Positions 1 to 39,808 of a stretch of 39,808 bases of DNA are shown piece by piece. The stretch is from the NCBI GenBank assembly GCA_017464815.1, contig JAFTYI010000002.1, forward strand, positions 1-39,808, given 5' to 3'. Positions within the stretch are counted from its first letter, which is position 1. Every line of letters starts with the position of its first letter. Origin of the DNA: Bacteroidaceae bacterium (lineage in GTDB: Bacteria > Bacteroidota > Bacteroidia > Bacteroidales > Bacteroidaceae). Made by a program: the position numbers and the translations under genes. Under the pieces are notes generated by a model, which was given only the letters and a program-made list of their open reading frames with translations, did not search any database and was not told the DNA's origin.

Positions 1-96
1 AAAGTGGCAATGATTGCGGTTGCGAACAAACTTTTGAAGCAAATTTTTGCCATCGTGAAAAATAATCAGGCGTATAGTGAAATTTATGCTATTTAA
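1..96 (+). pseudogene. C-terminal end of an IS110-type transposase (cut by window edge)
   Basis: The first 96 bases read as an open frame without a start, ending in TAA at 94-96. The 31 residues (containing VAMIAVANKLLK and ending AYSEIYAI) resemble the tail of IS110/IS116 transposases, where a KVALxAVANKLL-like helix follows the Transposase_20 helix-hairpin-helix domain. IS110 elements use a DEDD transposase and usually lack long terminal inverted repeats, so the element's right end cannot be seen here. Whether the gene is intact depends on sequence left of the window. The family assignment is by recall on a short piece. Confidence 0.55.
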
Positions 97-120
97 TTTG
101 GTTTTTAACACAGTTCATTC

Positions 121-222
121 TGAACGCAGTGAAGAATCTGTGAACGCAAGCAGAACACTATAATGCTGACGTATTCAGATTTTTCGGACAGAGTCCTCAA
201 CAACCCGTCTTCACTGCGTTCA
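121..222. repeat. 15-bp perfect inverted repeat around an 72-bp spacer
   Basis: TGAACGCAGTGAAGA at 121-135 is repeated as its exact reverse complement at 208-222. The left arm lies in a CATTCTGAACGCAGTGAAG context, a sequence type scattered through many Bacteroidetes genomes. It lies between the transposase tail and the promoter of the next gene. It could be a decayed dispersed element or a weak bidirectional terminator, but no T-run follows either arm. Confidence 0.6.
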
Positions 223-348
223 ATGACAGAGACGGCATGAACCGTGAAGCCTAAATAACTGTAAAAGTTTTAGCGGACACTAATATTTATATTTTCCGAT
301 TACGTACAAAATGTTCGGTTTTATCGATGAGGAAAACATTTTTTTTAC

Positions 349-356
349 TACCTTTG
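349..356 (+). promoter_or_regulatory. Bacteroidetes -7 box for the DUF3267 gene
   Basis: TACCTTTG at 349-356 matches the TAnnTTTG element, 32 bases before the ATG at 389. A clear TTTG -33 element is not visible at the usual distance. Confidence 0.6.
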
Positions 357-388
357 CAGCCTAATTTTTAGTTTAATTATAAGTTTGT

Positions 389-949
389 ATGGAAAATCTT
401 GATGTAACAAAGGGGCGTAAGGTGGCAATAGATATCGTAGCGGCCAATGTGTTTTCGGTAGTGTTGCTGTTTGTTACAGGCGTAGTGCTTGTTGTCCCCT
501 TCTACCTGATTTGGGGAACGGCCGGTTGGGAAGGTGAAAGTGTATTCGGGTTTGCCAGAATCTGGTGGCTTATTGCCTTTTTAATCGGCATTGTGGTGCA
601 CGAGCTATTGCACGGTATCGGGTGGGCCTGCTACGCCAAGAGCGGATGGAAGAGCATCAGCTTCGGTGTGATGTTGAAAATGCTTACCCCCTATTGCCAT
701 TGCAACGAGCCGATGGGTGTCAAAGCCTACTTGGTCGGTGCCTTGTTGCCATTGGTGGTATTGGGTATTATCCCTGCCGTGGTTTCTCTGATTATAGGAA
801 GCATTCCTCTGTTGGCATGGGGCATTCTTTTTATTGCCGCCGCAGCCGGCGACATCTGGATGAGCTGGTTGTTGACTAAAGAAGACCCCGAAAGCACCAT
901 ACTCGACCATCCGAGCGAAGCCGGATTCTATGTGTTTGACAAGGAATAA
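389..949 (+). CDS. DUF3267 family membrane protein, putative zinc metalloprotease
   Basis: A 186-residue membrane protein with hydrophobic segments near residues 15-40, 55-75, 105-130 and 135-160. HELLH near residue 71 at the start of a membrane helix is a HExxH zinc-binding motif, and a later GDIWM may supply a third ligand, as GD/DG motifs do in S2P-like proteases. This is the pattern of the DUF3267 family, which I recall as zincin-like and related to intramembrane M50 peptidases. Substrate and role are unknown. It is a single gene with its own promoter, between an IS remnant and a toxin-antitoxin-like module, so it may be accessory. The ATG at 389 follows a TACCTTTG box by 32 bases, which supports this start. 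Confidence 0.75.
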   Translation: MENLDVTKGRKVAIDIVAANVFSVVLLFVTGVVLVVPFYLIWGTAGWEGESVFGFARIWWLIAFLIGIVVHELLHGIGWACYAKSGWKSISFGVMLKMLTPYCHCNEPMGVKAYLVGALLPLVVLGIIPAVVSLIIGSIPLLAWGILFIAAAAGDIWMSWLLTKEDPESTILDHPSEAGFYVFDKE

Positions 950-957
950 ATAGAATG

Positions 958-1086
958 TTATTCACATTTCATCCGTTCGCCATCGGGACTGACGGCTATA
1001 ATTTTGAGCTTACCAACGTCGGCAGTTTGGATTGCGGGCAATTTGAATGTCGTATGGTGTGAAACAAAAGTATCTTTTGCCCGTCT
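958..1086 (-). pseudogene. Possible C-terminal gene fragment, unrecognised
   Basis: The minus strand holds an open frame of about 42 codons without a convincing start, ending in TAA at 958-960. The reading ends IIAVSPDGERMKCE, which has protein-like composition. It lies between two plus-strand genes in a region with other gene fragments. I do not recognise the family, and a chance open frame is quite possible. Confidence 0.2.
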
Positions 1087-1121
1087 TTAATCATTGAAAA
1101 GGCAACAAAAACAGATATATA

Positions 1122-1152
1122 TTTGTATTTAAGCAAAAAAGTTGTACTTTTG
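1122..1152 (+). promoter_or_regulatory. Consensus promoter of the DUF3791/DUF3990 module
   Basis: TTTG at 1122-1125, a 19-base spacer and TACTTTTG at 1145-1152 form a near-perfect Bacteroidetes promoter, 23 bases ahead of the ATG at 1176. Although the central gene of the module is broken, the promoter is intact. Confidence 0.8.
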
Positions 1153-1175
1153 CAGCAAATCAACAAGAAACGGTT

Positions 1176-1400
1176 ATGGATAGATTGAATCAGCATAAAA
1201 TTGATTTTCTGGTAGCTTTGATTGATGAATTTGGCAAGCGGTTCGGTTTGTCAAACAGAGAGTCATACCGTTATATCAATCAATATGGTGGCGTTCAAAT
1301 GTTTCTGAATCATTACGACATACTGCATACATTGTCATTTCGGGATATGGTGGATGGAATGGCTGCTTTTTGTCATAGACATGGAGGAAAATTGATATGA
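1176..1400 (+). CDS. DUF3791 family small protein
   Basis: A 74-residue soluble protein. The pattern DRLNQHKIDFLVALIDEFG, then YRYINQYGG and a central HTLSF, is typical of DUF3791 proteins, which I recall as the first gene of a compact Bacteroidetes/Firmicutes module followed by a DUF3990 gene. Its stop overlaps the start of the next frame as ATGA (1397-1400), so the genes are translationally coupled. DUF3990 is, as I recall, placed in the ADP-ribosyltransferase-like clan, so this protein may be the antitoxin-like partner of a toxin-like enzyme. That role is inferred from context. The gene looks intact and has a strong promoter. Confidence 0.75.
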   Translation: MDRLNQHKIDFLVALIDEFGKRFGLSNRESYRYINQYGGVQMFLNHYDILHTLSFRDMVDGMAAFCHRHGGKLI

Positions 1401-1504
1401 AACTATTTCATGGCTCCTTGCATAAGATACAGTATCACAAAGGTATAACGTTTCAATATGCTTTTTGTACACAGAAAGCTGTTGAGAAATTGATTCGCTT
1501 ATGA
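1397..1504 (+). pseudogene. Internally deleted DUF3990 gene (35 residues left)
   Basis: An ATG at 1397 opens a 35-codon frame beginning MKLFHGS, the usual start of DUF3990 proteins, and later reading FQYAFCTQKAVEKL, which resembles the C-terminal end of the same family. Full members are roughly 150 residues, so the middle of the protein (the presumed ADP-ribosyltransferase-like core) is missing while both ends stay in one frame. The frame overlaps both neighbours by ATGA (1397-1400 and 1501-1504), so the coupled operon is preserved. This looks like a clean in-frame internal deletion that inactivates a toxin-like gene. Family assignment of such a short piece is by motif and position. Confidence 0.6.
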
Positions 1505-1716
1505 CGATAACGGAAGGACAATTTCAATACATGATAGAAGGGATGACTTCTGATTTGATTCGTTTGGTGATGGAAAATGAGCAGTTGTCCATGCCTGATG
1601 CTTTCGGTAAAGTGTATAACTCGCAGACTTACGAGAATCTGCTCAATCCTGAAACGCAATTGTATTACCAAAGTCCGGGCTATGTGTACGATTGCTTGTG
1701 TGCTGAGAAAGAATGA
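1501..1716 (+). CDS. Small conserved partner protein of the DUF3791/DUF3990 module
   Basis: A 71-residue protein coupled by ATGA to the deleted DUF3990 frame. It begins MTITEGQFQYMIEGMTSDL and has SQTYENLLNPETQLY and a YQSPGYVYDCL end. Proteins with this ending follow DUF3990 genes in other Bacteroides genomes as I remember them; I know no name or function. It is acidic, without membrane segments. It could help neutralise, fold or position the DUF3990 protein, but nothing in the sequence shows this. The frame is intact although its partner is not. Confidence 0.65.
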   Translation: MTITEGQFQYMIEGMTSDLIRLVMENEQLSMPDAFGKVYNSQTYENLLNPETQLYYQSPGYVYDCLCAEKE

Positions 1717-1721
1717 TTCTT

Positions 1722-1997
1722 TCACACATCAGCGAGGGAGTAGTTGGTGCTTCGTCCTCCTTCTTTGTTCTTCACCAACATGCCTTTTTCCAGAAGATCT
1801 TTGATGTCGTTCAGTGCGGTGTCAGGCGAGCATTTGGCGATTTTGGCCCATTTGCTCGACGTGAGTTTGCCAAAGAAACCGTCGAACTGCATATTGATGA
1901 GCTTTCGTTGTCGTTCGTTCACTGGCTGATGGGCAAAATGTTCCCAATAGCGGGCTTTTTGGAGGACGTTCGACAGCGTTTCATTTGTGCTTTCCAA
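1722..1997 (-). pseudogene. C-terminal winged-helix part of a Fic-family protein (truncated)
   Basis: The minus-strand frame gives 91 residues from a TTG: ETLSNVLQKARYWEHFAHQP, NERQRKLIN, a GKLTSSKWAKIAKCS helix-turn-helix region, and GGRSTNYSL at the end. This matches the C-terminal end of Fic/DUF4172 AMP-transferase-type proteins in Bacteroidetes, where a small winged-helix domain follows the Fic core. The Fic motif HxFx(D/E)GNGRxxR is absent: the open frame continues only about 100 bases upstream, into the terminator hairpin at 2047-2083. So the N-terminal part and catalytic domain have been lost. No promoter is visible. It is probably not functional. Confidence 0.65.
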
Positions 1998-2046
1998 GGC
2001 TTTATCGAAACAAACTTTTCGGCGAATAACCAGTCTATTCTCCGAA

Positions 2047-2083
2047 AAAAATCGGCGAATAGCTGTTTTATTCGCCGATTTTT
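2047..2083. terminator. Bidirectional terminator between meaB and the Fic fragment
   Basis: AATCGGCGAATA at 2050-2061 pairs perfectly with TATTCGCCGATT at 2069-2080 around a 7-base loop, with A-T flanks extending the stem to 15 bp. A-runs on the left and T-runs on the right give U-tails in both directions. It probably ends meaB transcription on the minus strand. Confidence 0.85.
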
Positions 2084-2126
2084 CTGATTTTAGCCCTCTA
2101 ACCCTTTTGGGAGGGGATGCCGACGG

Positions 2127-3230
2127 TCAGCGGGAGAGGGTCTCCTTGAAATAAGTTTCCAACAGCTGATGGGCGGCGGTGAAGGAGGTGACGGTGCCGC
2201 CCAGCACTTCGCCCTCCTTGCGGCTGAGCATGGAGGCGATGGTGGGGTTCTGGTAGAAACTGTTGCGAAGCTGTTCGTTGATGCTCTCGTACATCCAGTA
2301 TTTGGCCTGCTCGTTGCGGCGGTATTGGAAGTAGCCGTTGGCTTTGACGAAGTCGATGTACTCATAGACCATGTCCCATATCTCCTTGATGCCCAGTCCG
2401 TAGAAGCCCGAGTAGGTGAGCACGCGGGGTGTCCATCCGCTCTCGGGAGCGGGGAACAGGTGCAGGGCGTTGCGGAAGTGGGCAGCGGCCAGGTTGGCTT
2501 TCTCGATGTTGTTGCCGTCGGCCTTGTTGATGACGATGCCGTCGGCCATCTCCATGATGCCGCGCTTGATGCCCTGCAGTTCATCGCCAGTGCCTGCCAG
2601 TTGGATGAGCAGGAAGAAATCGACCATGGAGTGCACGGCCGTTTCGCTCTGTCCCACGCCCACGGTTTCCACAAATATCTTGTCGAAGCCGGCCGCTTCG
2701 CACAGGATGATGGTCTCGCGCGTCTTGCGTGCCACGCCGCCGAGGGAGCCGGCCGATGGGCTGGGACGGATGAACGAGTCGGGGTGGACGCTCAGTTTCT
2801 CCATGCGGGTTTTGTCGCCCAGGATGCTGCCTTTGCTGCGTTCGCTACTGGGGTCGATGGCCAGCACGGCCAGCTTGCCGCCACGCTCCAACACGTGGAG
2901 GCCGAAGGCGTCGATGGAGGTGCTCTTTCCGGCACCGGGCACACCGCTGATGCCTATGCGCACCGAGCGCCCGGCGTAGGGCAGACACTTCTCTATCACC
3001 TCTTGGGCGATGGTCTGATGCTCGGGCAGCGTGCTCTCTACCAAGGTGACGGCCTGGCTCAGCAGGGTGGTGTTCCCCTTGAGGATGCCCTCCACATAGT
3101 CGGCCACGCTGAGGAGCTGGCGACGGGGCTTGCGCTGGAACTTGCGGTAGGGATTGATGGTCGAGGGCTGTTCGATGCCTTTGTTTACGGTCAGTCCCTT
3201 GTATTCTTCACTGTTTTCAGGATGGTCCAT
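2127..3230 (-). CDS. meaB: Methylmalonyl-CoA mutase-associated GTPase MeaB
   Basis: A 367-residue G3E-type P-loop GTPase that loads and protects adenosylcobalamin in methylmalonyl-CoA mutase, which Bacteroides uses to turn succinyl-CoA toward propionate. Walker A GVPGAGKST is at residues 96-104, AIDPSSERSKGSILGDKTRM near 124-143 and EFVETVGVGQSE-like switch sequence near 187-196, and NKAD at 235-238 gives guanine specificity. The C-terminal part is the helical dimerisation arm of MeaB/ArgK proteins. Length is normal for the family. It follows the DUF1573 gene by 19 bases on the same strand, so the two are probably cotranscribed. The mutase subunits are not in this window. Confidence 0.93.
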   Translation of the reverse strand: MDHPENSEEYKGLTVNKGIEQPSTINPYRKFQRKPRRQLLSVADYVEGILKGNTTLLSQAVTLVESTLPEHQTIAQEVIEKCLPYAGRSVRIGISGVPGAGKSTSIDAFGLHVLERGGKLAVLAIDPSSERSKGSILGDKTRMEKLSVHPDSFIRPSPSAGSLGGVARKTRETIILCEAAGFDKIFVETVGVGQSETAVHSMVDFFLLIQLAGTGDELQGIKRGIMEMADGIVINKADGNNIEKANLAAAHFRNALHLFPAPESGWTPRVLTYSGFYGLGIKEIWDMVYEYIDFVKANGYFQYRRNEQAKYWMYESINEQLRNSFYQNPTIASMLSRKEGEVLGGTVTSFTAAHQLLETYFKETLSR

Positions 3231-3249
3231 ATATAATATAATAAGGTGT

Positions 3250-4317
3250 TTACAGGTTCAACGGAATGTCTATCTCCAGTTTCGGGTGGTTGGGGTCGTT
3301 GGTGATGAGTAGCACACGGGTGTCGGCCGGACTCTTTTTCAGATACTTGGCCGTGGCGGTAACCTTCAGCTTGGTGTGCTCACCGGGGGCCAACACACTT
3401 TTTTTCAGCGTGACGCTCAACGCGGGATTGGAGACTTGCAGCTCTTGAATCTCCAGCGTGGATTTGCCCGTGTTGCTCAATATGAGGCTTTTGGAGTGTC
3501 TCTTCTTCTTGCCGAACGGCCCGAAGTCGATGTGTGTTTCTGACAGTTCAGCCCTTGGCGCTTGTGCCCGCTCTGCTGCGCTCAGCTTGGAAAAGTCGGG
3601 TAGCAGTGTGGCCGAAAGGGTGATTTCGTTCTCTTCGGACACCTTGTCGCCCATGTGTCGTGCCAGGAACAGGGATGACTGGGTCAGTCCCAGGTGGGTG
3701 AGCCCCTCGGTGTTCAGCGTCAGTTGCAGGATTCCCTCTTGCTTGCGCTGCAATGTTTCGGGAACTGATTTGGCGGTGATGTACGACGGCAGGTGCATCA
3801 GCACCGGTGTGAAAGGGGCGTCGCCCGTGTTGATGATGCTGATTTCAACCATGGGACGGTCGCCCTTGTAGGCGTCGGCGAAGTCAACCGTGTTGCGGTT
3901 CAGCCGGATGTTGCCTATCTGGTAGGGGTGTGTCTCGTCGTAATTGGTTGGTTGGCTCACCACGTGGCCGCGCAAGGTCAGGTAGTAGGGGGCATCGTCG
4001 GCATTGGTGTATATGCCTACCGTCTTCTGGAAACGTCCCAACAGGCCTGCATCGAATGTGGCCGTCACTTCGCCGCTCTTTCCCGGTTCGATGGGTGTCT
4101 CGGTCCATTTGGCCACGGTGCATCCACAGTCGGTACCGGCGTAGGTGATGACCAGCGGCTTGTCTCCCCGGTTGGCGATGGTGAAGGTGGCAGTGGCAGG
4201 TTCCTTCCAGAGGATGGTGCCAAGGTCGGCTTCGGTGCGCTCAAAGAAAGGAGCCGGTTGGGCACAGACCAGGGTGGGCAGTAGTGCCAAAAGGGATATG
4301 ATTGCAATCTGTTTCAT
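3250..4317 (-). CDS. Secreted DUF1573 domain protein
   Basis: A 355-residue exported protein with an N-terminal signal peptide (MKQIAIISLLALLPTLVCAQ). Residues about 20-120 form a DUF1573 domain, an immunoglobulin-like beta-sandwich of the ASPM/SPD-2/Hydin type, with EADLGTI at the start and NRGDKPLVI and AGTDCGCTVAKW at the usual places. A second copy lies near residues 255-355 (ETHIDFGPFGKKKRHSK). Many Bacteroidetes have these in periplasmic or surface proteins of unknown role. It is first in a probable operon with meaB, with no obvious functional link. Its promoter is divergent from that of the Fe-S factor gene. Confidence 0.85.
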   Translation of the reverse strand: MKQIAIISLLALLPTLVCAQPAPFFERTEADLGTILWKEPATATFTIANRGDKPLVITYAGTDCGCTVAKWTETPIEPGKSGEVTATFDAGLLGRFQKTVGIYTNADDAPYYLTLRGHVVSQPTNYDETHPYQIGNIRLNRNTVDFADAYKGDRPMVEISIINTGDAPFTPVLMHLPSYITAKSVPETLQRKQEGILQLTLNTEGLTHLGLTQSSLFLARHMGDKVSEENEITLSATLLPDFSKLSAAERAQAPRAELSETHIDFGPFGKKKRHSKSLILSNTGKSTLEIQELQVSNPALSVTLKKSVLAPGEHTKLKVTATAKYLKKSPADTRVLLITNDPNHPKLEIDIPLNL

Positions 4318-4361
4318 ACTTTTTTCTTGGTTAAAAACGTTGTTTATGGTTCTATTTGGGG

Positions 4362-4420
4362 CAAAGGTAAAAAAAAAACGTCAGTTGGCAGTGCTTATTT
4401 TCCACTTTGTTGTATCTTTG
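4362..4420. promoter_or_regulatory. Divergent promoters: DUF1573 gene (-) and DUF59 gene (+)
   Basis: On the minus strand TACCTTTG (complement of 4362-4369) lies 45 bases before the DUF1573 start. On the plus strand TATCTTTG at 4413-4420 lies 26 bases before the ATG at 4446. The -33 elements are weak in both. Confidence 0.65.
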
Positions 4421-4445
4421 CTTTTAATTATTAACATGAAGATAG

Positions 4446-4763
4446 ATGAGTACAGACAAATTCGCAATAGAAGAACGCATCATTGAGATGCTGAAAACTG
4501 TTTTTGACCCCGAGATACCTGTCAATGTTTATGACTTGGGTCTCATCTACAAGATTGAGGTGGAAGAGAATGGCATTGTGCTGATAGATATGACCCTGAC
4601 GGCTCCAAATTGTCCGGCAGCAGACTTCATTATGGAGGACGTGCGCCAGAAGGTGGAGTCGGTCGAAGGGGTGAACACGGCCAATGTCAACCTCGTGTTT
4701 GAACCTGAGTGGGACAAGGACATGATGAGCGAAGAGGCCAAACTTGAACTGGGATTCTTGTGA
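4446..4763 (+). CDS. Metal-sulfur cluster assembly factor, DUF59/MIP18 (SufT-like)
   Basis: A 105-residue single-domain DUF59 protein. FDPEIPVNVYDLGLIYKI and the cysteine-bearing TAPNCPAADF (Cys56) are the two hallmarks of the SufT/PaaD/MIP18 family, which helps mature iron-sulfur proteins in the cytoplasm. The family is often encoded beside suf genes, but no suf genes are visible here. The gene has its own promoter and is followed 72 bases later by lpxH on the same strand. Assignment to the family is firm; the particular client proteins are unknown. Confidence 0.85.
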   Translation: MSTDKFAIEERIIEMLKTVFDPEIPVNVYDLGLIYKIEVEENGIVLIDMTLTAPNCPAADFIMEDVRQKVESVEGVNTANVNLVFEPEWDKDMMSEEAKLELGFL

Positions 4764-4835
4764 TGGGCTACTAGCTACGAGTTATTGGTTACGAGTGACA
4801 ACCCTACACCCTAATCCCTCAACCCTACACTTTAT

Positions 4836-5606
4836 ATGAAAAATATCTATTTCCTATCCGATGCCCACTTGGGCTCGCGTGCCATTGAGCACAGCCGCAC
4901 GCACGAACGCCGGCTGGTGAACTTCCTCGACAGCATCAAGCACAAGGCCGAGGCCATCTACCTGTTGGGCGACATGTTTGACTTCTGGTATGAATTCAAG
5001 CTGGTGGTCCCCAAGGGATATACACGCTTTCTGGGAAAGATTTCCGAACTGACCGACATGGGAGTGGAGGTGCACTACTTTGTGGGCAACCACGACATGT
5101 GGTGTGGCGACTACCTGGAAAAGGAGTGTGGAGTGATTCTGCACCGCGAACCGCAGACGTGTGAGATTGGCGGCAAGGTGTTCTACATGGCTCACGGCGA
5201 CGGGTTGGACTATGCCGACCGCCATTGGAAGGTGCGCCTGATACAGACTATCTTCCACAGTTGGACATTGCAACGCCTCTTTTCCACCCTGCACCCGCGT
5301 TGGAGTGTCGACTTCGGACTGGAGTGGGCCAAACACAGCCGCCTGAAACGGGTGGATGGGAAGGAGCCTCCCTATCAGGGTGAGGACAAAGAGGGGCTGG
5401 TGCTCTATGCCAAAGATTATCTGAAGAATCATCCCGAGATAAACTTCTTCATCTTCGGACACCGCCACATCGAGCTCGACCTGATGTTGGCGCGTGACAG
5501 CCGCATCATCATCCTGGGCGACTGGATCAACTGTTTCTCCTACGCCGTCTATGATGGCGAACACATCTTTCTGGAGCAGTTCATTGAGGGAGTGACACAG
5601 CCTTGA
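4836..5606 (+). CDS. lpxH: UDP-2,3-diacylglucosamine diphosphatase (lipid A synthesis)
   Basis: A 256-residue calcineurin-like phosphoesterase. The metal ligands are visible in order: DAH at residues 9-11, GDMFD with Asp46, GNHD at 84-87, a histidine in AHGDG near 132, and GHRH near 207-210. This is the LpxH pattern; the enzyme cleaves UDP-2,3-diacylglucosamine to lipid X and UMP at the cytoplasmic face of the inner membrane. Length fits LpxH (about 240-260). The last 26 bases overlap the 3' end of the convergent MscS gene, so the two transcripts would be antisense at their tails. Confidence 0.88.
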   Translation: MKNIYFLSDAHLGSRAIEHSRTHERRLVNFLDSIKHKAEAIYLLGDMFDFWYEFKLVVPKGYTRFLGKISELTDMGVEVHYFVGNHDMWCGDYLEKECGVILHREPQTCEIGGKVFYMAHGDGLDYADRHWKVRLIQTIFHSWTLQRLFSTLHPRWSVDFGLEWAKHSRLKRVDGKEPPYQGEDKEGLVLYAKDYLKNHPEINFFIFGHRHIELDLMLARDSRIIILGDWINCFSYAVYDGEHIFLEQFIEGVTQP

Positions 5607-6774
5607 TGTCTTCTCCCATCGGGCTTTGGAACACATGAAGGCCATATTGGGGAATGGAGGCCATGACGTAGTCGAACACATCGGCTTGCAACGTCTCGTA
5701 GGCCACCCACTGCTTGTTGGCCGAGAAGAAGTACAGCTCCAACGGCATACCATGTGCCGTGGGTTGCAGCTGTCGCACCATCACCATCAGGTTTTGGTTC
5801 ACCCGCTCGTTCTCTTTCAAGAACTTCATCAGGGCACGGCGCAGCATGGTGATGTTGGTCAGCTCGTCGGCCCGGTCTTCGGGGTGTACCAACCCCTTTT
5901 TCCCATATTCCTTTATCTCTTGCGGGGTGCAGAAGCGTACGCTTGTCATGTCGATGTTGATGGAGCGCTTGATGCGTCGTCCGCCGCTATCGAACATGCC
6001 ACGCCAGTTTTGGAACGAGTCGCTCACCAGGGTATAGGGGGGCACGGTCACGGTGGTGTTGTCCCAGTTGCGCACCTTCACCGTGGTCAGGTTCACCTCG
6101 AACACCACACCGTCGGCACCATACTTGGGCATCGTTATCCAGTCACCCGGGCGCAGCATGTCGTTGGCCGACAGTTGCACACCGGCCACCAATCCCACGA
6201 TGGTATCTTTGAACACCAACATCAGCACCGTTGCCGCAGCTCCCAGTCCCACGAACAGGTCGATGGGCGACTTCTCGAGCAGGATGCTGAATATCAGTAT
6301 GATGCCGATGCAGACGGCCATCACCTTCGTCATCTGGAAGACACCCTTCAACGGGCGGTTCTTGGTCTTCTCCTGTTCGGTGCTCAGGGCGTAGAGCGAG
6401 TTGGAGAAACTGAAAACAAGCCTCAGGGTGGTGACGATGATGTATATCTCACAAGCCTTTATCAGGAACGTCTGTAGCAGCGGAGCGCTGGTGAACAAAA
6501 AAGGCATCAGCAGGTTGGCTACAAAGGCGGGGATGATGTGGCACATGTCGTCTAACACACGGTCGCTCAGCAGGTGGTCGTCCCATGTCACGCGGGTGCG
6601 CTTGACAACCGCCTTGATGGATGGCACAATCAATTGGCGGCAGAAGAAGTCGGTTATCCATGCCAGTATGGCAATGAGTGCAATGCTTGCTACCTGCTCC
6701 GTCAGGGTGATGTATCCTTGGCTCATCCCCATCTCGGCCAACCATTGCACAAAGCTGTTTCTAAGTGATTCCAT
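5581..6774 (-). CDS. Small-conductance mechanosensitive channel family protein (MscS, YbdG-like)
   Basis: A 397-residue membrane protein with hydrophobic segments near residues 22-42, 70-90, 95-125, 150-165 and 170-195, then a cytoplasmic MscS beta domain. The pore-lining and following region reads GLGAAATVLMLVFKDTIVGL, and the beta domain has the DMLRPGDWI and GVVFEVNLTTVKVRNWDNTTV patterns typical of the longer YbdG-like branch. It should open under osmotic downshock to release solutes. It overlaps lpxH tail to tail by 26 bases and is divergent from the aspartate dehydrogenase gene. TAATTTTG (complement of 6812-6819) is a fair -7 box for it. Confidence 0.87.
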   Translation of the reverse strand: MESLRNSFVQWLAEMGMSQGYITLTEQVASIALIAILAWITDFFCRQLIVPSIKAVVKRTRVTWDDHLLSDRVLDDMCHIIPAFVANLLMPFLFTSAPLLQTFLIKACEIYIIVTTLRLVFSFSNSLYALSTEQEKTKNRPLKGVFQMTKVMAVCIGIILIFSILLEKSPIDLFVGLGAAATVLMLVFKDTIVGLVAGVQLSANDMLRPGDWITMPKYGADGVVFEVNLTTVKVRNWDNTTVTVPPYTLVSDSFQNWRGMFDSGGRRIKRSINIDMTSVRFCTPQEIKEYGKKGLVHPEDRADELTNITMLRRALMKFLKENERVNQNLMVMVRQLQPTAHGMPLELYFFSANKQWVAYETLQADVFDYVMASIPQYGLHVFQSPMGEDIKAVSLPQ

Positions 6775-6811
6775 ACCTGTAAATGTCGTATAGTGGGTTA
6801 TATAACAGGTG

Positions 6812-6890
6812 CAAAATTAGAATAAAATGTGGAAGTATGAAGAATCTCGGGGCAGGAATTTCGCAGATTCTTGTTTATTTTATACCTTTG
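6812..6890. promoter_or_regulatory. Divergent promoters for the MscS gene (-) and nadX (+)
   Basis: CAAAATTA at 6812-6819 is a minus-strand TAATTTTG box, 38 bases before the MscS start. TATACCTTTG at 6881-6890 contains a plus-strand -7 box, 23 bases before the ATG at 6913. The second box excludes a further upstream start for nadX. Confidence 0.6.
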
Positions 6891-6912
6891 GGGCAAAAAT
6901 AAGCACATTGAT

Positions 6913-7692
6913 ATGAAGAAAATGGTAATTGTAGGCTGTGGCAAGCTGGGCGCCATCGTGGTCGACGCTTTGCAAAAGGGCCTGTTGAGTGAGTATGAAT
7001 TGGTGGGTGTCTATTCGCGCACCCGTGCTAAAGCCGAGGCATTGGCCGCCCGTGTGGAAGGTTGCCAAGTGTGTGACAGTGTGGAAGAGTTGTTGGCCTT
7101 GAAGCCCCATTATGTCGTTGAAGCCGCTTCGCCTGCGGCCATGCGTCAGTTGGCGTTGCCCGCTTTGCGTCAGGGCACATCCGTTGTCACCCTCTCCATC
7201 GGTGCCTTTGCCGACGATGCGTTCTATGCTGAGGTGATGCAGACGGCCCGCGAGGGTGGGGCACACGTCTATGTGGTGTCCGGTGCAACGGGTGGATTCG
7301 ATGTCCTCCAGACGGCCACTCTGATGGGTGGAGCCACGGCGCGTTTCTTCAACGAAAAAGGACCCAACGCTTTGAAAGGCACGCCCGTGTACGACGAGGC
7401 CCTGCAAACCGAGCAGCGCACCGTCTTTCAGGGTACGGCCACCGAAGCCATTGCTCAGTTCCCCACGAAAGTGAATGTCACCGTGGCCGCTTCGCGAGCC
7501 TCCGTCGGTCCTCAGAATATGCAAGTGACCATGCAGTCCACTCCCGGCTTTGTGGGCGACACGCAACGGGTGGAAATCAAGAACGAACAGGTGCACGCCG
7601 TCATCGACGTCTACAGCGCCACGGCCGAAATAGCCGGTTGGTCAGTAGTGAACACCCTGCGCAACATCATTTCCCCCATCGTCTTCTGTTGA
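6913..7692 (+). CDS. nadX: L-aspartate dehydrogenase (DUF108/NadX family)
   Basis: A 259-residue Rossmann-fold protein with the nucleotide-binding GCGKLG at residues 8-13, a DUF108 C-terminal domain, and SGATGG near residue 123, the substrate-binding loop of aspartate dehydrogenase. NadX oxidises L-aspartate to iminoaspartate with NAD(P)+ for NAD synthesis; in some organisms it works in the opposite direction in ammonia assimilation. The start is ATG 6913, because a -7 box at 6881-6890 lies inside the longer open frame that begins at 6871. It stands alone; nadA and nadC are not in the window. Specificity by family only. Confidence 0.82.
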   Translation: MKKMVIVGCGKLGAIVVDALQKGLLSEYELVGVYSRTRAKAEALAARVEGCQVCDSVEELLALKPHYVVEAASPAAMRQLALPALRQGTSVVTLSIGAFADDAFYAEVMQTAREGGAHVYVVSGATGGFDVLQTATLMGGATARFFNEKGPNALKGTPVYDEALQTEQRTVFQGTATEAIAQFPTKVNVTVAASRASVGPQNMQVTMQSTPGFVGDTQRVEIKNEQVHAVIDVYSATAEIAGWSVVNTLRNIISPIVFC

Positions 7693-7706
7693 AAAAAGGT
7701 ATCTTA

Positions 7707-7749
7707 TCCCTTCTTTCGTTCCGAAGAAGAGGATGGAAATAGGAGGTGG
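7707..7749. repeat. 43-bp dispersed repeat, copy 1
   Basis: Matches 10761-10803 at 40 of 43 positions. It contains CTTCTTTCG followed by CCGAAGAAG, so it can form a short hairpin. Both copies lie directly beside regulatory repeats of accessory genes. Confidence 0.8.
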
Positions 7750-7750
7750 T

Positions 7751-7870
7751 TATACCTGAAGGGGTATAATTGGCTGTTTGGATGATAGTTTTTATACCCG
7801 AAAAGGTATAAATTAAAACATTATCTTTGCCTTCGTATTTTTACCGCCGTAAAATTTACGGCCATAAAAT
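7751..7870. promoter_or_regulatory. Palindrome pairs around the promoter of an ATPase remnant
   Basis: Two copies of TATACC-N6-GGTATA lie at 7751-7768 and 7793-7810, upstream of a TATCTTTG box at 7822-7829. A second pair of imperfect palindromes follows downstream: TTTTAC-CGCC-GTAAAA at 7839-7854 and a related TTTACGGCCATAAA at 7855-7868. The ATG of the remnant is at 7878. The layout resembles the operator regions of the two intact ATPase genes in this window. Confidence 0.7.
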
Positions 7871-7877
7871 TGCGAAT

Positions 7878-7982
7878 ATGAGATTCTACGATAGAACAGA
7901 AGAGTTGCAAGAATTGCAAGAAATGATGCGCCAATCTTTTGAAAATCATTCCGATTACCTGACGCTTGACGGGATGGTGTAG
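7878..7982 (+). pseudogene. N-terminal remnant of a DUF234-type ATPase gene
   Basis: ATG 7878 to TAG 7980-7982 gives 34 residues beginning MRFYDRTEELQELQEM, with SFENHSDYLTL after it. This is the usual start of archaeal-type AAA ATPases of Bacteroidetes (MRFYDRxxEL, then HS and soon a TGRRRxGKT P-loop). Here the frame stops just before the P-loop would begin, and the next gene, in the opposite direction, starts within 8 bases of the stop. So the gene was probably cut by a deletion or insertion of the neighbour, leaving the promoter, operators and first codons. Confidence 0.6.
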
Positions 7983-7989
7983 CGATGAA

Positions 7990-9114
7990 TTATAATCTTA
8001 CAAACTCCCAAAAGTTTTCAGGAGAAACCACGCTGAATGGAGAATCAGGATAAGCCGTGGCAAACGATGCCGGTTGCTTGGCCTTTGCCTTTCCGCTCCA
8101 CTTGAATTCATAAGTGTGGAGTATTCCGTCTTCTTCCTCTATTAGGTCAATCTCTTTTTGGTCATGGGTACGCCAGAAGTAAAGTTGGGCATAGCTGCCG
8201 GTATAGGCATTACGCTTTACCCGTTCACTTACCATCAGATTTTCCCACAAGGCCCCCATGTCGTTACGCAGTTCTGCCGGAGCAAAGTTGGAAAGCACGG
8301 CATTTCGGATGCCATTGTCGTAGAAGTAGATTTTCTTCCCCTTCTTGATTTCGTTGCGCAAATTGCGGCTGAAAGAGTCCAGACGAAAGATGACGAAGCA
8401 CTTCTCTAGCAGGTTGATGTAGTTCTCTACCGTCTCTTTATCGACCCCAAGCAGATTACTCAGCTCGTTGTACGACACTTCACTGCCCAGTTGGAGTGCT
8501 AGTGCACGGACGAGTTTCTGCAAGATGTCGGGTTTCTTCATGCCTTTGTACGACAACAAGTCCTTGTACAGATAATTGTTGGCCAGCGTCATCAGCGTGC
8601 GCTTGGCATCACCGGGAAATGTCACCACTTCGGGATAGAGACCGTAAATCAAGCGTTGTTCCAACATGCGCTGTTCCTCCCGCTCCGATGTCTCGGCTGC
8701 CAGTTCGGTCAACGAAAAGGGGAACAGGTGATACTCTATCAACCGTCCGGTGGCAGGTTCATTTACCTCTCCGGCCAATTCCAATGACGACGATCCTGTG
8801 ACTACTACTTTCGTGTCGAGTTTCAGGTCGCCTATCTTTTTCAATGTCAGTCCGATATTCTTCACCCGTTGTGCCTCATCGATAAACACCATGTCGTAAG
8901 GAGCAAGCAAAGTTCTCAGTTCAGTGGAAGTTTTCTCCTCTATCAATAGGGTGTCATCCAAGTCGTCGCAATTGATGGAGAGCACTTTTTCATTCTTATT
9001 GTGCAGTCCCTCCAGCAATGTAGTCTTTCCCACCTGTCTGGCTCCTAGCAGGACAATGACCTTCTTCCGTGTAAAATCTCGCAAAATTGTGTGTTCTATG
9101 CTTCTTCCTATCAT
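7990..9114 (-). CDS. AAA_14/DUF4143 family ATPase
   Basis: A 374-residue protein. The N-terminal AAA_14 domain has Walker A GARQVGKT at residues 24-31, Walker B MVFIDEAQ at 75-82 and sensor-like VVTGSSS near 112. A winged-helix region follows (VSYNELSNLLGVDKETVENY), and the C-terminal DUF4143 domain carries KEIDLIEEEDG and YEFKWS, the acidic and lysine residues of a PD-(D/E)XK nuclease-like fold. Such proteins are very common in Bacteroidetes and archaea, often many per genome; their role is not established to my knowledge. The promoter (-7 TACTTTTG, complement of 9132-9139) is overlapped by a pair of large palindromic repeats at 9153-9218, suggesting strict regulation. Confidence 0.85.
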   Translation of the reverse strand: MIGRSIEHTILRDFTRKKVIVLLGARQVGKTTLLEGLHNKNEKVLSINCDDLDDTLLIEEKTSTELRTLLAPYDMVFIDEAQRVKNIGLTLKKIGDLKLDTKVVVTGSSSLELAGEVNEPATGRLIEYHLFPFSLTELAAETSEREEQRMLEQRLIYGLYPEVVTFPGDAKRTLMTLANNYLYKDLLSYKGMKKPDILQKLVRALALQLGSEVSYNELSNLLGVDKETVENYINLLEKCFVIFRLDSFSRNLRNEIKKGKKIYFYDNGIRNAVLSNFAPAELRNDMGALWENLMVSERVKRNAYTGSYAQLYFWRTHDQKEIDLIEEEDGILHTYEFKWSGKAKAKQPASFATAYPDSPFSVVSPENFWEFVRL

Positions 9115-9131
9115 ACCATTTTTCTTTTCCG

Positions 9132-9163
9132 CAAAAGTAGAATATTTTTCTCAAACCGCCAAA
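9132..9163 (-). promoter_or_regulatory. Promoter of the first AAA_14 ATPase gene
   Basis: Reading the minus strand, TTTG (complement of 9160-9163), a 20-base spacer and TACTTTTG (complement of 9132-9139) form a good promoter 18 bases upstream of the start codon. The -33 element lies inside the first palindromic repeat. Confidence 0.75.
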
Positions 9164-9218
9164 TTTATGGTAAATTTAGTGGTTACAACCGCCAAATTTG
9201 GTATAAATTTAGCGGTTT
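9153..9218. promoter_or_regulatory. Tandem palindromic repeats, putative operators of the AAA_14 gene
   Basis: Two imperfect 32-bp copies, 9153-9184 and 9187-9218, at a 34-bp period. Each begins AACCGCCAAATTT and ends in AAATTTAGxGGTT, so each is itself an inverted repeat around a centre containing GGTA. The second copy is the better palindrome. They cover the -33 region and upstream DNA of the 9114 gene. Confidence 0.8.
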
Positions 9219-9269
9219 GGCGTCGTCCCCATTCATAATACAAGGTGTAAAATAGATAGGAATACATTG

Positions 9270-9326
9270 GGCACTTTTGCCAAAATCCCCCAATTTATTT
9301 CGGCGAAAAGTGCCAGAATCCCCAAA
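9270..9326. repeat. Second repeat pair near the AAA_14 gene
   Basis: GGCACTTTTGCC at 9270-9281 is matched in inverse by GGCGAAAAGTGCC at 9302-9314, and each is followed by a related ATCCCC-containing run (TGCCAAAATCCCCC and TGCCAGAATCCCC). It has the same two-copy style as the operators at 9153-9218 but no gene follows it directly. Confidence 0.6.
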
Positions 9327-9414
9327 TCTTGGTCTTCCGTCGTTACTCTTCTAAGTACTTTTCGATAGTCTTCACCATATTCTAAGCATACTTTTCCTTC
9401 TGTTCTCTTTATGG

Positions 9415-10608
9415 TTATTCTTGTCCTTTATGTTCCGCAATAGTCTCTTTCACAAACTTGAAGAGGGAGCCTTTGCTGTATCCCACTTGTTTGCCTATCA
9501 ATTTCCCGTCGGGAGAAACGAGGAAGTAGGTGGGGTAGGCTTTCACATCAAAGCGGATGAAGATACCGTTGCTTTCCTTCATGTCGTTCCAGTTATGCCA
9601 CTTGATGCCGTGCTTTACGGTGGCTTTTTTCCAGACTTCCAGTGGGTCGAGACTGATGCTGACCACAGCCACAGAGTCTGCCATCTGTTCGGCAATCTGT
9701 CCCATTTCGGGAACGCTCATTACGCATGGTTGGCATCCGCTGCTCCAGAAATCCAATAAGATGTACCGACCTACCAATTCTGTCAGATGATGCGCATTAT
9801 TTTGGATGTCATAGAGCGTTTCATCGGTTATGCTATCACCAATCTTTACGGATTGCGTAGGATAAAGAAAATCGTATGCCAATCGTCCTTGTCTTGAATG
9901 CTTCAGTTCATCGGGCAGGGTTTCATAGAGTGCCTTTAATTCATTCATGTAGGGCATATATGCAGGAGAAAGTCGGGCACACTTTGCATAATCCAAAAAA
10001 GTGCCCATCCAGACCTGCGAGTGAGGCATTGTTTTCATGTACTCAATTTCAGCTTTATAAATCTGCGTGAGTAACGGAATGCTTATTTTGCGTAATGAAC
10101 GGATTTTTTCACTTGACCGTTTCATGAAAGCTGTATCATTACGGTTCTTTTTCTCTGACCTTTCCAGATATGTGTATGTCTCCTCGGCGGCTAATGCCGC
10201 ATATTGCTTACGAATATCCATAGCACACGCTTGCAGTGCATTTTGATCTTTCTGTTCTGCAATATCACTGGTCACTATCCACGTGCTGAGTAGTTTGTCT
10301 TCTCCCTTGATTTGTATAAATTTGCCAGGAGCTACCCAAACGGGCAATCTGTGATTAGGAAATCCTTTGCCTACTATCCATAAAGCAAGTTCACGAACTT
10401 CTGATATGGTATCGGTAAATGAAAAATGCCCGTTAATAACAGTGTCCAATGCATTTTTGCCATTATTTACTTTTAATCTGACAACCACACTATCGGGAAC
10501 ATTACTTAATTGTCCTTCAATCAGGAATCTGTTGGAGTCCACATTCGGTTTGCAAGCGCCCAACGAAACTATCACCAATGCCGCCAATAAAATACTTTTC
10601 TTTCTCAT
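9415..10608 (-). CDS. TlpA-like thioredoxin lipoprotein with DUF4369-type N-terminal domain
   Basis: A 397-residue exported protein. A signal peptide ends in the lipobox-like SLGACKP, so it is probably a lipoprotein. Residues about 25-120 form a DUF4369-type beta domain (FLIEGQLSNVPDSVVVRL), followed by a helical middle and a TlpA/AhpC-type thioredoxin domain from about residue 255. The redox motif is WSSGCQPC with Cys292 and Cys295, and the cis-proline loop reads VKAYPTYFLV. It should act as a periplasmic thiol-disulfide oxidoreductase; the partner is unknown. Its promoter block is identical over 127 bp to that of the other thioredoxin gene at 11551-12783, so the two are likely expressed together. 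Confidence 0.85.
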   Translation of the reverse strand: MRKKSILLAALVIVSLGACKPNVDSNRFLIEGQLSNVPDSVVVRLKVNNGKNALDTVINGHFSFTDTISEVRELALWIVGKGFPNHRLPVWVAPGKFIQIKGEDKLLSTWIVTSDIAEQKDQNALQACAMDIRKQYAALAAEETYTYLERSEKKNRNDTAFMKRSSEKIRSLRKISIPLLTQIYKAEIEYMKTMPHSQVWMGTFLDYAKCARLSPAYMPYMNELKALYETLPDELKHSRQGRLAYDFLYPTQSVKIGDSITDETLYDIQNNAHHLTELVGRYILLDFWSSGCQPCVMSVPEMGQIAEQMADSVAVVSISLDPLEVWKKATVKHGIKWHNWNDMKESNGIFIRFDVKAYPTYFLVSPDGKLIGKQVGYSKGSLFKFVKETIAEHKGQE

Positions 10609-10628
10609 ATTCTATATATTATTAAGAT

Positions 10629-10755
10629 GTTTTTCCGCCACAAAGATAACGCAACGGTTTAGTTTTGCAAAGGAGTGCATCACTTTTTTGCAATCAGCCC
10701 CTATTCTTTTAACGTTAAAAATTAGTTGATGACATAAATTAACAGTGCAAAGGTG
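10629..10755. repeat. 127-bp promoter block, copy A of a perfect direct repeat
   Basis: Identical base for base to 12805-12931. It holds a complete minus-strand promoter: TTTG (complement of 10668-10671), 19 bases, TATCTTTG (complement of 10641-10648). The upstream 80 bp of the block are also kept, which may hold regulator sites. Confidence 0.92.
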
Positions 10756-10760
10756 GTTTG

Positions 10761-10803
10761 TCCCTTCTTTCGCTCCGAAGAAGAGGGTGGAAATAGGGGG
10801 TGG
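10761..10803. repeat. 43-bp dispersed repeat, copy 2
   Basis: The partner of 7707-7749 (40 of 43 identical), directly upstream of promoter block A. A related CTATTTCCTCCCTATTCC run at 10851-10868 may be a degraded inverted third copy. Confidence 0.75.
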
Positions 10804-10975
10804 GTGAAGTTGGATTTTCATTTACATGCTTTGGTAATATTTCCCGCACTTCTATTTCCTCCCTATTCCGTCAAAGGGAAAGGGTGCATAACGGGTGTAT
10901 TTTTGCAAGAATATGCAAAAGGGAAGGACAGAATGGGGATGGAGAGCCGGTTGCAAACAGATGTTCCCATTCTTC

Positions 10976-11093
10976 CACTCCTAAACATCCGCGGAAGTTT
11001 AGGAACGATACTGCTCGTGCGCAGTTGCGCACCGGTGGAATTTTAGGAGTTCTTCAGCGGAAATTTAGGAGCGATTCGGCGGAAGTTTAGGAT
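10976..11093. repeat. GTTTAGGA dispersed repeat cluster, copy 1
   Basis: Units of the form GCGGAAGTTTAGGAGCGATTC recur in both orientations: inverted CTCCTAAACATCCGC at the left, then GCGGAAGTTTAGGA at 10991-11004, GTGGAATTTTAGGAG, GCGGAAATTTAGGAG and GCGGAAGTTTAGGA at the right. A GTGCGCAGTTGCGCAC palindrome lies at the centre. A second cluster with the same plan is at 23670-23790. Confidence 0.8.
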
Positions 11094-11290
11094 AGGTGGC
11101 CCTGAAAGACACTGTTGGATGGGAGGTGCGATTGCTTTCATGATGCGCTTGAATGTATAATTATACAATCGATCTGTATAAACATGCAAGATTGACTGCG
11201 CGAGAATCGCCTATATGCACGCGGATTTTCTTTCGCTCGAAAAATGGGTAAAAGATTATTCGTGTGGTAAGTTGTTGATAATCAGTCTTT

Positions 11291-11331
11291 GGTTAAACCC
11301 ATCTTAGCTCTGGGCTAAGGTGGGTTTAACC
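11291..11331. repeat. Strong 18-bp stem hairpin in a gene-free region
   Basis: GGTTAAACCCATCTTAGC (11291-11308) pairs with 11314-11331 around a 5-base loop, with only one G-T pair. There is no T-run, so it is not a normal terminator, and no gene is adjacent. Its function is unknown. Confidence 0.8.
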
Positions 11332-11483
11332 TTGGGATGATGCCGATGCAGAAACTCGTTTTTTCTATTTCTTTACATAGTGGATGGCGAAATATTTACA
11401 GGAGTGTGGGGCTGTTTGTTTGCATCACAGACGCAGATGTTCTGCAATGTCGTAAATGAAAAAAAGAATGGCCGATAATACTA

Positions 11484-11550
11484 TTTATTTATTGCCATCA
11501 AACAAAAATGCTGATTTTTATTTATTGGCAGTAAATAAAATGCCAATATT
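11484..11550. repeat. Tandem 33-bp repeat pair with ATTGGCA/TGCCAAT palindrome
   Basis: Two related copies start TTTATTTATTGCCA (11484) and TTTATTTATTGGCA (11517). The second is a palindrome with ATTGGCA at 11524-11530 and TGCCAAT at 11541-11547. It abuts the stop codon of the second thioredoxin gene and resembles an orphan operator pair. Confidence 0.6.
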
Positions 11551-12783
11551 TCACTCCCATCCCAGCTCCTTGACGACTTTGGCAATCGTTCCTTTGTTGT
11601 AGCCGCGGGTCACCTTTTGGATGCGGTGGTCGGCATCGAGGTAGAAGAAGACGGGCACGCCACGGTTGCCACCTACATAGGCATTCAGCACCTCGTCGTT
11701 GCCGGGCAGGAAGGGGTAGGTTATCCGGTGGTGTTCCACATAGTCAATCAGGCTCTGCACCTTGTTGCCCCACGCTTCGATGGAGACCACGTTGAACCGC
11801 TTGCTCATCTCCACCAGTTCGGGATAAGAGAAGGCACAAGGGCCGCAACCGAGTCCCGTCAGGTTGATGATGGTGGGCTTGCCGCGCAGGCTCTTCAGGC
11901 TGACCTCCTTCCCGTCGATGTCCTTCAGTGTCCAGTCGGGTGCCGGTTTGCCCACGAGCAGCTCGGCCACCGAAGGGCCTTTCTTCTTTTGCTCCTCCCT
12001 GCCCACGAAGTGCACCTCGTAACCATCCTCGGGAATGTAGTCGGTGGCCACGATGGGCTCTTTGGCCGGTTGGTCGCTCCACGAGGTCAGGTGGCAGGTG
12101 ATGTCCTGCACTTGGTGACTCATCTCCCTGAGGTAGCGGTAAGGCATCTCGTCCGTCTTACGAATCCACAGGGTGTAGAAAGAATATTCATCTTCTTCGC
12201 TGAGAGAGAAAGACGGCCGAGGCACTTTGTAATCACGCCCGAAGAACTCCACCTGTTGGTCTTCGTAGATGCTGAGTTTGTAGATGTAGTCCTCCTCCGT
12301 CTCTTCCCTAACGAGTTGGATGCTGTCCGTGGTGGTGAGCATATAGCGCATAAGGCTCTTTACGTAGTTGAAGAAGGGAGGCCAGTACGGACGATGAGGA
12401 AAAGATTTGCTCCGTTTGTCTTGGAAATCCTTGACGGTGACAGTTTTATCGTTGTCATCAACGGTAATGGCGAGTGTTCCATCATAAACAAGAACCATCT
12501 TTTCAGTTTTCACATCCTCTACACAAGAGAAGCCCAAAATCGTATCCGCCGGATTGTCATGTTCCGTCACTTTACCTTGCCTTATCCTGTTCCATTTCTT
12601 CTCGTAGGGGGCTTTCACCTTTTCCGTGGTTTCATACTCCGCCACTTTGATTTTCTCCACATTGGCCAACACCTTCTTGAGGTACTCTTCCTGAGTCAGT
12701 TCCCGATTGCACGATGCACATGTCGTGCCCACTACTATGGCGGTCATCATCAGTGCCGCCCATAGGATGTTTTTCTTTCTCAT
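11551..12783 (-). CDS. TlpA-like thioredoxin lipoprotein (second copy)
   Basis: A 410-residue exported protein with a signal peptide (MRKKNILWAALMMTAIVVG) ending near a TCASC lipobox-like site. The middle 280 residues have no family I recognise, though the WEKKWNRIRQG-like region suggests an outer-lipoprotein beta domain. From residue about 280 a thioredoxin domain follows (PDWTLKDIDGKEVSLKSLRG) with the CGPC redox motif at Cys313 and Cys316 and GVPVFFYL as cis-proline loop. The start is 12783, because the promoter -7 box (complement of 12817-12824) lies over the longer open frame's ATG at 12819. Only the signal peptide and promoter resemble those of the 9415-10608 gene, so the common block was probably copied with the first codons. 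Confidence 0.83.
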   Translation of the reverse strand: MRKKNILWAALMMTAIVVGTTCASCNRELTQEEYLKKVLANVEKIKVAEYETTEKVKAPYEKKWNRIRQGKVTEHDNPADTILGFSCVEDVKTEKMVLVYDGTLAITVDDNDKTVTVKDFQDKRSKSFPHRPYWPPFFNYVKSLMRYMLTTTDSIQLVREETEEDYIYKLSIYEDQQVEFFGRDYKVPRPSFSLSEEDEYSFYTLWIRKTDEMPYRYLREMSHQVQDITCHLTSWSDQPAKEPIVATDYIPEDGYEVHFVGREEQKKKGPSVAELLVGKPAPDWTLKDIDGKEVSLKSLRGKPTIINLTGLGCGPCAFSYPELVEMSKRFNVVSIEAWGNKVQSLIDYVEHHRITYPFLPGNDEVLNAYVGGNRGVPVFFYLDADHRIQKVTRGYNKGTIAKVVKELGWE

Positions 12784-12804
12784 ATTCCTTATATTATTAA
12801 AAAC

Positions 12805-12931
12805 GTTTTTCCGCCACAAAGATAACGCAACGGTTTAGTTTTGCAAAGGAGTGCATCACTTTTTTGCAATCAGCCCCTATTCTTTTAACGTTAAAAATTA
12901 GTTGATGACATAAATTAACAGTGCAAAGGTG
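12805..12931. repeat. 127-bp promoter block, copy B
   Basis: The exact duplicate of 10629-10755. On the minus strand it gives TTTG (complement of 12844-12847), 19 bases, TATCTTTG (complement of 12817-12824), driving the second thioredoxin gene. Just upstream, at 12936-12968, is a GGCTATGGCTGTT simple repeat with no evident role. Confidence 0.92.
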
Positions 12932-13026
12932 TCTAGGCTATGGCTGTTGGCTGTTGGCTATGGCTGTTTGACATACGGTCGATGAGGCTTGAAGATATGG
13001 ATCTTTCGGGCGTTTCAACCCTATCT

Positions 13027-13061
13027 ACAAAAAAACTCCGCAAGTTGCAAAACTTGCGGAG
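13027..13061 (-). terminator. Terminator of the ribosomal protein operon
   Basis: CTCCGCAAGTT (13036-13046) pairs perfectly with AACTTGCGGAG (13051-13061) around a GCAA loop. On the minus strand it is followed by a T7 run (complement of 13029-13035), 42 bases after the rplI stop. Confidence 0.9.
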
Positions 13062-13102
13062 CCTTATGATGATGGTTATGTATCCTCTTTGTTACACGCG
13101 GA

Positions 13103-13549
13103 TTACTCAGCCTCGGCAACTACCTCGAAAGGAATTTCAACAGAAACTTCCTTGTGGAGTTTTACAGTGGCCTTGTAAGAACCAACTTCCTTCACTGCAC
13201 CAACGGCGATAATCTTGCGGTCGATGTTGTGACCCAGCTTCTGGAGTTCTTCAGCAATCTGGATGTTGCCTACTGAACCGAAGATGGTGCCTGTGGCGCT
13301 TACCTTAGTGGCGATGGTCAATGAAACCTCGGCCAACTGAGCTGCCAGAGCTTCGGCGTCAGCCTTGATCTTGGCCAGCTTGTGAGCGCGCTGCTTCAGA
13401 TCCTCAGCCAACATCTTCTTGGCAGCGGGTGAAGCGATAACGGCTTTACCGGTAGGAATAAGATAGTTGCGGCCGTAGCCAGACTTTACGGTTACGATAT
13501 CGTTCTTGTAACCCAAACCTTGAACGTCTTCTTTCAAAATGATTTCCAT
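13103..13549 (-). CDS. rplI: 50S ribosomal protein L9
   Basis: A 148-residue protein with the L9 N-terminal signature: MEIILKEDVQGLGYKNDIV, VKSGYGRNYLIPTGKAV, then a long connecting helix near residues 40-75 and a C-terminal RNA-binding domain. L9 sits at the base of the L1 stalk and helps keep the reading frame. It is the last gene of rpsF-rpsR-rplI, 19 bases after rpsR, and is followed by a strong terminator. Length is normal. Confidence 0.97.
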   Translation of the reverse strand: MEIILKEDVQGLGYKNDIVTVKSGYGRNYLIPTGKAVIASPAAKKMLAEDLKQRAHKLAKIKADAEALAAQLAEVSLTIATKVSATGTIFGSVGNIQIAEELQKLGHNIDRKIIAVGAVKEVGSYKATVKLHKEVSVEIPFEVVAEAE

Positions 13550-13568
13550 ACAAATTCCTCCTTCTTTA

Positions 13569-13835
13569 TTATTTCATCATGTCAGTTACGAATGGGAGCA
13601 AAGCCAAGTGGCGGGCACGCTTAACGGCCTGAGCCACACGACGCTGATACTTCAATGAAGTACCGGTGATGCGACGGGGCAAAATCTTACCCTGCTCGTT
13701 CAAGAACTTCTTCAAGAATTCGGGATCCTTGTAATCAATATACTTGATACCGCTCTTTTTGAAACGGCAGTATTTCTTCTTCTTAACGTCTACGGTCGGT
13801 GGAGTTAAATATCTGATTTCTGATTGCTGTGCCAT
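13569..13835 (-). CDS. rpsR: 30S ribosomal protein S18
   Basis: An 88-residue basic protein with the S18 core: [36 protein letters not shown] and [12 protein letters not shown]18 binds S6 on the small-subunit platform, and its gene sits directly behind rpsF with a 2-base gap, as expected. Bacteroidetes S18 proteins keep the extended N-terminal part seen here. Confidence 0.97.
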
Positions 13836-13837
13836 GA

Positions 13838-14182
13838 TTATGCCTCCTTATTAGTTGATTTAACACTTCTTCTCTTAGCTGCGTACTCAGCTGCATACTT
13901 GTCAAGCTTGGTGGTGAGGTAGCGGATTACGCGCTCGTCACGACGGAAGTTCAATTCCAACTTGGCAATGGCAGTGGGCTCAGCCTTAAACTCAATCAAC
14001 TGATAAAAACCAGTAGACTTCTTCTCGATGGGGTATGCCAATTTCTTCAGGCCCCAGTTCTCTTCATTGATAATCTCAGCGCCTTCAGCTGCGAGAATAC
14101 CTTTGAATTTCTCTACCGCTTCCTTCATCTGAACATCAGACAAAACGGGAGTCAAAATGAAAACGGTTTCGTATTGATTCAT
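13838..14182 (-). CDS. rpsF: 30S ribosomal protein S6
   Basis: A 114-residue protein with the S6 ferredoxin-like pattern ([20 protein letters not shown], then [19 protein letters not shown] and [16 protein letters not shown]). First gene of the operon, with a TACCTTTG box (complement of 14230-14237) about 47 bases upstream. S6 and S18 form a complex and in many bacteria bind their own leader RNA; the A/T-rich leader here shows no motif I could identify with confidence. Confidence 0.97.
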
Positions 14183-14353
14183 ACTACTTTGTTAATTAAT
14201 AAATAATGTATTAAATTGAAAATCGGCCGCAAAGGTACGCTTTTATTTCGGATGATGGAAACTTTTGAGGGACTTTTTTGACTTTTTGGAGCCTTTTTCA
14301 TCAGTATGGAACAATTTTCTTTGCCGAACGGTTGTTTTTATGCGATTAATTTG

Positions 14354-14361
14354 TACCTTTG
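14354..14361 (+). promoter_or_regulatory. -7 box for the MarR gene
   Basis: TACCTTTG at 14354-14361, 28 bases ahead of the ATG at 14389. The minus-strand rpsF promoter is about 120 bases away, so the two are divergent. Confidence 0.65.
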
Positions 14362-14388
14362 TCCGTTGTTTAAGCAATTGTTTCAATT

Positions 14389-14841
14389 ATGGCAGAACCC
14401 TTTAATTTTGACATCAGTCTTATCTTTGCCATTCTCAATGGAAAAGTGTCGTCCGCCATCAACCGCCGGCTCATCCGGAACTTCCGGGAGAATGGGTTGG
14501 ACATCACGCCCGAGCAATGGACAGTGCTCCTCTTCCTGTGGGAGAAGGATGGCGTGTCGCAACAGGAATTGTGCAACGCCACCTATAAGGACAAACCCAG
14601 CATGACCCGCCTGATAGACAATATGGAGCGGCAAAACCTGGTTGTGCGCATTGCCAGCAAGAGCGACCGCCGCACAAATCTGGTGTATCTGACCCGGCAG
14701 GGACGTGAGTTGGAGGACCGTGCACGCATGGTGGCCAACCGCACCTTGAAGGAGGCGTTGGCAGGACTTTCCACTGAGGAGCTCCGCATCAGTCAAGAGG
14801 TGTTGAGAAAGGTGTTTTCCAACGCAAAAAGTGATTTGTAG
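14389..14841 (+). CDS. MarR family transcriptional regulator
   Basis: A 150-residue winged-helix regulator. Residues about 45-110 hold the MarR core: TPEQWTVLLFLWEKDGVSQQ, then PSMTRLIDNMERQNLV as recognition helix region and SKSDRRTNLVYLT as wing. The flanking helices form the dimerisation part. Such proteins usually repress a neighbouring gene and respond to phenolic compounds or oxidants. The nearest downstream gene is the small membrane protein at 14967, a possible but unproven target. No clear palindromic operator was seen near its promoter. Confidence 0.9.
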   Translation: MAEPFNFDISLIFAILNGKVSSAINRRLIRNFRENGLDITPEQWTVLLFLWEKDGVSQQELCNATYKDKPSMTRLIDNMERQNLVVRIASKSDRRTNLVYLTRQGRELEDRARMVANRTLKEALAGLSTEELRISQEVLRKVFSNAKSDL

Positions 14842-14966
14842 GGGGTGAAAACGGATTAAAATGGGGATTTTAAAACTTTTTTCACGGAAATATTTCGCCT
14901 TTTAGAGAATTATGCTTTCCTTTGTAGCAAGAATATAAATTAAACAAATAAAAACTAAGAATCATA

Positions 14967-15140
14967 ATGAATGCATTTTTGAAAAATTTGGGTTTGATAC
15001 TGGTGGTTATCGGCGCAATCGTCCTGATTGCATGTTTCTTCACTGGTAATGTAAATGACAATGGCTTGTTGGCAATCGGTGCTGTCTCTATTGTAGTGGG
15101 TATCATTGCCTATATTGTAATCAATAAGCACATAGATTGA
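14967..15140 (+). CDS. Small 57-residue membrane protein
   Basis: ATG 14967 to TGA 15138-15140. Two hydrophobic segments (about residues 7-26 and 34-52) are joined by a polar turn with NVNDNG, and the end is INKHID. Composition and a plausible A/T-rich leader ahead of the start suggest a real gene. I remember similar short two-helix proteins (starting MNAFLKNLG) in other Bacteroides but no function. A hairpin follows at 15167-15204. It is too short for many gene finders. Confidence 0.75.
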   Translation: MNAFLKNLGLILVVIGAIVLIACFFTGNVNDNGLLAIGAVSIVVGIIAYIVINKHID

Positions 15141-15166
15141 CCGTTCGTTGAAAGAGCGGATGCCGA

Positions 15167-15204
15167 GCGGGGATGTGTCAGGACTGAAAGTGACACGTCC
15201 CCGC
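15167..15204. terminator. Hairpin after the small membrane protein
   Basis: GCGGGGATGTGTCA (15167-15180) pairs with TGACACGTCCCCGC (15191-15204) with one G-T pair and a 10-base loop. Only a short T-rich tail (TTGTTG) follows, so it is a moderate terminator candidate. Confidence 0.6.
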
Positions 15205-15257
15205 TTGTTGCATGTCATGGGGTGCCAGGAGCAAAGGGGGTATCAAAAATAAATTTA

Positions 15258-15348
15258 GGCACGGATTTCACGGATTAACACGGATTTTTGTTTCAAATTT
15301 ACCCTCGGTCGAGTATAATTTATCCGTGTAATCTGTGAAATCCGTGCC
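15258..15348. repeat. CACGGAT inverted-repeat element, copy 1
   Basis: GGCACGGATTTCACGGATTA at the left is answered by its near reverse complement ending in AAATCCGTGCC at 15348. Inside each arm the motif CACGGATT recurs at about 10-base steps. A second copy with the same arms is at 23839-23916. These elements are dispersed in Bacteroides genomes as I remember them. Confidence 0.8.
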
Positions 15349-15423
15349 CAAAAAATAAATAGAGTCATTTCCTTGGCACAGCCCCAATCAAATGATGTCA
15401 TCAACGGGGTGGAGGAGAGGGGG

Positions 15424-16125
15424 TCACTCTGTGTCGGGGGTGATGAGCTTGTAGCCCTTTCCGTGGATGTTGATGATTTCGATGGAGTCGTCGTCCTTCA
15501 GATGCTTGCGCAGTTTGGTGATGTAGACATCCATGCTGCGTGCGTTGAAGTAGTTGTCATCAATCCAGATGGTCTTCAAGGCAAAGTCGCGCTGCAGAAT
15601 CTCGTTGGCGTGGGCACAGAGCAATCCCAACAGTTCGCTTTCCTTGGTGGTGAGCTTGGTCTGCTTTTCGCCGTCGAAGGTGAGCAGTTGCTTCTGGGTG
15701 TCGAAGACGAAGCGTCCGATCTTGTACACGGTGCTCTCCTTGTTCTTCTTGCCTCTTACGCGGCGCAGGATGGCTTCGATGCGGAAGGTGAGTTCTTCCA
15801 TGCTGAAGGGCTTGGTCAGATAGTCGTCGGCGCCAATCTTGAATCCTTCGAGGATGTCTTCCTTCAGTGTCTTGGCCGTCAGGAATATGATGGGGATTTC
15901 CGTGTTGGCCGCACGAATCTCTTGTGCAAGCGTAAAGCCGTCCTTCTTGGGCATCATTACGTCGAGCACACACAGGTCGTACTTGTTCTTCAAGAACGAT
16001 TTGTAACCAGCTTCGCCATCAGGACACAATTCTGTATCGTAGCCTTTGGCCTGCAAATACTCTCTAAGAAGCATGCCAAGATTCTCGTCATCTTCGCATA
16101 ATAAAATACGCATTTTTTCGTCCAT
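15424..16125 (-). CDS. rprY: Response regulator RprY (OmpR/PhoB family)
   Basis: A 233-residue two-domain regulator. The receiver domain (about 5-120) has acidic ED at 11-12, phospho-acceptor Asp55 in LCVLDVMMPKKDG and the conserved lysine in FLTAKTLKED. The C-terminal winged helix (about 135-230) has the OmpR pattern ending in YITKLRKHLKDD and GKGYKLI. It is 4 bases behind the kinase gene rprX, so the pair form one operon. RprX/RprY were described in B. fragilis; the regulon includes stress and sodium-related functions as I recall. Confidence 0.9.
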   Translation of the reverse strand: MDEKMRILLCEDDENLGMLLREYLQAKGYDTELCPDGEAGYKSFLKNKYDLCVLDVMMPKKDGFTLAQEIRAANTEIPIIFLTAKTLKEDILEGFKIGADDYLTKPFSMEELTFRIEAILRRVRGKKNKESTVYKIGRFVFDTQKQLLTFDGEKQTKLTTKESELLGLLCAHANEILQRDFALKTIWIDDNYFNARSMDVYITKLRKHLKDDDSIEIINIHGKGYKLITPDTE

Positions 16126-16129
16126 ATAG

Positions 16130-17677
16130 TTAATTTTTTAGTAAAGGTAATGCAATAATGAATTTGGTGCCTACGCCCACTTCGCTCTCGGCACGGATGG
16201 TGCCTTTGAGGTCCTGTATGATCTTCTTGACGTAGGCCAGGCCGAGGCCGAAGCCTTTCACGTCGTGCAGGTTGCCGGTGTGGACGCGGTAGAACTTATC
16301 GAAGATTTTCTTCAGGTCTTCCCGCTTGATGCCGATGCCGTTGTCCTGGATGGAGATGAGCAGTCGGCCCGGTTCGTTCCAGGTGCGCACGTTGAGCAGC
16401 AGCTCTTCATCGGGGCGCTTGTACTTCACGGCATTGTCCATCAGGTTGAAGATGACGTTGGTGAAGTGCATCTCGTCCACAAATATCATGGGGTCTTCGG
16501 CTTCAAGGCTGGAGGCTATTTTGCCGTCGTGCTTCTCCACCTTCAGGGCAAAGGTGTTGATGACTCCGCTAATCAGTTCGTTGGCGTCGATGTCCTTCAT
16601 CTTCATCGTCACCTTCTGACGCTCGAACATGGACATCTGCAACACCTTCTCGACCTGGAAACGCAGGCGCTTGGTCTCGTCGTTGATGACGCCGGAGATG
16701 TGTTGGAACATCTGTGGCGACTTGCCTACGGTGGGATCCTGCAACATCTGGGCAGCCAAGGAGATGGTGGAGATGGGGGTCTTGAACTCGTGCGTCATGT
16801 TGTTGATGAAGTCGTTCTTTATCTCGGTCAACTTCTTTTGCCGGAAGATGACGACGATGGTGAAGATGAAGGTGATGAGCAACACCACCGTGAAGATGAG
16901 CGACGGAATCATGAAGCGTACGGAGCTGAAGATGTAGTCGTTCATGGTGGGGAAATGCACCTTCAGGATGCCCATCTTGGCAGGTGGGTCCTCGGGGAAC
17001 AGCTCGCGGGTGTAGGAGTACTCTTCGCCCGCCTCTTCATAGTCGGAGCAACGGTATACCTCGCGCCCGTATCCGGTGGAGACGGTGAAGTGGAAGGGGA
17101 GGTCAATGCCGTTGTCCAGCAGTTCTGATTTCAGGTCGCCTCCCAACTTGCTGAAGTCGATGCGGCGTTCCAATGGCTTGTTGCTGGTGGTGCGCATCAT
17201 GGTGTAGACGGCCTCCTCAAGCAGGTTGCGTTGGTAGACGTATTTGTCCTTGATGATTTCGCGCTGCAGCTGCAGGCTTTGTGAGAAACTGCTGTTGTTC
17301 ACACCCTTGCTTTTGGAAATGACAGCCTTGGGGGAGAGCGAGGGGCTGGTGATGGCCATGCGCATGCGGAACATGGAGATGCCGTCGTAGCTGTGATAGC
17401 TGCTCTTGAACTTGATGACGTTCATCGAGTCGCCTGCCGTTGCGTAACCCGTGTCGGCCATAGCGATGGTGCGCTCCACGTCTCTTTGCAGGAAGCGGTA
17501 CGTCTCGTCCAACTCCAAGTTGCGGGCAGCTTTGGTCAGACTGCGTGCAACGGATTCGTCGAACTGCTCCTTGCGCATCTTCACCATTTCCTCGATGTAG
17601 CTCACCTGTAAGTAGAGCAGGCAGAGGAAGGAGATGCCCATGACTATACCTAATGTCCAAATCGTTGACTTTTTCAT
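16130..17677 (-). CDS. rprX: Sensor histidine kinase RprX
   Basis: A 515-residue membrane kinase. Transmembrane helices lie at about 6-28 and 265-287, with a large periplasmic sensor region between. The H box reads MTHEFKTP near residue 295, and the N box NLMDNAVKY, G1 DNGIGI, F-box FDKFYRVHTG and G2 GFGLGL follow. The start is MKKSTIWTLG (17677) rather than the longer frame at 17713, since a TTG-N20-TACCTTTG promoter lies just upstream. That promoter is so close to the ATG that the mRNA could be nearly leaderless. Confidence 0.9.
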   Translation of the reverse strand: MKKSTIWTLGIVMGISFLCLLYLQVSYIEEMVKMRKEQFDESVARSLTKAARNLELDETYRFLQRDVERTIAMADTGYATAGDSMNVIKFKSSYHSYDGISMFRMRMAITSPSLSPKAVISKSKGVNNSSFSQSLQLQREIIKDKYVYQRNLLEEAVYTMMRTTSNKPLERRIDFSKLGGDLKSELLDNGIDLPFHFTVSTGYGREVYRCSDYEEAGEEYSYTRELFPEDPPAKMGILKVHFPTMNDYIFSSVRFMIPSLIFTVVLLITFIFTIVVIFRQKKLTEIKNDFINNMTHEFKTPISTISLAAQMLQDPTVGKSPQMFQHISGVINDETKRLRFQVEKVLQMSMFERQKVTMKMKDIDANELISGVINTFALKVEKHDGKIASSLEAEDPMIFVDEMHFTNVIFNLMDNAVKYKRPDEELLLNVRTWNEPGRLLISIQDNGIGIKREDLKKIFDKFYRVHTGNLHDVKGFGLGLAYVKKIIQDLKGTIRAESEVGVGTKFIIALPLLKN

Positions 17678-17682
17678 GCTTG

Positions 17683-17713
17683 CAAAGGTAACATGGTCTT
17701 TTATGATGACCAA
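17683..17713 (-). promoter_or_regulatory. Promoter of rprX-rprY, very close to the start codon
   Basis: On the minus strand a TTG is followed by 20 bases and TACCTTTG (complement of 17683-17690). Only five bases separate this box from the ATG at 17677. Confidence 0.65.
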
Positions 17714-17881
17714 TAGTGGTTAACATGTTTTAGAACCATATTTTTGTTTATTAACGTAATGCGCATTTTTGGTTAATATTATGGCTACTTAAACAATTGA
17801 AACGCCTATTTGTTTGCAAAAATAATACAAAATTAAGAGCAGACAGCTAAAAAGATGGGACTTTTTTAGCAAATGTTATTA

Positions 17882-17917
17882 AAAAAGCCGCCATCTTTTA
17901 ACAGAAGGCGGCTTTTT
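17882..17917. terminator. Bidirectional terminator after the EF-G2 gene
   Basis: AAAAAGCCGCC (17882-17892) pairs with GGCGGCTTTTT (17907-17917). A- and T-runs at both ends make it work both ways. It ends the EF-G2 transcript 24 bases after the stop. Confidence 0.9.
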
Positions 17918-17940
17918 GGGGGATGAAATGTATCTAATCG

Positions 17941-20100
17941 TTAATCTTCGTTCGTCTGATTAGCTTCGAATTCCTTCATCAGCTTATCCTGTACGTCACC
18001 GGGTACAAGTTCGTAGCTGGCAAACTTCATGATGAACGAAGCGCGTCCGCCGGTGAGTGAACTGAGCGAAGTGGAGTAAGAAGACATCTCCTTCAAAGGT
18101 ACACGGGCAATCAGTTTCTCGTATCCGTTTTCGCTGCTCATACCCATAATCATGGCGCGGCGTCCCTGGAGGTCACTCATCACATCACCCATCTTGTCGC
18201 TGGGAACGAATACCTCTACGTCGTAGATGGGCTCCAAAATCTTCGGACCTGCATTGCGGAAGGCTTCGGCAAATGCCTGACGACCTGCCAGCATGAAGGA
18301 GAGTTCGTTGGAGTCAACCGGGTGCATCTTACCATCGTAAACGATAACGCGCACGTCGCGGGCATACGAACCTGTCAGCGGACCTTGCTCCATACGGCTC
18401 ATCACACCCTTGAGGATGGCAGGCATGAATCGGGCATCGATAGAACCACCCACGATACTGTTGACGAATACCAACTTGCCACCCCATTCGAGCTGCACTT
18501 CCTCGGTACCCTTCACGTTCATCTTGTACTCCTGACCACCGAACTTATAAGTGTCGGGGGCGGGCATGCCTTCGTAGTAAGGCTCGACGATGAGGTGTAC
18601 CTCACCGAACTGGCCGGCACCACCTGACTGCTTCTTGTGACGGTAGTCGGCACGGGCTGCCTTGGTGATGGTCTCGCGATAAGGAATGCGCGGCTCGTCG
18701 TACTTGATCTGAATCTTTTCGTTGTTCTCCATTCTCCACTTCAGCGTGCGCAGGTGGAACTCACCCTGTCCGTGAACGATAATCTGACGAAGTTCCTTGG
18801 ACTGCTCAACAACCCATGTGGGGTCTTCCTCGCGCATGCGGTTGAGGGCTGCCATCATCTTTTCGGTCTCACTCTCGTTCACAGCCTTGATGGCACGTGA
18901 ATATTTGGGGTTAGGATATTTGATGAAGTTGAAGCGGTTGTCGCAATCCTTGCCGTTCAATGTGTTGCCTGTCTTCACATCTTTCAGCTTCACGGTACAG
19001 CCGATATCACCGGCACGCAGTTCCTCAACCTTGATGCGGTTGGCTCCTGCACAGACGAACATCTGTGACATACGCTCCTTCGAACCACGATCGGCATTGG
19101 TCAGGTCATCGCCTTCGCGAACCACACCGCTCATCACCTTGAAGTACTGTACATCACCGATATGAGGCTCAACGGCTGTCTTGAAGAAGTAGAGTGATGT
19201 GGGACCATCGGCTGTGGGCACGATTTCAGCGCCACGGGTGTTGAATACCTTCGGCATTTCGTCCACGAAAGGAACTACATTGCCCAAGAACTCCATCAGA
19301 CGGCGTACACCCATATCCTTGCCAGCACATACGCAGAAGACGGGGAACATGCCGCGTGAGGCCAATCCCTTGCGGATGCCTTCGCGCATCTCATCTTCAG
19401 TGAGTGAATCCTGTTCGAAGAATTTCTCCATCAGACCTTCGTCGTTCTCGGCGGCAGCCTCTACGAGTGCCTTGTGCATCTCCATAGCCTTGTCCATCTC
19501 CTCGGCAGGGATTTCGCTGATAGTGGGCGCACCACCTTCGGGACCCCAAGAATATTTCTTCATCAGCAACACGTCGATGACGGCATTGAAGTTTGGGCCT
19601 GTCTCCAACGGATACTGTACGGGCACCACCTTTGAGCCGTAGATGCTCTGCAACTGTTCGAGCACATTGTCATAGTCGCACTTCTCGTTGTCCAACTGGT
19701 TTACGAGGAAGATGACCGGCTTGCCCAACTTCTCGGTATAGCGGAAGTGGTTCTGAGTACCTACCTCTACACCGTACTGTCCGTTCAGCAACAGGATGGC
19801 CGTGTCGGTCACATTCAGGGCTGTCATGGCTGCACCCACGAAGTCATCACTTCCCGGGCAGTCGATGATGTTCAACTTCTTGCCGTTCCACTCAACGTGA
19901 TACACGGTGGAGAACACCGAGTAACCATATTCTTGTTCTACAGGGAAGTAGTCGCTCACCGTATTCTTGGCGGTGATTCTTCCGCGACGTTTTATAATAC
20001 CACTCTCAAAGAGCAACGCTTCAGTGAGAGTGGTTTTACCTGCACCGTCATTACCCAACAGGGCAATGTTCTTGATTTCACTTGTCTGATATACTTTCAT
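17941..20100 (-). CDS. fusA2: Elongation factor G paralogue EF-G2
   Basis: A 719-residue protein with all EF-G domains: GTPase, domain II, and domains III-V with FGEVHLIVEP and GRRAMIMGM. The GTPase motifs are unusual: G1 is GNDGAGKT (16-23), G3 is DCPGSDDF (80-87) where normal EF-G has DTPGHVDF, and G4 is NQLD (134-137) for NKxD. Loss of the catalytic histidine and the G4 lysine fits the B. thetaiotaomicron EF-G2 (BT2167), reported to support translocation without GTPase activity and to be needed for gut colonisation under carbon limitation. The rpsF...rprXY neighbourhood agrees with that locus. The main fusA is expected elsewhere. Confidence 0.92.
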   Translation of the reverse strand: MKVYQTSEIKNIALLGNDGAGKTTLTEALLFESGIIKRRGRITAKNTVSDYFPVEQEYGYSVFSTVYHVEWNGKKLNIIDCPGSDDFVGAAMTALNVTDTAILLLNGQYGVEVGTQNHFRYTEKLGKPVIFLVNQLDNEKCDYDNVLEQLQSIYGSKVVPVQYPLETGPNFNAVIDVLLMKKYSWGPEGGAPTISEIPAEEMDKAMEMHKALVEAAAENDEGLMEKFFEQDSLTEDEMREGIRKGLASRGMFPVFCVCAGKDMGVRRLMEFLGNVVPFVDEMPKVFNTRGAEIVPTADGPTSLYFFKTAVEPHIGDVQYFKVMSGVVREGDDLTNADRGSKERMSQMFVCAGANRIKVEELRAGDIGCTVKLKDVKTGNTLNGKDCDNRFNFIKYPNPKYSRAIKAVNESETEKMMAALNRMREEDPTWVVEQSKELRQIIVHGQGEFHLRTLKWRMENNEKIQIKYDEPRIPYRETITKAARADYRHKKQSGGAGQFGEVHLIVEPYYEGMPAPDTYKFGGQEYKMNVKGTEEVQLEWGGKLVFVNSIVGGSIDARFMPAILKGVMSRMEQGPLTGSYARDVRVIVYDGKMHPVDSNELSFMLAGRQAFAEAFRNAGPKILEPIYDVEVFVPSDKMGDVMSDLQGRRAMIMGMSSENGYEKLIARVPLKEMSSYSTSLSSLTGGRASFIMKFASYELVPGDVQDKLMKEFEANQTNED

Positions 20101-20343
20101 GATATGTATGAATTATGATGTTAATATTACGTCTTAGACGCGGTTAAAAACTCTTCTTTTTCAAAACGGAGCGCAAATTATAAAATATTATGCGAATGAC
20201 CAATTATTTTCGGGGTGTTTCAAAACTATGTTTTATAACATGTTTTTTCTGTTTCTTTCGAAGACACAACGGGTTAGCTGCTTTTGGAGGAATCTTTCCG
20301 GTGGTTTTTTAAGGAATATTAAAAGACAAAAGCTTGTCGTTAT

Positions 20344-20440
20344 GCCTCATTTTGCAAACACCAGTGTGCAGTTTGCCTCCTTTTTGCCACATGTTTCCTG
20401 CGATGGGAATCGCTTCGCCGGGTGGCTGTCATGGATTTTC
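20344..20440 (+). pseudogene. Possible decayed copy of the hemW 5' end
   Basis: The frame here reads SFCKHQCAVCLLF and then RWESL; the HemW start reads PFCKHRCAYCGFF and then EWREAYV. At DNA level the ATTTTG-AAACACC-GTGTGC-TTGC blocks are shared at 23 of 29 positions. It lacks a start and stops within 60 codons. It may be a relic of a tandem duplication or a chance match. Confidence 0.35.
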
Positions 20441-20585
20441 CCTTATACCTTATTTATATATACGCGTGTAGGTGGTTGGGTGCAGAACTCAGGCGTCCGC
20501 AAACCGTCATTTGATGATGATGCCCTTCTCTCCTCTCTTGTGTGGGAAATCCGGCTAAAAGGTTGCGTGTGTCAATGAATTGCGC

Positions 20586-20593
20586 TACCTTTG
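20586..20593 (+). promoter_or_regulatory. -7 box for hemW
   Basis: TACCTTTG at 20586-20593, 52 bases before the ATG at 20645. Confidence 0.65.
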
Positions 20594-20644
20594 CGGCATA
20601 AAGTAAGTTTGTGAATCAACCATAAAGGAAAACAATACTGATTG

Positions 20645-21778
20645 ATGGCAGGAATTTATCTTCATATCCCATTTTGTAAACACCGGTGTGCGTATTGCGG
20701 CTTTTTTTCATCTACCGACGTGGAGTGGAGGGAGGCGTATGTCAGCGCCCTGTGTCGCGAGTTGGAGATGAGAAGACACTATGCCGGAGATGAGTCCATA
20801 AGTACGGTTTACCTTGGTGGAGGCACTCCGTCGCAACTCTCGCTGGAGCAATTGGAACGGTTGTTTGACCAAATATACAAGGTGTATAGGGTGGAAACCG
20901 ATGCGGAGGTCACCTTAGAGGTGAACCCTGACGATCTCAGGGATGAGTATGCATCAGCCTTGGGATGTTCCTTGCCCATCAATCGGTTGAGCATGGGGGT
21001 GCAGACCTTCAACGACGAACGCCTGCGTTTCTTGAAACGGAGGCATACGGCTGCTCAAGCCATTGAAGCGGTTGAGCGTTGTCGGCGCTATGGATTCAGC
21101 AACCTCAGTGTCGACCTGATTTACGGCTTGCCCGGTGAAACGTTGGGAGAGTGGGAACACGACTTGTGTCAAGCCCTCTCGTTGAACGTGCCTCACTTGT
21201 CGGCTTATCATCTGACGTATGAAGAGGGAACACCTCTTTGGCAATGGAAGAGCCAAGGGAAGGTCGACGAGGTGGACGAGGAGGTCAGTGCTGCCATGTA
21301 TGCCATGTTGGTGGAGCAACTCACGCGGGCGGGGTATGAACATTACGAAATTTCCAACTTCTGTCGGCCAGGGATGGAATCGCGTCACAACAGCAGCTAT
21401 TGGAAAGGTGTCCCCTACATAGGGTGTGGCGCAGCAGCCCACTCTTTCGATGGGAAGTCGCGCCAATGGAATGTCTCTTCTATACCTTATTATATAGAGG
21501 GCATCCGCGCGGGAGAACCACAGGTTGAACGTGAAGAGCTGGACCTCAATACCCGATACAACGATTACTTAGTCACGGCCATGCGCACTCGCTGGGGAGC
21601 ATCACTGGAGATGTTGAAGACCGGTTTCGGCACTGCATTGCATGACTATTGCCTGAGAATGGCCCGTCGCCACATCAGGAATGGCCTCTTGCAGATTGAT
21701 GGCGATGCGCTGCATTTGACGGAGAAGGGCGTATTCCTCTCCGACGGCGTCATCAGCGATTTGTTGTGGGTCGAGTAG
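20645..21778 (+). CDS. hemW: Radical SAM heme chaperone HemW
   Basis: A 377-residue radical SAM protein. The 4Fe-4S motif CKHRCAYCGF has Cys11, Cys15 and Cys18; GGGTPS (about 60) and VNPDD near 97 are SAM-binding motifs; GVQTFNDERLRFLKRRHTA is typical of HemN/HemW. HemW lacks the extra N-terminal part of true HemN and is now seen as a heme-transfer chaperone rather than a coproporphyrinogen oxidase. The start is ATG 20645; a TTG three bases earlier is unlikely. It is monocistronic, with a -7 box 52 bases upstream. Confidence 0.92.
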   Translation: MAGIYLHIPFCKHRCAYCGFFSSTDVEWREAYVSALCRELEMRRHYAGDESISTVYLGGGTPSQLSLEQLERLFDQIYKVYRVETDAEVTLEVNPDDLRDEYASALGCSLPINRLSMGVQTFNDERLRFLKRRHTAAQAIEAVERCRRYGFSNLSVDLIYGLPGETLGEWEHDLCQALSLNVPHLSAYHLTYEEGTPLWQWKSQGKVDEVDEEVSAAMYAMLVEQLTRAGYEHYEISNFCRPGMESRHNSSYWKGVPYIGCGAAAHSFDGKSRQWNVSSIPYYIEGIRAGEPQVEREELDLNTRYNDYLVTAMRTRWGASLEMLKTGFGTALHDYCLRMARRHIRNGLLQIDGDALHLTEKGVFLSDGVISDLLWVE

Positions 21779-21838
21779 AGGAAGTGTGAGAAACTTATAA
21801 CAAAACTAATATCTCCTTTACATGAGCACTAAGCATAC

Positions 21839-21898
21839 AAGCATCTGTGATGCGATAAACGGTTTTCAGTCAAACATAAAAGCGCATCGCAGATGCTT
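21839..21898. repeat. 16-bp stem, 28-base loop hairpin after hemW
   Basis: AAGCATCTGTGATGCG (21839-21854) pairs with CGCATCGCAGATGCTT (21883-21898) with one G-T pair. No T-run follows. It may be a repeat-type element rather than a terminator. Confidence 0.75.
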
Positions 21899-21908
21899 AT
21901 ACTCAGCA

Positions 21909-21931
21909 CATCCTCATTTCAAATGAGGATG
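21909..21931. repeat. Perfect 23-bp palindrome
   Basis: CATCCTCATTT (21909-21919), one C, then AAATGAGGATG (21921-21931). It could be an operator or the tail of the preceding hairpin element. Confidence 0.7.
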
Positions 21932-21980
21932 GACGGAAAGTGATTGGGCGTGTTTCGGACAAACTCGTTTTTTGTTCCGT

Positions 21981-22093
21981 ATTACCAAAAAATGCCGTAA
22001 AGGGCAAAAAATGGTAATAAGGTTTGGTCGTCAGAAATAATAGTGATACCTTTGCATTACCAAAAAATGCCGTAAAGGGCAAAAAATGGTAAT
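21981..22093. promoter_or_regulatory. Two identical 38-bp palindromic repeats bracketing a promoter
   Basis: The 38-bp sequence ATTACCA ... TGGTAAT occurs without a mismatch at 21981-22018 and 22056-22093. Inside each arm lie TGCC and GGCA, so each copy is a bulged palindrome. Exactly between the copies is a good promoter, TTTG 22023-22026, 20 bases, TACCTTTG 22047-22054. The second copy begins one base after the -7 box, so the transcript would start inside it. Confidence 0.9.
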
Positions 22094-22097
22094 AGAG

Positions 22098-23354
22098 ATG
22101 AAGGTAAACAGGGATTATTATTTGAATCAGTTGATAGCCGGTATGGGAAATCGGCTTATCAAAATTGTAACGGGCGTACGCCGGTGTGGCAAGTCTTTTC
22201 TGTTGTTCCAACTTTTTCATGAATATCTGAACAGTAAAGGAATAGATGATGACCACATCATAGAAGTCGCATTGGATGACCGTAAAATGATTGAATTGCG
22301 CAATCCGGATAAGATGTTACAACACATCGATAGCCATATAAAAGACAAACAGACGTACTACATTCTGTTGGATGAAGTGCAGATGATGGAAGATTTCGCT
22401 GATGTGCTGAACAGTTTGTTGCATATTCGGAATGCAGATGTCTATGTAACAGGAAGCAACTCGCGCTTTCTTTCCAAAGATGTTGTGACTGAATTTCGTG
22501 GACGCGGTGATGAAATACACCTCCAACCCCTCTCCTTTGCCGAATATTACAGTGCGACAGGCGGTGACAAATTCACCCGTTGGAAAGAATATTATACGTA
22601 TGGAGGCTTGCCACAAATATTGACCCTTGAAGGTGAACAAAAGAAAATCGATTATTTGCGAGGTCTTTGCGAAACGGTATATATAGCCGATGTACTTGAA
22701 CGTCATAAAGTCAAGAATAAGACTGAATTTGAAGAGTTGGGAAGGATAATGGCTTCCATTATCGGCTCACCTTGCAATCCGACCAAGCTATCCAACACAT
22801 TCAAGAGCGTAAAGGGCGTTTCCATCTCTCATAAAACACTTGGTAACTACCTGGAGTATATGGAAGATGCTTTTCTGATAAAGAGAGCAATTCGGTACAA
22901 TGTTAAAGGAAAAAAATACATCAATACCCTCTCCAAATATTACTTCTCGGATATGGGCATACGGAATGCCTTGCTTGATTTTCGTCAACTTGAAGAGACG
23001 CATATCATGGAAAATGTAATCTATAACGAACTCCTTGGGAGGGGCTTCAGAGTGGACGTGGGGTTAGTCGAACTGAAAACGACGGATGCCGAAGGACGTA
23101 CAATCAGGAAACAGTTGGAAGTAGATTTCATTGCAAACAGAGGAGGAGCAAGATATTACATCCAATCAGCCTTTGCCATACCCAATGAAGAGAAGAAAGC
23201 ACAGGAAATGGCATCATTCAGAAGAATAGACGACTCGTTCCAGAAGGTTATCATAGTAAAAGATGACATCATGCCCTATCGCGATGACAACGGCTATATG
23301 ATTATCGGATTGATGGATTTCCTTCTCTCTCAAAACAGTTTAGAAAGGGTGTAA
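22098..23354 (+). CDS. AAA_14-type ATPase with C-terminal nuclease-like domain
   Basis: A 418-residue protein of the same broad family as the 7990-9114 gene but a different branch. Walker A GVRRCGKS is at 26-33, Walker B ILLDEVQ at 89-95, a VTGSNS sensor near 125, and the winged-helix region HKTLGNYLEYMEDAFLI near 255. The DUF4143 C-terminus has QLEVDFIAN and YYIQSAF in place of the usual EVDF...K. The start is set at ATG 22098; an ATG at 22086 lies inside the second palindrome. Role unknown to me; the promoter is enclosed by two identical palindromes, a clear sign of special control. Confidence 0.83.
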   Translation: MKVNRDYYLNQLIAGMGNRLIKIVTGVRRCGKSFLLFQLFHEYLNSKGIDDDHIIEVALDDRKMIELRNPDKMLQHIDSHIKDKQTYYILLDEVQMMEDFADVLNSLLHIRNADVYVTGSNSRFLSKDVVTEFRGRGDEIHLQPLSFAEYYSATGGDKFTRWKEYYTYGGLPQILTLEGEQKKIDYLRGLCETVYIADVLERHKVKNKTEFEELGRIMASIIGSPCNPTKLSNTFKSVKGVSISHKTLGNYLEYMEDAFLIKRAIRYNVKGKKYINTLSKYYFSDMGIRNALLDFRQLEETHIMENVIYNELLGRGFRVDVGLVELKTTDAEGRTIRKQLEVDFIANRGGARYYIQSAFAIPNEEKKAQEMASFRRIDDSFQKVIIVKDDIMPYRDDNGYMIIGLMDFLLSQNSLERV

Positions 23355-23403
23355 AGGCGTTCCCGTAACTCTCAATCTGTGGTTGGTATGCATTTCGGAC
23401 TGG

Positions 23404-23503
23404 CCTAGGAAAACCCGAATGCACGAATGTAGTAATAGCAGCCCACGCTATACGCGTGAGAACCACTATGCTCTCTCTTGCATTCGTTGTGAAATTTCCT
23501 AGG
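23404..23503. ncRNA. Nested inverted-repeat element, possible structured RNA
   Basis: CCTAGGAAA (23404-23412) pairs with TTTCCTAGG (23495-23503); inside, GAATGCA (23417-23423) pairs with TGCATTC (23479-23485); at the centre CACGC-TATAC-GCGTG (23444-23458) makes a small hairpin. A similar sequence is, as I recall, repeated in other Bacteroides. It could be an RNA, an insertion cassette or a MITE-like element. Confidence 0.5.
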
Positions 23504-23669
23504 TTTCCAACTACAAGACAAGCATAACGCTTCTTTTTTCTTTTCCGCAATGTCTTGAATCGAGTAAACTCAATCCGCTGCAAATATAGGGATAAATTGA
23601 ATAAGTCGGATAAAAAACGTCGAAAAAATCAAGAAAGTGTGCTTCAACTTACAAAACCAGCCGACCGAC

Positions 23670-23790
23670 CGCTCCTAAACATCCGCCGAAGTTTAGGAGT
23701 GGTTCCATCCGTGCGCAACTGCGCACCAAAAGAAGCGTAGGAGAACATCGGCGGATGTTTAGGAGTTCTTCAGCGGACGTTTAGGAGCGG
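23670..23790. repeat. GTTTAGGA dispersed repeat cluster, copy 2
   Basis: The same plan as 10976-11093: CTCCTAAACATCCGCC inverted at left, GTGCGCAACTGCGCAC at the centre, and GCGGATGTTTAGGAG and GCGGACGTTTAGGAG at right. Confidence 0.8.
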
Positions 23791-23838
23791 TAAAATGGGA
23801 GAAATGGGGAAGAAGTATGCATGAAGGGACAAAAAATA

Positions 23839-23916
23839 GGCACGGATTACACGGATTACCACGGCTCTCTACATAGTTGTATGAGATTAATCCGTGTAAT
23901 CCGCGTAATCCGTGCC
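23839..23916. repeat. CACGGAT inverted-repeat element, copy 2
   Basis: GGCACGGATTACACGGATTA at the left and TAATCCGTGCC at the right (end 23916), matching the element at 15258-15348. The inner region differs. Confidence 0.8.
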
Positions 23917-23923
23917 TAAAAAT

Positions 23924-23955
23924 AAGGGAGGTGTGGATTATGACACACCTCCCTT
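23924..23955. terminator. Terminator of the HU-like gene
   Basis: AAGGGAGGTGTG (23924-23935) pairs with CACACCTCCCTT (23944-23955). On the minus strand a T-rich run follows, 33 bases after the HU-like stop. Confidence 0.85.
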
Positions 23956-23987
23956 TTCAATCAGACGAGGATGGTGCGGCGAGTGAA

Positions 23988-24458
23988 TCAAAGCGGATTT
24001 CCGCCGGTTCCGCTGCCGCTGTCTCCGCTGTCGCTCGTGGTGTCATCGCTTCCGGTGGTTCCGCCGGAGACTGAAGCCACGTCTTCATCCGCGATACTGT
24101 ACTTGATGCCGCGGGCCTTGGCACTCAGTTCCTTGCAGGGACTGAAGCTGATGCGGATGCGACGGACGCCCACCTCTTCCTTGTTCACGCTGCTGCGGCT
24201 CTTTACGGCGGGGAGGAAGGTGCCGAATCCTTCGAGGTTCACGCCATGCCCCTCCTCCATCCATCCGACCATCGAATCGATGACGGAGGAGAGAATCATG
24301 CGCACCTGAGCGGGGCGCGAACCGGTGTTCTGAGCCACATACTCCGAGAGCTTCTTGGTGGTGATGACATCGCCGCGGTCGGCACTTGCTACGTACATTT
24401 CGGTTTTCGTGTCACTGAAGTTCAGCGTACGTTTTGACACTTTTACTGCAATACCCAT
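23988..24458 (-). CDS. HU-family DNA-binding protein with low-complexity tail
   Basis: A 156-residue protein of the Bacteroidetes HU-related group. Residues about 1-120 contain the HU-like fold (TTKKLSEYVAQNTGSRPAQV, MVGWMEEGHGVNLEGFGTF, RRIRISFSP), followed by a tail rich in Gly, Ser, Thr and Asp (GGTTGSDDTTSDSGDSG). Members bind and bend DNA non-specifically; their exact role in Bacteroides is unclear. A TATCTTTG box (complement of 24518-24525) is 60 bases upstream, and beyond it lies a regular GTTCCG array. Confidence 0.85.
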   Translation of the reverse strand: MGIAVKVSKRTLNFSDTKTEMYVASADRGDVITTKKLSEYVAQNTGSRPAQVRMILSSVIDSMVGWMEEGHGVNLEGFGTFLPAVKSRSSVNKEEVGVRRIRISFSPCKELSAKARGIKYSIADEDVASVSGGTTGSDDTTSDSGDSGSGTGGNPL

Positions 24459-24517
24459 AACGTATAAAAAAGTTTTAAGTGATGCCTGTCGGGATTCTCC
24501 CAGTCGGCTTACGGGTG

Positions 24518-24525
24518 CAAAGATA
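24518..24525 (-). promoter_or_regulatory. -7 box for the HU-like gene
   Basis: TATCTTTG on the minus strand (complement of 24518-24525), 60 bases before the start. Confidence 0.65.
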
Positions 24526-24555
24526 CAACCTTAGGATTGGTCGGGTTTCAGCACA

Positions 24556-24601
24556 GTTCCGTACAGTTCCGCACAGTTCCGAAATGTTCCGATTTGTTCC
24601 G
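24556..24601. promoter_or_regulatory. Five GTTCCG motifs at exact 10-bp spacing
   Basis: GTTCCG occurs at 24556, 24566, 24576, 24586 and 24596, always on the same strand; the four bases between vary (TACA, CACA, AAAT, ATTT). It lies about 30 bp upstream of the HU-like gene's -7 box and 95 bp before that of mtaB. The spacing equals one DNA turn. Confidence 0.85.
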
Positions 24602-24694
24602 TTTCGACTTATTTTTATGTGGCCTTTTTTGAACTTTTTAGGTCGATTTCTTATATTTCTTTAACGTAATGCGTGAGTTGTCACAGATAAATGT

Positions 24695-24702
24695 TACTTT
24701 TG
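24695..24702 (+). promoter_or_regulatory. -7 box for mtaB
   Basis: TACTTTTG at 24695-24702, 20 bases before ATG 24722. This position argues against a start at GTG 24713. Confidence 0.65.
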
Positions 24703-24721
24703 CCTGTTCTAAGTGAAACGT

Positions 24722-26047
24722 ATGACAGACAATAGCATATTTCAAGACAAAAAGGCTGCATTCTATACCCTTGGGTGTAAGTTGAACTTCGCTGAAACCT
24801 CCACTTTGGGCAAGCAGTTGAAGGAGGCGGGTGTGCGCACGGTGCGCAAGGGCGAGGTGGCCGACATCTGTGTGGTGAACACCTGCTCGGTGACCGAAGT
24901 GGCCGACCGCAAGTGTCGGCAGGCCATCCACCGGTTGGTGAAGAATCATCCCGGCGCTTTTGTGGTAGTCACGGGTTGTTATGCCCAGCTGAAGCCTGAG
25001 CGTATTGCCGGCATCGAGGGGGTAGACCTTGTGGTGGGAGCCGAAGAGAAGGGGCGGATAATGGAACTTGTCAACGAACGTCTTTCCCAACGGAGTGTGG
25101 CGGAAAAAATCCTCTCTACTCCTATGAAGGACATACGCACCTTTGCTCCCTCGTGCTCACGTGGCGACCGCACCCGTTATTTCTTGAAAGTGCAGGATGG
25201 ATGTGACTACTTCTGCACCTATTGCACCATTCCTTACGCTCGTGGACGCAGTCGGAACGGGACGATTGAGTCCTTGGTGAATCAGGCTCGTCAGGCGGCT
25301 GCTGACGGTGGAAAGGAAATCGTCATTACGGGAGTCAATATCGGTGATTTCGGGAAGACGACAGGTGAAACCTTCTTTGAGCTGGTAAAAGCTCTCGATG
25401 CCGTCGAGGGAATCCGGCGCTATCGCATCTCTTCCATCGAGCCCAATCTGCTCACCGATGAGGTTATCGATTATGTGGCTCAGTCGCGTGCTTTCATGCC
25501 TCATTTCCATATCCCTCTCCAATCGGGCTGCGATGATGTGTTGCGCTTGATGCATCGTCGCTATGACACGGCCCTGTTTGCCGACCGCATTGCTCACATC
25601 AAGCGGGTGATGCCCGATGCATTCATCGGTATAGATGTCATTGTGGGCACTCGTGGAGAGACTGAGGAGTACTTTGATGTCACCCACCGCTTCTTGCAGG
25701 AGTTGGATTTCACCCAGTTGCATGTGTTCAGCTACTCCGAGCGGCCTGGTACACAAGCCCTGAAGATTGACCATCAGGTGGCGCCCGATGAAAAACATCG
25801 CCGGAGCCAGCTCCTGCTGAATCTCAGCGATGAGAAGACCAATGCCTTCTATGCCCGTCATATCGGCCGTGAAGCAACCGTGTTGTTGGAACATCCCAAG
25901 GCCGGCCAGCCTTTCCACGGATTCACCGAAAACTATGTGCGTGTTGAGGTGGATGGAGTGGAAAGTTGCATGGATAACACATTGGTGCGTGTCCGTTTAG
26001 GTGATTTCAACGATGATAAAACAGCCTTGAAAGCTATAATTATATGA
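24722..26047 (+). CDS. mtaB: tRNA t6A37 methylthiotransferase MtaB
   Basis: A 441-residue radical SAM enzyme that turns t6A37 of tRNA into ms2t6A37. The N-terminal UPF0004 domain has cysteines 19 (LGCKLN), 55 (NTCSV) and 86 (TGCYAQ) for its auxiliary cluster. The radical SAM motif CDYFCTYC has Cys161, Cys165 and Cys168. A TRAM-like C-terminal domain follows (ENYVRVEV). The start is ATG 24722; a GTG at 24713 falls too near the transcription start. The last 4 bases overlap the glycosyltransferase start as ATGA. Confidence 0.92.
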   Translation: MTDNSIFQDKKAAFYTLGCKLNFAETSTLGKQLKEAGVRTVRKGEVADICVVNTCSVTEVADRKCRQAIHRLVKNHPGAFVVVTGCYAQLKPERIAGIEGVDLVVGAEEKGRIMELVNERLSQRSVAEKILSTPMKDIRTFAPSCSRGDRTRYFLKVQDGCDYFCTYCTIPYARGRSRNGTIESLVNQARQAAADGGKEIVITGVNIGDFGKTTGETFFELVKALDAVEGIRRYRISSIEPNLLTDEVIDYVAQSRAFMPHFHIPLQSGCDDVLRLMHRRYDTALFADRIAHIKRVMPDAFIGIDVIVGTRGETEEYFDVTHRFLQELDFTQLHVFSYSERPGTQALKIDHQVAPDEKHRRSQLLLNLSDEKTNAFYARHIGREATVLLEHPKAGQPFHGFTENYVRVEVDGVESCMDNTLVRVRLGDFNDDKTALKAIII

Positions 26048-27063
26048 AGAAACTCTCTGTCGTTATACTGAATTGGAATGGAGCAAAGATGCTTCGCCAG
26101 TTTCTCCCCTCAGTGACAGCTCATTCGAAAGGGGAGGGGATAGAGGTGTGTGTGGCCGACAATGCTTCCACCGACAACTCTTTGGAGGTGATGCATCAGG
26201 AGTTTCCCGACGTACGTCTGATTCTGTTGGATAAGAACTACGGATTTGCCGAAGGGTATAACCGTGCGTTGGCCGAGGTGAATGCCGAGTACAGCCTGTT
26301 GCTCAACTCCGATGTGGAGGTCACAGACGGCTGGCTTGCTCCCATGCTTGAATACATGGATGCTCATCCCGATGTGGCGGCTTGTCAGCCCAAGATACGC
26401 AGCTGGCACCGGCGTGAAGAGTTTGAACATGCAGGTGCTTGTGGCGGATTCATAGACAAATATGGTTATCCCTTTTGTCGGGGGCGCATGATGAGTACGG
26501 TGGAAGCGGACGAAGGGCAGTATGATACGACGGTTCCAATCTTTTGGGCAACTGGTGCAGCTTTACTTGTCCGCACCGCTGATTATCGCAAGGTTGGTGG
26601 GTTGGACAGCCGTTTCTTCGCTCACATGGAGGAGATAGACCTCTGCTGGCGCCTGCGTAGTCGTGGACGTAGCATCGTCTGCATTCCCCAAAGTGTTGTT
26701 TATCACGTAGGTGGCGCCACGCTGAATAAGGAGAATCCACGCAAGACATATCTCAATTTCCGCAACAACCTGTTGATGCTCTACAAGAATTTGCCCGAGG
26801 ATGAATTGCGCCCCGTCATGCGCATCCGTTGGTGTTTGGACATGGTGGCGGCTCTTCAATACCTCCTCAAAGGCGAGTGGGGCAATGTCCGTGCCGTCTT
26901 CCGTGCCCGCAAGGATTATTGTGCCATGCGTCCTTCTTATCAGAGCGTCCGTGCCGAAAACCTTTCCAAAACGATACAACCCTCTCAACCCGAACGCTTT
27001 TCTTGGAGCCTGCTTTGGCGATATTATATGAAAGGGGTAAAGAGGTTCAGAGAATTAAGGTAA
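26044..27063 (+). CDS. Glycosyltransferase family 2
   Basis: A 339-residue GT2 enzyme. SVVILNWNGAKMLRQFLPS, CVADNASTDNS and LLLNSDVEV (the metal-binding DxD variant) follow each other in the first 90 residues, and GGLDSRFFAHMEEIDLCWRLRSRG near 185-205 is the acceptor-site ED region. The C-terminal 100 residues hold basic and hydrophobic stretches (ILWRYYMKGVKRF-like end), which suggests membrane association. Its start overlaps mtaB by ATGA, so the two are coupled. Sugar and acceptor cannot be told. Confidence 0.9.
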   Translation: MKKLSVVILNWNGAKMLRQFLPSVTAHSKGEGIEVCVADNASTDNSLEVMHQEFPDVRLILLDKNYGFAEGYNRALAEVNAEYSLLLNSDVEVTDGWLAPMLEYMDAHPDVAACQPKIRSWHRREEFEHAGACGGFIDKYGYPFCRGRMMSTVEADEGQYDTTVPIFWATGAALLVRTADYRKVGGLDSRFFAHMEEIDLCWRLRSRGRSIVCIPQSVVYHVGGATLNKENPRKTYLNFRNNLLMLYKNLPEDELRPVMRIRWCLDMVAALQYLLKGEWGNVRAVFRARKDYCAMRPSYQSVRAENLSKTIQPSQPERFSWSLLWRYYMKGVKRFRELR

Positions 27064-27082
27064 TTGAAGAGTGGGAGAATAC

Positions 27083-27127
27083 AAAAAGCGGGTGTGCCTA
27101 AATCTATTTATGACACACCCTCTTTTT
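27083..27127. terminator. Bidirectional terminator between the GT2 and esterase genes
   Basis: AAAAAGCGGGTGTG (27083-27096) pairs with CACACCCTCTTTTT (27114-27127), with one mismatch in the stem. It lies between convergent genes. Confidence 0.85.
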
Positions 27128-27151
27128 GTTTATGATACAATCTGATTTTTA

Positions 27152-28984
27152 TCACTTAAGTAACAACGCTTTCTCCAATGCCTCGGCACGTTCGGGCCAA
27201 GTGTCGTAGTCGTCGGCTTCGATATTGATGCCTTTGCCACGGGTTGAAGATACAATCAGGCGACAAGGTCCGGCCCAACCTTTGGCAACCAGAATGTCGG
27301 CAATAGCGGCAGCGTTACCCACTTTGAACCAACTTTCGGCCGTGTGGTTCTTGCCCATAACCAACGTGATGACAGGGGCATTCTCGTCAGCGTCGGGATG
27401 GCGGTATTCTGCCTTGTCGGCGGCATAGTCGTAGCTGACGATACCATGTTTGATTTTGCCGGAGCTGTACATGTAGTATTTCCCTTGTTTGCCGTAGGAG
27501 ATGCTGGGCTTGAATCCCTTGCAGGGTGACAGATACATGTTGCTGGCGTCGCACACGCGGGTGCCATCCACGTTGAAGTTGTATTCAAATACGATGTCGG
27601 CTGCGTTGGGGATGGTTGCGCTCCACACTCCGTCGCTGTCGCGCTCCATGGTGAGGGCTTTGTCGCTGAGCTCATATTCCAATGTCACGGCTTTTGCCTG
27701 CGGTGCCCGAATGTGGAAGGTGACATCCGTTTCGTTGAACTCAGGTGAGGTGATGGAGCGTGGGAACATGCGTGCCATCACGCCCGGCGTGAATTGCTGC
27801 TCGTTACCCGTCTTGGCCAAAGTGGGGGTTGCCTGACTCATGGCAGTTTCCGATGCTTCGGGGTTGAAGAGGAGCGGCAAAGTCAGCGACAGGAAGTATT
27901 TGGCATTCATCCATGTGTGTCCGAATTTGTCGTGGGTGTAAACCTTCACGTTGCGTATTCCCTTTTGGTCAAGGAATTCAGTGTAGTCGCGTGAGTTGCC
28001 GAACAGGAAATCATCCGTGCCGACTCCTGACCAGAAGAGGCGTATCTTGCTGTTTGTTTCGGCTGCATTGTCGTATGCTCCGGGGATGAAGGTGCTGGTG
28101 AACGAACTGTAGGAGCAAAGGTAGGCAAACTTGTCCAGATTGTGCAATCCGTTGGACAAGCCCTGGTTGCCTCCGCGTGAGAATCCGCCAATAGCGCGGT
28201 TTTCACGGTCGTTGATGGTGCGATAGTTGCTTTCGACATACGGCATGAGGTCGTTGATGAGGTCGTTGGAGAACACGTCGCCTCCGAATCCCATGGCCGG
28301 CATTCCGAATCGTGGGGCTGTGGGTAACAGTTTGTTAGGGTTGCCATACGGCAGCACCACAATCATCTCCTTGGCTTTTCCCTCAGCCAACAGGTTGTCG
28401 AGGATGTAGTTCACGCGTCCTACCTTGTAATAGACCTCTTCAGTGTCGGTAGTTCCGCTGATGAGGTAAAACACCGGATACTTCTTCTCTCCGTCGGTCT
28501 GGTACGAGGGTGGCAGGTAAACCAGGGCCGTATTGGTGCCGCCGAGGCTTTCCGAGTAGTAATGCACATACTCCATGCGGCCATGCGGCACCTGTCTGAT
28601 GTCGTGGGGAAGTGTCCCCTCTTGGGCGGGAATCTCCAACAAGCTGTTCTTGAAGCCCTCGTTGGGGAAGTATTGCTCACACATGGGGTCCATCACCCCG
28701 ATGCCGTCCACTTGGAAACTGTAGGGGTACATGTCCGGTGCGGCAGGGCCGAGGGTGGTCGTCCACAATCCGGTGAGGCTGTCGCGATGCATTCTGTTCT
28801 TTCCGGCAAACTGAACGTCCACGAACACCTCTTTTGCCTGGTCATTCTTGTACTGGAAGGTTACGGTGCCGTCGGGGTTTACGATGACCGATTCATACCT
28901 GTCGCTTGCAGGTTGGGTGCAGCAGGTCAGGCTTATGCCTATGCCTAAGGCTGCGATGGCGCACATCATTTTTCTCATGTCCAT
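27152..28984 (-). CDS. CE1-type esterase with two glycogen-binding-like (E-set) modules
   Basis: A 610-residue exported protein, probably a lipoprotein (ISLTCCTQP). Residues about 25-100 form an E-set/CBM48-like domain (NPDGTVTFQYKNDQAKEVFV), followed by an alpha/beta-hydrolase of the CE1/esterase D type with nucleophile Ser269 (GGFSRGG), Asp in GVGTDDFLFG near 322 and His356 in FGHTWMN. It should cut ester bonds such as feruloyl or acetyl groups on plant polysaccharides. From about residue 400 a second E-set domain and a shorter copy of part of the esterase follow (see findings). A start at 28978 (MRKMM) is also possible. Confidence 0.82.
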   Translation of the reverse strand: MDMRKMMCAIAALGIGISLTCCTQPASDRYESVIVNPDGTVTFQYKNDQAKEVFVDVQFAGKNRMHRDSLTGLWTTTLGPAAPDMYPYSFQVDGIGVMDPMCEQYFPNEGFKNSLLEIPAQEGTLPHDIRQVPHGRMEYVHYYSESLGGTNTALVYLPPSYQTDGEKKYPVFYLISGTTDTEEVYYKVGRVNYILDNLLAEGKAKEMIVVLPYGNPNKLLPTAPRFGMPAMGFGGDVFSNDLINDLMPYVESNYRTINDRENRAIGGFSRGGNQGLSNGLHNLDKFAYLCSYSSFTSTFIPGAYDNAAETNSKIRLFWSGVGTDDFLFGNSRDYTEFLDQKGIRNVKVYTHDKFGHTWMNAKYFLSLTLPLLFNPEASETAMSQATPTLAKTGNEQQFTPGVMARMFPRSITSPEFNETDVTFHIRAPQAKAVTLEYELSDKALTMERDSDGVWSATIPNAADIVFEYNFNVDGTRVCDASNMYLSPCKGFKPSISYGKQGKYYMYSSGKIKHGIVSYDYAADKAEYRHPDADENAPVITLVMGKNHTAESWFKVGNAAAIADILVAKGWAGPCRLIVSSTRGKGINIEADDYDTWPERAEALEKALLLK

Positions 28985-29073
28985 AGATTATTGTATGTAA
29001 TTAGGTTTAATGATGCCGCAAAGGTACGCCATTTTCAGCCTGCGCATTTGCACGGATGTTGCATATCTTTGTC

Positions 29074-29727
29074 TTATTGTAAAACAATCGTTTCTATCTC
29101 CTCGGCCGTGTCGGCTAGATAGGTGGGGGAGTGTTGGAGCAACTCTTCCCGTGGGCGGAATCCCCATGTGACTCCTATGCTCTCCACCTCAGCGTTGAGG
29201 GCTGTCAGCATGTCGACTCCCGAATCGCCGATGTAGACCACCTCTTCCTTCTCGACGGCGGCGAGGGCAATAATCTCCTCCACCACCTGTGGATGGGGCT
29301 TGATGGGGACTCCTTCGCGTTGGCCAAAGATGGCGGTAAAGCGGATGGTGGGGAAATAGTGGCGGATGAGTTTCTGTGTGGCGCGGTGATACTTGTTGGA
29401 GGCCACGGCCAGTTGCACACCTGCCTCCTGTAAGTGTTCCAACAGTTGGGGTATGCCGTGATAGGGTGCGCTCAGGTCTGCATTATGTTCGTCGTAATAG
29501 GGGAGGAAGTGGGCACGGACGCGCAGTACATTCTCCTCAGTGCGTGCCTCGGCGGGCAGTGCGCGTTCAAACAGTTTGTTGATTCCGTTGCCGACAAAGA
29601 ATGGGTATTCGTTCACCGGGTGGGTCGGAAAGCCGCAGGCCTCCAGCGCCTGATTGGTGCTGGTGGCCAGGTCGGCTATGGTGTTCAGCAGTGTTCCGTC
29701 GAGGTCAAAGATAGCGAGCCTTTTCAT
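29074..29727 (-). CDS. HAD-family hydrolase, phosphoglycolate phosphatase-like
   Basis: A 217-residue HAD protein. Motif I FDLDGTLLNT (7-16), motif II VASN near residue 110, motif III KPHP near 144 and motif IV IGDSGVDM near 166-173 are all present, and the cap is the four-helix type seen in Gph/PGP enzymes. It likely dephosphorylates a small phosphorylated metabolite. The start MKRLAIFDLD overlaps the stop of the DUF4861 gene by 4 bases, so a longer upstream start is ruled out and translation is coupled. Confidence 0.88.
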   Translation of the reverse strand: MKRLAIFDLDGTLLNTIADLATSTNQALEACGFPTHPVNEYPFFVGNGINKLFERALPAEARTEENVLRVRAHFLPYYDEHNADLSAPYHGIPQLLEHLQEAGVQLAVASNKYHRATQKLIRHYFPTIRFTAIFGQREGVPIKPHPQVVEEIIALAAVEKEEVVYIGDSGVDMLTALNAEVESIGVTWGFRPREELLQHSPTYLADTAEEIETIVLQ

Positions 29728-30944
29728 TGCTTTATCTCTATCTTGCACGGGTGCTCCAACTCCTTTTTCCATTGCTTCATGTAGTCAAACCACTCTTCGG
29801 CACTCTTGAATCCGAAGGTTTCGCGCAACGAGGCGAAGGAGAGGTGGTAGGTGAAGCTGTCCTTTCCCTTTGCTCCCACGGTGTACACCAGATTCTCGGT
29901 GACGGGTTGCTCCTCCTTTACATATTCATTAGGAATGCACACGGCCAGTCCCACGGTCTCCAGCTTGCGCCCGATGGTGTCGTTGGCTCCCGCCGGCCAA
30001 TCGGTCCCCCAGCAACCTGTCAGGCCTTTGTGATCGGAGTAGTGCTTGGAGTCCTTCACGTTGATGACACCCGCGCAGAAGGTTTCGTCCTTCAGCGGCT
30101 CGTCGAAGGAGACTTCCACCCTCACGTCGCGGTGTCCGCCGTAGAGAATGTAGCGGGTTGTCATGGTGAGGGTGCTTCCCTGATAGGTCCAATCGGCATC
30201 GATGACATCTACCACGGTGCGCAGGGGACCATACGCGCGGATGCATTCGGTGCGCAGGGTGGGGATGATGTGGGCCGGTTTGCCCTCTTCCCATCCTTTC
30301 AGGGTGCCGCCTCCACAGGTGCTGCCCACCCACAGGACGTCGTCGCCATAGCCTTTGGCCTTGTGTTCGTCGGTGGGGTAGAAGAGGGTTTCGGCAATCT
30401 CCAGCCCTTTGCGGCTCTTGCCGTAGGTGTCCACCGTCTGTCGTTTGTCGAAGTAGATGCGATAAGCCACCAGTTCCGATTCAAAAGCGGGGCCGTGGTG
30501 GTGCAGGGCGTTGTACACGTCGCTCTCGCCCGGTACGCTCAGCGATTGAATCTTGGGGTATTTCTTTTTCTTGTCGCTCAGCATCATTTGGGCATACACC
30601 TGTGCGGGGAATGTCTTGTCGCTCTTTTCGGCCGACAGGGTCACACTGAGGGTGCGCTTGCTCTTGGCCGGCATGTCAATCAGCAGGGCCAGCTCGTCGG
30701 TGTGGCCATCGCCGTCGAGGTCGTCCAGCTGATAGGGAATTTCGGTGCTTCCGTCCATCACCGTGGCCGACTGCACGTCAAATCCCGGGTTTACTTCGTT
30801 CAGGTTCAGCACGACGGGTTCGTAGGTCTTGGCCTCTTTCCACGTGTTGCTCACGGTCAGGGTCAGCTCTTTTTCTTGAGCTTGCAGGGCTGATGTTGTG
30901 CCCATTGCCAGGAAAATGGCGGCAAAAAGTTGCATTTTTCTCAT
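29724..30944 (-). CDS. Secreted DUF4861 domain protein
   Basis: A 406-residue exported protein (signal peptide MRKMQLFAAIFLAMGTTSALQAQ). The rest is one large beta-rich DUF4861 domain, with WTYQGSTLTMTTRYILYGGH and GCWGTDWPAG-like motifs. In other Bacteroidetes DUF4861 proteins appear in polysaccharide (pectin) degradation loci, often next to sugar dehydratases. Here it is followed by a HAD phosphatase by ATGA overlap and there are no carbohydrate genes beside it other than the esterase. The start is set at 30944, where a signal peptide begins. Confidence 0.8.
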   Translation of the reverse strand: MRKMQLFAAIFLAMGTTSALQAQEKELTLTVSNTWKEAKTYEPVVLNLNEVNPGFDVQSATVMDGSTEIPYQLDDLDGDGHTDELALLIDMPAKSKRTLSVTLSAEKSDKTFPAQVYAQMMLSDKKKKYPKIQSLSVPGESDVYNALHHHGPAFESELVAYRIYFDKRQTVDTYGKSRKGLEIAETLFYPTDEHKAKGYGDDVLWVGSTCGGGTLKGWEEGKPAHIIPTLRTECIRAYGPLRTVVDVIDADWTYQGSTLTMTTRYILYGGHRDVRVEVSFDEPLKDETFCAGVINVKDSKHYSDHKGLTGCWGTDWPAGANDTIGRKLETVGLAVCIPNEYVKEEQPVTENLVYTVGAKGKDSFTYHLSFASLRETFGFKSAEEWFDYMKQWKKELEHPCKIEIKQ

Positions 30945-31034
30945 CTTTGGATATGTTTTTGTTTTATGTAAATTGATTATTGGGTGCAAATATAGGTCAA
31001 ACCTTCCTTCTTGTGACTATTTGATTGTTAAAAA

Positions 31035-31066
31035 TTTGTTTAATATTCTAAAAGATTGTATCTTTG
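31035..31066 (+). promoter_or_regulatory. Consensus promoter of fabI
   Basis: TTTG 31035-31038, 20 bases, TATCTTTG 31059-31066; 39 bases from the -7 box to the ATG at 31105. Confidence 0.8.
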
Positions 31067-31104
31067 CCGCCGAAAATAACTGAAAAGTAAAAAGATTATT
31101 AGGT

Positions 31105-31962
31105 ATGAGTTACAATTTGCTGAAAGGAAAAAGAGGTATTATCTTTGGTGCGTTGAACGAGCAGTCGATTGCTTGGAAAGTAGCCGAACGTGCGGTAGAA
31201 GAAGGCGCAACCATCACGTTGTCAAACACTCCCGTAGCCGTGCGCATGGGCGAGACCAATGCGCTGAGCGAGAAGTTGGGGTGCGAAGTGATTGCTGCCG
31301 ATGCCACCAGCGTGGAGGACTTGGAGAATGTGTTCCGTCGTTCCGTAGAGATATTGGGCGGCAAAATAGACTTTGTGCTCCACTCCATCGGAATGTCGCC
31401 CAACGTGCGCAAGCGCCGCACTTACGATGACCTCGATTATGATATGCTGGACAAGACGCTCGACGTGTCTGCCATTTCGTTCCACAAGATGATTCAGGCC
31501 GCCAAGAAGTTGGAAGCCATTGCCGACTACGGTTCTATCCTGGCGTTGAGCTACGTTGCCGCCCAACGCACTTTTTATGGTTACAATGATATGGCCGATG
31601 CCAAAGCGCTGTTGGAGTCTATTGCCCGCAGCTTTGGCTACATCTATGGCCGCGAGAGTAATGTGCGTGTGAACACCATTTCCCAGTCGCCCACGATGAC
31701 GACTGCCGGGTCGGGTGTGAAGGGGATGGACAAACTCTTTGACTTTGCCAACCGCATGTCGCCGCTGGGCAATGCTTCGGCGGCCGAGTGTGCCGACTAT
31801 TGCATTGTGATGTTCTCCGACCTCACCCGTAAGGTGACCATGCAGAACCTTTACCACGACGGCGGATTCTCCAGTGTGGGCATGAGCCTCCGTGCGATGG
31901 CCACTTACGAGAGAGGTCTTGACGAGTACAAGGACGAAAACGGAAAAATCATTTACGGATAA
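31105..31962 (+). CDS. fabI: Enoyl-[acyl-carrier-protein] reductase (NADH)
   Basis: A 285-residue short-chain-dehydrogenase-type enzyme that reduces enoyl-ACP in the last step of fatty-acid elongation. The GALNEQSIAW nucleotide-binding loop is at 15-24; Tyr150, Tyr160 and Lys167 (YNDMADAK) form the FabI catalytic set with Y-x6-K. VRVNTISQSPTMT near 190 matches FabI. It is the target of triclosan-type inhibitors. Length agrees with Bacteroidetes FabI. The following gldB-like gene starts 7 bases downstream, so they share a transcript. Confidence 0.95.
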   Translation: MSYNLLKGKRGIIFGALNEQSIAWKVAERAVEEGATITLSNTPVAVRMGETNALSEKLGCEVIAADATSVEDLENVFRRSVEILGGKIDFVLHSIGMSPNVRKRRTYDDLDYDMLDKTLDVSAISFHKMIQAAKKLEAIADYGSILALSYVAAQRTFYGYNDMADAKALLESIARSFGYIYGRESNVRVNTISQSPTMTTAGSGVKGMDKLFDFANRMSPLGNASAAECADYCIVMFSDLTRKVTMQNLYHDGGFSSVGMSLRAMATYERGLDEYKDENGKIIYG

Positions 31963-31969
31963 GACACCG

Positions 31970-32983
31970 ATGCGTAGCAGACTTTATATCCCCCTTGTGG
32001 TCCTGTTCGCCTCTCTAGCGCTGGTCACTTGCCAATGGTCGCTCGACCATGGACAGGCTGGGCGTATGGCCACGGATATAAAGGTTCACCGATATGACAA
32101 GCTGTTGGACGAGTATATCTCGCTCAACAGCTTTTCGGCACTTCAGAAGATGAGTACCGACTATCCTCAGGAGACTAAGTTCCTGATAGAGGATGTCCTC
32201 TCCATCGGCACGGTGAGCGACGACAACATCAATCTGCGTCTGCGCGAGTATTTCTCCGACACCATTTTGCAGACGTTGCGCCGCGATGCCATGCTGAAGT
32301 TTCAGGACATGAGCCGCATCGAACGCGACTTCACCCGCGCCTTCCGCCGGCTGAAGCGCGAACTTCCCCACATGACTGTCCCCCGCGTGTATGCCCAGCT
32401 TTCGGCTTTGAACCAGTCGGTTGTTGTGGGTGACAGCATCTTGGGTTTCAGCCTCGACAAGTACATGGGAGCCGACTATCCGCTCTACAACCAGTTCTAC
32501 TATTCTTATCAGTGCCGCACCATGTCGCCCGAGCGCATTGTCCCCGACTGTGTGGCCTTCTATCTGCTCAGCGAGTACCCCTTCCCGTGGGAGTGGTATC
32601 GCACACTGCTCGACCAGATTCTGCATCGCGGAAAGATTCATTGGGTCGTAGCGCAAGCATTGCGCACCGCCACGCTGGAGGAAGAGATGGGGTATACCTC
32701 TGAAGAGGGGAACTGGTGTCGCGAACGGCGTGAGCGCATCTGGAACCATCTGGTCGAGTCGGGCCAGTTGCATTCCACCGACCCCATGTTGGCGCGTGCC
32801 TATCTGCAACCGGCCGAATGCACCTATCCCTTGGGCGTGGATTCTCCGGGAGAGGTGGGCGTGTGGCTGGGCCTTCAGATTATCGATGAGTACATGGCCA
32901 AGAACAAGAACATGACCATTGCCGACCTGTTGCGCGAGACCGACTATCGCTCCATCTTGAAAAACCTGCAATTGCCGTATTGA
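31970..32983 (+). CDS. GldB-family lipoprotein
   Basis: A 337-residue protein with a lipobox near residue 18 (LALVTCQW), so probably a lipoprotein. The remainder has the GldB pattern: HRYDKLLDEY at 43-52, LNQSVVVGDSILGFSLDKYMGADY and YPFPWEWY, and a LRTATLEEEMGYT-like region near 225. GldB is needed for gliding in flavobacteria, yet Bacteroides do not glide, so it serves another purpose, probably a general envelope one. The start is ATG 31970; the open frame extends into fabI but a start there would overlap and lacks a signal. Coupled to fabI. Confidence 0.82.
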   Translation: MRSRLYIPLVVLFASLALVTCQWSLDHGQAGRMATDIKVHRYDKLLDEYISLNSFSALQKMSTDYPQETKFLIEDVLSIGTVSDDNINLRLREYFSDTILQTLRRDAMLKFQDMSRIERDFTRAFRRLKRELPHMTVPRVYAQLSALNQSVVVGDSILGFSLDKYMGADYPLYNQFYYSYQCRTMSPERIVPDCVAFYLLSEYPFPWEWYRTLLDQILHRGKIHWVVAQALRTATLEEEMGYTSEEGNWCRERRERIWNHLVESGQLHSTDPMLARAYLQPAECTYPLGVDSPGEVGVWLGLQIIDEYMAKNKNMTIADLLRETDYRSILKNLQLPY

Positions 32984-33027
32984 ATTGTAGCGTCATAATT
33001 TATAATTCACAATTCATAATTCACAAA

Positions 33028-33735
33028 ATGTCCCCTGCTCTTTATCTCATTCCCGTCACGTTGGGTGACACCCCGTTGGACAAGGTGCTTCCCGCCTACA
33101 ACAAGGAGGTGATTCTGTCAATCAAGCATTTCATTGTGGAAGAGGTGCGCACGGCCCGCCGCTTCCTGAAGAAGGTGGAACCGTCGATTGATATTGATTC
33201 CCTCACTTTCTATCCCCTGAACAAACATACGCAGGCCGCCGACATTGCCGGTTATCTGAAACCTCTGATGGCAGGCGAGCCGATGGGCGTCATCTCTGAG
33301 GCGGGCTGTCCGGCCGTGGCCGACCCGGGTGCCGATGTGGTGGCCATTGCCCAACGTCGGGGGCTGAAGGTGGTGCCGCTCGTGGGGCCGTCGTCCATCC
33401 TGTTGTCCGTTATGGCCTCGGGCTTCAACGGCCAGAGCTTTGCCTTCCACGGCTACCTGCCCATCGAGCAGGGCGAGCGCACGAAGCGCATCAGGATGCT
33501 GGAGCAGCGGTCGTATGCCGAGAACCAGACGCAGCTCTTCATTGAGACACCCTATCGCAACCGCCGCCTGTTGGAGGAACTGATTCAGACTTGCCGTCCC
33601 CAAACGCGCCTCTGCATTGCCTGCAACGTGACGTGCGACGACGAGTACATCTGCACCAAGTCCATCAAAGAATGGAAAGGGCACCTTCCCGACTTGGAAA
33701 AGCGCCCGTGTATCTTCCTTATATATAAAGGATAG
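33028..33735 (+). CDS. RsmI-like SAM-dependent methyltransferase
   Basis: A 235-residue tetrapyrrole-methylase-family protein. LYLIPVTLGDTP (5-16) and SEAGCPAVADPGADVV near 92-107 are the characteristic RsmI/SAM-binding motifs, with GPSSILLSVMASGF after them. True RsmI methylates the ribose of C1402 in 16S rRNA. This short form lacks the C-terminal extension of E. coli RsmI; Bacteroidetes often have both a long and a short paralogue, so this may be the second. The start is ATG 33028. An A/T repeat ATAATTCACAATTCATAATT separates it from gldB. Confidence 0.85.
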   Translation: MSPALYLIPVTLGDTPLDKVLPAYNKEVILSIKHFIVEEVRTARRFLKKVEPSIDIDSLTFYPLNKHTQAADIAGYLKPLMAGEPMGVISEAGCPAVADPGADVVAIAQRRGLKVVPLVGPSSILLSVMASGFNGQSFAFHGYLPIEQGERTKRIRMLEQRSYAENQTQLFIETPYRNRRLLEELIQTCRPQTRLCIACNVTCDDEYICTKSIKEWKGHLPDLEKRPCIFLIYKG

Positions 33736-33740
33736 TTTGA

Positions 33741-33889
33741 GGAGTTAAAGGAGTTATCACTTTCGTTAGGAGTTAAAGGAGTTATCGCAGGCTTTGCCTG
33801 CAAGCCAAATGTATGGCAAAATATTGGCTTTAACTCCTAAGCTCGAAGAGCTGATAACTCCTTTAACTTCTTTAACTCCTTCAAAATCC
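33741..33889. terminator. Inverted GGAGTTAAAGGAG repeats between convergent genes
   Basis: GGAGTTAAAGGAGTTATC occurs twice (33741-33758 and 33769-33786) and its reverse complement almost intact at 33853-33870, with another CTTTAACTCC at 33871-33880. A small GCAGGC-TTT-GCCTGC hairpin lies at 33787-33801. The array could fold into alternate long hairpins that end both transcripts. Confidence 0.65.
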
Positions 33890-33892
33890 TTT

Positions 33893-36103
33893 TTATTTCT
33901 TCAAATGCTCCTTGAAGTGATTCGTCACCCGTGTCAGCAGGTGATGGCGGGTCGTTCCGCCAAAGATGCTGTGGTTGCGGTTCGTATATACCTGTTGGTC
34001 AAACTGCTTGCCGGCCTGCACCAGCGCTTCGGTGTATTCGGCAAAGTTGCGGAAGTGTACGTTGTCATCCGCCATGCCGTGGATGAGAAGCAGTTCGCCG
34101 CTCAGCTTGGCCGCGTGGGTCATGGGCGAGCCTTGTTCGTAGCCCGTGCCGTTCTCCTTCGGGGTGCGCATGTAGCGTTCGGTATACACCGTGTCGTAGT
34201 ACTTCCAACTTGTCGGAGCCGCCACGGCCACGCCGGCCTTGAACGCGGGGCGGCCTTCACTCATCGACATCAGTGTGTTGAAACCACCGTAGCTCCAGCC
34301 CCAGATGCCGATTTTTCCTTTGTCCACGTAGGGCAGTGTGCCCAGCCACAGGGCCGTCTCCACCTGGTCTTTGCTCTCTTTAATGCCCAGGTTCAGATAA
34401 GTGCATTTCTCGAACTCTGCACCGCGTCCGCCCGTGCCGCGTCCGTCCACACACACGACGATGAATCCCTCGCCAGCCCAGTACGACTCCAGCAGGCCGC
34501 CGTCGCGGTAGAAGCCCACGGCCCAGCTGTCGGTCACCTCTTGCGAACCGGGTCCTGAGTACTGGTACATGATGACGGGGTACTTCTTCGATGCGCTGAA
34601 GTTCACCGGCTTCACCATCCAACCGTTCAGCTCTGTTCCGTCGGGCAGGGGCACACGGATAAGCTCCTTCTGTCCCACGGCCCGCTTGGCCAGTCTCTCC
34701 TTCAGCTCTTTGTTGTCAACCAGGGTCTTCAGCGTCTTTCCCGCATTGTCGCGCAGGCTCACCACGTAGGGCGTCTGCAGGGTGCTGTGGGTGTTCATGA
34801 AGTGGCTGAAGGTGGTGCTGAAGATGGCGCTGTTCGTCCCCTTTTCGGGGGTCAGGCAGGTCTTGCGTCCCTTGGCATCGGTCTTATAGACGGCCGTGCG
34901 CAGGGGTGAGCCTTCGTTGCTTTCGTAGTAGAATGTGCCCGTCTTCTGGTCCCATCCGAGGAAGTTGGTCACCTCAAATTCGCCACTCGTCACCTGACGC
35001 ACCAGATTTCCGCCGAGGGTGTACCAATAGAGGTGGTTGTGTCCGTCGCGCTCGCTCAGCAGGGCGATGTTCTCGGGGTAGAAGCGTATCTGGTTGTAGG
35101 CGATTGTTCGGATGTACTGCGGCGCTTCGTCGCGGATGATGAGTTTGCACACCGTGCTTCGCGGGTTGGCCATGTAGATGTCCAGCCGGTCCTGATGGCG
35201 GTTCAGCGTCATGATGGCCAGTCCGTCGGCATTAGCCGTGAACTTGATGCGGGGGATGTAGCCGTCGGCGTCAAGGGGGACCTGCATCTGGCGTGTCACG
35301 CGGCTCTTGATGTCAAACGTGTGTACCGTGGGCACCGAGTTCGTCATGCCTGCCACGGGGTACTTGTAGGTGTAGGCACCCGGGTAGTCGGCGTAGGCCT
35401 GCTGTTCGGGCACCAATCCCTTGAACAGGGGAAAACTGAACTGGGGCACCTCGCGCTCGTCGAAGCGGATGTAGGCCAACATCTTACTGTCGGCACTGAA
35501 GTCGAAGGCGCGGGCATACTCGAACTCCTCCTCGTTCACCCAGTCGGGGATGCCGTTGAGCACCTCGTTGAACTTGCCGTCGGTGGTCACCTGCGATTCG
35601 CTGTTCTCGAACAACAGTTTCACCAAGTGCAGGTTATTGTCGCGCACAAAGGCTATCAGGTTGCCGTCGGGCGAGAACAGGGGCACCTGTTGCGGGCCTC
35701 CCTCGCTCAAGGGGGTCAGCGTGTTGTTCTTCACCGTGTAGATGTAGTACTCGGCCGTGAACGAGCGGCGGTAGATGGGCACCGTGTTCGTCTGAATCAG
35801 GATTTTGTCCTCCTTAGGCGACATGATGTAGCCCTCCACGCGCTTCAGCTTATGGTTGCGGGCCGTCTCCACGTCGAAGATGACGCCGGCTTCGCGGCCG
35901 TCCTTGAACGAATACTTGACGATGCGTTTCCCGTCGGGACTGATTTGGGCGTAGTGCAGGCCGTCGGCCAAGGGATTCACGCCATTGATGCGTGTGGCGC
36001 GGAAGGCGCCGCCGGTCACCTCTTCCAAGGTGGGGGCTGTCTGTGCCAAGCTGCCGGCAATCATGCTCAGGCAGAGCGAGACGAGTAGGATGATTCTTTT
36101 CAT
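33893..36103 (-). CDS. Dipeptidyl peptidase IV (S9 family)
   Basis: A 736-residue secreted enzyme with a signal peptide (KRIILLVSLCLSMIAGSLAQ). Residues about 40-500 form the eight-bladed beta-propeller, with EFEYARAF near 200 as the substrate N-terminus-binding Glu pair. The alpha/beta-hydrolase carries nucleophile Ser604 (GWSYGGF), Asp near 679 (MADDNVHF) and His near 710 (NRNHSIFGG). DPP4 removes X-Pro or X-Ala dipeptides from peptide N-termini. Bacteroides homologues have been reported to act on host peptides such as GLP-1. The start is 36103, and the -7 box (complement of 36146-36153) lies about 42 bases upstream. Confidence 0.92.
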   Translation of the reverse strand: MKRIILLVSLCLSMIAGSLAQTAPTLEEVTGGAFRATRINGVNPLADGLHYAQISPDGKRIVKYSFKDGREAGVIFDVETARNHKLKRVEGYIMSPKEDKILIQTNTVPIYRRSFTAEYYIYTVKNNTLTPLSEGGPQQVPLFSPDGNLIAFVRDNNLHLVKLLFENSESQVTTDGKFNEVLNGIPDWVNEEEFEYARAFDFSADSKMLAYIRFDEREVPQFSFPLFKGLVPEQQAYADYPGAYTYKYPVAGMTNSVPTVHTFDIKSRVTRQMQVPLDADGYIPRIKFTANADGLAIMTLNRHQDRLDIYMANPRSTVCKLIIRDEAPQYIRTIAYNQIRFYPENIALLSERDGHNHLYWYTLGGNLVRQVTSGEFEVTNFLGWDQKTGTFYYESNEGSPLRTAVYKTDAKGRKTCLTPEKGTNSAIFSTTFSHFMNTHSTLQTPYVVSLRDNAGKTLKTLVDNKELKERLAKRAVGQKELIRVPLPDGTELNGWMVKPVNFSASKKYPVIMYQYSGPGSQEVTDSWAVGFYRDGGLLESYWAGEGFIVVCVDGRGTGGRGAEFEKCTYLNLGIKESKDQVETALWLGTLPYVDKGKIGIWGWSYGGFNTLMSMSEGRPAFKAGVAVAAPTSWKYYDTVYTERYMRTPKENGTGYEQGSPMTHAAKLSGELLLIHGMADDNVHFRNFAEYTEALVQAGKQFDQQVYTNRNHSIFGGTTRHHLLTRVTNHFKEHLKK

Positions 36104-36145
36104 GTTTCTATACCTTATTATATTATATATGCACATTTACGCTCG

Positions 36146-36177
36146 CAAAGGTAAGACTTTTAATTTATTCCCACAAC
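36146..36177 (-). promoter_or_regulatory. Promoter of the DPP4 gene
   Basis: On the minus strand a GTTG is followed by about 20 bases and TACCTTTG (complement of 36146-36153). Confidence 0.6.
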
Positions 36178-36306
36178 TTTGTTGTTTGTTTTAGTTCCGT
36201 AACTGACGGCCTCTGCCATTTTTGTGCGAAGAGATAAATTGGAAAAGCCTAAGGGAAAAACTGGTTTGCCTTGCTCTTTTTTCGATTTGCCTTTAGTCAA
36301 AACTTT

Positions 36307-36386
36307 AATCACCACTGCTAATTACATAATCAGCAGTGCTAATCATATAATCAGCAGTGCTGATTACATAATCATCAGTGCTGATT
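36307..36386. promoter_or_regulatory. Four 17-bp palindromic boxes at 21-bp period
   Basis: Boxes start at 36307, 36328, 36349 and 36370, each 17 bp, separated by 4-bp ACAT/ATAT spacers. The third, AATCAGCAGTGCTGATT, is a perfect palindrome; the others differ at one to three positions. They lie between the divergent DPP4 and YtrA-type operons, about 150 bp before the latter's promoter. The spacing is two helical turns. Confidence 0.9.
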
Positions 36387-36513
36387 AAACTTTTCTCTTT
36401 AGCTTTATAAGAAATCTCTACGGGCAAACCGGTTTTTCTCTTGAGCATTTCAGCTTTTACTCCTAAGCGTGAATGGAGAATGCTTAATAGTTGTTAAATT
36501 TTGCTTCGCATGC

Positions 36514-36544
36514 TTGCGTATATGACTGAAGAGATATACTTTTG
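36514..36544 (+). promoter_or_regulatory. Promoter of the YtrA-type ABC operon
   Basis: TTG at 36514-36516, 20 bases, TACTTTTG 36537-36544. The transcript leader to the ATG at 36634 is about 85 bases. Confidence 0.7.
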
Positions 36545-36545
36545 C

Positions 36546-36569
36546 AGTGTACTATTAAGGTAGTACACT
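36546..36569. promoter_or_regulatory. Perfect GntR/YtrA-type operator
   Basis: AGTGTACTA (36546-36554), 6 bases, TAGTACACT (36561-36569). The outer half-sites AGTGTA and TACACT equal those I recall for B. subtilis YtrA, with a spacer one base shorter. It begins two bases after the -7 box, so bound repressor would block RNA polymerase at the start site. Confidence 0.85.
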
Positions 36570-36633
36570 TGAATGTGAATAAAGTGAATTGATAATTAAC
36601 TGATTATAAACCTATTTAAAAACGAAAAGAACT

Positions 36634-37479
36634 ATGATGATGGAAATTAAAAGTGTCTCTTTCGGCTACAACCGCAAGCAGACCGTGTTCGACGACTTCT
36701 CCCTGACGATAGGCGAGGGGAGTGTGTATGGACTTCTTGGACGCAACGGCACCGGCAAATCAACCTTGCTCTACTTGATGACCGGCCTGCTCCGTCCGCG
36801 CAGGGGTGAAGTGCTCTACAAGGGAGAAAATGTCTCCCTTCGTCGCCCCTCGACGCTCTGCGAAATGTTTATCGTCCCCGAGGAATTTGCCCTGCCGAAG
36901 GTCAGCCTCCGCCAGTTTGTCAGCCTGAACCGCCCCTTCTATCCGCGCTTCAGCGACGAACTGCTGCACTCCTGCCTGCGTGACTTCGACATGAACGAAG
37001 ACATCCACCTGGGCGAACTCTCCATGGGGCAGAAGAAGAAGGCCTACATGTGCTTCGCCCTGGCCACCAACACTCAGTTCCTGGTGATGGACGAACCGAG
37101 CAACGGGCTGGACATCCCCTCGAAGAGCCAGTTCCGTCGCGTGGTGGCATCGGGCATGGCGGAGGACAAGGCGGTCATCATCTCCACCCATCAGGTGCGC
37201 GACATCGACAGCCTGCTCGACCATGTGATTATCATCGACGGAAGCCGCACGTTGCTCAACCGCTCCGTCTCCGACATCTGCAACCGCCTCTGCTTCACCG
37301 AACTCTCAACGGGCGAACTCACGGGCGACGAACTCTTCACTCAGCCCTCGCTGCATGGTCAGAGTGTAATCCTCCCCAACCGCCTCGGCGAGGAGGAGAG
37401 CACGCTCAACCTCGAACTGCTCTTCAATGCCACCCTGGCTCACCCCGAGCGGATGGCGCAGGTGTTTAACGAGAAATAA
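36634..37479 (+). CDS. ABC transporter ATP-binding protein (YtrB-like)
   Basis: A 281-residue ATPase: Walker A GRNGTGKST (36-44), signature LSMGQ (129-133), Walker B FLVMDEPSNGLD (149-160), and STHQVRDIDSL as switch region. It powers a membrane partner, presumably the two proteins encoded next. Similar genes in the YtrA operons of Firmicutes and Bacteroidetes are induced by cell-wall antibiotics. Three ATG codons in tandem (36634, 36637, 36640) allow starts differing by two residues. Control by the terminal GntR gene through the operator at 36546-36569 is likely. Confidence 0.9.
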   Translation: MMMEIKSVSFGYNRKQTVFDDFSLTIGEGSVYGLLGRNGTGKSTLLYLMTGLLRPRRGEVLYKGENVSLRRPSTLCEMFIVPEEFALPKVSLRQFVSLNRPFYPRFSDELLHSCLRDFDMNEDIHLGELSMGQKKKAYMCFALATNTQFLVMDEPSNGLDIPSKSQFRRVVASGMAEDKAVIISTHQVRDIDSLLDHVIIIDGSRTLLNRSVSDICNRLCFTELSTGELTGDELFTQPSLHGQSVILPNRLGEEESTLNLELLFNATLAHPERMAQVFNEK

Positions 37480-37491
37480 GGAGGGGCGATG

Positions 37492-38307
37492 ATGAAAACA
37501 AATAATAATACGTTCAGCCTCCGCCGTGTGTGGATGCTCATGCGGTGGGACTTTGGGACGAATTGGAAAGTCTATGCCTTCCGTTATCTGGGTCTGTATC
37601 TGACCTTTCTGTGCATGATGCTGATGTTCTCCTTTCTCTTCTCATTCCCTGCGAGCCGTGAAGAGATGTTTCGGGAATCCATGATTTCAATATCTCTTTT
37701 GGGCTTTATGGTTTTGGCTTTCCGTTCGGCTTCGTTCGTGATGGAGCGGATGATTTCCAAAGAGGGGCGGACAACGTTTCTGATGTTGCCTGCTTCCAAG
37801 TTGGAAAAATTTGTGTGGCGGGCATTCTTTGCATCAATCCTTTTCCTGTTTGTGGGGATTGTGGCCTTTGCTTTGGCGGATTTGACCAACTATTTGCTCT
37901 GTCTTTTGTTGGAGGAGATAGCCCTCCTGCCTCCAATGCTTCACTTCTCTACTTTTGCGGAAAATCTTGGTCGGATATTGTTCGGTGAAGTCTCGTACTC
38001 CGAGCATGTCTCTTTGGATGCATATCCTTTGCCTCGTTGGGCCTATTTTGTCCAATCGTTCGGCTTTTTCCTCTTTTCGCTCTTCATCCTTGGCGGATGC
38101 TATTGGCACCGTTTGGCAGGGGTGAAGGTGTTGGCGGGTCTTCTGCTCATCGTGTGGGGTACGCCCAGGCTGTTGCAACACTTTATGCCGGATGAAGTGA
38201 CCGCCATCTATGCTCCTGCCGAGTGGATTAACGGAGTGTTTGGTGTGCTCTCCATTCTCTGCTGGATTCTCGCCTACCGCCTCTTCTGCCGTCGGCAAAT
38301 TGTCTAA
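37492..38307 (+). CDS. ABC-type membrane protein, first paralogue
   Basis: A 271-residue integral membrane protein with about six hydrophobic segments (near 30-55, 65-85, 105-135, 180-205, 210-225 and 245-262), starting MKTNNNTFSLRRVWMLMRWD and ending YRLFCRRQIV. It is the likely transmembrane partner of the upstream ATPase. Its start is set at 37492, since the paralogue starts MKTNNN and an AAGGAGGGG sequence at 37478-37486 serves as a strong Shine-Dalgarno site, unusual in Bacteroides. The other start (37489) is less well placed. Function, including substrate, is not known. Confidence 0.8.
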   Translation: MKTNNNTFSLRRVWMLMRWDFGTNWKVYAFRYLGLYLTFLCMMLMFSFLFSFPASREEMFRESMISISLLGFMVLAFRSASFVMERMISKEGRTTFLMLPASKLEKFVWRAFFASILFLFVGIVAFALADLTNYLLCLLLEEIALLPPMLHFSTFAENLGRILFGEVSYSEHVSLDAYPLPRWAYFVQSFGFFLFSLFILGGCYWHRLAGVKVLAGLLLIVWGTPRLLQHFMPDEVTAIYAPAEWINGVFGVLSILCWILAYRLFCRRQIV

Positions 38308-38328
38308 CTGTTTAATTCTGAAACGATA

Positions 38329-39249
38329 ATGAAAACAAATAATAATTCATTCAGCTTCCGCCGCGTCGGCCTGTTGGTGAGGCGCGATGTGGTGGAGAAT
38401 TGGAAGGTGGGGGTTGGATTACTGCTTGTATCGTGCGCCCTGCTGCTGCTCACGATGGTGCACTCTTTGTTGGAGGCTGAGGAACTTCTCCCGTTGGGAG
38501 TGATGAGTGTAGACACCGCATGGTGGAGTTGCGTCGGCTTCGTCACTCTGGCTACCTTTGCTCTGCTGTGGTGCCTCTCCTTCTTCAGTGCTTCTCAGAT
38601 CATGTCTGTAAAGGCAGGTAAGCAAAAGGCCGTTTCCTTCCTGATGCTTCCAGCTACGATGACGGAGAAGTTTGTGACACGTGTTTTGCATGTCATTCTT
38701 ACACCGTTGGTGGCGGTTTTTGGCGGGCTTTGTCTGGCCGAACTTCTCCGCCACCTGCTCTTGGCTTGGTTAGATTTACCTGAAATCTTCAACCAACCGA
38801 TTCTGTGGGAGGTGTTCGACGAACTGAATTTCTTGGCTTCGTTGGACGATGTGACTTACACGAATGCTTGGCCGATGGAGACCGCATACAGTGTGGTGCT
38901 GGCTCAGGTTGATGTGCTGGTTTGGTTGGCCTGGTGGCATTCGGCTTTCCTGTTGGGTGGCTGTCTTTGGACAAAGCACTCTTTTGGGAAAACCTTGGCC
39001 GTAATGCTGTTACTGAATGTCGCCGCCATTGCATTCTACGCCCGTGTGGTCAAGCGTTTGTGGCTCGATGATTGGGCAGTCTATCATCAGATGTACGGCC
39101 GATGGGAGTTCCTTGGTGCGATAACCCCTAATGGGCTTTTCTATACAGGATTAGGGCTGGGTGTGGTGTTGACACTCCTCAACTGGTACGGTTCCTACCG
39201 CCTCTTCTGCCGCTCACAAGTTGTCGAACCTAAACGTTTTCGCCGATGA
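38329..39249 (+). CDS. ABC-type membrane protein, second paralogue
   Basis: A 306-residue membrane protein clearly related to the preceding gene: it begins MKTNNNSFSFRRVGLLVRRD, shares the NWKV motif at the first helix and FLMLPATMTEKFVTRV against FLMLPASKLEKFVWRA, and ends YRLFCRSQVV plus six more residues. It probably pairs with the first as a heterodimeric membrane part of the transporter. Its stop overlaps the GntR start by ATGA (39246-39249), ensuring coupled translation. Confidence 0.8.
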   Translation: MKTNNNSFSFRRVGLLVRRDVVENWKVGVGLLLVSCALLLLTMVHSLLEAEELLPLGVMSVDTAWWSCVGFVTLATFALLWCLSFFSASQIMSVKAGKQKAVSFLMLPATMTEKFVTRVLHVILTPLVAVFGGLCLAELLRHLLLAWLDLPEIFNQPILWEVFDELNFLASLDDVTYTNAWPMETAYSVVLAQVDVLVWLAWWHSAFLLGGCLWTKHSFGKTLAVMLLLNVAAIAFYARVVKRLWLDDWAVYHQMYGRWEFLGAITPNGLFYTGLGLGVVLTLLNWYGSYRLFCRSQVVEPKRFRR

Positions 39250-39599
39250 AATTCAAGGAAAGCCGACCGATATACCTCCAGATTGCCGACCGCATCTGCG
39301 ACGAGATACATCAGGGTATCTATCCCGAAAACGGACGCATCCCCTCGGTACGCGAATATGCCGCCCTCGTGGAAGTGAACGCCAATACCGTTGTACGCAC
39401 CTACGACTATTTGCAGAGCCAGGAAATCATCTTCACCCGCCGTGGCCTCGGCTACTTCGTCTGTCCTGGCGCAAAGAAGAAAATCATCTCCCTCCGCAAA
39501 TCCACCTTCCTCAATGTGGAGTTGCCGGAGTTCTTCAAGCAACTCCGCTCCCTCGACATCCCCATCGAAGAAATTGTGCGGATGTACAAGGAATCATAA
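39246..39599 (+). CDS. GntR-family regulator, YtrA subfamily
   Basis: A 117-residue regulator with the winged helix at about 10-78: PIYLQIADRICDEIHQGIYP, GRIPSVREYAALVEVNANTV and YLQSQEIIFTRRGLGYFV. A short C-terminal helix pair without a large ligand domain is typical of YtrA. It is the last gene of the ABC operon, coupled by ATGA, although in most relatives the regulator is first. It probably represses its own operon through the palindrome at 36546-36569. Confidence 0.9.
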   Translation: MKFKESRPIYLQIADRICDEIHQGIYPENGRIPSVREYAALVEVNANTVVRTYDYLQSQEIIFTRRGLGYFVCPGAKKKIISLRKSTFLNVELPEFFKQLRSLDIPIEEIVRMYKES

Positions 39600-39625
39600 G
39601 TGGACACTGACGACAATGAATCTTG

Positions 39626-39673
39626 AAAAAGAGAAGCAAGCTCCCTCCAAAAGCATCCTTGCTTCTCCTTTTT
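39626..39673. terminator. Terminator of the YtrA-type operon
   Basis: GAGAAGCAAG (39631-39640) pairs with CTTGCTTCTC (39658-39667) and is followed by CTTTTTT. An A5 run precedes the stem, so it may work both ways. The remaining 135 bases are C-rich without a gene that I can support. Confidence 0.85.
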
Positions 39674-39808
39674 TCTTCTCTTACCTGAGAATTTTCTCCC
39701 CTGCCTGCAAAACCATCCTCCCCCGTCAGATAAAACCCTTCCCCCGTCCTGTGCAAAAGTCCCGCCCCGCGATTCCCATCGCGACCCCTTCCCCTCCATC
39801 CCCCCCAA

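Follow-up and report, generated by a model that had tools for sequence, protein, structure and literature searches.

The stretch of DNA analysed here, called the window, comprises 39,808 nucleotides of a contig from a Bacteroidaceae bacterium. On its plus strand lies a gene for an ATPase of 418 amino acids, preceded by two copies of one palindrome. The features of this locus are as follows.

21981..22018, plus strand: palindrome copy 1, 38 bp, nested (arm 7, A5, core 14, A5, arm 7), upstream of the -33 element
22023..22026, plus strand: -33 element TTTG, read from the sequence
22047..22054, plus strand: -7 element TACCTTTG, read from the sequence
22056..22093, plus strand: palindrome copy 2, 38 bp, spanning the expected transcription start and the leader
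22098..23354, plus strand: AAA_14-DUF4143 ATPase gene (PADLOC PDC-S01), 418 aa, from the list of open reading frames and profile searches
22827..22835, plus strand: codons of S244-H245-K246, putative winged-helix recognition helix assigned from sequence; residue 246 covaries with arm base 5
23076..23102, plus strand: codons of K327 to T335, a hairpin presumed from sequence before E341-D343; core bases 3-5 covary with its residues 327 and 335
23118..23171, plus strand: PD-(D/E)XK-like motif EVDF...YIQSA, E341 to A358, from a motif search among relatives

The palindromes and the ATPase gene

The two copies lie 75 bp apart from start to start, and repeat comparison within the window shows that they match perfectly over 39 nt (21981-22019 against 22056-22094). 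Each forms a nested dyad with outer arms ATTACCA/TGGTAAT and inner arms TGCC/GGCA, and both A5 tracts are on the same strand, so that they are unpaired across the dyad. Copy 1 ends 4 nt before the TTTG, 20 nt separate the TTTG from the -7 element, and copy 2 begins one base past the latter; the promoter, of the form TTTG-N20-TAnnTTTG, is of the Bacteroidales type. The description given by an earlier, sequence-only reading of the locus, namely identical 38-bp palindromes bracketing the promoter of an ATPase gene with AAA_14 and DUF4143 domains, is thus borne out. The same reading held that a wide occurrence of the 38 bp in the genome would speak against it. In the organism's own assembly (2.63 Mb, 58 contigs, 79% complete), searched with the exact 38-mer at up to 3 mismatches, there is no third site, and a search with arms and inner arms fixed and the rest free, again at up to 3 mismatches, gave no site beyond these two; a regulon of the window site elsewhere in this genome was found by neither search. 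The core of a paralog (L078) likewise has exact matches at its own two sites only, with two more places at one mismatch.

Profile searches assign AAA_14 (E 2e-32) and DUF4143 (E 2e-19) to the window protein, a combination which we take to be COG1373, and the PADLOC profile PDLC04787 (PDC-S01) matches it with an E-value of 1e-114. An NCBIfam profile search of the protein assigned no family, and a PDB profile search gave no solved relative. A second in-frame ATG lies at 22086 inside copy 2; the start at 22098 agrees with the aligned homologs. Four open reading frames of at least 80 aa between 21778 and 24713 were scanned with Pfam, of which one, on the other strand, is HU-like and three have no family. 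The ATPase gene and the HU-like gene (23988-24458, minus strand) belong to about 2.9 kb (21779-24712) at the junction of hemW and a miaB-like gene; in one of 14 relatives examined, a genome of the same genus, the miaB-like gene comes directly after hemW.

Two further repeats were observed in the window. One is a 123-nt repeat of CTCCTAAACATCCGCCGAAG-like units at 10975-11097 and 23669-23791 (74% alike), the second copy of which lies about 300 bp behind the ATPase gene. The other, at 36299-36394, consists of four tandem 21-bp units (TAATCAGCAGTGCTAAT-like), also inverted repeats, upstream of an open reading frame at 36634.

The element among relatives and other subfamilies

Relatives of the window protein were pooled from a set of 120, from a contig search (80 kept of at least 585), from further fetched places, and from two sets of genomes (399 of the family, and 299 of the family to which L134, a Butyrivibrio, belongs), and they represent Bacteroidota, Bacillota and other phyla. 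Among 266 loci, 260 were usable (the N-terminus was missing in three, the open reading frame was short in two and the upstream region in one), and 237 non-redundant upstream regions were left after 23 redundant ones had been dropped. The element was modelled as a 7-nt arm, a 5-nt A tract, a core beginning with TG, a second 5-nt tract and an arm; this model was devised after inspecting the family itself, and the controls were scored identically. An element lying at the expected transcription start reaches a score of at least 14 in 182 of the 237 upstream regions (55 fall below it), against 7 of 289 upstream regions of neighbouring genes and 3 of 237 shuffled sequences, and 110 of the 151 elements scoring at least 15 are 38 nt long. 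The sequences of the sites are private, differing from gene to gene. Chance or an assembly duplication as the origin of the window pair is ruled out by the recurrence of the architecture, with other sequences, in those 182 relatives.

An upstream partner was defined as a match at 24 or more positions and was sought only at offsets of 60-65, 71-78 and 82-87 bp. Under this definition 96 upstream regions have a clear second copy, at 63 bp (3), 72-78 bp (80) or 83-87 bp (13), with 78 of them at 73-77 bp; these offsets are close to 6, 7 and 8 helical turns. An unrestricted scan for direct repeats in 123 upstream regions placed 40 of 55 matches at 72-78 bp, with 25 control matches scattered, the direct-repeat score alone being a weak test for palindromes (median 9 against 7). 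The sequence-only reading would have been contradicted by orthologous genes without paired repeats; homologues do carry palindromes at their promoters, often paired. Its proposal that each ATPase has a private pair of operators stands in part, since a clear upstream partner accompanies 93 of the 182 elements scoring at least 14 and is lacking for the other 89. Among 116 genes with enough flanking sequence, the upstream copy is present in 66 and no clear partner is found on either side in 44, while in 5 the upstream copy is absent and a partner in the same orientation lies just after the stop codon (L060, L095, L097, L113 and L080, the last being weak with 25/38).

The elements keep a fixed relation to the promoter. 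TAnnTTTG adjoins 57 of 167 elements scoring at least 14.5, in 52 of these within 1 nt, and a TATAAT-like -10 box adjoins 77 others, leaving 33 with neither box; the background is 0.6% for the former box and 11% for the latter. From the end of the upstream copy to the TA of the box the distance is 27-30 nt in 20 of 27 cases for TAnnTTTG and in 43 of 63 for the TATAAT-like box. Since adjacency to the box is kept while the distance from element to ATG varies among relatives, the element is tied to the core promoter, and the pair encloses it, in two promoter types. The sites thus occupy fixed positions around the promoter of their own gene, as those of an autoregulator do.

The own genome contains 37 AAA_14 matches, 35 of them above the cut-off. 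A second AAA_14 gene of the window, besides the one described above, belongs to another PDC-S01 branch.

7990..9114, minus strand: second AAA_14 gene, from a profile search
9154..9217, minus strand: its private pair of 31-nt repeats (9187-9217 and 9154-9184), 33 bp apart

Reading the upstream regions of this genome suggested separate, differing repeats for many AAA_14 genes. The best direct repeat in -200..+30 scores at least 14 in 17 of the 37 genes, against 10 of 102 control genes whose intergenic gap is 150 or more (Mann-Whitney p=2e-8). When three other genomes contributed another 15 DUF4143 genes and the controls numbered 184, mean repeat strength was highest at 33 bp (z 27) and 32 bp (z 25), followed by 75, 66, 23, 65 and 63 bp. 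The offset classes 21-24, 31-35, 62-67 and 72-78 bp take in the strong repeats of 24 of 31 own genes, 12 of 12 others and 12 of 41 controls; these classes were picked after the own genome had been seen, so that the 15 genes of the three other genomes are a partial check. Outside this pattern are 13 of the 37 own genes (6 below threshold, 7 at other offsets) and 3 of the 15 others.

Other subfamilies have two to four private direct repeats instead of a palindrome pair, and there the proposal of a private pair requires this amendment. When a paralog (L022) was used as query, 65 of 70 upstream regions had a repeat score of at least 11, and with eleven further AAA_14 loci 75 of 81, at offsets of 32-34 bp (70) or 63-66 bp (5). 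Units of this type, for example TTGGAAAAGTGT or GGAAAACGCA, run through arm, A tract and core in direct order, as if they were half-sites set head to tail and not palindromes. Among more distant Bacteroidota DUF4143 loci (29 of 30 used, with a wrong open reading frame in two), 7 have direct repeats scoring at least 12, all at 22-23 or 32-33 bp, and many others appear by eye, uncounted, to have a single palindrome before the ATG.

Two records from these searches deserve description. A complete but orphan 38-bp element lies in the own genome (L398, C24:52927; locus positions 1489-1526), with no AAA_14 gene nearby among the listed matches. Its core and arms match those of a gene in a genome of the same genus (L072). 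On the left it is flanked by sequence like that at the upstream copy of L072, on the right by sequence like that towards the start codon, which would fit recombination of the two copies and later decay of the gene. A circular record of Prevotella nigrescens of 2.63 kb (L364, 1-2630) is annotated only with an ATPase of this kind and a gene with a TaqI-like specificity domain; it may be a piece of an assembly, and its gene table may be incomplete.

Covariation of site bases and ATPase residues

Covariation between the sites and the protein was analysed first with 74 proteins and then with 156 of the 237 (score at least 13.5, TG at a core end), where 78 phylogenetically independent pairs served to compare each base of the site with 320 protein columns. 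The strongest link joins arm base 5 and residue 246 (p=4.7e-12; the next column reaches 2.2e-6): residue 246 changed in 23 of 24 pairs with a changed arm base 5, and the base was kept in 46 of 47 pairs with the same residue. On the right-hand arm residue 246 comes out again (p=6.4e-11). Three further residues each rank first for their base by a small margin, namely T335 for core base 5 (p=1.4e-7; next 3.4e-6), K327 for core base 3 (1.1e-5; next 4.9e-5) and H245 for arm base 6 (6.6e-6; next 1.3e-5), the last result not being repeated on the right-hand arm, where column 42 is best for base 6. For core base 4, I184 is first (1.3e-4) and K327 second (1.4e-4); for arm base 4 the best column is A197 (1.8e-6), then S244; for arm bases 1, 2, 3 and 7 the best p ranges from 1.7e-3 to 5.6e-5. 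Eleven spacer and leader positions and the A-tract positions gave no p below 1e-4 with any protein column. Divergent pairs vary at many columns, and p near 1e-6 arises for unrelated ones (E212 with arm base 5, A197 with arm base 4); only residue 246 stands far above this level.

The resulting code at 246 is K with C (38 of 38), N with A (27 of 34), D or E with G (19 of 24) and H with C (3 of 3). It is chemically plausible, with Lys, His or Arg going with C (and the G opposite), Asp or Glu with G, and Asn with A. At residue 327, N goes with CG (42 of 46) and K with CC (9 of 9), and the 49 proteins with Arg there have many different cores with no clear preference.

Held-out prediction was carried out by training on 82 proteins and testing on those 29 of 74 later ones that are less than 75% identical to them. 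Of 418 columns, residue 246 predicts arm base 5 best (19 of 29 correct against 4 for the majority guess), and for the other arm it gives 21 against 7. Residue 327 is first for core base 3 (20 against 15) and first, tied with two others, for core base 4 (15 against 10), and residue 335 is second for core base 5 (16 against 13). For arm base 6, residue 245 fails to beat the majority guess (18 against 20).

Since bases of the site change together with specific residues of the ATPase, both in independent pairs and in held-out proteins, the ATPase itself is most likely what binds the sites, and a suggestion of the sequence-only reading is thereby strengthened. That reading had pointed to the nuclease-like C-terminal domain as the part that could bind; judged by covariation, it would be one of two readers, and the weaker, the contact of helix and arm being much better supported than that of hairpin and core. 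The nuclease-like domain does seem to help in reading the DNA sequence. Walker A and Walker B are each found in 236 of the 237 relatives and the PD-(D/E)XK-like motif in 234; at the position of the catalytic Lys these 234 have Ala (229), Val (4) or Thr (1) and never Lys, the residue by which an active nuclease of this kind is recognised. The domain is therefore probably inactive in the window subfamily, as far as the motif tells; several paralogs in the own genome keep the Lys (EVK or EIK). In the subfamily of the paralog L022 the same covariation analysis (72 of 81 loci, nine excluded by name, 36 pairs, register uncertain) made no column stand out.

Possible roles of the sites

We consider it quite probable that the ATPase, with its AAA_14 and DUF4143 domains, binds DNA and targets its own promoter. 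Its standing is lowered somewhat by the clear upstream partner, which accompanies about half of the elements, and by the core contacts, which are less distinct than the arm contact. One protomer would read a bipartite half-site, with the recognition helix (244-246) on the outer arm and the hairpin of the nuclease-like domain (327/335) on the inner core, the arm and core contact positions being about 11 bp, or one turn, apart. Two protomers would make up one 38-bp palindrome, palindromes about 6, 7 or 8 turns apart would align two dimers along the same side of the helix, and these dimers, flanking the site of RNA polymerase, could repress the promoter by occlusion or bridging. Judging from position only, the ATPase probably acts as an autorepressor; this is the likeliest reading because the sites lie over the start and behind the -35 region, the spacing is nearly that of the same face and the protein would recognise its own sites. 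The upstream copy is placed where an activator could bind as well. Private site sequences imply that the many paralogs in one cell need not cross-talk.

Occlusion of a promoter does not explain why 5 of 116 genes, one with a weak match, have their partner copy behind the stop codon. These copies, in direct orientation and in genes without an upstream copy, are the reason for retaining another explanation, improbable as it is, in which the palindromes serve a gene cassette for recombination or mobility and regulation is secondary. The orphan element with no AAA_14 gene seen beside it, and the one genome of 14 in which hemW directly precedes the miaB-like gene, agree with such a cassette. However, in the 66 of 116 genes with an upstream copy, recombination between copies would delete the promoter only; moreover, element positions are locked to those of the promoter, and the orphan itself resembles the product of two upstream copies recombined and then decayed.

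The usual binders of palindromic operators are small regulators dedicated to them, and a separate host factor might bind these palindromes in place of the ATPase. We regard this as somewhat less probable than the cassette, because particular ATPase residues covary with the sites both among independent pairs and in held-out proteins, and because the sites vary from gene to gene and yet accompany the ATPase gene in several phyla.

The repeat might act instead as RNA, a folded leader controlling translation or being bound as such, and copy 2 does have a stable RNA fold (-13 kcal/mol, z -5.1). The upstream copy, however, precedes the promoter and is absent from this transcript, and with one copy outside the transcript a role in RNA is very unlikely, slightly more so than a separate factor. 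Furthermore, in 80 pairs the two copies agree at the recognised positions (79-80% at arm base 5, 89% at core base 4), with agreement elsewhere of 48% at arm base 2, 65% at core base 7 and 65-88% in the A tracts. Positions 2-5 of the A tracts do not pair across the dyad (complementary in 18-25%), and 15 upstream copies against 4 copies at the transcription start, out of 79, have at least 4 T in 5. The upstream copies are more often fully palindromic than the start copies, as though hairpins in the leader were avoided.

An iteron-like origin, with the ATPase as initiator and the repeats as replication or partition site, is hardly credible: AAA+ proteins with a winged helix and spaced repeats recall initiators, and matches to the window protein occur on 254 plasmid records (one is 2.6 kb long), yet one genome has 37 AAA_14 matches, many with different repeats, and the elements of the window subfamily are tied to promoters.

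Relation to known systems and significance

Autogenous operators are a known kind of control, and under GalR-type control operators stand on both sides of a promoter. The sites described here likewise enclose one promoter on roughly the same face of the helix; unlike the GalR type, they are spaced about 63-87 bp apart in this family, the presumed binder is an AAA+ ATPase, and the sites differ from gene to gene, with no further genomic site for the window gene. Autoregulation is also a property of toxin-antitoxin systems and of restriction-modification control proteins, and reportedly of AbiE. As in toxin-antitoxin and restriction-modification control, the genes are accessory, multi-copy and patchy, with repeats in their own promoters. 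The difference is that binder and presumed effector would be one polypeptide here and that the next gene in the window, among open reading frames of at least 80 aa, is HU-like and on the other strand, not an antitoxin.

According to one study, PDC-S01 consists of an ATPase fused to a domain of the PD-(D/E)XK superfamily and ranks fourth in frequency among the defences of all prokaryotes (PMC12988326); another puts it first in frequency among individual loci of rumen defence systems (PMC13356809). The window protein shares the PDC-S01 profile and the fusion, and differs from the description in that the nuclease-like domain of its subfamily has no catalytic Lys. PDC-S01 is a candidate for phage defence on the basis of PADLOC and these two papers (PMC12988326, PMC13356809). 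A table in a further paper shows that an AAA_14/DUF4143 gene of Thermus thermophilus was 6.6-fold up when plasmid DNA and Argonaute were both present (PMC4406477), which fits an inducible gene and proves nothing. In the open-access literature we found no tested mechanism for PDC-S01 and no account of promoter sites private to each gene, of a protein recognising its own sites or of a code for such recognition. What appears to be new, relative to that literature, is a very common ATPase family with gene-private operators and a two-domain code readable from sequence.

A tentative extension, which we hold to be rather unlikely though less so than any of the rival explanations above, is that PDC-S01 genes are self-locked systems of one gene, in which the sites at the own promoter would be the chief genomic targets and the bound form the off state. 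If so, loss of binding, caused for example by invading DNA or by a change that a phage brings about, would at once release the effector and lift the repression of its gene, and the private operator would play the part of an antitoxin. Since single residues would suffice to alter the code, dozens of such units could exist side by side, and in some lineages the gene might also be bounded by its palindromes as an exchangeable cassette.

Private, covarying operators offer a concrete handle on a large family that is only guessed to serve in phage defence. The code begins to predict binding sites from protein sequence, and the family could supply a very large natural set of protein-DNA pairs for learning such a recognition code.
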